Positions 1-34,347 of a stretch of DNA of 34,347 nucleotides are shown piece by piece. The notes under the pieces are model-generated. The model ran no database searches, was not told where the DNA came from, and saw only the letters and a list, made by a program, of their open reading frames with translations. Location of the stretch: assembly GCA_025363655.1 (NCBI GenBank), contig JANYDK010000031.1:1-34347 (forward strand). Direction: 5' to 3'. Position 1 is the first letter of the stretch, and each line of letters begins with the position of its first letter. Both the position numbers and the translations under genes were made by a program. The stretch is from Deltaproteobacteria bacterium (GTDB lineage Bacteria; Myxococcota_A; Polyangia; Polyangiales; JADJMO01).

Positions 1-87
1 TGAAAGCTTGCGCGAAGCCCGGCGAAGCCGGGTCTTGAGTTGCTCGATGCCGTGGGCTTTGGCCCGCGGTACGCAATGCGGGTCCAT
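1..87 (-). CDS. 5' end of an unidentified protein (runs off the window)
   Basis: An ATG at 87 on the minus strand opens a frame that stays open for 29 codons to the window edge. It begins MDPHCVPRAKAHGIEQLKTR and is preceded by a purine-rich ribosome-binding stretch (GAGAGGGACAGG). It starts 12 bases after the stop codon of the RND pump gene, so it is probably the next gene of the same operon. The visible part is basic and has no signal peptide. Too little is present to assign a family. An open frame of this length could also be chance in GC-rich DNA, and the spacing and ribosome-binding site are the main support. Confidence 0.4.
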   Translation of the reverse strand, partial: MDPHCVPRAKAHGIEQLKTRLRRASRKLS

Positions 88-99
88 CCTGTCCCTCTC

Positions 100-3000
100 T
101 CACCCCACCTCGTTCGCCATCGTCGAAGAGGGCGGAGCCTGCGAAACACGCCCATTCGGATTCCGCGGCGTGCGGCCGAGATAGCGGTGAGCAAACACGA
201 GCAGCGGCGGCTGGACGATGCGCGTCACGATCGCCAGCATCAGTGAGCCACCGATGATCACGAGCGCGAGCGGCTTCTGCGTCTCCGAGCCGATGCCGTG
301 CGAGACGGCGGCGGGCATGAGGCCGAGGGTCGCCACCAGTGTCGCCATCAGGCCCGCGCGGAAGCGATTGACGGCTGCGCCTTGGGCAGCTTGTTCGAGC
401 GGCAATCCGTCGACGTTACGCAAGCGTTGGAAATACGTGACGACGAGGATCGCGTCCTGCACGGCGATGCCGAAGATGGAGATGAAGCCCATCGCCGCCG
501 ACACCGAGAAGTGCACGTGCATGAGGAGCAGCGCCGCCACGCCACCGGCGCAGGCGATCGGCACGTTGATGATGACGATGAGGGTGTCGATCCAGTTCTT
601 CACCGCGCTGTAGGTGAGGAAGCAGATGAGCACCAAGGTGATGGGGATGATCACCTTCAACCGATCGGTCGCTTCCTTCAACTGGTTGATCTCCCCGTCC
701 CACTCGAGGTGGGTGTCGTAGGGGAGCTTCACTTTGGAGCCGATCTTCGCCTGCGCGTCGGCGATGGTCGATCCGAGATCGCGGCCGCGCACCGAGAACT
801 TGATGGGCGAGTAGCGACGACCGTCTTCGCGATAGATGACCGCCGGTCCATCCTCGAGGGTGATGGCGGCGATTTGACCGAGCGGAATGGTCGCGCCCAT
901 CGGCGTCGAGACGGCGATCTCGCGAATCGCTTCGACCGAGTTGCGGAAGGGCTCGAGCCAGCGCACCGTCAAATCGAAGTAGCGCTCGCGTTCGTAGACC
1001 TCGGTGACGGCCTGGCCGCCGATCGCCGCTTGGATGACGTCCTCGACGTCACCGGTGTTGAGGCCGTAGCGCGCGCAGGCCGCACGATCGGGCACGATTT
1101 TCACGTTCGGCTGTCCGAGTGAGTGGAACATGCCGAGGTCTTTGACGCCGTCGATGGTCTTCATGACGTCGACGATCTCTTCCGCGAACTTCTCGTTGGT
1201 GACGAGGTCGGGCCCCACCACCTTGATCGAGTTCTCGCCCTTCACGCCGGAGACAGCCTCTTCGACGTTGTCGCTGATCATCTGCGAGAAGTTGAAGACG
1301 ACGCCGGGGAAGGCTTCGGTCATCTCCTTCGAGAGAATGTCGGTCAGCTTCTCCTTCGTCAGCCCCTTCTGCCACTCGTCGAACGGCTTCAGCGGCGCGA
1401 AGAGCTCGACGTTGTAGAAGCCCGACGCATCGGTGCCGTCGTCGGGCCGCCCGAGCTGCGAGATGACGGTGATCACCTCGGGATAGAGACGATTTTCGTT
1501 GGTGCACTCGATCTTCGGATCGTTGGGACAGCCACGGAGAATCGCGCGCATGCGACCGACGTACTTCGAGGATTGTTCGAGCGAGATCGAGGTCGGGAAG
1601 CTGGCGCGAATCCAGAAGTTGCCCTCCTCGAGCTTGGGCATGAACTCCTTGCCGAGCATCGGGAAGAGCACCACCAAGGCGACGATCGGCACCAGCGCGA
1701 AGAGCACGAACGGCGCCGGACGACGCACGCCCATCCGGAAGAGCGGATGGAAGAAGGCGTGGAGCCCCCGGAGGATGAAGTTCTCTTTCTCTTCCGTGGT
1801 GACGGCGATGAAGCGATCGGCGAGCACCGGCGTGAGGGTGAGCGCGAGGACGATGCAGCCGCCGATGGAGAACGCGTACGTGTACGCCATGGGCGAGAAG
1901 ATGACGCCGGCGACGCCGGTCATGGTGAAGAGCGGCAAGAAGGCGACGCCGATGATCACCGTCGAGAACGACATCGGCGAGGCCACCTCACGCGCGGCGG
2001 CGAGGATGCGATCGGCCATCGCTCCGCGCCCATGAGAGCCGAGGTGCTGGAATATGTTCTCCATCATGATGACGGTGGAGTGGACGACGATGCCGAAGTC
2101 GACCGCGCCGATCGAGATGAGGTTCGCCGGCGTATGCGTGACCACCATTCCGCTGAAGGCGATGAGGAGCGCGAGCGGGATGTTGAGCGCGGTGATCAGC
2201 GCGGCGCGCGCGTGGCTGAGGAAGATCCAGAGGACGAGCGTCACCAGCGCGATGCCGACGACCACGTTCTCGAGCACGGTGTGCGTCGTCAGCGCCACCA
2301 GCTTGCCGCGATCGTAGTAGGGGTCGATGTCCATCCCCGGCGGCAGGAGGTGGTTTTCCCGGATGAACGCGACGCGCTCGTAGATGCCCTTGAGCGTGCT
2401 CGGCGTCTCGCCGGCGTAGCGCATGAGCACGGTGCCCTGGACCGTGTCGGTGTCGTTGTCGCGTCCGACGATGCCGAGCCGAGGAGACGAGCCGATGTCG
2501 ACCTGCGCGACGTCGCGGAGACGAATCGGAATGCCGCCGATCTCGGCGATGACGATGTGCTCGATGTCGTGGACGTTGCGGAGCAGTCCGATGCCGCGCA
2601 CGTCGTAGCTCTGCTCGCCGATCGAGAGACGCTGTCCGCCGACGTTGCGGTTGGCGTTGGAGATGGCGCCGAGGACCTGCTCGAGAGATACGCCCTGGCC
2701 CTTGAGCCGGTGCGGATCGAGCTTGACCTGGTACTGCTTGGTCTCGCCGCCGAAGCTGACGACGTCGATGACGCCGTCGACTTGCTTGAACTGCCTCTCG
2801 AGAATCCAGTCCTCGGCGGTCTTCAAGTCACGCGTCGTGTAGCCCTTGCCGCGCAGCGTGTAGCGAAAAACCTCGCCGATCGCGCTCCACGGCGAGAGCG
2901 TCGGTTGCACGCCGGCGGGGAGCCGCACGTACGTCAGACGATTGAGCACTTCCTGGCGCGCCTTGCCGTACTCGACGCCCCATTTGAAGTAGCACTTCAC

Positions 3001-3276
3001 GTCGGAGAGCGAGAAGAGCGACTGGGAGCGAATGTGATCGAGGCCCGGCATGCCGGCGAGACCGACCTCGAGGGGCACCGTCACGTAGCGTTCGGCCTCC
3101 TCCGCGCCCGCGCCGCTCGGCTGGGTGATGATCTCGACCATCGGCGGCACCGGGTTGGGGTACGCCTCGATGTCGAGCTCTCGGTACGCCATGATGCCGG
3201 CCGCGAGGATCGCGACGGCAGTGGCGATGATGACGAACGGCATTCGCAATGCGAACGCCACGATGCGGAGCATCAT
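100..3276 (-). CDS. Heavy-metal efflux RND transporter, CusA/CzcA family
   Basis: This 1058-residue protein has the full length of an HME-RND inner-membrane pump, the proton-driven trimer that moves metal cations from periplasm or cytoplasm into an adaptor/outer-membrane channel. Visible features are the N-terminal membrane segment (about 5-30), a membrane block at about 335-500, a second periplasmic region, and a second membrane block at about 880-1040. The family phrase DNVEEAVSGVKGENSIKV is also present. The start is the first ATG of an ATG-ATG pair, with GGGGGAAGTCACC just upstream. In transmembrane helix 4 the proton-relay motif reads DFGIVVHSTVIMMEN: Asp393 and Glu406 match CzcA Asp402 and Glu415, but His399 stands where CzcA has Asp408. 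No adaptor or outer-membrane partner is adjacent; an adaptor gene lies at 19548-20714. The metal specificity cannot be read from the sequence. Confidence 0.93.
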   Translation of the reverse strand: MMLRIVAFALRMPFVIIATAVAILAAGIMAYRELDIEAYPNPVPPMVEIITQPSGAGAEEAERYVTVPLEVGLAGMPGLDHIRSQSLFSLSDVKCYFKWGVEYGKARQEVLNRLTYVRLPAGVQPTLSPWSAIGEVFRYTLRGKGYTTRDLKTAEDWILERQFKQVDGVIDVVSFGGETKQYQVKLDPHRLKGQGVSLEQVLGAISNANRNVGGQRLSIGEQSYDVRGIGLLRNVHDIEHIVIAEIGGIPIRLRDVAQVDIGSSPRLGIVGRDNDTDTVQGTVLMRYAGETPSTLKGIYERVAFIRENHLLPPGMDIDPYYDRGKLVALTTHTVLENVVVGIALVTLVLWIFLSHARAALITALNIPLALLIAFSGMVVTHTPANLISIGAVDFGIVVHSTVIMMENIFQHLGSHGRGAMADRILAAAREVASPMSFSTVIIGVAFLPLFTMTGVAGVIFSPMAYTYAFSIGGCIVLALTLTPVLADRFIAVTTEEKENFILRGLHAFFHPLFRMGVRRPAPFVLFALVPIVALVVLFPMLGKEFMPKLEEGNFWIRASFPTSISLEQSSKYVGRMRAILRGCPNDPKIECTNENRLYPEVITVISQLGRPDDGTDASGFYNVELFAPLKPFDEWQKGLTKEKLTDILSKEMTEAFPGVVFNFSQMISDNVEEAVSGVKGENSIKVVGPDLVTNEKFAEEIVDVMKTIDGVKDLGMFHSLGQPNVKIVPDRAACARYGLNTGDVEDVIQAAIGGQAVTEVYERERYFDLTVRWLEPFRNSVEAIREIAVSTPMGATIPLGQIAAITLEDGPAVIYREDGRRYSPIKFSVRGRDLGSTIADAQAKIGSKVKLPYDTHLEWDGEINQLKEATDRLKVIIPITLVLICFLTYSAVKNWIDTLIVIINVPIACAGGVAALLLMHVHFSVSAAMGFISIFGIAVQDAILVVTYFQRLRNVDGLPLEQAAQGAAVNRFRAGLMATLVATLGLMPAAVSHGIGSETQKPLALVIIGGSLMLAIVTRIVQPPLLVFAHRYLGRTPRNPNGRVSQAPPSSTMANEVG

Positions 3277-3504
3277 GGTGACTTCCCCCAGAGCGCGACG
3301 AATGCGCCTTCGAGTGCGTCACTATCGCCACGAGTGCGACGTCCCGTCACGCAGCAAGAATGTCCCGATGGAGCGCGTTTTTGCCGCGCGACATTCGATC
3401 GCCGATGCGGGTCATTCAGTCGCGCTCGAAGTCGCGAGCAATCGCTGCTTCGGGTTCTGCGGTGCGACAAGCGGACGCACGCCGGCGTCGAGTGCTGCTC
3501 TTGC

Positions 3505-4218
3505 TCAGCCGCCTGCGGCGTTCTTCTTCGTCACCACGCGATCGACGCTCGTCGATTTTCGCGGCCCGCGCCCCGACTCGCCCCGCGTCGCTTCGACGAT
3601 CGAAACGCCCTTGCGAGCACGCGTGCGGCGATAGGCCTCGAGCACGTCGTCTTCGTCCTCGCGCATCCACGCGCGCATCGCCGGCATCACGGCGCGTCCG
3701 TACGACGCGTCGAGGCGCAGTAAGAGGAAGTCGCGATAGAGCGCCTCGATGGCTCCTTCGAGCTCTTCGATCAGCTGAATACGCTCGAAAAAAGGCTCAT
3801 CGCCTTCGCCCTTGAGGAGCGCCGGAATCTTCACCCCAGAGAGCCCGAGCGTGTCGGCGGTGAGCACGAGCGCGAAGTCTTGCTCGCCCCGTCGCACCAT
3901 CAGCTTCGCCTGCGTCGGCAACTTTCCCTGGCGTAGCGCCTCGCGCGCCTCCGGTCTCCCGCTCGGCGCCTCGCCGGTGAGCTTGCTCTTCTCGACCTCG
4001 CGCTCGCCGAACGACTCGAGCGCGACCGACTTCTCGAGCCAGAGCTCGCAGTCTCCGAAGCCGGCGACGACGAAGCTCGTCTCGAAGAGCTCGCTCTCGA
4101 ACCAAAGCCACGCCAGGAACTCGCGCCCGAGAAACCGCCGCGACTCTTGCAGCTCGCCCGGCCCGTTCTCGGGTGCCGTCTCGCCTTCTTCTTCGAGCTT
4201 GTTCTTCTTCGCGCTCAT
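3505..4218 (-). CDS. RdgC-associated protein, probable C-terminal half of a split RdgC-like protein
   Basis: This 237-residue soluble protein has no signal peptide or membrane segment. Its start region is charged (MSAKKNKLEEEGE), then comes a conserved-looking block beginning FLGREFLAWLWFESE (about residues 29-43), a beta-rich middle, and a helical stretch around EELEGAIEALYRDFLLLRLD. The tail is basic and disordered. From memory, blocks like FLGREFLxWLW occur in the extended C-terminal part of proteins annotated as RdgC in several delta-proteobacterial lineages; this was not checked. It lies 38 bases downstream of the RdgC-like gene on the same strand, so the two are probably co-transcribed and may act together. 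RdgC proteins bind double-stranded DNA as rings and modulate RecA. The role of this half is unknown. Confidence 0.6.
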   Translation of the reverse strand: MSAKKNKLEEEGETAPENGPGELQESRRFLGREFLAWLWFESELFETSFVVAGFGDCELWLEKSVALESFGEREVEKSKLTGEAPSGRPEAREALRQGKLPTQAKLMVRRGEQDFALVLTADTLGLSGVKIPALLKGEGDEPFFERIQLIEELEGAIEALYRDFLLLRLDASYGRAVMPAMRAWMREDEDDVLEAYRRTRARKGVSIVEATRGESGRGPRKSTSVDRVVTKKNAAGG

Positions 4219-4256
4219 CGTCTTTTTCTTCTTCTCGAGCTCAGGCGTTCACGCGG

Positions 4257-4877
4257 TCAGATGTGGAGGGGAACGACGTCGACGCTCGAGAGCGCCGCCA
4301 GCTGCGCCTTCGGGAGCTCGAGCGCGGCGCCGGTGGTGTAGGGACCCGCCGGAAGAATGCGCATCCCGAACGTCTTCTCGAAGAGCTCGTAGAGAAACTC
4401 GGTGAGCACCGGCGAGCGCGAAAAGAAGCGCAGTTGCTGCGTCGCGGTGTTCCACGTCAAATCGACGACCTTGGTCGAGGGCACGCCATCGCGACGAAGG
4501 CGCCTTTCCACCAGGTCACGCAGCTCCGCCTTCTCGGCGCGCGAAATTCGCTCTTTGCCCGTCTTCGCTTTGTGCGCCTTCTCGGCCGCCGCCATCTTCT
4601 GCTTCACCAGCGCGGTCGGGAATTTCCAACGATCGACGCGCATCGCGAGGTTCAGGTAGTGCCCGAAGAAGACCGACTCGGCGCGAAACGACACCTCTTC
4701 ATCGAACGGCCGCTCGATCGGCATCCAGCCGATCGCTGCTTCCCCTTCGTCCTCCGGCGCGAGCGGCTTGAAGGCTCGCGCGCGCACCCGGGCGAGAAAG
4801 CGCGCGTGCAAATCTTCGGGGAGCGATCCCCGAACATAGAACTTGGCGTAACCGATGGAGCCTTTGAGGACGCCCAT
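4257..4877 (-). CDS. RdgC-like recombination-associated protein
   Basis: This 206-residue protein begins MGVLKGSIGYAKFYVRGSLP. It contains the RdgC-like succession of a short N-terminal strand, a GWMPIERPFDE segment, and a helical stretch with ISRAEKAELRDLVERRLRRD. A strand then follows (KVVDLTWNTATQQLRFFS), with a closing LTEFLYELFEKTFGMRI region. Classical RdgC of E. coli is about 300 residues; this one is shorter, and the next gene may supply the missing part. RdgC binds DNA without strong sequence preference and limits RecA loading. The start is an ATG at 4877 with no strong ribosome-binding site. The similarity is at the level of motif order and is moderate. Confidence 0.65.
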   Translation of the reverse strand: MGVLKGSIGYAKFYVRGSLPEDLHARFLARVRARAFKPLAPEDEGEAAIGWMPIERPFDEEVSFRAESVFFGHYLNLAMRVDRWKFPTALVKQKMAAAEKAHKAKTGKERISRAEKAELRDLVERRLRRDGVPSTKVVDLTWNTATQQLRFFSRSPVLTEFLYELFEKTFGMRILPAGPYTTGAALELPKAQLAALSSVDVVPLHI

Positions 4878-4940
4878 GGAGGACTCACAACGCGGGGGAG
4901 GCTGGAAGGCAACAGGACGGGCGATTGGCGTACGTGCGCG

Positions 4941-6116
4941 TCAGGTCGCGTCGAGCGTTCGTCGATCCATCGCCTTCCCACCGAGAAACGTCCTCCGCAT
5001 CGTCTCCACCGACCCCCCGTCGAACGTCCTCCCCATGGCCTCGTGTGCGTCACGCAGCAGGCGAAGCTCGCGCTTGCCGACCCGCCCATCGAGGATCGAC
5101 GCCAAGGCCAGCAGCCGCAGGGCGAGGTGCGATTCGGCGGGCGGCAGGTGTGGCAATTCGGCGAGAAAAATGGCCGGATCGTCGATGTCCTTCGGATCGG
5201 GAAAAGGCGTCACGCGTGCGCGGACCGAGGCGAGCAGAAGGACGAGGTTGGGATGGAGATCGCTCGAGCGGACGATGCAGGCGGCGACGGCGCGCACGGC
5301 GGTTTGGCGTCCGCGATCGCTGGGCGGGTGCGTCTCGTCGAAGGGCTCGAAGAGAACGTCGAGGGCTTCGCGAACGGCCGAGCCGCCGAGGGCGCGCACC
5401 CGAGCTTCGCGGAGCACGAGCCAGACGATGACCGCGCTCCATGCGGCGGTGACCGGAGCCGCGATCAGCGGTGCGTAGGCGCGGAGCGTGACGCGCACGA
5501 GGACGCGGCGGACGATCGCCTTGAAGATGAACTTCGTCGCCGCGGCCTTCAGCTTGTAGGCGAGGGACGCGAGCGCGAGTTGGAGGCGCGAGGCCTCGCG
5601 CATCGGATCGACGCCGAGGATCGGCTTGCGCGGGTTCGGGAGCTCGAGCGCCGCGCGGGCCATGATCGCGGCGACGGCGGGTCCTTCGGCGACGGCGTGA
5701 CCTCGCGCATCGGTCGTCAGCTCGAGACCGGAGACGCGCGCGAGGCGATGCACCGCGCGCAAGGCCAAGCTCCACATGTAAAGGATCTCGAGGAGCGAGA
5801 GCGGGACGACGACGGCGCCGTAGACCTCCCAGTAGCGAATCAGTTGGCCGCGATCGACGATCACCTCGGGCACGCCGAGCGCGCGGTGGACCAAGGTCTC
5901 GGCGAGGCCGGCGGCGAAGCCGAAGACGGCGCCGGCGATGGCCGCGTGGGTGATGGCGTTGCGGAACACCGACTCGATCTCGGCGCGCTGCTCGGCGTCG
6001 AGAATCCCGGGCGACTCTCGGTTCTTCGTCTCGGGTCGCGCGCCGTCGATGCGTCGGAGATAGCGGACACCGAGCCGCTCCATCCACGTCGGGGCATGCT
6101 GCGACCTCGGTTCCAC
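4941..6116 (-). CDS. Membrane protein with TerB-like C-terminal helical region
   Basis: The 391-residue product has a soluble N-terminus (ERLGVRYLRRIDGARPE) and a hydrophobic segment with many Ala and Gly (about 52-72, ITHAAIAGAVFGFAAGLAET). A second segment is at about 98-118 (VYGAVVVPLSLLEILYMWSL) and a third near 215-237 (PLIAAPVTAAWSAVIVWLVL). The C-terminus (about 330-390) is all-helical and includes LRLLALASILDGRVGKRELR, which resembles the DGxxxxxE pattern of TerB-like domains. From memory it may match a family that databases call LBF_2804; I cannot verify this. The start chosen is GTG at 6116; an ATG at 6083 (MERLGVRY) is an equally plausible start. It is transcribed divergently from the gene at 6182, with only 65 bases between them. 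Confidence 0.65.
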   Translation of the reverse strand: MEPRSQHAPTWMERLGVRYLRRIDGARPETKNRESPGILDAEQRAEIESVFRNAITHAAIAGAVFGFAAGLAETLVHRALGVPEVIVDRGQLIRYWEVYGAVVVPLSLLEILYMWSLALRAVHRLARVSGLELTTDARGHAVAEGPAVAAIMARAALELPNPRKPILGVDPMREASRLQLALASLAYKLKAAATKFIFKAIVRRVLVRVTLRAYAPLIAAPVTAAWSAVIVWLVLREARVRALGGSAVREALDVLFEPFDETHPPSDRGRQTAVRAVAACIVRSSDLHPNLVLLLASVRARVTPFPDPKDIDDPAIFLAELPHLPPAESHLALRLLALASILDGRVGKRELRLLRDAHEAMGRTFDGGSVETMRRTFLGGKAMDRRTLDAT

Positions 6117-6149
6117 CGAGCGATTCTACGCGGTAGGCTGGCCGAAGTT

Positions 6150-6170
6150 GCGAAGCCATCTTTGGCGAAG
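6150..6170. repeat. 21-bp intergenic repeat, copy 1
   Basis: The 21 bases here are identical to those at 19215-19235. The element has a GCGAAG at each end and a central GCCA-TCTT-TGGC that can fold into a 4-bp stem. This copy sits in the 65-bp divergent gap between the membrane protein gene and the DUF6483-like gene, ending 11 bases before the GTG start at 6182. A 21-base identity between two gaps is not expected by chance, and GC-skewed composition alone does not explain it. Confidence 0.7.
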
Positions 6171-6181
6171 ATAGAAGCACC

Positions 6182-6511
6182 GTGCTCAAAGACGATTGGC
6201 TCATGCGCACCGTCCATCGCCTGGTCGAGCTCCTCGCGCGCGCCACCACGGCTGCGCGCGAAGGTCGGCTCGACGAGGCGAAGAAGCAGCTCGACGAGGC
6301 CTATTCGGGTCAGCTCGGGATGCCGCGCCGCATGCTCGAGCGCCTCGATCCCGCGACCTGCGTCATGACGCTGGGCCGCGAGAAATCGAAGCTGCTCGTC
6401 ATGCTCCTCGAGGCCGAGGCCGAGATCGACGCGCTCTGCAGCAACGAAGGGCTGGCGGCCGTTCGCCGCGGTCGCGCCGCCGACGTGAAGAGCTTGATCG
6501 AGCCAGGGTGA
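6182..6511 (+). CDS. DUF6483-like protein
   Basis: This small 109-residue helical protein starts with GTG and reads LKDDWLMRTVHRLVELLARA, followed by REGRLDEAKKQLDEAYSGQLG. Both the opening (KDDWLMR) and the following amphipathic helix pair resemble the DUF6483 family, which I know mainly from Firmicutes. No catalytic motif or membrane segment is visible, and the helix-turn-helix arrangement looks TPR-like. Its TGA is 7 bases upstream of the ATG of the next gene, so the two are probably co-transcribed. The molecular function is unknown. Confidence 0.75.
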   Translation: MLKDDWLMRTVHRLVELLARATTAAREGRLDEAKKQLDEAYSGQLGMPRRMLERLDPATCVMTLGREKSKLLVMLLEAEAEIDALCSNEGLAAVRRGRAADVKSLIEPG

Positions 6512-6518
6512 CCTCGGC

Positions 6519-7331
6519 ATGTGCCTGATCGCCTTCGCGACCGACGATCCGATCTACGCGCTCGTGCTCGCCGCCAATCGCGACGAGTACCACGCGCGGG
6601 CCACCGCCGCGGCGCACGCCTGGGCCGATGCGCCGCACGTCTTCGGCGGGCGCGATCTCGAAGCCGGTGGGACATGGTTGGCGCTGGGGCGAATGGGTCG
6701 ACTCTCGGCGGTGACCAACGTGCGCTCATGGCCGCCCACGCGAGGCACTCGTTCGCGGGGCGCCCTCTGCGCGGAATTCGTCCGAGAAACGGAGCCGATC
6801 GGTGACTTCGCCGCCGCCGCCTTCGCCGAGCGCGCGTCGTTCGGCGGGTTCAATCTCCTGCTCTTCGAAGCGTTCGACACGTTCGACACGTTCGACGGAA
6901 AGATGATCCACGTCGGTGACGAAGGAGTCACCGAGGTCGCGCCAGGCCTCCACGCGGTGAGCAACGCCACGCTCGACACGCCGTGGCCGAAGTCACGCAA
7001 GGCGATGGCGACGATCGGGAGCCTGCTTCGTCAGACTCGCGGGGCTGACGGAGAGAAGCTCGACGACGACCTCCTCGCTGCGCGCCTCCTCGAGATGCTC
7101 GCCGATCGCAGCGAGGCTCCCGACGACGAGATTCCGCAGACCGGCGTGCCGTTCGAAATCGAGAAACGCTTCTCTCCGCTCTTCATCGCCGGCGAGGTCT
7201 ACGGCACGCGCGCTTCGACGGTGATTCTCTGGCGACGCGATGGGCTGATTCGGTACGAGGAGTGCTCGTTCGGTCCTGGCGGGGCAGCGACGGGCGTCGT
7301 CCAGCGGACGTTTGGAGCGGCATTGCGTTAG
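6519..7331 (+). CDS. NRDE family protein (TANGO2 homologue)
   Basis: The 270-residue protein begins MCLIAF, with the invariant Cys2. It carries the name-giving motif at residues 20-23 (LAANRDEYHAR), then GGRDLEAGGTWLALGRMGR and TNVR, all typical of the TANGO2/NRDE family (Pfam NRDE). The length matches the family. Family members are cytoplasmic and have been linked to haem or lipid handling and to Golgi organisation in eukaryotes, but their biochemistry is unsettled. The start is the ATG at 6519, 7 bases after the previous stop. A short in-frame tandem duplication of 9 bases (6871-6897) gives the peptide FDTFDTFD, which is probably a local expansion. Confidence 0.92.
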   Translation: MCLIAFATDDPIYALVLAANRDEYHARATAAAHAWADAPHVFGGRDLEAGGTWLALGRMGRLSAVTNVRSWPPTRGTRSRGALCAEFVRETEPIGDFAAAAFAERASFGGFNLLLFEAFDTFDTFDGKMIHVGDEGVTEVAPGLHAVSNATLDTPWPKSRKAMATIGSLLRQTRGADGEKLDDDLLAARLLEMLADRSEAPDDEIPQTGVPFEIEKRFSPLFIAGEVYGTRASTVILWRRDGLIRYEECSFGPGGAATGVVQRTFGAALR

Positions 7332-7438
7332 TCGGGCGGGTTATCCCCATGGGGTTGTCTATCTCATCCCCTTTAACTGTCTCGCGCACTGAATCGTTGA
7401 TCTTTCGTCCTCCGCCCCACCGAGTACCATGGTCATCG

Positions 7439-8491
7439 ATGCCGCTCCTTCCCACGCGGCCGCCGCTGCGGCGCTCGTCGGCGGCCCTCGTGGTCCCCGA
7501 TTTCGCGCTCGCCGCGGTGGTCCAGCGCCTCCTCGAGGGCACGCTCGCGCTCGGCCCTGGGCAGAAGCTCGTCGTCGTCACCGACAAGGCCAACCGCGAG
7601 GTGGCGCTGACCCTCACCGAGACCGCGGGGGCCGCGCGCATCCTCACCGAGACGCTCCTCCTCGACGAGCTCGCCCCGCGTCCGCACTACGCACTCGATG
7701 CGCGCGTTCGCCAAGCGATGGCCGGAGCGCAGGCGAGCCTCCTCCTCGTGAAGTTCGAGAAGGACGAGATGAAGATGCGCGCCGAGATCGTCGAGGAAGC
7801 GAAGCGCCTCGGCATCCGCCACGGGCACATCGTCGGCGTTCGTCGCGGAGCCTTGATTTCCGGCCTCTCCGTCGATCCTCGGCGCATCGCGGCGCTCGCA
7901 GGTGCCATCCGCGGAAGGCTGCAACCGAGCTCCAAGCTGCGCATCCGCAGCGCCGCGGGCACCGACCTCGTCGTCCAACTCGAGAAGTCGCATCGATGGG
8001 TCGAGTATTCGGGCATCGTCGCGCCCGGCGGTCGCGCCAACCTCCCGGCGGGTGAGCTCGTCACGAGTCCTGGCGACGTCGAAGGGGTCTTCGTCGCCGA
8101 TGGTTCGCTCGGAGACTCCGACGGCGAGCTCGCGCAGCTCCTCGATCGCACGCCGCTGACGCTCCGCATTTCGCGCGGTCGTGTGCGCGCGATCGAAGGT
8201 CGTGATGGCGCGCTCGCCCGTCGCATCGACGAACGCATCAAGCGTCCGGGCAACCTCGATCGCGTCGGCCTCGCCGGCTTCGGCACCAACGTCGGCATGA
8301 CCTCCTGCGTCGGCGACGTCTTCGCCGATCAGAAAATCCCCGGGTTTCATCTCTCACTCGGATTTCCCTTTCCGAAAGAGACGGGCGCGACGTGGGATGC
8401 GAGCAGTTGGGTCGCCTTCACCTCGGTCGGCGCCGACGTCGACGTCGACGGGGCTCCGATCATGCGCGCTGGTCGGTATCTCGTGGCCTGA
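7439..8491 (+). CDS. M29 aminopeptidase-like protein with incomplete metal site
   Basis: The 350-residue product resembles the second half of M29 metallopeptidases and the related NicX-type dioxygenases. Visible landmarks are LPAGELVTSPGDVEGVF (202-218), LAGFGTNVGM (278-287), GFHLSLG (302-308), TWD (318-320) and a C-terminal DVDGAPIMRAGRY. In M29 enzymes five residues bind two metals. Here Glu206, His304 and Asp320 are kept, while the Glu of the usual ELGxGTN is Ala279 and the His of the usual HWD is Thr318. It may therefore bind one metal or none. The ATG at 7439 is chosen because conservation starts after it; an in-frame ATG at 7349 is possible. It follows the NRDE gene by 107 bases that show no strong promoter. 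Confidence 0.75.
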   Translation: MPLLPTRPPLRRSSAALVVPDFALAAVVQRLLEGTLALGPGQKLVVVTDKANREVALTLTETAGAARILTETLLLDELAPRPHYALDARVRQAMAGAQASLLLVKFEKDEMKMRAEIVEEAKRLGIRHGHIVGVRRGALISGLSVDPRRIAALAGAIRGRLQPSSKLRIRSAAGTDLVVQLEKSHRWVEYSGIVAPGGRANLPAGELVTSPGDVEGVFVADGSLGDSDGELAQLLDRTPLTLRISRGRVRAIEGRDGALARRIDERIKRPGNLDRVGLAGFGTNVGMTSCVGDVFADQKIPGFHLSLGFPFPKETGATWDASSWVAFTSVGADVDVDGAPIMRAGRYLVA

Positions 8492-8550
8492 GACAAGGTC
8501 TCCGCACAAAGTTGGCCCCGCCCGCGTAGGTGCGCTGTGGTCGCGCCGCG

Positions 8551-9039
8551 ATGACCCAACTCCAAGCGCAAAGGCCCGCCGTCCTTCACCCCGCCCTGCG
8601 TTCGATCCCCACGCAGCCGATTCCGCTGATCGAGGTCGACCTTCGCGCGATACCAGTGCTCGTCGCCAACGCGCCTTCGGTGCGCGGTTCGGTCGAAGCG
8701 CTGCTCACCTTCCACATCGACGGCTCACGCACGCTCACCGAGCTTGCCCCACTCGCCGGGCTCACCGCGCGCGAGGTGCTGCACGTGGTCGCCGGCATGG
8801 TCACCGACGGCCTCGTGCTCATGACCGCGCGTCCCTCGTCGATCCCGGCGCCTTCGCCGCGGCTGATCGCGACGCCCCTTCCGCACCAGGCCTTCATCGA
8901 TTTTGCCGACGTGCTCGAAGAGGTGGAGCTGAATGCGCCGGGGGCCACCACGCCGACGCAACATCGAGCGGCGCCTGCTTCGCAGACACGCGTGACGCTG
9001 CCTGTTTCGACGCCGAAGGTGACGACGGACGGGGAGTGA
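8551..9039 (+). CDS. Small protein with PqqD-like winged-helix region
   Basis: This 162-residue protein starts at ATG 8551 (MTQLQAQRPAV); a GTG at 8530 is an alternative. A central segment of about 60 residues contains GSVEALLTFHIDGSRTLTEL followed by LTAREVLHVVAGMVTDGLVL. This is the helix-turn-helix plus beta-wing pattern of PqqD-like or other small winged-helix domains, where a hydrophobic helix is followed by dG-T-EL and a closing GLV strand. The remaining C-terminus is Pro/Ala/Thr-rich and probably disordered. There is no signal peptide. It stands alone, 59 bases after the M29-like gene and 38 bases before a lipoprotein gene. The function is unknown. Confidence 0.6.
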   Translation: MTQLQAQRPAVLHPALRSIPTQPIPLIEVDLRAIPVLVANAPSVRGSVEALLTFHIDGSRTLTELAPLAGLTAREVLHVVAGMVTDGLVLMTARPSSIPAPSPRLIATPLPHQAFIDFADVLEEVELNAPGATTPTQHRAAPASQTRVTLPVSTPKVTTDGE

Positions 9040-9077
9040 TTGCAGCAAGCAGCGACACGGGCGAAAGGGGAGGAGCC

Positions 9078-9737
9078 ATGACGAACCCCCTCTCCCAGCT
9101 CGCCCTTGCTGCCCTCAGCCTCTCCCTCGGCGCCTCTTCCCTCGCCTGCAGCAGCAGCTCCGGAAGCTCGACGACCGACGCTGCGTCGAGCGATGGCAAC
9201 GTCAGCGACACCGGCTCGTCCGGCGACACGACCGTCACGCCGCCGGGCGACAGCGGCCCGCGCTCCGACGCCGACAATCCGCCGCCGAGCGAGGCGGCCT
9301 GCGCCGATTACTGCGCGATGATGGACAAGAGCTGCACGGGAGCCAACGCGCAGTACGAAGACGTCGATTGCAACATTCTCTGCACGAAGCTCGCTGCGTG
9401 GCCGACCGGAGCTGCCGGCGCGACTTCGGGTAACACGCTCGCGTGTCGCGTCACCTACGCGAAAGCTGCTGCCTCCGATCCAGCGAAGAACTGCGGCCCA
9501 GCCGGCAAATTCGGCGCCGGCATCTGCGGCGGGCGCTGCGAAGGCTTCTGCCGCCTCTCGGCGCGCAACTGCACCGGCAAGAACCAGATCTACACCGACG
9601 ACGCGGCCTGCATGGCGACCTGCAACGGGTGGCCGACCGACAAGCAGGAGTGCAGCATCTACCACTTGGGCTTGGCGGGAGAAGATCCGGTGACGCACTG
9701 CCCGCACGGCAGCCCGACGAGCCACGCCTGCGGTTGA
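9078..9737 (+). CDS. Cys-rich secreted lipoprotein
   Basis: The 219-residue product starts at an ATG preceded by a strong ribosome-binding site (AGGGGAGGAG). Its signal peptide ends in SLACSSSSGS, a lipobox giving a lipid-modified Cys at about residue 24. A Ser/Thr/Asp/Gly/Pro linker to about residue 72 follows. The mature domain holds two similar Cys-rich units: CADYCAMMDKSCTGANAQY...CNILC and CEGFCRLSARNCTGKNQIY...CMATC. This is an internal duplication of a small disulphide-bonded domain, common among outer-surface lipoproteins of myxobacteria. No enzyme motif is present. It converges with the minus-strand gene ending at 9757. Confidence 0.85.
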   Translation: MTNPLSQLALAALSLSLGASSLACSSSSGSSTTDAASSDGNVSDTGSSGDTTVTPPGDSGPRSDADNPPPSEAACADYCAMMDKSCTGANAQYEDVDCNILCTKLAAWPTGAAGATSGNTLACRVTYAKAAASDPAKNCGPAGKFGAGICGGRCEGFCRLSARNCTGKNQIYTDDAACMATCNGWPTDKQECSIYHLGLAGEDPVTHCPHGSPTSHACG

Positions 9738-9756
9738 AGAACGAACGAGACGCGTC

Positions 9757-10299
9757 TCAGGCGACGACGGAGATCCACACCTCGTCGATGGAGCCGCTCC
9801 CGATCTGCACCCAGAGCGAGCCACCGCGGCATTTGCTGGTGGTGCCACCGTCGGCGGGGGGATCGTCCACGCAGTCGCCGAGGAGCTTCTTCACGTCCTC
9901 GAAGCCCATCGTGCGAAGGATGGTGGCCGTGCCCACGCGAACGTCGGAAGGGCTATATTTCAGGGACGTTTCGATGCGCGAGGCCTTGCCGGCGGCGTCG
10001 TAATAGACGTTGTACGGGATCGTCATTCCGCTGTACTTGGGGTGCACTTTCAGGAGCCCGAGCTTCTCGACGTCATCCTTCGGGGTGCCGAGCTTCAGCG
10101 GACCGAGCGACGTGTGCAGCACCAGCTCGACGGCCGAAGGATCGACCGCGCTCGGCTTCGGAGTCGCCGTCACGGTCGCTGTCACGTTGGCAGTGGGCCG
10201 TTGCTCTTTCGTCTCGTCTTTCGTCTCGTTTTTGCACGCGAATTGGCACGCGACGACGAGGAGACCCCCGATGGCGATCGACAGACGAGTCGTGCTCAT
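9757..10299 (-). CDS. Putative lipoprotein, unknown function
   Basis: The start chosen, ATG at 10299, gives 180 residues; ATG 10305 and GTG 10317 are in frame. The signal peptide MSTTRLSIAIGGLLVVACQ has a lipobox (VVAC), followed by a charged Lys/Glu/Thr-rich linker. The mature part (SLGPLKLGTPKDDVEKLGLL) looks like a small alpha/beta domain of the type where LGxxxxDV precedes a helix; the region around YNVYYDAAGKASRIETSL reads as a beta hairpin. No family is recognised. The gene begins about 31 bases after the stop of the biotin carboxylase gene on the same strand, so it may be the last gene of that operon. Confidence 0.7.
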   Translation of the reverse strand: MSTTRLSIAIGGLLVVACQFACKNETKDETKEQRPTANVTATVTATPKPSAVDPSAVELVLHTSLGPLKLGTPKDDVEKLGLLKVHPKYSGMTIPYNVYYDAAGKASRIETSLKYSPSDVRVGTATILRTMGFEDVKKLLGDCVDDPPADGGTTSKCRGGSLWVQIGSGSIDEVWISVVA

Positions 10300-10330
10300 T
10301 CCCATTCGACGCACCACCGACGCGAACGAT

Positions 10331-13288
10331 CTATCCGAGAATTCCGGCCAAAAGAGCCTTCGTGGCTTCGCGTCTGCGTGACGCGACGACCTTCGGATCT
10401 TCCTCGACGTGCTTTTCGTCGGGCGTGATCGCGAAGAGCGGCTGCCCTTTGCGCACCACCGTGCCCTCGCCCCCGGTGACCAAGATTTGATCGACGCGAC
10501 CGGAGAAGGGCGCCAGCACCTTGTTGAACATCTTCATCACTTCGAGGACGTAGAGCGGCTGGCCCTTCTGGAAGTGCATGCCGACGCTGACGAACGGGGG
10601 CTTGTCGGGGGCCTCTTGCGCGTAATACATGCCGCCGGAGACGGCGACGATCTCGCCCACCTTGGTCGCCGGCGGCGGCACCAGCACGCGTCGCATGCGC
10701 GCTTGCAGGGCAGGATCGTGAAGACGCTCGGGGATGGTGACGGTCAGATCTTCTTCGACCTTCAAGTCGTAGAAGCCGGTGCGCACGCCGATCAGCGGGA
10801 AGATGCCGAGCACCTCGAGCCCGCATTGGAAGCCGGCGTGGGCTGCGCGAACGTTGTTCCAGGTCGGCTCGTCGAAGCCGTCGGGAGCCTTCTTCTTCTC
10901 GTCACGCAGCAGCGCGTCGAGCTCGAGCCACGGCCGCTTCCCGAGCCGAGCTTCGAGCTTCCCGTAGAAGCCACGCGCGGTCTCGATGAGGTGGTGATCG
11001 TGATCCCAGATCACGTGCGCGGCCGGACGATCTTCGCGAAAGTCCATGTCGAGCAGGTGGTAGGTGTCGACGAGGACGTCGATTGGATTCTTCGTCCAGA
11101 CGACGCGCCCGCCTTCGACGACGAAGCTGTCTTTCTCGGCCGAAAGCCACGCCGAGAGAAAGTGCGGCTCGGCGAAGATGAGCTGGAAGGGGCGCTCGAG
11201 GAGGGTCTCTTTGCGTGCGATCGCCTCGCGCGTGCCGGCGAGCGCCGCCTTCAGCGCTTCGGGGCTCGCCGACGTGTTCGCCTTCAGCTTGGCCTCGTGG
11301 TGCTTCGCGACCTCGGCGAACGCGTGGTGCACGTCGACGTTGGCCGACTCTTCGGCGAGGAGCCCGACGGCGGCGAGGTAGGGAAGCACGAAGCGCGTCG
11401 TCGGCTTGGCGTAGACGTTGCGCTCGAGGAACCAATGCACGAGCCCGTAATGGAACTGCAGGTTGGTCGCGAGATCGACGCCGCGAATCTGCGTGCGTCG
11501 CAGCACCTCGGCGAGATGGAAGTACGACCCGTGACGATCTTCGCCGACGGTGACGAGGAGCGCGATGTTGCTGTCGTAGGCTCCTGCGAGGCGGTAGTGC
11601 ATGAAGAGACCGGTGTCCGGGTTCTTCATGCTGATGCCCTGATCGTCGCGAATTTCCCCTTCGATCGCGCTGGTCCAGCTGACGATCGACCCGCCCGCGT
11701 GCGGCGCGAGTGAACGATCGGTGGCGTTGAGACGCGCCTCGACGGCGGCCGGCTCGCGGAGCACGCGGTCGGGCTTCGGCAGTCGCTGACCGTGGCGCGC
11801 GATCAGCGCCATGCACTCGACGAGCGAGGTGACGTCGAACGAATCCGACGGTTCGGCCGGATTGCGGAAGCGGAGCGCGTAGCAGAGCTCCGAGACGCGG
11901 TGCTCGACCTGGATGCGCGTGTTGACTTCCATGAAGTAGTGACGATCGCCGTCGACGATGCACTCGAAGGTCGAGGCAGAGTCGAGCCCGACCGCGAGGC
12001 CGAAGCGCTCGGCCTCCTCTTCCATCTTCCGCAGCGTCTCGAGATCGCTCTCCAGCGCGCCTGCTTCCACGGTATTTCCAGCGTTTCGCGCGCGCAGCGC
12101 CGCGGTCATCAGCCCCTCGCGGGTGACCGACACCTCGAGCAGCTTCTGCTCGTGCATCTGCAGCGAGCAGTCGCGACCACCCATGGTGATGCACCAGTGG
12201 CCGTTGCCGACGAGCTGGATCTCGTTGTGCCGCGTCTGCTCGATGTTGAGCTCGAGGAGCACGTTCTTGTTGTCACCGACGCCGGTCGCCTTCACCTCGG
12301 CGAGCACCTCGCGCAGCTTCTCGGCGGCGACGCTCGCAGCCTCTTCCGCGCGTGCGACGCGCTCGCCTGCAGGAACGTCGGTCCGGATGCCGTCGAGGAG
12401 GCGCTGTCCTTTGCCGCCACCGCCGCCGATCGCCTTGATGCGCACACGTCGCCCCGGATTGTCGGACAAGAGGCGCGACGCCTCGCGCGTCACCTGCGCG
12501 CCGATCTCGTCGATGGAGACGAGGTCGATGCCGGCGGCGTACGACGCGTACAAGATCGACTCGGCGACCGCCGAGAGGTCACCCTCGTAGGAGACGCCCT
12601 CGAGACCATGCTCGTGCGCGATCGCGCGCAACGCCGGCAGGTCTTTCGCCTTGCCGAGGAGCGTGCGCGTGCTGACGTCGTTGACGCCGGGGGTGACGCT
12701 GACGTTCTGCGCGAGGGCAGTGCGCTTGGCCTCGTCCTTCTTGCCGGCGGCGCGCTGCACCCGTGAGCAGGGGCCCATGAAGATGAGGCCGGACTTCTCG
12801 ATTTCATGCACGAAATCGGCGTCCTCCGCCATGAATCCATAACCAGCGAATATGTAGTGGTAGCCGTTCTGTTTGGCGATCGCGATGATCTCGGCGACGC
12901 GCTCTTCGCGCTCTTCTTTGTTCGCACCGCTGTAGTCCTTCACGCGGTGCACGCGCGAAGGATGAATGGCGCGGAGCTCGGGGGCGAGCGCGAGCGTGTA
13001 GACGATCGAGTCTTTCTCGGAGAGGAGAATGCCGTAGCTGGCGAGGCCCATCTGCTCGAAGACGTCCATCGCCTCCTTGCGGATGGGACCGCGGCAGACG
13101 ATGAGCACCCGCATGTCCTCGCAGAGGTAGCTGCGCGCCCACGCCGAGCCCGAGCGTGCGAGCTTGCGATCGCGATACGTGCGCGGGTTGCGGAGGTAGT
13201 GATCGACGTGCGGCGAGACGCCGTTGGTCACCGCGCTCTGGGCGTTGGCGGCGCGGGGAAAACCAGAGGGAATCGACGGAGTGGCCAT
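10331..13288 (-). CDS. Biotin carboxylase / biotin carrier fusion, acyl-CoA carboxylase alpha-type
   Basis: The 985-residue protein carboxylates its own biotin with ATP and bicarbonate and hands the CO2 to a carboxyltransferase. The biotin carboxylase part (about 58-540) has the glycine-rich ATP loop KAIGGGGGKGQR, RHNEIQ, GRDCSLQMHEQK, MEVNTRIQVEH and VEARLN. These cover the known catalytic Lys, His, Glu, Asn, Arg and Gln positions. A long middle region of unclear fold follows (about 560-850). The carrier domain carries EVMKM, with the biotinyl Lys near 919. Ordinary acyl-CoA carboxylase alpha chains are about 660 residues, so this one is about 300 longer and diverged (GYGFMAED replaces GYGFLSEN). 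Its ATG shares one base with the TGA of the carboxyltransferase gene, indicating translational coupling. Confidence 0.9.
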   Translation of the reverse strand: MATPSIPSGFPRAANAQSAVTNGVSPHVDHYLRNPRTYRDRKLARSGSAWARSYLCEDMRVLIVCRGPIRKEAMDVFEQMGLASYGILLSEKDSIVYTLALAPELRAIHPSRVHRVKDYSGANKEEREERVAEIIAIAKQNGYHYIFAGYGFMAEDADFVHEIEKSGLIFMGPCSRVQRAAGKKDEAKRTALAQNVSVTPGVNDVSTRTLLGKAKDLPALRAIAHEHGLEGVSYEGDLSAVAESILYASYAAGIDLVSIDEIGAQVTREASRLLSDNPGRRVRIKAIGGGGGKGQRLLDGIRTDVPAGERVARAEEAASVAAEKLREVLAEVKATGVGDNKNVLLELNIEQTRHNEIQLVGNGHWCITMGGRDCSLQMHEQKLLEVSVTREGLMTAALRARNAGNTVEAGALESDLETLRKMEEEAERFGLAVGLDSASTFECIVDGDRHYFMEVNTRIQVEHRVSELCYALRFRNPAEPSDSFDVTSLVECMALIARHGQRLPKPDRVLREPAAVEARLNATDRSLAPHAGGSIVSWTSAIEGEIRDDQGISMKNPDTGLFMHYRLAGAYDSNIALLVTVGEDRHGSYFHLAEVLRRTQIRGVDLATNLQFHYGLVHWFLERNVYAKPTTRFVLPYLAAVGLLAEESANVDVHHAFAEVAKHHEAKLKANTSASPEALKAALAGTREAIARKETLLERPFQLIFAEPHFLSAWLSAEKDSFVVEGGRVVWTKNPIDVLVDTYHLLDMDFREDRPAAHVIWDHDHHLIETARGFYGKLEARLGKRPWLELDALLRDEKKKAPDGFDEPTWNNVRAAHAGFQCGLEVLGIFPLIGVRTGFYDLKVEEDLTVTIPERLHDPALQARMRRVLVPPPATKVGEIVAVSGGMYYAQEAPDKPPFVSVGMHFQKGQPLYVLEVMKMFNKVLAPFSGRVDQILVTGGEGTVVRKGQPLFAITPDEKHVEEDPKVVASRRREATKALLAGILG

Positions 13289-15012
13289 CAGTGGAACTCT
13301 CGCTGCACGCCGCTCATCGGCGACGGTTGGTAGTGACGCATCAGCCGCAAGAGGTTCTCGCCGAGCGCCTTGCGCAGCTCTTTGGGAAAGACGATCGACG
13401 AGATCGAACCGAGCGAGAGGGCCTCGCGCGGGTTCATCAGCTCACGCTCGTAGCGGGCGGTGAGCTCGGCCTCGCCCGACTTCACCCACGCCTTCACCTC
13501 GGCGTCGGCCTCCGCCTCGGCGTCGGACTCGCTCAGACCCTTGCCGAGCCGGTCCTTCTTTGCCGCCTCGGTGCGTGGCGCGATCGCCGCGCGCATCTTC
13601 CGGAGCTCGTCCTTGTAGACGAACTCCTTGCCCGCCGGCCCCATCACCGCGACGCGCGTCGAGGGCAGGGCGATGACGAGATCGCTCCCGGTCGCGTAGT
13701 TGTTGAACGCCGCATAGGCGCCGCCGAACGCGTTGCGGACGATGACGAGGATGCGCGGCGTGCGCACGTCGACGATCGCATCGAGCATCGCGCGCCCGGC
13801 CTGGACGATTCCGAGGGCCTCTTGCTCGCGACCCGGGAGGAAGCCGGTGGTGTCCTCCATGAAGACGAGCGGGATGTTGTAGACGTTGCAAAAGCGGATG
13901 AAACGCGCGTTTTTGTAGGCCGCGGCGATGTCGATTTGTCCGCTCGCGACCGCGCTGTTGTTGGCGACGAAGCCGACCACGTGCCCGCCGATGCGCCCGA
14001 AGGCGGTGACGGTGTTGCGCGCGCGCCCCGGCTGCACTTCGAAGTAGTCGCCGTGATCGCAGATCTGCTGAATGAGAAAGCTGACGTCGAAGGGCGTATT
14101 GAACCCGGCCGGCGAGGCGAACGCCTTGTGCAAAAGCGTGTCGATTTCGATGGTCGGCCTCCCGATCGGATCGCTCGTCGCTTGGAACGGCGCCAGCTCG
14201 CGGTTGTTGCTCGGGAGGTAGCTGAGCAGGCGCACCGACGTGCGGAGCGCGCCCACCTCGTCGGCGACGGTGAGATCGACGACGCCCGAGTTGCCGTGCA
14301 CCTTCGGTCCGCCGAGCTCTTCTGGCGTCACGTCCTCGCCGAGCACGCTCTTGACGACGCCCGGTCCGGTGAGACCGAAGAAGGTGCCTTCCGGTTGGAT
14401 GACGAAGCTGCCCTGACGCGGGAGATACGAGCCGCCGCCGGCGTTGAAGCCGAACATGCACATGATGCTGGGGACGACGCCGCTGATCTTGCGGAGCGCG
14501 GTGAAGGCCTCGGCATACCCATCGAGCCCACCGACGCCCGCGGGCACGTAGGCGCCGGCGCTGTCGTTGAGGCCGATCACCGGCATGCCTTTTTCGCCGG
14601 CCATTTTGAAGAGATTGGCGAGCTTCTTGCCGTTGGTCGCGTCCATCGAGCCGGCACGCACGGTGAAGTCGTGGCCGTAGAGCGCGACGTCGCGGTTGGC
14701 GATGCGGACGATCGCCGTGACCAGCGAGGCGCCGTCGAGGTTCGGTCCCCAGTTCTGGAAGAGGACCGTCGGCTCGTCGCTCGTGAGCACGCGAATGCGC
14801 TCCCACACCGTCATGCGACCCTTCGCGTGCTGCTTCGCGATCTGGGTGACGCCGGCGGCGTGGTAGGGGCGCGCACGCAGCGCTTCGGCGTCGGCGATGG
14901 CCTGCTCGTAGGCAGAGCGCGGCCTGGCTGCGACCTCGCGTGCGGCGTCGTGCGCGGCGAGCGGATCTTCGAGGGTAGGGGCGAGGGGCGGCGTGGGAGC
15001 GTTCTCTGACAT
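13288..15012 (-). CDS. Acyl-CoA carboxylase carboxyltransferase subunit (beta type)
   Basis: The 574-residue crotonase-fold carboxyltransferase transfers CO2 from biotin to an acyl-CoA. The N-terminal half contains [20 protein letters not shown] and the first oxyanion-hole region [14 protein letters not shown]. The C-terminal half has [18 protein letters not shown] and the second region [13 protein letters not shown]. Where the PccB/AccB family has a substrate-choosing residue after GGAY (Asp favours propionyl-CoA, Ile favours acetyl-CoA in Streptomyces enzymes), this protein has Ala, so the substrate cannot be predicted. The C-terminal region holds a charged insertion ([18 protein letters not shown]). 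The stop overlaps the start of the biotin carboxylase gene. A CoA-transferase gene lies 60 bases upstream on the same strand. Confidence 0.92.
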
Positions 15013-15072
15013 GACGTCTTTCGGTGTCGATATCCACGGATCCGCCGAAGGCGGGACGTTGGGTATGTGAAT

Positions 15073-16380
15073 TCAGTCGAAGACGAAGTGGCGCGTCTCG
15101 GCGAGCGAAGCGCGGAGCTCGCCGCGGAAGTCGGGGTGGGCGATGCCGATCAGCGCTTCTCCGCGCTGACGAAGGCCGAGGCCATGGAGGTTGACCGCGC
15201 CGTGCTCGGTGACGATCCAGTGCACGTGACCACGCGTGGTGACGACGCCAGCGCCGTGCTTGAGGGCCGCGGTGATGCGCGAGACTTTCCCGGAGGCGGC
15301 CGTCGACGGCAAGGCGATGATCGGCTTTCCGCCTTCGGAGAGCGCGGCGCCGCGGATGAAATCCATCTGTCCGCCGATGCCGCTGTAGATGCGATGCCCG
15401 ATCGAATCGGCGCAGACCTGCCCGGTGAGATCGATTTCGATCGCCGAGTTGACCGCCACCACCTTCGGGTTCTTCCGGATGAGCGCGGTGTCGTTGGTGC
15501 GATCGCAGGGGTGGAACTCGACGGCGTGGTTGTCGTCGACGAAGTCGAGGAGCATCTTCGAGCCGGCGACGAAGCTCGTCACCGTGCGCCCGCGGTGCAC
15601 CTTTTTCCGCTGATTCGTCACCACGCCGCTCTTCATGAGGTCGACGAGGAAGTCGGAGAACATCTCGGTGTGGACGCCGAGATCGTTCTTCTTCCCGAGC
15701 CGCGACAAGACCGCATTGGGGATGGCGCCGATGCCGAGCTGCAGCGTCGCGCCGTCCTCGACGAGGTCGGCGATGAGCTCGCCGATGCGCGCGTAGTCCG
15801 GCGTCTCCGGCTCCGGCTCCTGCGTCAGGAGCGGCCGATTCGTGTGGCAGTAGGCGCTGACGCGCGCGAAGGGAAAAGAGGAGGCGCCCGAGGTGCGCGG
15901 CATCTGCTCGTTGATCTCGGCGAGGACGACACGCGCCGACTCGACGGCCGCGAGGGCAGTGTCGACCGACGGGCCGAGCGTGCACATACCGTGGGCGTCG
16001 GGCGGCGAGAGCTGGACGATGGCGACGTCGAGCGGGATGCGCCGCGTCCGGAAGAGCCCGGGGATGTCCGAAAGAAAGACCGGGATGAAGTCGGCGCGCC
16101 CCTCTTCGATCGGCTTGCGCAGCGACGCGCCGGTGAACAGCGAGCGCGAGAAGAAGCGCCCGGCCTGCTCGGGCCGCGCGAAGGGCGCATCGCCGAGGAG
16201 GTGCAGGTGATAGAGCGAGACGTCACGCAGGCTCGACCTCGGGTCGGCCGCGAGCGCGTCGATCAGCGTCGTCGGCGTCGCGCACGCGCCATGGAGGAAG
16301 ACGTGATGTCCGCTCTCGACGAGCCTCACGACCTCGGCGGGGCTCTTCGCCCCTTTCGTCCAATCACGGAGAGGATGCAT
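15073..16380 (-). CDS. Acetyl-CoA hydrolase/CoA-transferase family protein
   Basis: The 435-residue enzyme belongs to the class of acetate- or 4-hydroxybutyrate:CoA transferases, which swap CoA between carboxylates through a glutamyl-CoA intermediate. The family landmarks are present in order: LHGACATPTTL near residue 29, LGIGAIPNAV (215-224), GVHTEMFSD (235-243) with Glu239 as the expected catalytic residue, and GIGGQMDFIRGA late in the protein. The start is the ATG at 16380. It is the first gene of a three-gene minus-strand unit with the carboxyltransferase and biotin carboxylase genes. That suggests it activates the acid that is then carboxylated. The acyl donor and acceptor cannot be inferred from the sequence. 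Confidence 0.92.
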   Translation of the reverse strand: MHPLRDWTKGAKSPAEVVRLVESGHHVFLHGACATPTTLIDALAADPRSSLRDVSLYHLHLLGDAPFARPEQAGRFFSRSLFTGASLRKPIEEGRADFIPVFLSDIPGLFRTRRIPLDVAIVQLSPPDAHGMCTLGPSVDTALAAVESARVVLAEINEQMPRTSGASSFPFARVSAYCHTNRPLLTQEPEPETPDYARIGELIADLVEDGATLQLGIGAIPNAVLSRLGKKNDLGVHTEMFSDFLVDLMKSGVVTNQRKKVHRGRTVTSFVAGSKMLLDFVDDNHAVEFHPCDRTNDTALIRKNPKVVAVNSAIEIDLTGQVCADSIGHRIYSGIGGQMDFIRGAALSEGGKPIIALPSTAASGKVSRITAALKHGAGVVTTRGHVHWIVTEHGAVNLHGLGLRQRGEALIGIAHPDFRGELRASLAETRHFVFD

Positions 16381-16508
16381 CGCAAGGGCCTCCGACGCGG
16401 CGGGCGGAGAGTTAGGCGATCTGCGTCCGCAGCGCTACGGCGCCACCGCTGCGAAATCGGCGACGCACCCGGGGATCTCGTCACCCGCGCGTAACCTCGC
16501 GCTCCTCC

Positions 16509-17117
16509 TCACCGATCGGCCTGTTTCACCCCCGGAAACAGCGATGCATAGCTTCCGTATCCTTCCGCCGCGAGCCGTTCTGCGGGGATGAAACGCAGCG
16601 CTGCCGAGTTCATGCAGTAGCGGAGCCCGGTCGGTTTCGGCCCGTCGTCGAAGACGTGCCCGAGGTGGGAGTCGGCGATCTTGCTGCGCACCTCCGTCCG
16701 CGGGTAGCCGAGCATGGTGTCGGTCTTCTCGACGAGCACGTCCTTGGCGAGCGGCGCATAGAAGCTCGGCCAGCCAGTGCCGGAGTCGTACTTCTCGTTC
16801 GACGAGAAGAGCGGCTCGCCTGAGACGATGTCCACGTAGAGGCCAGGCCCGTGCTCGTTCCAATATTCGTTCTCGAACGGCGGCTCGGTCCCTTCGTTCT
16901 GCGTGACGTCGTACTGCTCGGAGGTCAGCTCCTTCTTCCGCGCTTCGAGCTCGACTTTGCTCGTGAGCGGCTTCACGTGCGCGCTGGCGTGCGCGTTCGA
17001 GTCCACGCCCATCGATTTCGCGTCCTTCGACGAAGACGGCAGTGGCTCGCTGCGTCCTTCCCGGCACCCGACGACGAACGCGGCGATTCCCAGCGAGGCG
17101 AGCAGCATTCGCGACAT
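16509..17117 (-). CDS. msrB: Peptide-methionine (R)-S-oxide reductase, lipoprotein type
   Basis: The 202-residue MsrB has a lipoprotein signal peptide (lipobox FVVGC, lipid Cys18), so it should act at the cell envelope, repairing oxidised methionine in exported proteins. The catalytic core has [31 protein letters not shown] and [13 protein letters not shown], with catalytic Cys168. The four Cys of the zinc-binding subgroup are absent. The position that holds the recycling Cys in enzymes reading DSGCGWPSF is Thr here, so besides Cys18 only Cys168 exists. The start ATG 17117 is chosen because it opens the signal peptide; ATG 17108 would shorten it by 3 residues. The linker after Cys18 is Ser/Ala/Lys-rich. 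Confidence 0.92.
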
Positions 17118-17194
17118 GCACGTAGCTACGTCGGCCTTGCGGGGTTGGTTTCGCTTCGGCAACCGAGCGAAACGAGAAACTCGAATGACGACGC

Positions 17195-17749
17195 TCAGCG
17201 CGGCGCGACGATCGTGATCCTCGCCCCGGACGGAAGCTCCTCGTCGCGCGTCTCGTACGGCTCGTGCGTCGAGCGCTTCGCCTGCTCGGCAGCGAGCCGC
17301 GCATACCAGCGCACGAAGTCGGCCTCGGTGACGATTCCACGGAGATTGCCTGCCGCGTCGAGCACGGGGAGCGCCGGCGTACGCGTGCGGAGCATGTACT
17401 CGGCGGCCGTCTGTGCCGACGTGTGCGGCCGAACGACGGCAGCGTTCTCGACGATCGCGGTCCGAATCGGCTCGTGCCGCCGCGCTGCCCGCACCACGCC
17501 CTCGAGGTGCACGATGCCGAGGTACTCTCCCATCGCGTCGACGACGAAGAGGTGCCGAACGCGGTGCTCCCGCATCAGCGTGATCGCATCCACCGGCGAG
17601 ACCCCACACGGCACGCTCAACGGAGCCGACATCAGCTCGTCGACGGTAGTCTCCACCTGCGGCAGGTCGAGCAGCGCCGAGAGACCATAGGTGACGCTGC
17701 TGTGCAGGTGGCGAGAGGTGGAGGAGCGCATCGGCCTCGCACTCTGCAT
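17195..17749 (-). CDS. CBS-domain pair protein
   Basis: The 184-residue protein consists mainly of two CBS domains. The first (about 37-90) has [20 protein letters not shown] and ends [15 protein letters not shown]. The second (about 100-150) has [20 protein letters not shown] and ends [23 protein letters not shown] pairs bind adenine nucleotides or related ligands and regulate partner proteins; a stand-alone pair gives no hint of the partner. The N-terminal 35 residues are Ser-rich and have no signal sequence. It lies 77 bases upstream of msrB on the same strand and could be co-transcribed with it. Confidence 0.9.
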
Positions 17750-18082
17750 GCTCCGGGCCGTTTACCCGTCCACGCTTCGATTTGGCCTGCTGGCGAACCC
17801 AACCTCCCCAGCCTCCCCATCCGCCTCTTCAATTTGCGCAATTTGGGATGTAGCCCGGATCGGCCATTCAGCGCCCTCATCGTCCTTGCTCCGTCGCACA
17901 ACGCGAGGACACCAAGACTGGAAGGCGAAATTGCAAAGTTGAAGGACTGAGGAAACCCCAAGCAAGGTCAGGTGTTTGGGTATTTTTCGATTCCGAAAGA
18001 CCCGCCTGCGCACCCCGCGCCGCACCCGCGCCCGCGCCCCCACCCGCCTCCGCGCGCTCACCCCGCGTAAAGTACCCTCGTC
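17750..18082. other. 333-bp divergent intergenic region
   Basis: This gap separates the start of the CBS gene (minus) from the start of tyrA (plus), so it must hold promoters for both. The left two thirds is less GC-rich than its surroundings. It contains an imperfect inverted repeat: the arm at 17827-17844 (CTTCAATTTGCGCAATTT) pairs with 17928-17944, apart from a one-base and a two-base bulge, with about 83 bases between the arms. The right third is a C-rich tract. Its runs at 18025-18027, 18031-18033, 18037-18041 and 18043-18045 meet the canonical G-quadruplex spacing on the minus strand. No convincing short gene or textbook -35/-10 pair was found. Confidence 0.5.
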
Positions 18083-19204
18083 ATGCCCCCTGATCTCCTC
18101 TCCCTCCGCGCCTCCCTCACCGATCACGACCAACGCCTCGTCGAGCTCGTCGCCGCCCGCATGCGCCTCATCCGCGAGGTCGCCGCCTACAAAGCGGAAA
18201 ACTCCCTCCCGTCGTTCGATCGCGAACGCGAAGGCGCGCACCTCGACGAGCTCATCCAAGCGGGGAGCAACGCCGGCCTCGGGGAAGATCTGGTGCGCGA
18301 TCTCTTCGCGCGCCTCTTCTCCGCTTCACGACTCGAGCAGCGGCGGCTCCTCCAGACCAAGGGAGAGCGGCTGCGCATCGGCGTCATCGGTGGCACGCAG
18401 GGGATGGGAGCGTTCCTCGCGCGCGTCTTCGCGGGAGGAGGGCACACGGTCGAGGCGATGGGGCTCGGCGAGGGAGCGCCCGCGGCGGAGATCGCGGCGC
18501 GGAGTGATTTGGTGGTGATCGCGGTGCCGATCGCGGCGACGGTCGACCTCGTGAAGAGCGTGGCTCCTCACGTGCGGCCGGGCGCGTGCCTAATCGACGT
18601 CACCTCGCTCAAGCGCGCGCCGCTCTCGGCGATGTTGGAGCACGCGCCCGAGGGGGTCGACGTCGTCGGCACGCACCCCATGTTCGGACCGCACGGAGTC
18701 GATTTCGATCGACAAAAAGTGGTCCTTTGTCGCGGTCGTGGCGACGAGGCGTTCGTGCGTGTGAAGCGGCTCTACGAGTCGTTCGGCGCAGAGACGATCG
18801 AAGCCACCGCCGAAGAGCACGACGCGCAGATGGCGCTCATCCAAGTGTTGGTCCACGAGAAGACGATGGTCCTCGGCTCGGTGCTCGCGCGCCTCGACGC
18901 CGATCTCGATCGCAGCCTCTCCTTCGCCAGCCCCATCTATCGCACCGAGCTGGCGATGATCGGCCGCATGTTCGCCCAACGCGCCGAGCTCTACGCCGAC
19001 ATCCTCACGCAAAACCCCGACGCCGCGAAGCTCTCCCACGTCTTCGAACAAGAGACGGCCTTCTTCGCCCGCGCCGTCGCGATGAACGATCGCGACGCCG
19101 TCGTCGGCCGCTTCCGTCAAATCGCCGGCTACATGAAAGACTTCGCGTCCTGGGCGAAGAAGCAATCGGACGCGATCCTGGACGATCTCGTTCGGCATGG
19201 GTAG
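18083..19204 (+). CDS. tyrA: Bifunctional chorismate mutase / prephenate dehydrogenase (T-protein)
   Basis: The 373-residue enzyme converts chorismate to prephenate and then oxidises it to 4-hydroxyphenylpyruvate in tyrosine synthesis. Residues 1-90 are the AroQ-type chorismate mutase: LTDHDQRLVELVAARMRLIR, an internal Lys in VAAYKAEN, and the REREGAHLDEL helix. The dehydrogenase starts near residue 97 with a Rossmann motif (RIGVIGGTQGMGAFLARVFAGGG, read as two overlapping phrases). It continues with HPMFGP, then IQVLVHEKTM carrying the conserved His, then SPIYRTELAMIGRMFAQ and AELYADI, close to E. coli TyrA. Length and order match the E. coli enzyme. It is not linked to other aromatic amino acid genes here. 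Confidence 0.95.
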   Translation: MPPDLLSLRASLTDHDQRLVELVAARMRLIREVAAYKAENSLPSFDREREGAHLDELIQAGSNAGLGEDLVRDLFARLFSASRLEQRRLLQTKGERLRIGVIGGTQGMGAFLARVFAGGGHTVEAMGLGEGAPAAEIAARSDLVVIAVPIAATVDLVKSVAPHVRPGACLIDVTSLKRAPLSAMLEHAPEGVDVVGTHPMFGPHGVDFDRQKVVLCRGRGDEAFVRVKRLYESFGAETIEATAEEHDAQMALIQVLVHEKTMVLGSVLARLDADLDRSLSFASPIYRTELAMIGRMFAQRAELYADILTQNPDAAKLSHVFEQETAFFARAVAMNDRDAVVGRFRQIAGYMKDFASWAKKQSDAILDDLVRHG

Positions 19205-19214
19205 GGCCAAAATC

Positions 19215-19235
19215 GCGAAGCCATCTTTGGCGAAG
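19215..19235. repeat. 21-bp intergenic repeat, copy 2
   Basis: This copy is identical to 6150-6170. It lies in the 48-bp gap between the stop codons of tyrA (plus) and the zinc-ribbon gene (minus). Here the flanks extend the symmetry (TCGC on the left, GCGA on the right), so the region could form a hairpin with an internal loop. In this position it may terminate transcription from either side. Copy 1 sits in a divergent gap and lacks that flank, so termination is unlikely to be its general role. Confidence 0.65.
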
Positions 19236-19252
19236 CGAGCAAGACCTCTCGC

Positions 19253-19522
19253 TCACCGATACGGATGCCCGACGTCCTTCTCGCCGTCGAGCAGCGTCGC
19301 GCCGTCGATTTGGTCGACGTTGATCGCGGGCGCGCCCTTCACGTACATCTCGGCGTAGCCGCAGGCTCGGCAGATGTACGACTCGAATTCGCCGTACTCC
19401 TGATCGCCGAAGAAGCCCATTCGGTACTCGATCATCAGGCGGTTGTAGCCGTTGTCCCGAACCACCGGGACGTGGATGATCTTACGTCCTTGGCACTTGG
19501 GGCAGCGGAGCGTCGTTCGCAT
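19253..19522 (-). CDS. Small zinc-ribbon protein
   Basis: The 89-residue protein opens MRTTLRCPKCQGRKI, with a first CxxC pair at residues 7 and 10. A second CxxC lies at about 51-54 in SYICRACGYAEMYVK. Between them is a beta-rich stretch with aromatic residues (YNRLMIEYRMGFFGD). This is the layout of a two-stranded zinc ribbon that binds one zinc ion. Such proteins are often nucleic-acid or protein-binding accessories; no partner domain is present. The start is the only ATG compatible with the first Cys pair. The gene is preceded by the RND adaptor gene 25 bases upstream on the same strand, so it may be the second gene of that operon. Confidence 0.82.
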   Translation of the reverse strand: MRTTLRCPKCQGRKIIHVPVVRDNGYNRLMIEYRMGFFGDQEYGEFESYICRACGYAEMYVKGAPAINVDQIDGATLLDGEKDVGHPYR

Positions 19523-19547
19523 CAGGCCGGCGAGCCGTCGCGAGCGC

Positions 19548-20714
19548 TCAGAGCATTCCGGAGAGCACCGCGCCGCCTTCGGTGACGACCTTCTCTCCCT
19601 TGGAGAGGCCGTGGAGCACCGGATAGAACGCAGCGCCGTCGATTTCGTCGACGGTGACCGGGCGACGCTCGTAGCGTACCTTCTTGTCCGACGACTCGCC
19701 GACCTCGACGAAGACCATCGTGCTGTCGCCGAGGTGGAGGACCGCGCTCTTCGGCACCGCGATCACCTGGTTGGCGTCGACGGCGAACGAGACGGTGGCG
19801 TACATCTCCGGCTTGAGCAGGCGCTTCGGGTTGTCGAAGCTGCAGCGCACGCGCGCGGTGCGCGTCTCTTTGTCGAGGATCGAGGCGACCCAGTCGACGG
19901 TGCCGATGAACTCTTCGCCCGGATAGGAGACGACCTTGACCTTGACCGGCGTGCCGACCTTCACCCGCGCCAAGTCTTGCTCGAAGATGTCGGCGAGGAT
20001 CCAGACGGTGTCGACCTCGCCGATGGTGAAGAGCTCGCGCGGTTCGGCGCCGCCGTAGAGGCCTTGCACCTCGATGCCGGGCGTGAGGCTGCGGGCGATG
20101 ATTTCACCGTCGAGCGGCGCGGTCAGCGTGTAGCCCTGTTGCACGTAGCTGCCGCCGCCGGCGTGGAGGAGGAACGACTTCGCGCGCGCGCGCTCGACCT
20201 CGGCCTTCGCCTTGCGGTAGGCGTCTTCCGAGGCTTCGAGATCGCGCTGCGAGGTCGCGTGGGCGGCGAAGAGGTCTTTCTGACGCTCGTACGCGTGCTG
20301 CGTGGTGATCAAGTCGGCGAGCGCGATTTCGAGCGCGGCGTTGACCTCACCCATGTCGGGCGAGTCGATCGTCGCCAGGCGATCGCCCTTCTTCACGCGC
20401 TTGCCGAGCTCGCCCTCGATTTTGACGACGCGCCCGGTGACCGGTGAATAGACGCGCGCGACTTTCAGGTCGTCGAAGGTGACGCGACCGGTGGCGATGA
20501 TGGTGTCGTCGATCGGACGAGGCCCGATCTCGCCGACGACGATCTTCTCGTCCTTCACCTGCTGCGCCGTCAGCCGAACCTCGCCGGGAGGCACGGAGAA
20601 CGCGCTCTCCTTCGGCGCCGCCTCGGCGCGATGACAGCTCGACAGCGCAGGAACGCCGAGAGCGAGCATCATCAAGAAAGCTGACGACGTGACGGAAAGC
20701 GCAGATCCCCGCAT
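19548..20714 (-). CDS. RND efflux periplasmic adaptor lipoprotein (CusB/CzcB type)
   Basis: The 388-residue protein has a lipoprotein signal peptide (lipobox ALSSC, Cys27) and the membrane-fusion-protein layout. The N-terminal half of a lipoyl domain reads YSPVTGRVVKIEGELGKRVK, and a helical hairpin runs over about 122-180 (ALADLITTQHAYERQKDLFA). The second lipoyl half is YTLTAPLDGEIIARSLTPG, followed by a beta-barrel domain (VDTVWILADIFEQDLARVKVG) and a membrane-proximal domain. It links an inner-membrane RND pump to an outer-membrane channel. No pump or channel gene is adjacent; the pump in this window lies 16 kb away, and whether the two work together is unknown. No His/Met-rich metal-binding N-terminal extension is seen. 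Confidence 0.9.
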   Translation of the reverse strand: MRGSALSVTSSAFLMMLALGVPALSSCHRAEAAPKESAFSVPPGEVRLTAQQVKDEKIVVGEIGPRPIDDTIIATGRVTFDDLKVARVYSPVTGRVVKIEGELGKRVKKGDRLATIDSPDMGEVNAALEIALADLITTQHAYERQKDLFAAHATSQRDLEASEDAYRKAKAEVERARAKSFLLHAGGGSYVQQGYTLTAPLDGEIIARSLTPGIEVQGLYGGAEPRELFTIGEVDTVWILADIFEQDLARVKVGTPVKVKVVSYPGEEFIGTVDWVASILDKETRTARVRCSFDNPKRLLKPEMYATVSFAVDANQVIAVPKSAVLHLGDSTMVFVEVGESSDKKVRYERRPVTVDEIDGAAFYPVLHGLSKGEKVVTEGGAVLSGML

Positions 20715-20800
20715 TGGCGTTTCTTCTTAGCGCGGGGCGAACACTCCTGCGACAATTTTTCTCAGGCCAGCCGTCGCAAGCGGAAGATTGCCGCTCTGGT

Positions 20801-20817
20801 TCATGCGATTTGCATGA
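20801..20817. other. Inverted repeat upstream of the RND adaptor gene
   Basis: Arms TCATGC (20801-20806) and GCATGA (20812-20817) are perfectly complementary with a 5-base spacer, GATTT. They lie 87 bases upstream of the adaptor gene start (ATG at 20714). The size and symmetry suit an operator for a dimeric regulator, or it may be chance. A short hairpin with stem CCTCC/GGAGG, lacking a T-run, is found just after the stop of the PurH-like gene. Confidence 0.35.
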
Positions 20818-20875
20818 TTCGTCGGGCTTTCCGCACGGGCTCGCCGGCTGCGCGGCGCTCCCTCCGAAGGAGGTT

Positions 20876-22369
20876 TCAGTAGCGAATGTGCGAGAGGTTC
20901 GTCGCGAGAATGGCGACGGGCGGTTGGCCGCCGACTTGGAAGGTGCGTCCGTCTTCGGGGCCACCTGGGTGAGCGACGGCGGCGATGCCGGCTTGGGCGA
21001 TGCGTTGGAAGTCGTCGGCGAGGACGATGGGTCCATCGCTCGCGAGGACCGCAGCGGCGCTCGCTTCCCCGGCTTCCCAGATCGCCTTCTCGATGGCGTG
21101 TCGACGAGAGACGGCGGCGTCGCCGACACCGACGGTGAAGGTCACGCCGCGTTCTTCACGCGCGAGCACGACCGCGTCGGAGCGCGTGAACTTGGCGATG
21201 GTCCAGGCGAAGGCGAGCAAGCGCTTCTGCTCGTGCGTCGGAACGTGACCTCCGGCGTCTCCCGCGGCGACTTCGTCTTTGCTCCGCGCGTCGCGCTGCT
21301 CGAGGATCGCAGCCCCCGGGACGATCGTGATCGAGAGATCGGCCAGGTCGGAGGCGAGGGTGCCGCCGGTGGCGAGGAGGGCGATGCCCTCGCGTTCGGC
21401 GAGTCGATCGATGGCGTCGGGATCGAACGAGGGGGCGACGAAGACCTGCATCGGCACGTTTTCCAGGCGCGCGAGCAGTTGCGCCGACGCCGGGACGTTG
21501 ATGGCGACGACTGGCTCGGAGAGCCCGGGTGCGAGCTGTCGGAGCACGGTGGCGAGCGCGAGCTCGATGTCCTGCGCCGAGGCGACGGCGACCGGACGCT
21601 GCCGCGCGATCACCACCGCCGTCGGATGCGGCATCTCGGCGAGGAGCTCGGTGGCGAGGCATACGTCGCGCGCACGGCTCGCCGTCACCTTCCCCGAGGG
21701 GCTGAAATTCATCGTCGTCGGCAAGGTGCCGTCGACCGGATGAGCGCTGCGAAAGAGCCACGCCTCTTGTTGCTTGTTCGACCCTGATCGCAGCTTGCTC
21801 AATCGGTGATAGTCGCCGAGGACGATCTCGGGGAGGTCTTGGCGAATGCCTTCGTCGTCGTACATGCTGAGCTCGCGCATCAGCGGGCCCTCGTAGAGCG
21901 CCAACGTCGAGAGCGCGTGGCGCGCCTGTTTGCGACAGAAGGGCTCGTCGAAATCGCCTTTGTATTGGTACTCGCTGACCACCGTCGGGTAGTCGGCCGG
22001 GTCCATGATCACGCAGGTGTCGCGGTAGCGGAGAATGGCGGCCATCGCCACCGTCGGCCCGACGCGATCGATGCCGTCGAGGATCAAGTCGAAGCCGAGG
22101 TCGGCAGGTGCGCGACGAAAGGGCGGCGGCAGATTGACGACGACGATTTGCACTGCCTGTCCGGCGATGGTGCGAAGCGCGGGGTCGGTCCTGTCGTGAT
22201 GGGCGAAGAGCGTGGCCGTCTCGGTCACCGGCACGTTGCGCGCGCGGAGGAACGCGGCGGTGTGCGACGGCGCGAGGATCTCGACCTTGACCTGCTCGAC
22301 GAGGAAGCGCGCGAGCTCGTCGATACCGCGGGTGTCGACGACGGAAATGAAGGCATGCGTGAGCTGCAT
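20876..22369 (-). CDS. PurH (AICAR transformylase/IMP cyclohydrolase) homologue with lost catalytic motifs
   Basis: The 497-residue protein follows PurH from end to end. It has an MGS-like N-terminus (AFISVVDTRGIDELARFL), VVVNLPPPF, ILDGIDRVGPTVAMAA, LRSGSNKQQEAWLF where PurH has LRYGENPHQ, a central transformylase region, and a C-terminal FAWTIAKFTRSDAVVLARE. The motifs that make PurH work are changed. The IMP cyclohydrolase segment normally reading GRVKTLHPKxHGG is absent (residues about 54-70 are LFAHHDRTDPALRTIAGQA). The transformylase Lys-His in IVKHANPCG is replaced in VIARQRPVAVA (253-263). NPHQ has become NKQQ. It is intact, with no frameshift, so it is probably a paralogue with a new role rather than the housekeeping enzyme. 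Confidence 0.8.
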   Translation of the reverse strand: MQLTHAFISVVDTRGIDELARFLVEQVKVEILAPSHTAAFLRARNVPVTETATLFAHHDRTDPALRTIAGQAVQIVVVNLPPPFRRAPADLGFDLILDGIDRVGPTVAMAAILRYRDTCVIMDPADYPTVVSEYQYKGDFDEPFCRKQARHALSTLALYEGPLMRELSMYDDEGIRQDLPEIVLGDYHRLSKLRSGSNKQQEAWLFRSAHPVDGTLPTTMNFSPSGKVTASRARDVCLATELLAEMPHPTAVVIARQRPVAVASAQDIELALATVLRQLAPGLSEPVVAINVPASAQLLARLENVPMQVFVAPSFDPDAIDRLAEREGIALLATGGTLASDLADLSITIVPGAAILEQRDARSKDEVAAGDAGGHVPTHEQKRLLAFAWTIAKFTRSDAVVLAREERGVTFTVGVGDAAVSRRHAIEKAIWEAGEASAAAVLASDGPIVLADDFQRIAQAGIAAVAHPGGPEDGRTFQVGGQPPVAILATNLSHIRY

Positions 22370-22483
22370 CGGGCCCTCATCGTATGCCGCCTCGAGGCGT
22401 GGCCGGCGAAGATTTCACGCCCCGCCCGGTAACGAAAAACCCGCGATTTCTCGGGCTCCTGACGGTGCTCGCCCTGACCGGCG

Positions 22484-22492
22484 TGGTACAAT
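22484..22492 (+). promoter_or_regulatory. Extended -10 promoter for the LysM-like gene (leaderless)
   Basis: TGGTACAAT at 22484-22492 is an extended -10 box (TGn followed by TACAAT, one mismatch to TATAAT). No clear -35 hexamer is found at the usual distance, which is normal for extended -10 promoters. Transcription would begin about 7 bases downstream, at or next to the ATG at 22499, giving a leaderless mRNA. This agrees with the absence of a ribosome-binding site before the ATG. Confidence 0.5.
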
Positions 22493-22498
22493 CTCATC

Positions 22499-23164
22499 AT
22501 GTCGAGTGTCCACACCGCCGCGAAGGGCGACTGCGTCTACAGCATCGCCGACCTCTACAAGATTCGCGATTGGAAGAAGATCTACGACGCGCCCGACAAC
22601 GCCGACATGAAGAAGGCGCGGCCCGATCCGAACGTCCTCATGGAGGGCGACGAAGTGGCGATCCCCGACGTCGAGCCGGCGACGCGGAAGGTCACCGCGT
22701 CGACCGAAGAGAAGCACAAATACCAGGTCAAATTGCCGAAGTGCCTGCTTCGCGTGGCGGTGCACGACGAGGAAGACAAGCCCATCTCGGGGAAGAAATT
22801 CCTCCTCCTCGTCGGCGACAAACGCTTCGAGGGCACGACCGATGGCGACGGCATCGTCGAGCAGCGCATTCCCTTTCAAGCATCCACTGCCAAGCTCTAC
22901 GTCTTCTTCACCGACAAGAAGGACGACGGCGAGCACCTCTATTGGGATGTCGACATCGGCGGCCTCGAGCCGTCCGACACGCCACGAGGAATTCAGGAGC
23001 GGCTGAACAACCTCGGCTTCGTCTGCGGCGAGGTCGACGGCAAGTGGCACGACGGCATGGACGTCTCCCTCCGCACCTTCCAGAAATCAGCCAAAATCGA
23101 CCCCAACGGCGAACCCGACGACGCAACCACCAAGAAGCTCAAAGAAGTACACGGGAAGATCTGA
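22499..23164 (+). CDS. LysM-like / beta-sandwich / peptidoglycan-binding protein, T6SS-neighbour type
   Basis: The 221-residue protein has three parts. Residues 4-56 are LysM-like (HTAAKGDCVYSIADLYKI, ending DPNVLMEGDEVAIPD). Residues about 78-150 form a transthyretin/carboxypeptidase-regulatory-like beta domain (LRVAVHDEEDKPISGKKFLL, then TTDGDGIVEQRIP). Residues about 160-218 are a peptidoglycan-binding domain (GIQERLNNLGFVCGEVDGKW, then LRTFQKSAKID). From memory this architecture recurs beside VgrG, PAAR and effector genes in myxobacteria and Burkholderiales. No signal peptide is present, which fits a protein exported by a contractile injection system. Its role there is unproven: it could be a carrier or adaptor that loads or anchors effectors. 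It converges on the phospholipase gene, and its stop codon lies inside the hairpin at 23151-23173. Confidence 0.8.
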   Translation: MSSVHTAAKGDCVYSIADLYKIRDWKKIYDAPDNADMKKARPDPNVLMEGDEVAIPDVEPATRKVTASTEEKHKYQVKLPKCLLRVAVHDEEDKPISGKKFLLLVGDKRFEGTTDGDGIVEQRIPFQASTAKLYVFFTDKKDDGEHLYWDVDIGGLEPSDTPRGIQERLNNLGFVCGEVDGKWHDGMDVSLRTFQKSAKIDPNGEPDDATTKKLKEVHGKI

Positions 23165-23173
23165 TCTTCCCGT
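23151..23173. terminator. Bidirectional terminator-like hairpin between convergent genes
   Basis: The arms ACGGGAAGATC (23151-23161) and GATCTTCCCGT (23163-23173) are perfect 11-base inverted repeats. In RNA they would form a stem of about 9 bp with a 5-base loop from either strand. The TGA of the LysM-like gene lies in the loop region, and the phospholipase stop codon is 38 bases further on. No T-run follows, so termination would rest on the hairpin alone or be factor-assisted. Confidence 0.55.
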
Positions 23174-23210
23174 CACTCCGCTCCTCCGTGGCTCCGTGGT
23201 TCTCTCGAGC

Positions 23211-25766
23211 TCACTCTGCGAGATCCATCCATCCAGCCGCGGGGTGACCCCAGGCCTTGTCGGACCACCAGCGCCACCAATCGGTCTCTTCTTCCGCGTC
23301 GAAGAGGAATTCATTCGACCACTCGGGAACACCCGGCAGCGGATCGAGCCGCAACAGCGGCGTGTCGTCGCCGATGAGGTGGCTCTCCCACGTCAGCTTG
23401 AGCGGCAACGTCAGGCACTTGCCCGCGGTGAGCGTCTGTCCGAGGGCGTACATCTTGTAGTTCGCGCCCGCCGCGGCGAGTGCGCTCGGGCCGAACGATT
23501 TCGCATCACCGGTCGAGCCGAAGTGCTCGGTGAAGAGGTGGTCGCGGAAACCCTTGAGCTGCTTTTTGCAGTCCTCGGCGACGTCGGCCGAGCCGGGCCA
23601 CATGTGCACGCAAATTTCGGTGTCGCGATCGCCGGCCAGGCTGCGCTCGTTGAGGTTGGCGCTGCCGAGGATGACGTAGGTGTCGTCGACCATCATCAGC
23701 TTGGAGTGCACGTAAACCATGTAGCGATTGTTCGCTTTGACCAACTCCTTGCGGGTGATCTTCGCCGTCTTCGGGTTGGGCGCGGTGACGTATTGCTGGT
23801 TCGGATCGGCGTAGGTGCGTGAGCCGTCCTTGTTGACGAACCAATAGCCCTTGGGGCTCATCAGCTGTCCGCGCTTGGGCGCGCCGTTCTTCGCCGGGAA
23901 ATAGAAAGAGACGTATTTCTTCCAGTCGCCACCGCACTCCTTGGAGATGCGGCCGGCCATGAACTGCATCGTCTCCCACTCGAAGTGACGCTGCATCTGC
24001 GGCACGCCGGTGCCGGCCAAGGGCGGGCCTTCGGGGTACATCGGGCAGATGACGTAGACGTGGAACGGCTTGCCCTTCGAGTGGCGATCTTTGATGCGAT
24101 CGCAGAGCGCGCTCGCGACCGCGTTCTTCACGCCCCAGCGGGTAGTCGCCCAGTCGTTGCCGGAGCTGATGAAATATTGAGTCTCTATGTAGACGTACTC
24201 TTCGGCCAGCGAAATGGCGTTGAGATACGCGTCTTGGATGCTGCGCTCGAAGGGCTTGGCGAGCGTCCACTTGAAGTCGTGCTCGTACTTCTTGCCCAGT
24301 CGATCGGTCGCCCAATAGGTGCCGGTCATCGAGCGGAGGAGCTGGCAGGCCCAGCGGTTCTTCGAGCTCGCGCCCTTCGCCGATTTCGGGACTTGGTTCT
24401 GTTGGACGAACTTCTTGTCGTCGTGCAATGCGTCGTAGAGGTTGTTGACGAGCTTCGTCTTCTCGGTGGGCGGACCGCTGTAACGGTCTTGATCCATCGT
24501 GAAACGGGTCGCTTGATCGCCGCTGCCCATCTGCGTGAAGTCGTTCCAGCGACCGACCCACTCGCGGATGATGTCCCACGCCGTCGGGCCGGTGACGCAG
24601 CCGTAGATGTCGTGCCACGGCTGGCGCGGCATGGTGCGATCGGACTCGGAGTCGGACTGGAACTCGGCGCTGTACCAATCGTCGTAGGTGAGTTGGCTGT
24701 CGGAGAAGGTGCCGGGCACCGGGACGACTTGTTGACGTTTGAAGTCGTCGAAGGGAGGGCCCTTCCCGTCCGGATCGATGACGTGCGCGCTCCCGTCCCA
24801 ACGGCCTTTGGTGAGGTCGAGCCCGCCGAAGAACGCTTTGATGACGCGGCGATCTTCGCCCGGCACCTTGGCGTCGAGGACGACGAACTTCTGGTGGTGC
24901 GAATACGTCGTCGTTCGTTGGGCGGCGCGCCAGAGGAGGGTGTCGGGCAGTTTGGCGTTGCCGTTGAGGGCGCGGAAGCGAGCCTGCGCCTCGTTGTTGT
25001 GCTCGTCGGCAGCGCCGATCGGCGGGTGCTTCCAGGCGATGATGCCGACGAGCACCCCGCGCTTGGCCGCGTCGAGGAGGAGGCGCCCGATCGGGAGGTT
25101 CGCACCCGGCTGGCGAACCACACGGAAATAAGGCTGAAACGACCAGTCGGTGATGAAGACGAAGTGCTGCGCGTCGTTGATCGCCGCGACCATGTCGGTG
25201 AACGCCGCGCCGTGATCGTCGGTCGCTGGTTCGTCGGCGCCGTGGGCGTAGAGCTTGACCTCGTTGTGCGAGTGCCAGTCGTACGTCGCCTGGTTCTCGA
25301 CCTCGAGCGCGAAGGGCGCGACGCCCATCGTCACCGGGTTGGAGACGCTCTCCTCAGGCTCGGTCATCTTCGCCTGAATCACCCACTTGCGCTGGAGCGC
25401 GCCCGGCGGCGCCTTGATCTTGAAGAACTTGAAGACCGGGTTGTTCCCCTTCGCCATCACCACGGCGACGATGCGCGTCTCGGGATCTTTCGGGGCGTCC
25501 TTGTCCGGTTGCGGGACGTCCTTCTCGACGCCGTCGGTGTCGAGCGCGAGCGTGTAGCCGAGGCGACCGGCGGAGACGACGAGCCCCTTGAGCTTGCCGA
25601 CGACGGTGTCGGTGTCGGGAGAGTCGTCGTGCTTGAAGACCTTCTCGTGCAGCTCGAGCGAGACATGCGTGAGGTTCTTCATGCCGGAGACGGTGAGAAG
25701 GATCGTCGCGTCGGTCCCCTTCAAGGGGGGATTCAGCGGCTCGAGGATGACTCGTTTGTTCGCCAT
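23211..25766 (-). CDS. Phospholipase D family protein with two HKD motifs, probable secreted effector
   Basis: The 851-residue protein has two HxKxxxxD catalytic motifs: YSHHQKFVVLDAK (His291, Lys293, Asp298) and VYVHSKLMMVDD (His687, Lys689, Asp694). The second is followed by GSANLNERSLAGDRDTE, typical of true phospholipases. The first 150 residues are beta-rich (TILLTVSGMKNLTHVSLELH) and may be a C2-like lipid-binding domain. PLD enzymes cleave the head group from phosphatidyl lipids. Bacterial members injected by type VI secretion (Tle5 class, such as PldA/PldB) kill neighbours by destroying membranes. There is no signal peptide, consistent with export by such a machine. It lies 19 bases downstream of the VasX-like gene. 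The start is the ATG at 25766. Confidence 0.9.
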   Translation of the reverse strand: MANKRVILEPLNPPLKGTDATILLTVSGMKNLTHVSLELHEKVFKHDDSPDTDTVVGKLKGLVVSAGRLGYTLALDTDGVEKDVPQPDKDAPKDPETRIVAVVMAKGNNPVFKFFKIKAPPGALQRKWVIQAKMTEPEESVSNPVTMGVAPFALEVENQATYDWHSHNEVKLYAHGADEPATDDHGAAFTDMVAAINDAQHFVFITDWSFQPYFRVVRQPGANLPIGRLLLDAAKRGVLVGIIAWKHPPIGAADEHNNEAQARFRALNGNAKLPDTLLWRAAQRTTTYSHHQKFVVLDAKVPGEDRRVIKAFFGGLDLTKGRWDGSAHVIDPDGKGPPFDDFKRQQVVPVPGTFSDSQLTYDDWYSAEFQSDSESDRTMPRQPWHDIYGCVTGPTAWDIIREWVGRWNDFTQMGSGDQATRFTMDQDRYSGPPTEKTKLVNNLYDALHDDKKFVQQNQVPKSAKGASSKNRWACQLLRSMTGTYWATDRLGKKYEHDFKWTLAKPFERSIQDAYLNAISLAEEYVYIETQYFISSGNDWATTRWGVKNAVASALCDRIKDRHSKGKPFHVYVICPMYPEGPPLAGTGVPQMQRHFEWETMQFMAGRISKECGGDWKKYVSFYFPAKNGAPKRGQLMSPKGYWFVNKDGSRTYADPNQQYVTAPNPKTAKITRKELVKANNRYMVYVHSKLMMVDDTYVILGSANLNERSLAGDRDTEICVHMWPGSADVAEDCKKQLKGFRDHLFTEHFGSTGDAKSFGPSALAAAGANYKMYALGQTLTAGKCLTLPLKLTWESHLIGDDTPLLRLDPLPGVPEWSNEFLFDAEEETDWWRWWSDKAWGHPAAGWMDLAE

Positions 25767-25785
25767 TTCGTGCTCTCGCCTCCGC

Positions 25786-28344
25786 CTACCAGCTCATCAC
25801 GAACGACTTGTGAATTTCACGCTCGAGGACGTATTTGCCGTCGCCGAAGAGATCGACCTTGGCCGTGCCCCGAACGTGGAGGACGCCCTCGGCGCGTTGG
25901 TGCGCGTCGGCGTCTTTCATCTTGGTGAACGCCTTGACGACGAGCGGCTCGTTCATCGTCGCCTCTTCGTCGCTCTGCAGTTCGTCGGGCTTGAAGCTCC
26001 ACTGATCGGGTGGCTTGCCGTCGTTGTGATCGATGGTGAGATCGATCTTCCAGCGCGAGTGGGCGTTGAGCGGGTTGCTCTTCTCCGGCGTGCCGGTGCG
26101 CAAGATCAGCGACTTGGCGATGATCACCGAGTGCTCGTTCTCGAGCTCGAGCTTGGGGTCGTAGTCGTAGATGAGCTCGTTGAGCACGCGGTGCTGCGCC
26201 TTGATGTCGCCGGCGAGCGTCGGGAGCTTGCCCTTGAAGCCGTAGAAGTCGCCGTCGTCGAGCTTGTCGAGCCCGCGATGGAGCATGTTGCCGGGATCGC
26301 CCCACTTGCAGTGACGGAGAAATACGCTTGCCGGCGTGAGGTTGGTGACCGCGAAGGAGCCGCCGGCTTCGAGGAGGATTCCAGTGAGGAAGACGGGAAT
26401 GCCCCAGCCGACCTCGGAGGTGAGCGCGCCCGTTGCCTCGAGGACCTCGGCCCCGGAGACGACGACGGTGAGCGCGGCGCCGAAGGTGCGGATGCCGTGA
26501 CCGACTTTTTCGCCGGTGGTCTTCGCCTCGAGCATCTCTTTGCCGAAGAGGATGAAGTCGATGACCGAAGAGACGATGGAGATGAAGGGCGCGATCTTCA
26601 CGACCTTGGTCGCGCCTGCGTATTTGAAGGAGACCTTCGCCTCTTCCAGCGTCTTGCTCACCTTCGAGGCGGCGTCGTAGAAGTCGCCGATCGAGCCGAC
26701 GAGGCCGAGCGCGTTCCAACCGTCGGGCTCTTCGGCGAGCTTCATCGCCGACATCGCAAGGTTGTACGTCTCGATGCCGAGCATCAGGTGGTTGAGGCCG
26801 ACCTTGGTCGCCTTGCCCGCTTTCGTCTTCGGCGAGTCGATCCAGAGCGAGCCCGGGTTTTTCCGGCCCTTCTTCATCGCGCGCCACTCGCGCTTGAACT
26901 CGGCGGGGCTGAGCGTCTCGATGTCGACGTCGTGCGTGGCCTTGAGCCACGACTTCATGTTCTTGGTCGCGTCGGAACGAAACTTCTTCGTCCACATCGG
27001 CGCCCAGTGCTTGAAGAACTTGTGCCAGGTCTTGTCGGAGTCGGCGGCGGTCGCCAGCTTGCGACCGGCCTCGAAGGCCATCTCGGCGCCGGCGGTGGAG
27101 ACGGGGAATTTCTTCGCCACCAGGTCGTCGAGAACGGACTCCATCCAGACGACGCCGGCATGCGACTCGGCCATGCGCGATTGCACCGCGTAGGCGACGT
27201 CGTTGGCCGGGCCGATGGTGTCGGCGTTGCCGAGGTAATCGCGAATCGCCTCGGTAAATGGGTTGAACCAAGCGGTCGGCGCGGCTTGGGCCTTCGCCAT
27301 CGCGTACTGCTTGCCGCTGCCGTCGCGGTAGATGATGCCGCCCTCGTGCTGGTGCCCGTACGACACCCAGCGCATGAGGTTCTCGCTGTAGTTCTCGACC
27401 GCGAGACGAAGCTTGAAGACGTCGGCCTCGGCGTCGCGCAGATAGTTCGGCAGCTTGGCAGCGACGATCTCGTCGAGCTTGAACGCCCGCGCATACGCCT
27501 CGACCCGCTTGCCGAGGACGTACTCGTCGTCCTTCGACATCTGCACTTGCTTGTCGAGCCACTTGTCGAGCCACTTGTGGTACGGCTCGACGCGCAAAAG
27601 CGCTTCTTTCATCGGGTCGTAGAGGTGCAAGACGAAGCCGAGGCCGTCGGGCTTCGACCCCTTGAAAAGATCGTAAAAGCACTTCGCCTTCGACGCGTCG
27701 CCGTCGGTAAAGCCGTCGGTGAAGAGCGCGTCGCCGATGCGCTGCGCACGCGCCGCGGTCTTCGTGTCCTTCGGCAGCTCTTGCAGGCGGGCCCAAGGAA
27801 TCTGGAAGGGCGCGAGGATCGCGAAGTAGTAGCGCACCGCAGGCTTGCCGTTCGTCACGCGGACGATGTCGAGCCAGAGGCTCTTGTACTTCTTCTTCCC
27901 CGGCTTGCGGACGTCCTTGCCCGAGTTGCCCTCGAGGTCGACGATCGAGAGCTCGCCCTTCTCGTAGTAGAGCTCGTGATCGAGCATGAGGCCGGCGCCT
28001 TCGGCCGAGTCGGCGGAGAAGACGTAGACGTACTTGGCGTCGATCGGCCCCGAGCGTTTGCGCGAGAAGGAGCGGTAAAACGGGCCGTATCCGTATTCGC
28101 GGAGCATGCCGTACATGCCCGGCACGTCGGAGGTGGCGTCGTCGATTTTCTCGCCCGCTTCGTCGATGAACTGCGGGTAGCGATGCCAACCGGTGAGCTG
28201 CCCGTCCATCGAGACGTCGAGCGCGACTTTGGGACTGTTCGGCGAGCCGACCAGGCGTCGCATGGGGAGGTCGTAGATCGCGTCGATCTCCTTGAAGACG
28301 ACTTCGAACTGCGTGACCGCCGACTCGTTGCCTTGCAGGGCCAT
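25786..28344 (-). CDS. VasX/BTH_I2691-like putative pore-forming effector
   Basis: The 852-residue protein has no signal peptide. The N-terminal half contains YVYVFSADSAEGAGL near residue 105 and LGFVLHLYDPMKEALLRVEP (235-254), like the DP-containing block near the middle of VasX-type toxins. A helical region follows. Three hydrophobic segments are at about 581-601 (VVKIAPFISIVSSVIDFILF), 616-640 (HGIRTFGAALTVVVSGAEVL) and 645-670 (VGWGIPVFLTGILLEAGGSF). After them comes TPASVFLRHCKWGDPG, similar to the closing WLxxCxFG region of the family. VasX-like proteins form pores in the target inner membrane. A tandem repeat at 27550-27573 gives HKWLDKWLDKQ. The assignment is by pattern, not by search. 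The ATG is preceded by GAGGTAAGG. Confidence 0.55.
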   Translation of the reverse strand: MALQGNESAVTQFEVVFKEIDAIYDLPMRRLVGSPNSPKVALDVSMDGQLTGWHRYPQFIDEAGEKIDDATSDVPGMYGMLREYGYGPFYRSFSRKRSGPIDAKYVYVFSADSAEGAGLMLDHELYYEKGELSIVDLEGNSGKDVRKPGKKKYKSLWLDIVRVTNGKPAVRYYFAILAPFQIPWARLQELPKDTKTAARAQRIGDALFTDGFTDGDASKAKCFYDLFKGSKPDGLGFVLHLYDPMKEALLRVEPYHKWLDKWLDKQVQMSKDDEYVLGKRVEAYARAFKLDEIVAAKLPNYLRDAEADVFKLRLAVENYSENLMRWVSYGHQHEGGIIYRDGSGKQYAMAKAQAAPTAWFNPFTEAIRDYLGNADTIGPANDVAYAVQSRMAESHAGVVWMESVLDDLVAKKFPVSTAGAEMAFEAGRKLATAADSDKTWHKFFKHWAPMWTKKFRSDATKNMKSWLKATHDVDIETLSPAEFKREWRAMKKGRKNPGSLWIDSPKTKAGKATKVGLNHLMLGIETYNLAMSAMKLAEEPDGWNALGLVGSIGDFYDAASKVSKTLEEAKVSFKYAGATKVVKIAPFISIVSSVIDFILFGKEMLEAKTTGEKVGHGIRTFGAALTVVVSGAEVLEATGALTSEVGWGIPVFLTGILLEAGGSFAVTNLTPASVFLRHCKWGDPGNMLHRGLDKLDDGDFYGFKGKLPTLAGDIKAQHRVLNELIYDYDPKLELENEHSVIIAKSLILRTGTPEKSNPLNAHSRWKIDLTIDHNDGKPPDQWSFKPDELQSDEEATMNEPLVVKAFTKMKDADAHQRAEGVLHVRGTAKVDLFGDGKYVLEREIHKSFVMSW

Positions 28345-28357
28345 GCCTTACCTCGAT

Positions 28358-28393
28358 GATGCCGGAGATGCCGGTGATGCCGGTGATGCGGAG
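28358..28393. repeat. 9-bp tandem repeat between effector genes
   Basis: Units GATGCCGGN at 28358-28366, 28367-28375 and 28376-28384 are followed by a degenerate fourth at 28385-28393. They lie in the 55-bp gap between the unknown protein gene and the VasX-like gene, ending 14 bases before the ATG. The ribosome-binding site of the VasX-like gene (GAGGTAAGG) lies between the repeat and its start. A change in copy number would move the spacing by multiples of 9 without touching a reading frame. Confidence 0.75.
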
Positions 28394-28399
28394 TGAACG

Positions 28400-29227
28400 T
28401 CAGGTCCAGCTGACGTCGCCCGGAGCGGCGACCTCGAACTCGTGCAGGGCGTGCCCTTCGAGGAGCTTTCCCGCGTCGTGCTCCTGCGTGATGATCGCCT
28501 CGTAGGGAGCGTCGTCGAAGATCACGCGACGGAAATCTTCGTCGTGCACCTGGGTCAGTCGATAGTCGACGTCGGGCACCAGGTTGCGGAAGACGATCTG
28601 TTTCCAGCCTTTTTTCTCGCTGATCGCGTCCTTGGCGGTGATCGTGCGCGAGTAGCTGCCGTCCTTCGACTCGAGGATGAACTTGGGGAAGCCGTCGTCG
28701 AGACCGTCGGCGTCTTTGAGCGCGAAGGAGACGGTCATGATGCCCTTCTTTTCGTCGTCCTCGATGTTCGACTCGCCGTCGCCGACGCCTTCGTAGTCGT
28801 AGACCTCGCGGATCTCGTGATCGAACTCGGGCGCTTCGTCGAAGTCGAAGTACGGGCGGCCGACCGGCGTCGGCACGACGTGTGGCTTCATCGGATCGCT
28901 GCTGGTGCGCGCGATGGTCGGGTCTTGGTTCTCGATTTCGCAGACGTAGAGGCCAGCGTCGACCATGTGATCGACGCGGGCGACGCCGTTGCGATCGGTC
29001 TTCAGCGGATCACCCACCGCCGCGCCCTTCCCGCCGTCGGCGGCGGCCTCGAAGAACTTCACCTCGACGTCGTAGATGGGATGCCGATGGAAGGTGACCT
29101 TGACCGCGAGGTGCCCCAACTGACGGGCGACGAGCATGCCCGAGAGCTTTTTTTCGTGGGGATCGAGCACCCGCGCGAGCGCTGCGCGCGGGAACGGCGA
29201 TTCTCTGTCTTCTTTCGAGAGCGGCAT
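28400..29227 (-). CDS. Unknown beta-rich protein, first gene of the effector operon
   Basis: The 275-residue protein has no signal peptide. A beta-sandwich-like segment (about 37-102) contains VKVTFHRHPIYDVEVKFFEA and TDRNGVARVDHMVDAGLYVC, the same transthyretin/carboxypeptidase-regulatory pattern found in the LysM-like protein. A second beta-rich half follows (about 165-270: MTVSFALKDADGLDDGFPKF, FRNLVPDVDYRLTQVHDEDF). No catalytic motif or membrane segment is seen. The start is an ATG preceded by GGAGGGAC. It leads the minus-strand set with the VasX-like and phospholipase genes, so it may be an effector adaptor, a chaperone, or an effector in its own right. No family could be named. Confidence 0.7.
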   Translation of the reverse strand: MPLSKEDRESPFPRAALARVLDPHEKKLSGMLVARQLGHLAVKVTFHRHPIYDVEVKFFEAAADGGKGAAVGDPLKTDRNGVARVDHMVDAGLYVCEIENQDPTIARTSSDPMKPHVVPTPVGRPYFDFDEAPEFDHEIREVYDYEGVGDGESNIEDDEKKGIMTVSFALKDADGLDDGFPKFILESKDGSYSRTITAKDAISEKKGWKQIVFRNLVPDVDYRLTQVHDEDFRRVIFDDAPYEAIITQEHDAGKLLEGHALHEFEVAAPGDVSWT

Positions 29228-29248
29228 CGATGGAAGTCCCTCCAGGAA

Positions 29249-29265
29249 CGAGGGCTAGGCCCTCG
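29249..29265 (-). promoter_or_regulatory. Hairpin in the 5' leader of the effector operon
   Basis: CGAGGGC-TAG-GCCCTCG is a perfect 7-bp inverted repeat with a 3-base loop, lying 22 bases upstream of the ATG at 29227. On the minus strand it sits directly before the ribosome-binding site GGAGGGAC. A stem here could affect ribosome access or mRNA stability. The rest of the 224-bp gap (29228-29451) shows no other gene or obvious promoter hexamers. Confidence 0.4.
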
Positions 29266-29451
29266 CAGCTCGCCGCGTCGAAACGAGAAGCCACGACCGC
29301 GACGTCGAACCCGACGTCACCGAGGCTACCAGTCAACAGCGGCACCTGTGCGAGCGCACGGTGCGGGCTCCGTAGATTCTTCTGTCGGACGGCGACGACG
29401 TACGTTTCGGTGCGTGGCTCGTCCGTCCTGGGCTTACCGAACCGGAGCGCG

Positions 29452-31173
29452 TCACTTCACCAATTTTTCCAACGCATCGCAGCGATCCTTCACCAGATTG
29501 GTCTTCGCCGAGACGGTGTCGCCGAGCTCGAGGTATGGATCGGAGTCGACGCTGTAGGCAGGCCAGGCCACCGCTTTTTTCGAAGGATCGTTGGGGTCGC
29601 CGGTGATCGCGAAGCGGGTCCAGTAGCCGATCATCGAGTCCGACAAGGTCGACTCGACGTCGCTCGGGTGGGCGAAGGTGCCGACGAAGTTGCCGAACAC
29701 GAGCGGCAGCTCGGAGGCGTGGAAGGCGCCCCAACCGAGCGTCTTCCCGACCGCATCGACGTGCGTGTAGGTGTAGCGAAACGTCTGCTTCACGCGCGTG
29801 ACGTGGGTACGAGCGATGAAGCGAGCCGGACAGACGAAGAGCGCTTCGGCCATGAAGTGGTCGTAGGCGTCCTTCGGTGAGGCGAAGCTCTTCGAGGGGT
29901 AAATCGTCAACACTTGATCGACCAACGTCGGCGCTTGGACCGCGACGGCTGCGCGATACTGCGTGTCGTCGTTGATCACGAGGAGTGAGTCGAAGAGGGT
30001 GGCCTCGTCGGCGTTGGTGCCGAGGAGATAGGGCACGTCGTGCGTGAGTCCCGTGAGCATGCGGGTGACCGGCGAGGTGGGAATCACGTAGCCGTCGATG
30101 TTGGGTGCGAAGCCGACGCCCGGCTTGAGCTCGGTGGTGGTCCCTTGCCCACTGAGGATGTCGGCCGGCGATTTGGCGCGCATGCACTCGAGCGCTGCGG
30201 CGCCGGTGCATCCGAGCTTGGTCGAGAAGGCGACGCCGTGCTCTTCGGCGCTGTCCTCGACGCCGGGCGTAGACGGATCTTTCAGCGCGGTGGTGATGAG
30301 ATACGCGGTGCCGCTCTCGGCGAGCGCGCGATGGAAGAGACCGTCGGAGAGCGGCGAGACGATGTGCGCGCCGACGCTGATGGCGCCCGCCGACTCGCCG
30401 AAGATGGTGACCACCGAGGGGTCGCCATGGAACGCCGCGAGGTTCGCCTTCACCCACGCGAGCGCCGCCTGTTGATCGAGGAGACCGTAATTTCCAGACG
30501 ATCCGTGCGCGTCCTCGGCCGTGAGCGAAGGGTGCGCCAGGAAGCCGAGCGCGCCGATGCGGTAGTTGACGGTGACGACCGCGACGCCGTGATGGGCGAG
30601 GGCGGCGCCGTCGTAGAGCGGATCACCGCCGTGCCCGAACTCGAAGCTACCGCCGTGGAAGAAGACCATCACCGGCACCTTCGCGGCATCGGTCGCCGAG
30701 GCGGGCGTCCAGACGTTGAGGAAGAGACAGTCTTCGTCGTTGGCCGGCGCGCTGCCGGTGAGCGCGTTCGCCACTTGCGGGCAAGCCTTGCCGACGTGCG
30801 TCGCGTCGCGCGGCGTGGTCCACGCGGCAGCGGGCGCCGGTGGTTTCCAACGGAGAGCGCCGACCGGCGGCGCCGCGAAGGGAATGCCGAGGAAGGCGGA
30901 GACCTTGCCGTCGTTGCTGGTCGAGCCCTTGACGACGCCCTTGTCGGTGGTGACCGGTGGAGGCGGCGGCTGGTCGATCGTCGTGTCGGCTCCGACGTCG
31001 CCGCCCTCGCTCGGGCTCGTGTCGGTGAGGACGATGCCGGTGTCGCCATCTGCAGGCGCGCCGCCACTGCTGCTGCTTCCGCAACCGATGCCGATGCCGA
31101 CGGTGCACGCGAGCGGCGCGACGAAGAAGACGAGGGAAGACGAGAACGGCGAGCGAGCAAAGACGAAACGCAT
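29452..31173 (-). CDS. Secreted type-B carboxylesterase lipoprotein
   Basis: The 573-residue alpha/beta-hydrolase has a lipoprotein-like signal peptide (lipid Cys probably Cys31, before GSSSSGG) and a Gly/Asp/Thr-rich linker with PPPPP. The carboxylesterase landmarks are EDCLFLNVW (147-155), FFHGGSFEFG with oxyanion-hole glycines (171-180), nucleophile Ser261 in FGESAGA, Glu390 in GTNADEA and His485 in GAFHASELP. The family hydrolyses carboxylic esters, and the natural substrate cannot be inferred. The protein should sit on the cell surface or in the periplasm. The lipobox is not ideal, so lipidation is less certain than export. It is encoded upstream of nothing else on its strand until the effector genes, 224 bases away. 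Confidence 0.92.
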   Translation of the reverse strand: MRFVFARSPFSSSLVFFVAPLACTVGIGIGCGSSSSGGAPADGDTGIVLTDTSPSEGGDVGADTTIDQPPPPPVTTDKGVVKGSTSNDGKVSAFLGIPFAAPPVGALRWKPPAPAAAWTTPRDATHVGKACPQVANALTGSAPANDEDCLFLNVWTPASATDAAKVPVMVFFHGGSFEFGHGGDPLYDGAALAHHGVAVVTVNYRIGALGFLAHPSLTAEDAHGSSGNYGLLDQQAALAWVKANLAAFHGDPSVVTIFGESAGAISVGAHIVSPLSDGLFHRALAESGTAYLITTALKDPSTPGVEDSAEEHGVAFSTKLGCTGAAALECMRAKSPADILSGQGTTTELKPGVGFAPNIDGYVIPTSPVTRMLTGLTHDVPYLLGTNADEATLFDSLLVINDDTQYRAAVAVQAPTLVDQVLTIYPSKSFASPKDAYDHFMAEALFVCPARFIARTHVTRVKQTFRYTYTHVDAVGKTLGWGAFHASELPLVFGNFVGTFAHPSDVESTLSDSMIGYWTRFAITGDPNDPSKKAVAWPAYSVDSDPYLELGDTVSAKTNLVKDRCDALEKLVK

Positions 31174-31221
31174 CGCCGTGAACTAGCACGACGGGCGTGG
31201 TTTGGCCGTCGGTGTCGTCGT

Positions 31222-31983
31222 CTACTCGTGGGTCCGTGGCGCCACGACGTCGCCTCCAGCGCAGGCGGTGACATAACGCCTCACCGTCTCGGCGAGGCCG
31301 AGGTAGAGCGCGTCGGCGATGAGCGCGTGACCGATCGAGACCTCGACGATCTGCGGGATTTCTCGAGCGATCGTCGGAAGGTTGTGCAAGTCGAGATCGT
31401 GTCCGGCGTTGACCCCGAGCCCGCATGCGGCCGCCGCCTCCGCTGCGCTCTTCAATCGTCCGAGCTCCATTGCGCGCTTCTCGGTCGGAAAGGCCGCGGC
31501 GTAGGGCTCGGTGTAGAGCTCGACGCGGTCGGCGCCGACGTCCTTGGCTGCGCGCATCGAGCCCGTGTCGGCGTCCATGAAGATCGACGTACGAATGCCG
31601 CGAGCTTTCATCCGCGAGGTGACCTTGGCGACGCGCGCGTTTTCCCGCGGCAAGTCCCAGCCGTGGTCACTGGTGATCTCCCCGGGGCGCACCGGAACGA
31701 GCGTGAATTGATCGACCCCCAGCTCTTCGGCGAGGGTGAGGAGCTCTTCGCGATCGTCGCCTTCGAGGTTCATCTCGACGCCGCGCGAAAGGCAGAGGGC
31801 GCGCAGCTCGCGGACGTCGTCTCGCCTCGCGTGCCGAGAATCTTCGCGCCAATGGAGCGTGAGCCCCGAGGCGCCGGCGTCGAGACAAGCGATGCCGGCG
31901 AGCACCGGCGACGGATTCTTCGCGCCACGCGAGTTGCGGAGGAGCGCGACCTTGTTGAGGTTGACCGAGAGATGGAGCGCCAC
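31222..31983 (-). CDS. pdxJ: Pyridoxine 5'-phosphate synthase
   Basis: The 253-residue TIM-barrel enzyme condenses 1-deoxyxylulose-5-phosphate with 3-amino-2-oxopropyl phosphate to pyridoxine phosphate, the last ring-forming step of the DXP-dependent vitamin B6 route. Family motifs are [14 protein letters not shown], THxRED-like [55 protein letters not shown] and [15 protein letters not shown]. In E. coli the first motif is VNIDHVATLRNARG; here Asn10-Lys11 replace Asp-His. To my knowledge a similar NK pair occurs in Bacteroidetes PdxJ. The start is GTG at 31983. The gene lies 48 bases upstream of the esterase gene and 77 bases downstream of the GH13 gene. Confidence 0.95.
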
Positions 31984-32035
31984 GCCTGCGCTCTACCATG
32001 ACCTCTCACGAGCGACGTCGTCTGGATGTCGCGCG

Positions 32036-32067
32036 GTCAACGAGTCAACGAGTCAACGAGTCAACGA
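32036..32067. repeat. 8-bp tandem repeat overlapping the end of the GH13 gene
   Basis: Four perfect copies of GTCAACGA occupy 32036-32043, 32044-32051, 32052-32059 and 32060-32067. The last copy contains the stop codon of the GH13 gene (TGA at 32063-32061, minus strand). Each 8-base unit carries a TGA on the minus strand, and because 8 is not a multiple of 3 the copies supply stops in all three frames. Confidence 0.85.
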
Positions 32068-34055
32068 GTGAGAACGACCACTGCGTAGCCAGCGAGGCTG
32101 ACCGCGCCGGTGTTGGGGAGCCCGTCGCGGGCGATGGGCTTGGTGACGACATCGGCGACGCTGGTGGTGCCGAAATCGGCGCCGTATTTCACGTCGTCGC
32201 TGCTGAGGCGCACCTTCCACGGCCCCGCCGCGGGCAAGCCGAGCTCGTAGGTGGTGAAGGGCTTGAGCGAGAAGTTGGCGAGGACGACGACGTCGTCGCC
32301 ACCCTTGTCCCAGCGTCTATAGGCCATCACCTTGGCGCCGTCGTTGAGGTGGAAGACGTCGACGTTGGCGCCGAGGAGACCGCCGCTGACGCCGCCGAGG
32401 TTGCGCCGGAGCGCGATCAGATCGCGGTAGTAGGCGACGATCTTCGCCTGCGCGGTGCGGTGCGACCAGTCGAGAGGATCGGGCGTCGAGGGGAAGGTGC
32501 CCGCTTCGAGCATCTCTTGCCCTTGGAAGAGCATGGGAATGCCGGGGGCCGTGAAGAGCACCGCCGCGGCGAGCATCGATCGACGACGCGCGGCGACGCT
32601 GGTCGGATCGGCGGCGTCGATCTTCGAGGGCAGTCGCGCGCCGCCGTTGCCGACGGTGTCGTGATCTTCGGTGAAGAGAACGCGCTGGAAAGGATCGCCG
32701 TTGTAGCTGCCCTTCAGCGCATCGCGGACGGCGAAGAGGTTGCGCGAAGCGTCGTCGTACGGAATGACGGCGCCGCTGATCGCGCTCTGAAAGCCGGCGT
32801 CCCATTGTGCGCCGAAGCCGAGCCCTCCGCTGGCCGTGTCGGCGCTGACCTTGGCCTCGCCTTTCAAATCTTCGGCGACGAGGATCGCGTTCGGGAGCAT
32901 CGCCCGCGCGGCGTCGTTGGCGGCGCGGAGGACCTCGACGCCGCCAGGCACCGTGCCGGCGCCGTCGAGCGCGCGGATGTTGGAGACCGAGTCCCAACGG
33001 TAGCCATCGACGCGTGACTCGCGCATCCACATCGCGGTGCTCTCGACGATGTGGGTGGCGACTTCTGGCCGAGAAAAATCAGGTCGCGGGCCCCACGGCG
33101 TGTCGCGATAGGCGGCGTCGTCGAAGAAGTAGATGCCCTTCGACGAGCCCGGACAGTTGCCATCGAAGCATCGCAGCGGCGCCTTGGCGTAGCCGTCGTA
33201 GTGGTTCCAGACGACGTCGAGCATCACCGCCACCGAGAGCCCGTGGGCAGCGTCGACGAACGCGCGGAAGTCGTCTGCGGTGCCGTAATTCGTGTGTGGC
33301 GCGTCGTAGAGCTGCGGACCGTAGCCCCACCCGCGTCCGCTGCCGTGCACGTTCACCGGCATCAATTCGACCGCGTCGACGCCGAGATCGGCGACGTCGG
33401 CGAGCCTGGCGGCGGCGCCTGCGAAGGTGCAGCCCGCGGTGCCGGAAGGGCAGTTGAAGCTGCCGACGTGCAGCTCGTAGATGACCGTCTGGTTTCGCGG
33501 CTTGGGCGTGAACGGGCCTGTTTTCCAGGCAAACGCTGCGGGATCGACGACCACGCACTCGACGCTGGCGCCGCTGGTATCGAGCTGGCGTGCTGCCGGA
33601 TCGAGCCGCGTCAACGTGCCCGAAGTGGTGGCGAGCGTGAAGTGGTAGCGATCGCCGGCCTTGGCGCCATCGACGCGTACGGCGAAGACGCCTTTGCCCT
33701 CGCTGCTCATCACGACGGGGGCCGAGGCGAACGCACCGACGACCGACACCGTGGTCGCCGCGGGTGCCCAGACGCGAAAGATCACGCCGCCCGAGAGCAC
33801 CGTCGCGCCCATCGCGTCCTTCGGCGGAGGAGGGGGCAGGGGGGCGTCGCTCTTCGCTGCGTCGGCGTCGGACGAGGGCTCGGCGACGGCATCGACCAAG
33901 GGCGTGCCGCCATCACGGCCATCACGGCCATCACTGCCAGCTGTGTCGAGATCGATTTTCGCGTCGTATCCGGGCTTGTCCGGCGCATCGTCGGCCGCGT
34001 CGCTGCAACCGGCGACGAGCAGCGCCGCGAGCAGCGTGGGGCGTAACTCGCGCAT
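32061..34055 (-). CDS. Secreted GH13 alpha-glucan enzyme (CBM48-GH13) lipoprotein
   Basis: The 664-residue protein has a lipoprotein signal peptide (LLVAGC, Cys17) and an Asp/Gly/Pro-rich linker to about 80. A CBM48-like N-domain follows (GGVIFRVWAPAATTVSVVG, 89-107), then a GH13 barrel. Catalytic residues by alignment to GH13 motifs are nucleophile Asp355 (GYRWDSV), acid/base Glu395 (ILVAEDLKG) and the stabilising Asp466 (TEDHDTVGN). Other landmarks are YELHVGSF, DVVWNHYDG and PMLFQGQEMLE. The motif set resembles branching enzymes and maltooligosyltrehalose trehalohydrolases. Surface export suggests degradation or remodelling of external alpha-glucan rather than cytoplasmic glycogen work. 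A 9-bp triplication at 33911-33937 encodes GSDGRDGRDGG in the linker. Confidence 0.9.
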   Translation of the reverse strand: MRELRPTLLAALLVAGCSDAADDAPDKPGYDAKIDLDTAGSDGRDGRDGGTPLVDAVAEPSSDADAAKSDAPLPPPPPKDAMGATVLSGGVIFRVWAPAATTVSVVGAFASAPVVMSSEGKGVFAVRVDGAKAGDRYHFTLATTSGTLTRLDPAARQLDTSGASVECVVVDPAAFAWKTGPFTPKPRNQTVIYELHVGSFNCPSGTAGCTFAGAAARLADVADLGVDAVELMPVNVHGSGRGWGYGPQLYDAPHTNYGTADDFRAFVDAAHGLSVAVMLDVVWNHYDGYAKAPLRCFDGNCPGSSKGIYFFDDAAYRDTPWGPRPDFSRPEVATHIVESTAMWMRESRVDGYRWDSVSNIRALDGAGTVPGGVEVLRAANDAARAMLPNAILVAEDLKGEAKVSADTASGGLGFGAQWDAGFQSAISGAVIPYDDASRNLFAVRDALKGSYNGDPFQRVLFTEDHDTVGNGGARLPSKIDAADPTSVAARRRSMLAAAVLFTAPGIPMLFQGQEMLEAGTFPSTPDPLDWSHRTAQAKIVAYYRDLIALRRNLGGVSGGLLGANVDVFHLNDGAKVMAYRRWDKGGDDVVVLANFSLKPFTTYELGLPAAGPWKVRLSSDDVKYGADFGTTSVADVVTKPIARDGLPNTGAVSLAGYAVVVLTR

Positions 34056-34119
34056 GAGTTACGGTAGCGAGCGCTCACCAGGCGTGCAACTCGGGGGGTG
34101 GCCTCGGGGGAAATTTCCC

Positions 34120-34203
34120 TCAGCTCCGCGCCACGCTTTGGCACCGCCGGCAGAAATACGTACTGCGCCCGTCATCGCCCTGCCGACGCATCTCGATCCT
34201 CGT
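34120..34203 (-). pseudogene. Fpg/Nei-type zinc-finger tail, apparent gene remnant
   Basis: On the minus strand this stretch encodes TRIEMRRQGDDGRSTYFCRR followed by CQSVARS and a stop. It matches the end of the C-terminal zinc finger of Fpg/Nei DNA glycosylases (usual form RxxRRQGxxGRSTYFCPxCQ). The first CxxC pair that should come just before is absent, and upstream this frame is interrupted by a TGA. The neighbouring frame carries another coding sequence (34172-34345). The piece therefore looks like a decayed or frameshifted gene end. A 12-bp palindrome (GGGAAATTTCCC, 34108-34119) lies directly after the stop. Confidence 0.5.
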
Positions 34204-34345
34204 CGCACGAGAGATCTTGGAAGGCGGCGCCGACGGTCGCTGCGCTCTTTCCCCCGAGCCGGAGGGTGCGCGTCACGGCTTCGGCGAACGAGGTGCCGAT
34301 GGCGCTCTTGTTGCGCACGAGCGACACGCGCGTCGGCGTCGTGAG
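34172..34345 (-). CDS. 3' end of an unidentified protein (enters from outside the window)
   Basis: This frame is open from the window edge to a TGA at 34172-34174 and reads LTTPTRVSLVRNKSAIGTSF, then AEAVTRTLRLGGKSAATVGA and AFQDLSCDEDRDASAGR. Codons before CDED end almost only in G or C, as in the real genes of the window, while the last few (GAT, CGA, GAT, GCA, CGA) do not. Real coding sequence therefore probably ends or shifts frame near 34200. From there the Fpg/Nei-like peptide continues in another frame, so this could be a frameshifted gene. No family is recognised. Confidence 0.4.
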   Translation of the reverse strand, partial: LTTPTRVSLVRNKSAIGTSFAEAVTRTLRLGGKSAATVGAAFQDLSCDEDRDASAGR

Positions 34346-34347
34346 CG

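What the first reader, a model, noticed from the sequence alone, without database searches (positions are those of the whole stretch)
20876..22369. Full-length PurH homologue with every signature catalytic motif replaced
The gene is intact and aligns in order with PurH, but the cyclohydrolase GRVKTLHPK segment is missing, NPHQ is NKQQ, and the transformylase Lys-His is lost (VIARQRPVAVA). A housekeeping PurH could not work like this. An uninterrupted 497-codon frame with normal codon use implies selection for another function, for example ligand sensing of AICAR/ZMP or a structural role.
Basis: partly seen in the sequence, partly recalled or inferred. Interest (0 to 1): 0.62.

Follow-up and report, generated by a model that had tools for sequence, protein, structure and literature searches.

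The report
Dead purine enzyme beside secreted phospholipase
A gene descended from the essential purine enzyme PurH has lost nearly all its catalytic and substrate-binding residues but is kept intact, and every known copy sits in a small gene set with a toxin-like phospholipase D of the kind injected by type VI secretion systems, so it has probably become that toxin's partner, either an antidote or a chaperone.

Summary
Observation confirmed. Window 20876-22369 (-) encodes an intact 497-aa PurH homologue lacking RVKTLHP, with NPHQ as NKQQ and Lys-His as Ala-Arg; it keeps 14 of 47 catalytic or substrate residues. The genome has a separate canonical purH. It is not a one-off: a second dead copy lies elsewhere in the genome, and a third on a contig binned in another genome (probably mis-binned from a relative). 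The three share 29 derived residues that 55 canonical PurHs lack: one old subfamily. The one pair close enough to test is under purifying selection (dN/dS 0.31).

All three lie in one four-gene module with unrelated flanks: a LysM/PG-binding protein, a small unnamed protein, a two-HKD phospholipase D related to the T6SS effector PldA/Tle5, and the dead PurH. At two loci it starts 7-21 nt after the phospholipase gene. The genome has a T6SS; relatives of the LysM protein sit beside vgrG genes.

Best reading: a PurH-fold pseudoenzyme recruited as cytosolic partner (antidote or holdase/adaptor) of a T6SS phospholipase D effector. Lost catalytic residues, conservation and module are shown; partnership is inferred. 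ZMP/AICAR sensing is disfavoured: most phosphate-binding residues are gone. No published PurH pseudoenzyme or T6SS link was found.

The parts
20876..22369 (-). PurH-fold pseudoenzyme, 497 aa (dead in both AICARFT and IMP cyclohydrolase sites)
   Evidence: sister copies P0002 (G000:C31) and P0004 (G122:C141)
22499..23164 (+). LysM-like N-terminus + PG_binding_1 domain protein, 221 aa; candidate effector-loading accessory
   Evidence: PF01471 E 8e-8; homologues in all three modules 45-48% identical; family members beside vgrG genes in the same genome
23211..25766 (-). two-HKD phospholipase D, 851 aa, candidate T6SS effector (Tle5/PldA-like)
   Evidence: PLDc E 1e-12, PLDc_2 E 3e-13; HQKFVVLD at 291 and HSKLMMVD at 687; orthologues adjacent to the dead PurH in both other modules; the sister P0007 matches PldA chain 7v53 E 4e-22
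25786..28344 (-). 852-aa protein with one strong hydrophobic segment; weak relative of T6SS effector family BTH_I2691; only in the window copy of the module
   Evidence: NF041559 E 1.3e-5, 23.9 bits, far below its cut-off 150; hydropathy 2.06 at residue 581
28400..29227 (-). small unnamed protein (275 aa; shared N-terminal ~170 aa), fourth member of the module
   Evidence: no Pfam match; homologues only in the three modules among 317 genomes of the class

Best explanation
The gene encodes a PurH-fold pseudoenzyme that no longer makes purines. It belongs to a four-gene module (LysM/PG-binding protein, small protein, two-HKD phospholipase D, dead PurH) that looks like a type VI secretion effector module: the phospholipase is the likely toxin and the LysM protein its likely loading factor. 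The dead PurH most likely acts as the cognate cytosolic partner of the phospholipase in the producing cell, binding it and keeping it inactive or folded until export. I put an antidote (immunity) role somewhat ahead of a pure chaperone/adaptor role. Shown: loss of active-site residues, single derived subfamily, purifying selection on the C31/C141 pair, one-to-one linkage with the phospholipase, presence of a T6SS and of LysM relatives beside vgrG in the genome. Inferred: that the phospholipase is T6SS-exported, that the two proteins bind, and the direction of the effect.
For: Canonical purH elsewhere in the genome. Dead copies keep 14, 10 and 10 of 47 catalytic/ligand residues. 29 residues are identical in the three dead copies and absent (<=2%) from 55 canonical PurHs; control triples reach at most 2-3. 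Tree puts the three in one clade, SH-aLRT 99. dN/dS 0.31 (bootstrap 0.25-0.38) for the C31/C141 pair, against 0.24-0.26 for canonical purH within the family. All-against-all comparison of the three loci: the same four genes and nothing else. The dead PurH starts 7 and 21 nt after the phospholipase stop at two loci. The close phospholipase family in the order is confined to the genomes that carry the dead PurH, apart from one distant homologue; the small protein occurs only in these three loci among 317 genomes. T6SS sheath and baseplate genes present. LysM relatives lie beside VgrG genes. Stand-alone LysM proteins let a T6SS toxin bind VgrG, with an antidote gene in the same locus (PMC10673891). 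Phospholipase sister matches PldA, 7v53 (PMC9550806).
Against: No binding, toxicity or secretion data. Known immunity proteins of T6SS lipases are periplasmic or face the periplasm (PMC6560169), but the dead PurHs lack a signal peptide or N-terminal hydrophobic stretch. No vgrG gene was noted beside the module in the stretches read. In the window the LysM gene lies between phospholipase and dead PurH on the other strand, so there they are not one operon. Only three modules are known, from two lineages.
Confidence: 0.5

Rival explanations
1. The dead PurH is an adaptor, chaperone or co-effector that loads the phospholipase onto the secretion spike, with no antidote role.
For: Cytosolic by sequence (no signal peptide), unlike all known T6SS lipase antidotes. 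Size and 1:1 linkage with the phospholipase. Dedicated adaptors for T6SS lipases exist (Tla3 for Tle3, PMC6560169).
Against: The module already has a LysM protein, a type shown to do this job elsewhere. By general knowledge adaptors usually lie upstream of the effector and antidotes downstream; here the gene lies downstream.
Confidence: 0.25
2. The protein is an enzyme or ligand sensor with a new activity, for example nucleotide binding, that modifies or regulates the phospholipase or responds to purine status.
For: Both PurH domains are retained over full length; a new motif (A/S)RxRPV replaces VKHTNPCG at the old transformylase site, with ARP/V residues identical in all three, so that site may bind something else.
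Against: Nearly all residues that hold AICAR, FAICAR or the phosphate are replaced in all three copies. No metabolic genes in the module.
Confidence: 0.13
3. A recently decaying purH duplicate without function, or an assembly or frameshift artefact.
For: Single window copy is missing a motif and is very divergent (branch length over 7 in a saturated model).
Against: Three intact copies, shared derived residues, dN/dS 0.31 for the testable pair, conserved module.
Confidence: 0.03
4. The dead PurH is an independent gene that happens to travel with the phospholipase module (for example a third cargo) and does not act on the phospholipase.
For: In the window the two genes are separated by an opposite-strand gene.
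Against: Tight coupling with 7-21 nt gaps at two loci; flanks differ but the four genes stay together.
Confidence: 0.09

Closest known systems
PurH / ATIC (bifunctional AICAR transformylase / IMP cyclohydrolase)
   Same: Full-length two-domain homology (PF02142 + PF01808), best solved matches 3zzm, 4ehi and human ATIC 1pkx
   Different: Catalytic and substrate residues lost in both sites; PurH equivalog cut-offs not met; not in a purine locus; genome has a normal purH
PldA (Tle5a) and its antidote PA3488 (Tli5) of Pseudomonas aeruginosa
   Same: A two-HKD, eukaryotic-like phospholipase D linked to a T6SS, with a partner gene beside it
   Different: PA3488 is unrelated to PurH and has a signal for the periplasm; the dead PurH has none. 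Phospholipase here is shorter (851-870 against 1099 aa) and closest by score to plant PLD alpha
T6SS LysM effector-loading loci (Ketobacter, Burkholderia)
   Same: LysM or PG-binding accessory gene near a toxin gene and an antidote gene (PMC10673891)
   Different: No vgrG noted beside this module; toxin is a phospholipase D; putative antidote is a PurH fold
ForH (PDB 6nko)
   Same: Solved protein that matches the N-terminal part of the model (Foldseek E 2e-7)
   Different: About 190 residues only, from the formycin pathway (own knowledge); nothing of that pathway was seen around the window gene

Membership tests
PurH, functional enzyme | IMP cyclohydrolase residues (Lys66, Tyr104, Asp125, Lys137, phosphate loops) | tested here: not met
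   Lys66, Tyr104, Lys137 and most phosphate-loop residues lost in all three; Asp125 kept in the window copy, Glu in the others
PurH, functional enzyme | AICAR transformylase residues (Lys266, His267, Asn431, Arg588) | tested here: not met
   A/A/S, R, D and S in the three copies
PurH, functional enzyme | Score above the curated PurH equivalog cut-offs | tested here: not met
   190, 227, 233 bits against 402; canonical copy 694
PurH superfamily fold | MGS-like domain followed by AICARFT/IMPCHase domain | tested here: met
   PF02142 and PF01808 above gathering scores; the AF2 model matches PurH structures first by Foldseek although the model is mediocre, mean pLDDT 60
T6SS phospholipase D effector (Tle5) module | Phospholipase with two intact HKD motifs | tested here: met
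   HxKxxxxD at 291 and 687, and in both sisters
T6SS phospholipase D effector (Tle5) module | Genome encodes a T6SS | tested here: met
   VipB E 1e-129, VipA, TssF, ClpV-like ATPase on C132; several VgrG
T6SS phospholipase D effector (Tle5) module | vgrG, PAAR or known adaptor gene in the same locus | tested here: not met
   None noted in the stretches read around the three modules; only a LysM/PG-binding protein. Not every flanking ORF was scanned against Pfam
T6SS phospholipase D effector (Tle5) module | Export by the T6SS | not testable with these tools
   needs a secretion assay
Tle immunity protein | Periplasmic location | tested here: not met
   no N-terminal hydrophobic segment in any of the three
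Tle immunity protein | Neutralises the cognate phospholipase | not testable with these tools
   needs co-expression and binding assays

The most novel reading that the evidence does not exclude
A housekeeping purine enzyme fold, dead in both active sites, has become the dedicated cytosolic antidote of a secreted phospholipase D toxin: a new fold for toxin immunity, acting in the cytosol rather than the periplasm.
Probability: 0.3. Interest if true: 0.78.

Novelty: new variant of a known kind. Interest (0 to 1): 0.6.

Why it matters
PurH is one of the most conserved enzymes of purine synthesis, and I found no report in the held library of a PurH pseudoenzyme or of a PurH homologue tied to a secretion-system toxin. 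If the partnership holds, it shows how a core metabolic fold is recruited as a toxin partner, adds a fold to the antidote or chaperone repertoire, and warns that annotation by homology would call these genes purH. It also gives a compact, testable system: two neighbouring genes with a clear prediction.

Tried and rejected
AICAR/ZMP sensing: rejected as the lead because the ligand residues are mostly gone. Decay or artefact: rejected. Spread across families: first suggested by the G122 copy, then withdrawn, because contig G122:C141 has the tetranucleotide signature of the window's genome and not of other G122 contigs, and a flanking gene matches all four same-family genomes at 40-52% but nothing in G122's family above 32%. 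My first rate control (canonical purH of G000 against G122) was therefore invalid and was replaced. Catalytic residues supplied from shifted positions: a structure prediction was tried but was too poor for that test (mean pLDDT 60); the sequence alignment gives no sign of it. A periplasmic lipoprotein as the real antidote: flanking lipoprotein genes are not shared between the loci. Same-family genomes G001-G004 lack dead copies and the phospholipase. Viral contigs hold no relative; plasmid hits were canonical-looking PurHs at <60% identity. Of the literature searches, two (active-site residues of ATIC, ForH) found nothing.

Full report
What is there. The reading frame 20876-22369 on the minus strand is intact, 497 codons, with GC3 0.85 like its neighbours. 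It is a full-length PurH homologue (PF01808 E 2e-33, PF02142 E 1e-7; best solved relative 3zzm) but lies far below the PurH equivalog cut-offs.

How dead is it. I aligned it with 55 canonical PurHs and two sister genes. Of 161 columns that are at least 95% conserved in canonical PurH, the window copy keeps 61. Of 47 catalytic and substrate residues (human ATIC numbering from my own knowledge, placed by motif), the three dead copies keep 14, 10 and 10. Lost in all three are Lys66 (deleted in the window, Glu in the others), Tyr104, Lys137, Tyr208, Asn239, Lys266, His267, Asn431 and Arg588, and most of the phosphate loops of the cyclohydrolase site. In the two sister copies active-site columns are lost more than other invariant columns (Fisher p about 0.001); in the window copy the trend is not significant (p 0.2). 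A predicted structure was too poor (mean pLDDT 60) for a structure-based test of shifted residues, though PurH structures are its best Foldseek matches.

The rest of the genome. The window's genome holds a canonical purH with all motifs (C143), and a second dead copy (C31, 32-34% identical to the window copy). A third lies on G122:C141, 64-65% identical to the C31 copy. Dead copies were not seen in the four other genomes of the family or elsewhere in the order; the phylum sample used a cut-off that could miss divergent ones.

One subfamily. The three share 29 residues absent from canonical PurH; control triples reach at most 2-3. The tree joins them with SH-aLRT 99, with the caution that the branches are very long. 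The C31/C141 pair has dN/dS 0.31 (0.25-0.38), near canonical purH within the family, 0.24-0.26. For the window copy the comparison is saturated.

The module. All-against-all comparison of the three loci finds exactly four shared genes: a LysM/PG-binding protein, a small unnamed protein, a phospholipase D of 851-870 aa, and the dead PurH. Flanks differ. At the two sister loci the dead PurH follows the phospholipase by 7 and 21 nt on the same strand. In the window the LysM gene sits between them on the opposite strand, and an 852-aa weak relative of a T6SS effector family is inserted. The small protein occurs only in these three loci in 317 genomes; the close phospholipase family occurs in the order only in the same places, plus one distant homologue in G154 whose next gene is not PurH-like.

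Link to type VI secretion. The phospholipase has two intact HKD motifs and its sister matches eukaryotic PLDs and PldA (7v53). The genome encodes T6SS sheath and baseplate proteins and several VgrGs, and relatives of the LysM protein sit beside VgrG genes. In other bacteria stand-alone LysM proteins are needed for a toxin to bind VgrG (PMC10673891). No vgrG was noted in the module itself, so T6SS export is an inference.

What it most likely does. The one-to-one pairing and downstream position suggest a cognate partner of the phospholipase. Known antidotes of T6SS lipases are periplasmic (PMC6560169), and the dead PurHs have no signal peptide, so a cytosolic inhibitor or holdase is more likely than a classical periplasmic antidote. 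I rate partnership of some kind (antidote or chaperone) at about 0.75 in all, without being able to separate the two firmly.

Caveat on the third copy. G122:C141 is probably mis-binned from a relative of the window's genome. It still counts as a second lineage, but not as evidence of spread between families. The window contig itself fits the signature of its genome.

Noticed in passing
G122:C141 (L073): This contig appears mis-binned: its signature and a flanking gene fit the window's family rather than G122.
   Followed up: yes
window 31222-31983 (-): PdxJ gene, the only one found in the genome, is 60% identical to that of G014 but only about 41% to those of the same family; possible transfer.
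   Followed up: no
window 25786-28344 (-): 852-aa protein with a strong hydrophobic segment, weak match to T6SS effector family BTH_I2691; no obvious antidote gene beside it.
   Followed up: partly
G034 and G038: Two genomes of one family each carry two PF01808 matches covering only about positions 67-311 and no full-length PurH match; possibly the monofunctional AICAR transformylase type.
   Followed up: no
G154:C504 (L089, about 9196-11229 -): A related but distant phospholipase D gene lies after a PG-binding-type gene, followed by an RDD-like membrane protein and no PurH-like gene.
   Followed up: partly

What the first reader, a model, noticed from the sequence alone, without database searches (positions are those of the whole stretch)
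22499..29227. Candidate contact-dependent effector island: LysM/PGBD protein, phospholipase D, VasX-like pore former, unknown beta protein
Seen: a minus-strand set of an unknown beta-rich protein, an 852-residue protein with three late hydrophobic segments and a DP block, and a two-HKD PLD with 19- and 55-base gaps. A LysM-like/beta/PGBD protein converges on them. None has a signal peptide. Known: VasX/BTH_I2691 proteins and Tle5 phospholipases are type VI effectors, and the LysM/PGBD architecture sits near VgrG/PAAR genes. Inference: two membrane-attacking activities, one pore and one lipase, are packed with a peptidoglycan-binding protein that may act as carrier or adaptor. No VgrG, PAAR, DUF4123 adaptor or immunity gene is recognisable, which is unusual for such islands.
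Basis: partly seen in the sequence, partly recalled or inferred. Interest (0 to 1): 0.8.

Follow-up and report, generated by a model that had tools for sequence, protein, structure and literature searches.

The report
Composite two-weapon type VI effector island
In a large bacterial genome, probably of a myxobacterium, a lipid-cutting enzyme and a distant relative of known pore-forming toxins sit together with a probable loading protein for the bacterial type VI "spear gun", and their small helper genes have fused into one, which suggests that two separate weapons were merged into a single package.

Summary
The four genes are real and lie at the stated coordinates. The window is a whole 34.3-kb contig of an unnamed 9-Mb genome with a type VI secretion (T6SS) cluster and 16 VgrG ORFs, none on this contig. 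The LysM/PGBD protein belongs to a family that in this genome is fused to the end of four VgrGs and neighbours two more. Its middle domain matches the TTR-like tail of VgrGs, the part reported to recognise PLD effectors. The 852-residue protein is a distant, below-cut-off relative of BTH_I2691/VasX pore formers; two relatives lie near LysM, VgrG and PAAR. The "unknown beta protein" is a fusion: its first half is the stand-alone gene just before PLD in two other cassettes, its second half the gene (or gene end) just before the pore-former relative in three others. The island is two effector cassettes joined, most likely T6SS cargo loaded in trans. A PurH-like protein lacking motifs kept in ordinary PurH accompanies the three complete PLD cassettes and may be the missing partner or immunity gene. 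Delivery and toxicity are inferred; two genomes with PLD relatives show no T6SS sheath hit. New variant of a known kind.

The parts
22499..23164 (+). LysM-TTR-PGBD protein (221 aa), probable loader or adaptor; VgrG-tail-like domain about residues 84-125 (22748-22873), PGBD residues 165-214 (22991-23140)
   Evidence: PF01471 8e-8; VgrG-tail HMM E 1.3e-4 in the first round, 7e-10 after one iteration; relatives fused to four own VgrGs; family found in 53 of 183 genomes of the order
23211..25766 (-). two-HKD phospholipase D (851 aa); HKD motifs at 24873-24896 and 23685-23708
   Evidence: PF00614 and PF13091; PDB chains 6kz8 (PLD alpha 1) 1e-52 and 7v53 4e-25; 40-41% identical relatives at G000:C31 and G107:C141
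25786..28344 (-). 852-aa BTH_I2691/VasX-like candidate pore former; profile match at residues 487-685 (26290-26886), hydrophobic segments within residues 580-667 (26344-26607)
   Evidence: NF041559 E 1.3e-5, below cut-off; relatives G000:C96 and G051:C242 at 32-34%; hydropathy
28400..29227 (-). fused companion protein (275 aa): domain B1 about 28808-29152 (PLD-type companion), domain B2 about 28424-28738 (pore-former-type companion)
   Evidence: AlphaFold2 gives two beta domains with block pLDDT 63-88 in their cores, whole-model mean 60.5
20876..22369 (-). PurH-like protein (497 aa) without motifs kept in ordinary PurH; candidate partner or immunity gene of the PLD
   Evidence: a PurH-like gene lies beside PLD in 3 of 3 complete PLD cassettes; motif comparison; extra to another PurH in both host genomes

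Best explanation
This is an orphan (VgrG-less) T6SS cargo island formed by joining two effector cassettes. Cassette 1 is LysM-TTR-PGBD, B1, PLD and a PurH-like gene; cassette 2 is B2 and a BTH_I2691-like pore former. B1 and B2 have fused into one 275-aa protein. Proposed working: PLD and pore former associate with the B1-B2 companion in the cytoplasm, and LysM-TTR-PGBD, a stand-alone version of a VgrG tail, docks them on one of the cell's 16 VgrGs. Contraction delivers them into the envelope of a neighbour, where PLD hydrolyses phospholipids and the pore former depolarises the membrane. Shown: genes, homologies, fusion, recurrence of the cassettes, T6SS genes in the genome. Inferred: loading, delivery, toxicity, protection.
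For: T6SS core genes on C132: Hcp, TssA, B, C, E, F, K, L, M and a ClpB-type ATPase; 16 VgrG ORFs. LysM family fused to 4 of 16 VgrGs (C123, C136, C50, C48) and next to or one gene from 2 more (C96, C51). A VgrG-tail HMM hits the window LysM protein, both PLD-cassette relatives and the 191- and 177-aa genes before B2-pore former at C96 and G051:C242. LysM family and sheath gene over 183 genomes: 50 both, 3 LysM only, 42 sheath only, 88 neither; Fisher p 1.2e-15, not corrected for relatedness. G169:C64 has VgrG, LysM, pore-former relative, membrane protein and PAAR in one row; G158:C13 has relative and LysM, with PAAR and VgrG (opposite strand) within about 7 kb. B1 lies upstream of PLD in 3 of 3 complete cassettes (directly in 2; here the pore-former gene lies between); B2 stands directly before the pore-former relative in 4 of 8. 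Papers, passages only: a LysM protein was needed for VgrG-toxin binding (PMC10673891); [quoted passage not shown]
Against: No VgrG, PAAR or known adaptor seen in the window. G107 and G142, which carry PLD relatives, have no VipB hit at 96% and 94% completeness. Only 1 of 15 fetched LysM loci of other genomes has a VgrG nearby. The BTH_I2691 match is far below cut-off, and 0 of 8 family members have the strict MIX motif. PLD matches PLD alpha 1 and mammalian-type PLD chains better than 7v53. B1, B2 and LysM profiles are not detectably related to each other. The 852-aa fold prediction failed (pLDDT 37).
Confidence: 0.7

Rival explanations
1. Own-envelope or housekeeping role: LysM-PGBD anchors at peptidoglycan, PLD remodels the producer's own lipids, and the 852-aa protein is a membrane or stress protein.
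For: No VgrG, PAAR or classical immunity gene seen nearby; two genomes with PLD relatives lack a sheath hit; PLD resembles PLD alpha 1 most.
Against: No signal peptide or N-terminal membrane segment by hydropathy in any of the four, so no evident Sec route to the periplasm. LysM family is fused to VgrG. Very patchy distribution: PLD (E up to 1e-20) in 3 of 183 and close pore-former relatives in 2 of 183 genomes, this one included. Two pore-former relatives lie near VgrG and PAAR.
Confidence: 0.13
2. The same proteins are cargo of another contact-dependent machine (an eCIS or a myxobacterial predation apparatus), with LysM as a baseplate-type part.
For: LysM proteins are core eCIS components (PMC10673891, passages); G107 and G142 have no VipB hit.
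Against: The family here is fused to proteins with Phage_GPD and gp5-type VgrG domains in a genome with a T6SS cluster; the cited paper reports T6SS LysM domains as distinct from eCIS ones.
Confidence: 0.1
3. The 275-aa B1-B2 protein is an immunity protein, not a loader.
For: No classical immunity gene is recognisable next to the effectors; B1 and B2 are each paired with their own effector type.
Against: No signal peptide or membrane segment by hydropathy, whereas both activities would act from the periplasm; the genes lie before the effectors, the usual adaptor place (recalled). Membrane proteins follow the pore-former relatives in G169 and G146. B2 by iterated profile also stands before unrelated large proteins.
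Confidence: 0.15

Closest known systems
BTH_I2691/VasX pore-forming T6SS effectors (Tke5, Ptx2)
   Same: Weak but repeated profile match over the helical, hydrophobic C-terminal region; beta / helical / beta order in the low-confidence model, as described for Tke5 (PMC12909789 passages)
   Different: Below family cut-off; no strict MIX motif; no DUF4123 adaptor in the window; LysM-TTR-PGBD and B2 companions instead
Tle5 phospholipases PldA and PldB
   Same: Two HKD motifs, full-length PLD; match to PDB 7v53 (that this chain is PldA is recalled); a VgrG-tail-like domain as presumed docking site (PMC6684961 passages)
   Different: The docking domain is on a separate LysM-PGBD protein, not on an adjacent VgrG; no Tli5-like gene recognised; closer to PLD alpha 1
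LysM and PG_binding_1 proteins of vgrG loci (Wang et al. 2023)
   Same: Occurs stand-alone and fused to the VgrG C-terminus, as that study describes (PMC10673891 passages and section 7)
   Different: LysM, TTR-like and PGBD parts in one small protein, at an orphan locus, beside lipid- and membrane-attacking effectors; [quoted passage not shown]
M. xanthus VgrG2-TsxE-TsxI
   Same: Myxobacterial T6SS effector unit with a LysM domain (PMC5801462 passages)
   Different: There LysM is part of an amidohydrolase-type effector next to vgrG2

Membership tests
BTH_I2691/VasX | NCBIfam NF041559 above curated cut-off (150 bits) | tested here: not met
   23.9 bits, E 1.3e-5; best of 8 members 41.8 bits, one of 8 without a match at E 0.1
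BTH_I2691/VasX | N-terminal MIX motif hRxGhhYhh | tested here: not met
   Strict motif in 0 of 8; loose look-alike (window IDAKYVYVF) in 6 of 8; motif definition seen in PMC12909789
BTH_I2691/VasX | beta N-domain, helical region with late membrane helices, beta C-domain | tested here: inconclusive
   Secondary structure fits but mean pLDDT is 37; hydrophobic segments present
BTH_I2691/VasX | Match to the solved Tke5 chain | tested here: inconclusive
   Profiles A1 and A2 do not reach it by sequence; no usable model for a fold search
BTH_I2691/VasX | T6SS-dependent pore formation | not testable with these tools
   -
Tle5 PLD effectors | Two HKD motifs in a full-length PLD | tested here: met
   Residues 291 and 687; PF00614, PF13091
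Tle5 PLD effectors | Sequence similarity to Tle5a PldA | tested here: met
   7v53 (identity as PldA recalled) E 3.8e-25, but weaker than PLD alpha 1 at 1.3e-52
Tle5 PLD effectors | Adjacent vgrG with TTR tail | tested here: not met
   No VgrG match on the contig; the TTR-like domain is on the neighbouring LysM protein
Tle5 PLD effectors | Cognate Tli5 immunity gene | tested here: inconclusive
   No such gene recognised; PurH-like gene in the place
T6SS vgrG-locus LysM/PG_binding_1 loaders | Both stand-alone and VgrG-fused forms | tested here: met
   4 fusions and 2 near neighbours among 16 own VgrGs; of two fusions scanned, Pfam PGBD is above cut-off in one and below it in the other
T6SS vgrG-locus LysM/PG_binding_1 loaders | This gene lies at a vgrG locus | tested here: not met
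   No VgrG match on C103
T6SS vgrG-locus LysM/PG_binding_1 loaders | Needed for VgrG-effector binding | not testable with these tools
   -
eCIS LysM baseplate proteins | eCIS sheath and baseplate genes in the genome | not tested
   Only VipB and Phage_GPD profiles were searched

The most novel reading that the evidence does not exclude
A paired-payload device: the fused B1-B2 protein is a two-headed chaperone that loads a phospholipase and a pore former together, through a detached VgrG-tail protein (LysM-TTR-PGBD), onto one spike, so that one shot carries two membrane-attacking toxins; and a PurH-derived protein that lost its conserved motifs serves as immunity or cytoplasmic inhibitor of the PLD.
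Probability: 0.22. Interest if true: 0.75.

Novelty: new variant of a known kind. Interest (0 to 1): 0.56.

Why it matters
The fusion of two effector companions is a natural pointer to which small gene serves which toxin, and makes loading of T6SS cargo without a linked VgrG directly testable. It would extend VasX-like and PLD effectors to a probable myxobacterial order where the VasX-like proteins examined have no strict MIX motif, and offers a small adaptor that works, if right, like a VgrG tail in trans.

Tried and rejected
AlphaFold2 of the 852-aa protein with a three-row alignment gave pLDDT 37 and no fold was searched with it. Profiles A1 and A2 against the PDB by sequence found no relevant chain. 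Sequence profiles of LysM, B1 and B2 were not detectably related to each other, so I do not call B1 and B2 TTR domains. Foldseek and VIA-align on the 275-aa model gave only common Ig/FnIII-like beta domains (best Z 8.2, rmsd 3.8 over 83 residues; the other 49 listed rows 7.1 or less), no informative family. A phylum draw of 377 genomes with profile A2 added one weak new place (G482), whose fetched neighbourhood showed no VgrG, LysM or family hit among my called genes. Genome contigs gave one relative, apparently the same contig as G051:C242. I considered that the gene after PLD in the other cassettes was a second effector; Pfam makes it PurH-like. Literature on PurH as immunity protein: one search, 3 papers listed, none opened.

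Selection notes: four of the eight pore-former relatives (G177, G169, G146, G158) were found by the NF041559 search itself, so their match to it is circular; the window, C96 and G051:C4 copies were reached by other routes, and the G051:C242 copy does not match it at E 0.1. G158's profile match runs past its open frame and counts 4 TGA. The VgrG-tail HMM was built from only four VgrG tails and searched against 699 called proteins; it also hits other small or large genes at LysM loci, and its second round is iterative and less independent. The four non-window B2 copies of the 877/885-aa operons were joined to B2 by iterated profile only; direct BLAST of one showed nothing. My simple ORF caller can miss or mis-start genes (it missed B1 at C31, mis-called G142 and took the wrong strand for LysM in L086 and L087). 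At G177 the upstream side of the relative is cut by the contig end; one of the 15 LysM loci is a contig of 8.3 kb. PurH control: G107's second PurH keeps two of my four motif patterns, not all four, so my first comparison with three ordinary PurHs was too clean.

Full report
What is there. The window is a complete 34,347-base contig (C103) of an unnamed 9.0-Mb genome in 150 contigs, 96% complete. That it is a myxobacterium is inferred: a genome of the same family is titled "Deltaproteobacteria bacterium", and the order holds genomes of up to 16 Mb. The four genes of the finding are real: strong third-position GC, correct coordinates, gaps of 19 and 55 bases between the three minus-strand genes, and the LysM/PGBD gene converging on them 46 bases away. 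Around them are ordinary genes with Pfam matches (carboxylesterase, PdxJ, alpha-amylase-type, HlyD- and AcrB-type, biotin carboxylase and carboxyltransferase, prephenate dehydrogenase/chorismate mutase). No VgrG match lies on the contig, and Pfam scans of 27 window ORFs, some of them overlapping alternatives, show no PAAR or DUF4123.

The genome has a T6SS. Contig C132 holds Hcp, TssA, TssB, TssC, TssE, TssF, TssK, TssL, TssM and a ClpB-type ATPase. There are 21 Phage_GPD matches, which my HMM resolves into 16 VgrG ORFs.

The LysM/PGBD protein is a VgrG-linked module. Its family occurs 11 times in this genome and in 53 of 183 genomes of the order. In this genome relatives form the C-terminus of four VgrGs (C123, C136, C50, C48; in the first three the match starts at query residue 43, 84 or 92, so the LysM end is missing or partial), stand 8 bases from a fifth (C96) and one gene from a sixth (C51). 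Pfam scans of two of these fusions show VgrG domains in both and PGBD above cut-off in one, below it in the other. A profile made from the tails of four VgrGs finds the middle domain of the window protein (E 1.3e-4 in the first round, 699 proteins searched), of its two PLD-cassette relatives (2e-5, 2e-4), and of small genes that stand before pore-former cassettes (191 aa at C96, 3e-8; 177 aa at G051:C242, 2e-4; 219 aa at G051:C4, 6e-10); it also finds several other genes at LysM loci. Presence of the LysM family and of the T6SS sheath gene go together over 183 genomes: 50 both, 3 LysM only, 42 sheath only, 88 neither (Fisher p 1.2e-15, not corrected for relatedness). Against this, only 1 of 15 fetched LysM loci of other genomes has a VgrG within about 10 kb, three more on short contigs show none, and two of the three LysM-only genomes are G107 and G142, which also carry PLD relatives.

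The PLD. Two HKD motifs, full length; best PDB matches are PLD alpha 1 (1.3e-52), PLD1 and PLD2 chains, then 7v53 (3.8e-25; Tle5a PldA of Pseudomonas aeruginosa, as I recall). Relatives at E up to 1e-20 occur in 3 of 183 genomes. Three complete cassettes are known: here, at G000:C31 and at G107:C141. In the latter two the order is LysM (opposite strand), B1, PLD, PurH-like. In G142 a PLD relative follows an OmpA-PGBD protein by 15 bases and precedes a protein with a just-below-cut-off RDD match and many hydrophobic segments by 7.

The 852-residue protein. Close relatives: C96 in the same genome and G051:C242, 32-34% identical. The only family match of note is NF041559 (T6SS effector BTH_I2691 family), E 1.3e-5 and well below cut-off, over residues 487-685. 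A search with that family found below-cut-off places in 6 of 183 genomes; the G051:C4 one also matches the profile of the three close proteins (2e-13). Of the eight members examined, strict MIX motif 0, loose look-alike 6. Neighbourhoods: G169:C64 has VgrG, LysM, the relative, a protein with four hydrophobic segments and PAAR in a row; G158:C13 has the relative and LysM, with PAAR and VgrG on the other strand within about 7 kb; G051:C4 has LysM then the relative; G146 has a B2-bearing gene, the relative, then a protein with a long hydrophobic segment. LysM adjoins the relative in 3 of the 5 places outside this window. The structure prediction failed, so pore formation rests on distant homology.

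The 275-residue protein is a fusion. Residues 2-150 match, at 47-48%, the stand-alone gene just before PLD at C31 and G107; residues 164-268 match, at 31-36%, the stand-alone gene (at G146 the end of a longer gene) just before the pore-former relative at C96, G051:C242 and G146. By iterated profile B2 also stands between LysM and an 877- to 885-aa protein in G147, G148, G150 and G152. AlphaFold2 gives two beta domains (core blocks pLDDT 63-88) joined by a low-confidence linker; fold comparison shows only common Ig-like sandwiches. The island is thus two cassettes joined, with their companions fused.

The PurH-like gene. In the three complete PLD cassettes a PurH-like gene is next: overlapping PLD by 11 bases at C31 (called starts), 21 bases after it at G107, and beyond the LysM gene here. 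I compared four motif patterns in nine proteins. RYGENPHQ and KHTNPCG are kept in 6 of 6 PurHs that are not beside a PLD and lost in 3 of 3 that are; TGGTA and DGRVKTLHP are kept in 4 of 6 each and lost in 3 of 3 (their catalytic meaning is recalled). G000 has a further PurH with all four patterns (C143) and G107 one with two of the four (C486). None of the 55 other relatives searched shows a second full-length match; G005 has a second fragment of about 100 residues. The gene sits where immunity genes usually sit (recalled), but I see no route for it to the periplasm; its role is a guess.

How it probably works. [quoted passage not shown] Putting such a tail on a free LysM-PGBD protein would let an orphan cassette use a VgrG in trans. 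B1 and B2, without signal or membrane segments and placed before their effectors, look like loading chaperones. Delivery would put PLD and the pore former in the target envelope. No step beyond gene content is shown.

Verdict. The interpretation as a contact-dependent effector island is largely right in kind but unproven; the membership of the 852-residue protein in BTH_I2691 fails the two tests that could be run to an answer. New here: the composite origin, the fused companion, the VgrG-tail homology of the LysM protein, and the PurH-like partner.

Noticed in passing
window 20876-22369 (-); G000:C31 (L080 15305-16903); G107:C141 (L081 15662-17212): PurH-like proteins lacking motifs kept in ordinary PurH accompany the three complete PLD cassettes, in addition to another PurH elsewhere in the same genomes.
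   Followed up: partly
L086-L089 (G150, G152, G148, G147): LysM gene, B2-domain gene (by iterated profile) and an 877- to 885-aa protein in a row (no Pfam or NCBIfam match for the one scanned): possible further effector family with the same companions.
   Followed up: partly
G107:C12 (L127 4518-7777): VgrG-tail-like 192-aa gene, LysM gene, a 495-aa gene resembling the OmpA-PGBD protein of G142 by eye, and another gene matching the LysM-family profile in a row, in a genome without a VipB hit.
   Followed up: partly
L107 9604-10704 and L108 10318-10908: Proteins with hydrophobic segments directly after the pore-former relatives in G169 and G146: immunity candidates with no counterpart seen in the window.
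   Followed up: no
G000:C132 (L038 9556-11424): A second sheath-like protein carrying both VipA and VipB domains in one 623-aa chain beside the T6SS genes.
   Followed up: no
L035 3658-6786 and L036 7061-9493: Large proteins (1042 and 810 aa) without Pfam or NCBIfam matches next to LysM and VgrG: possible unknown effectors.
   Followed up: no
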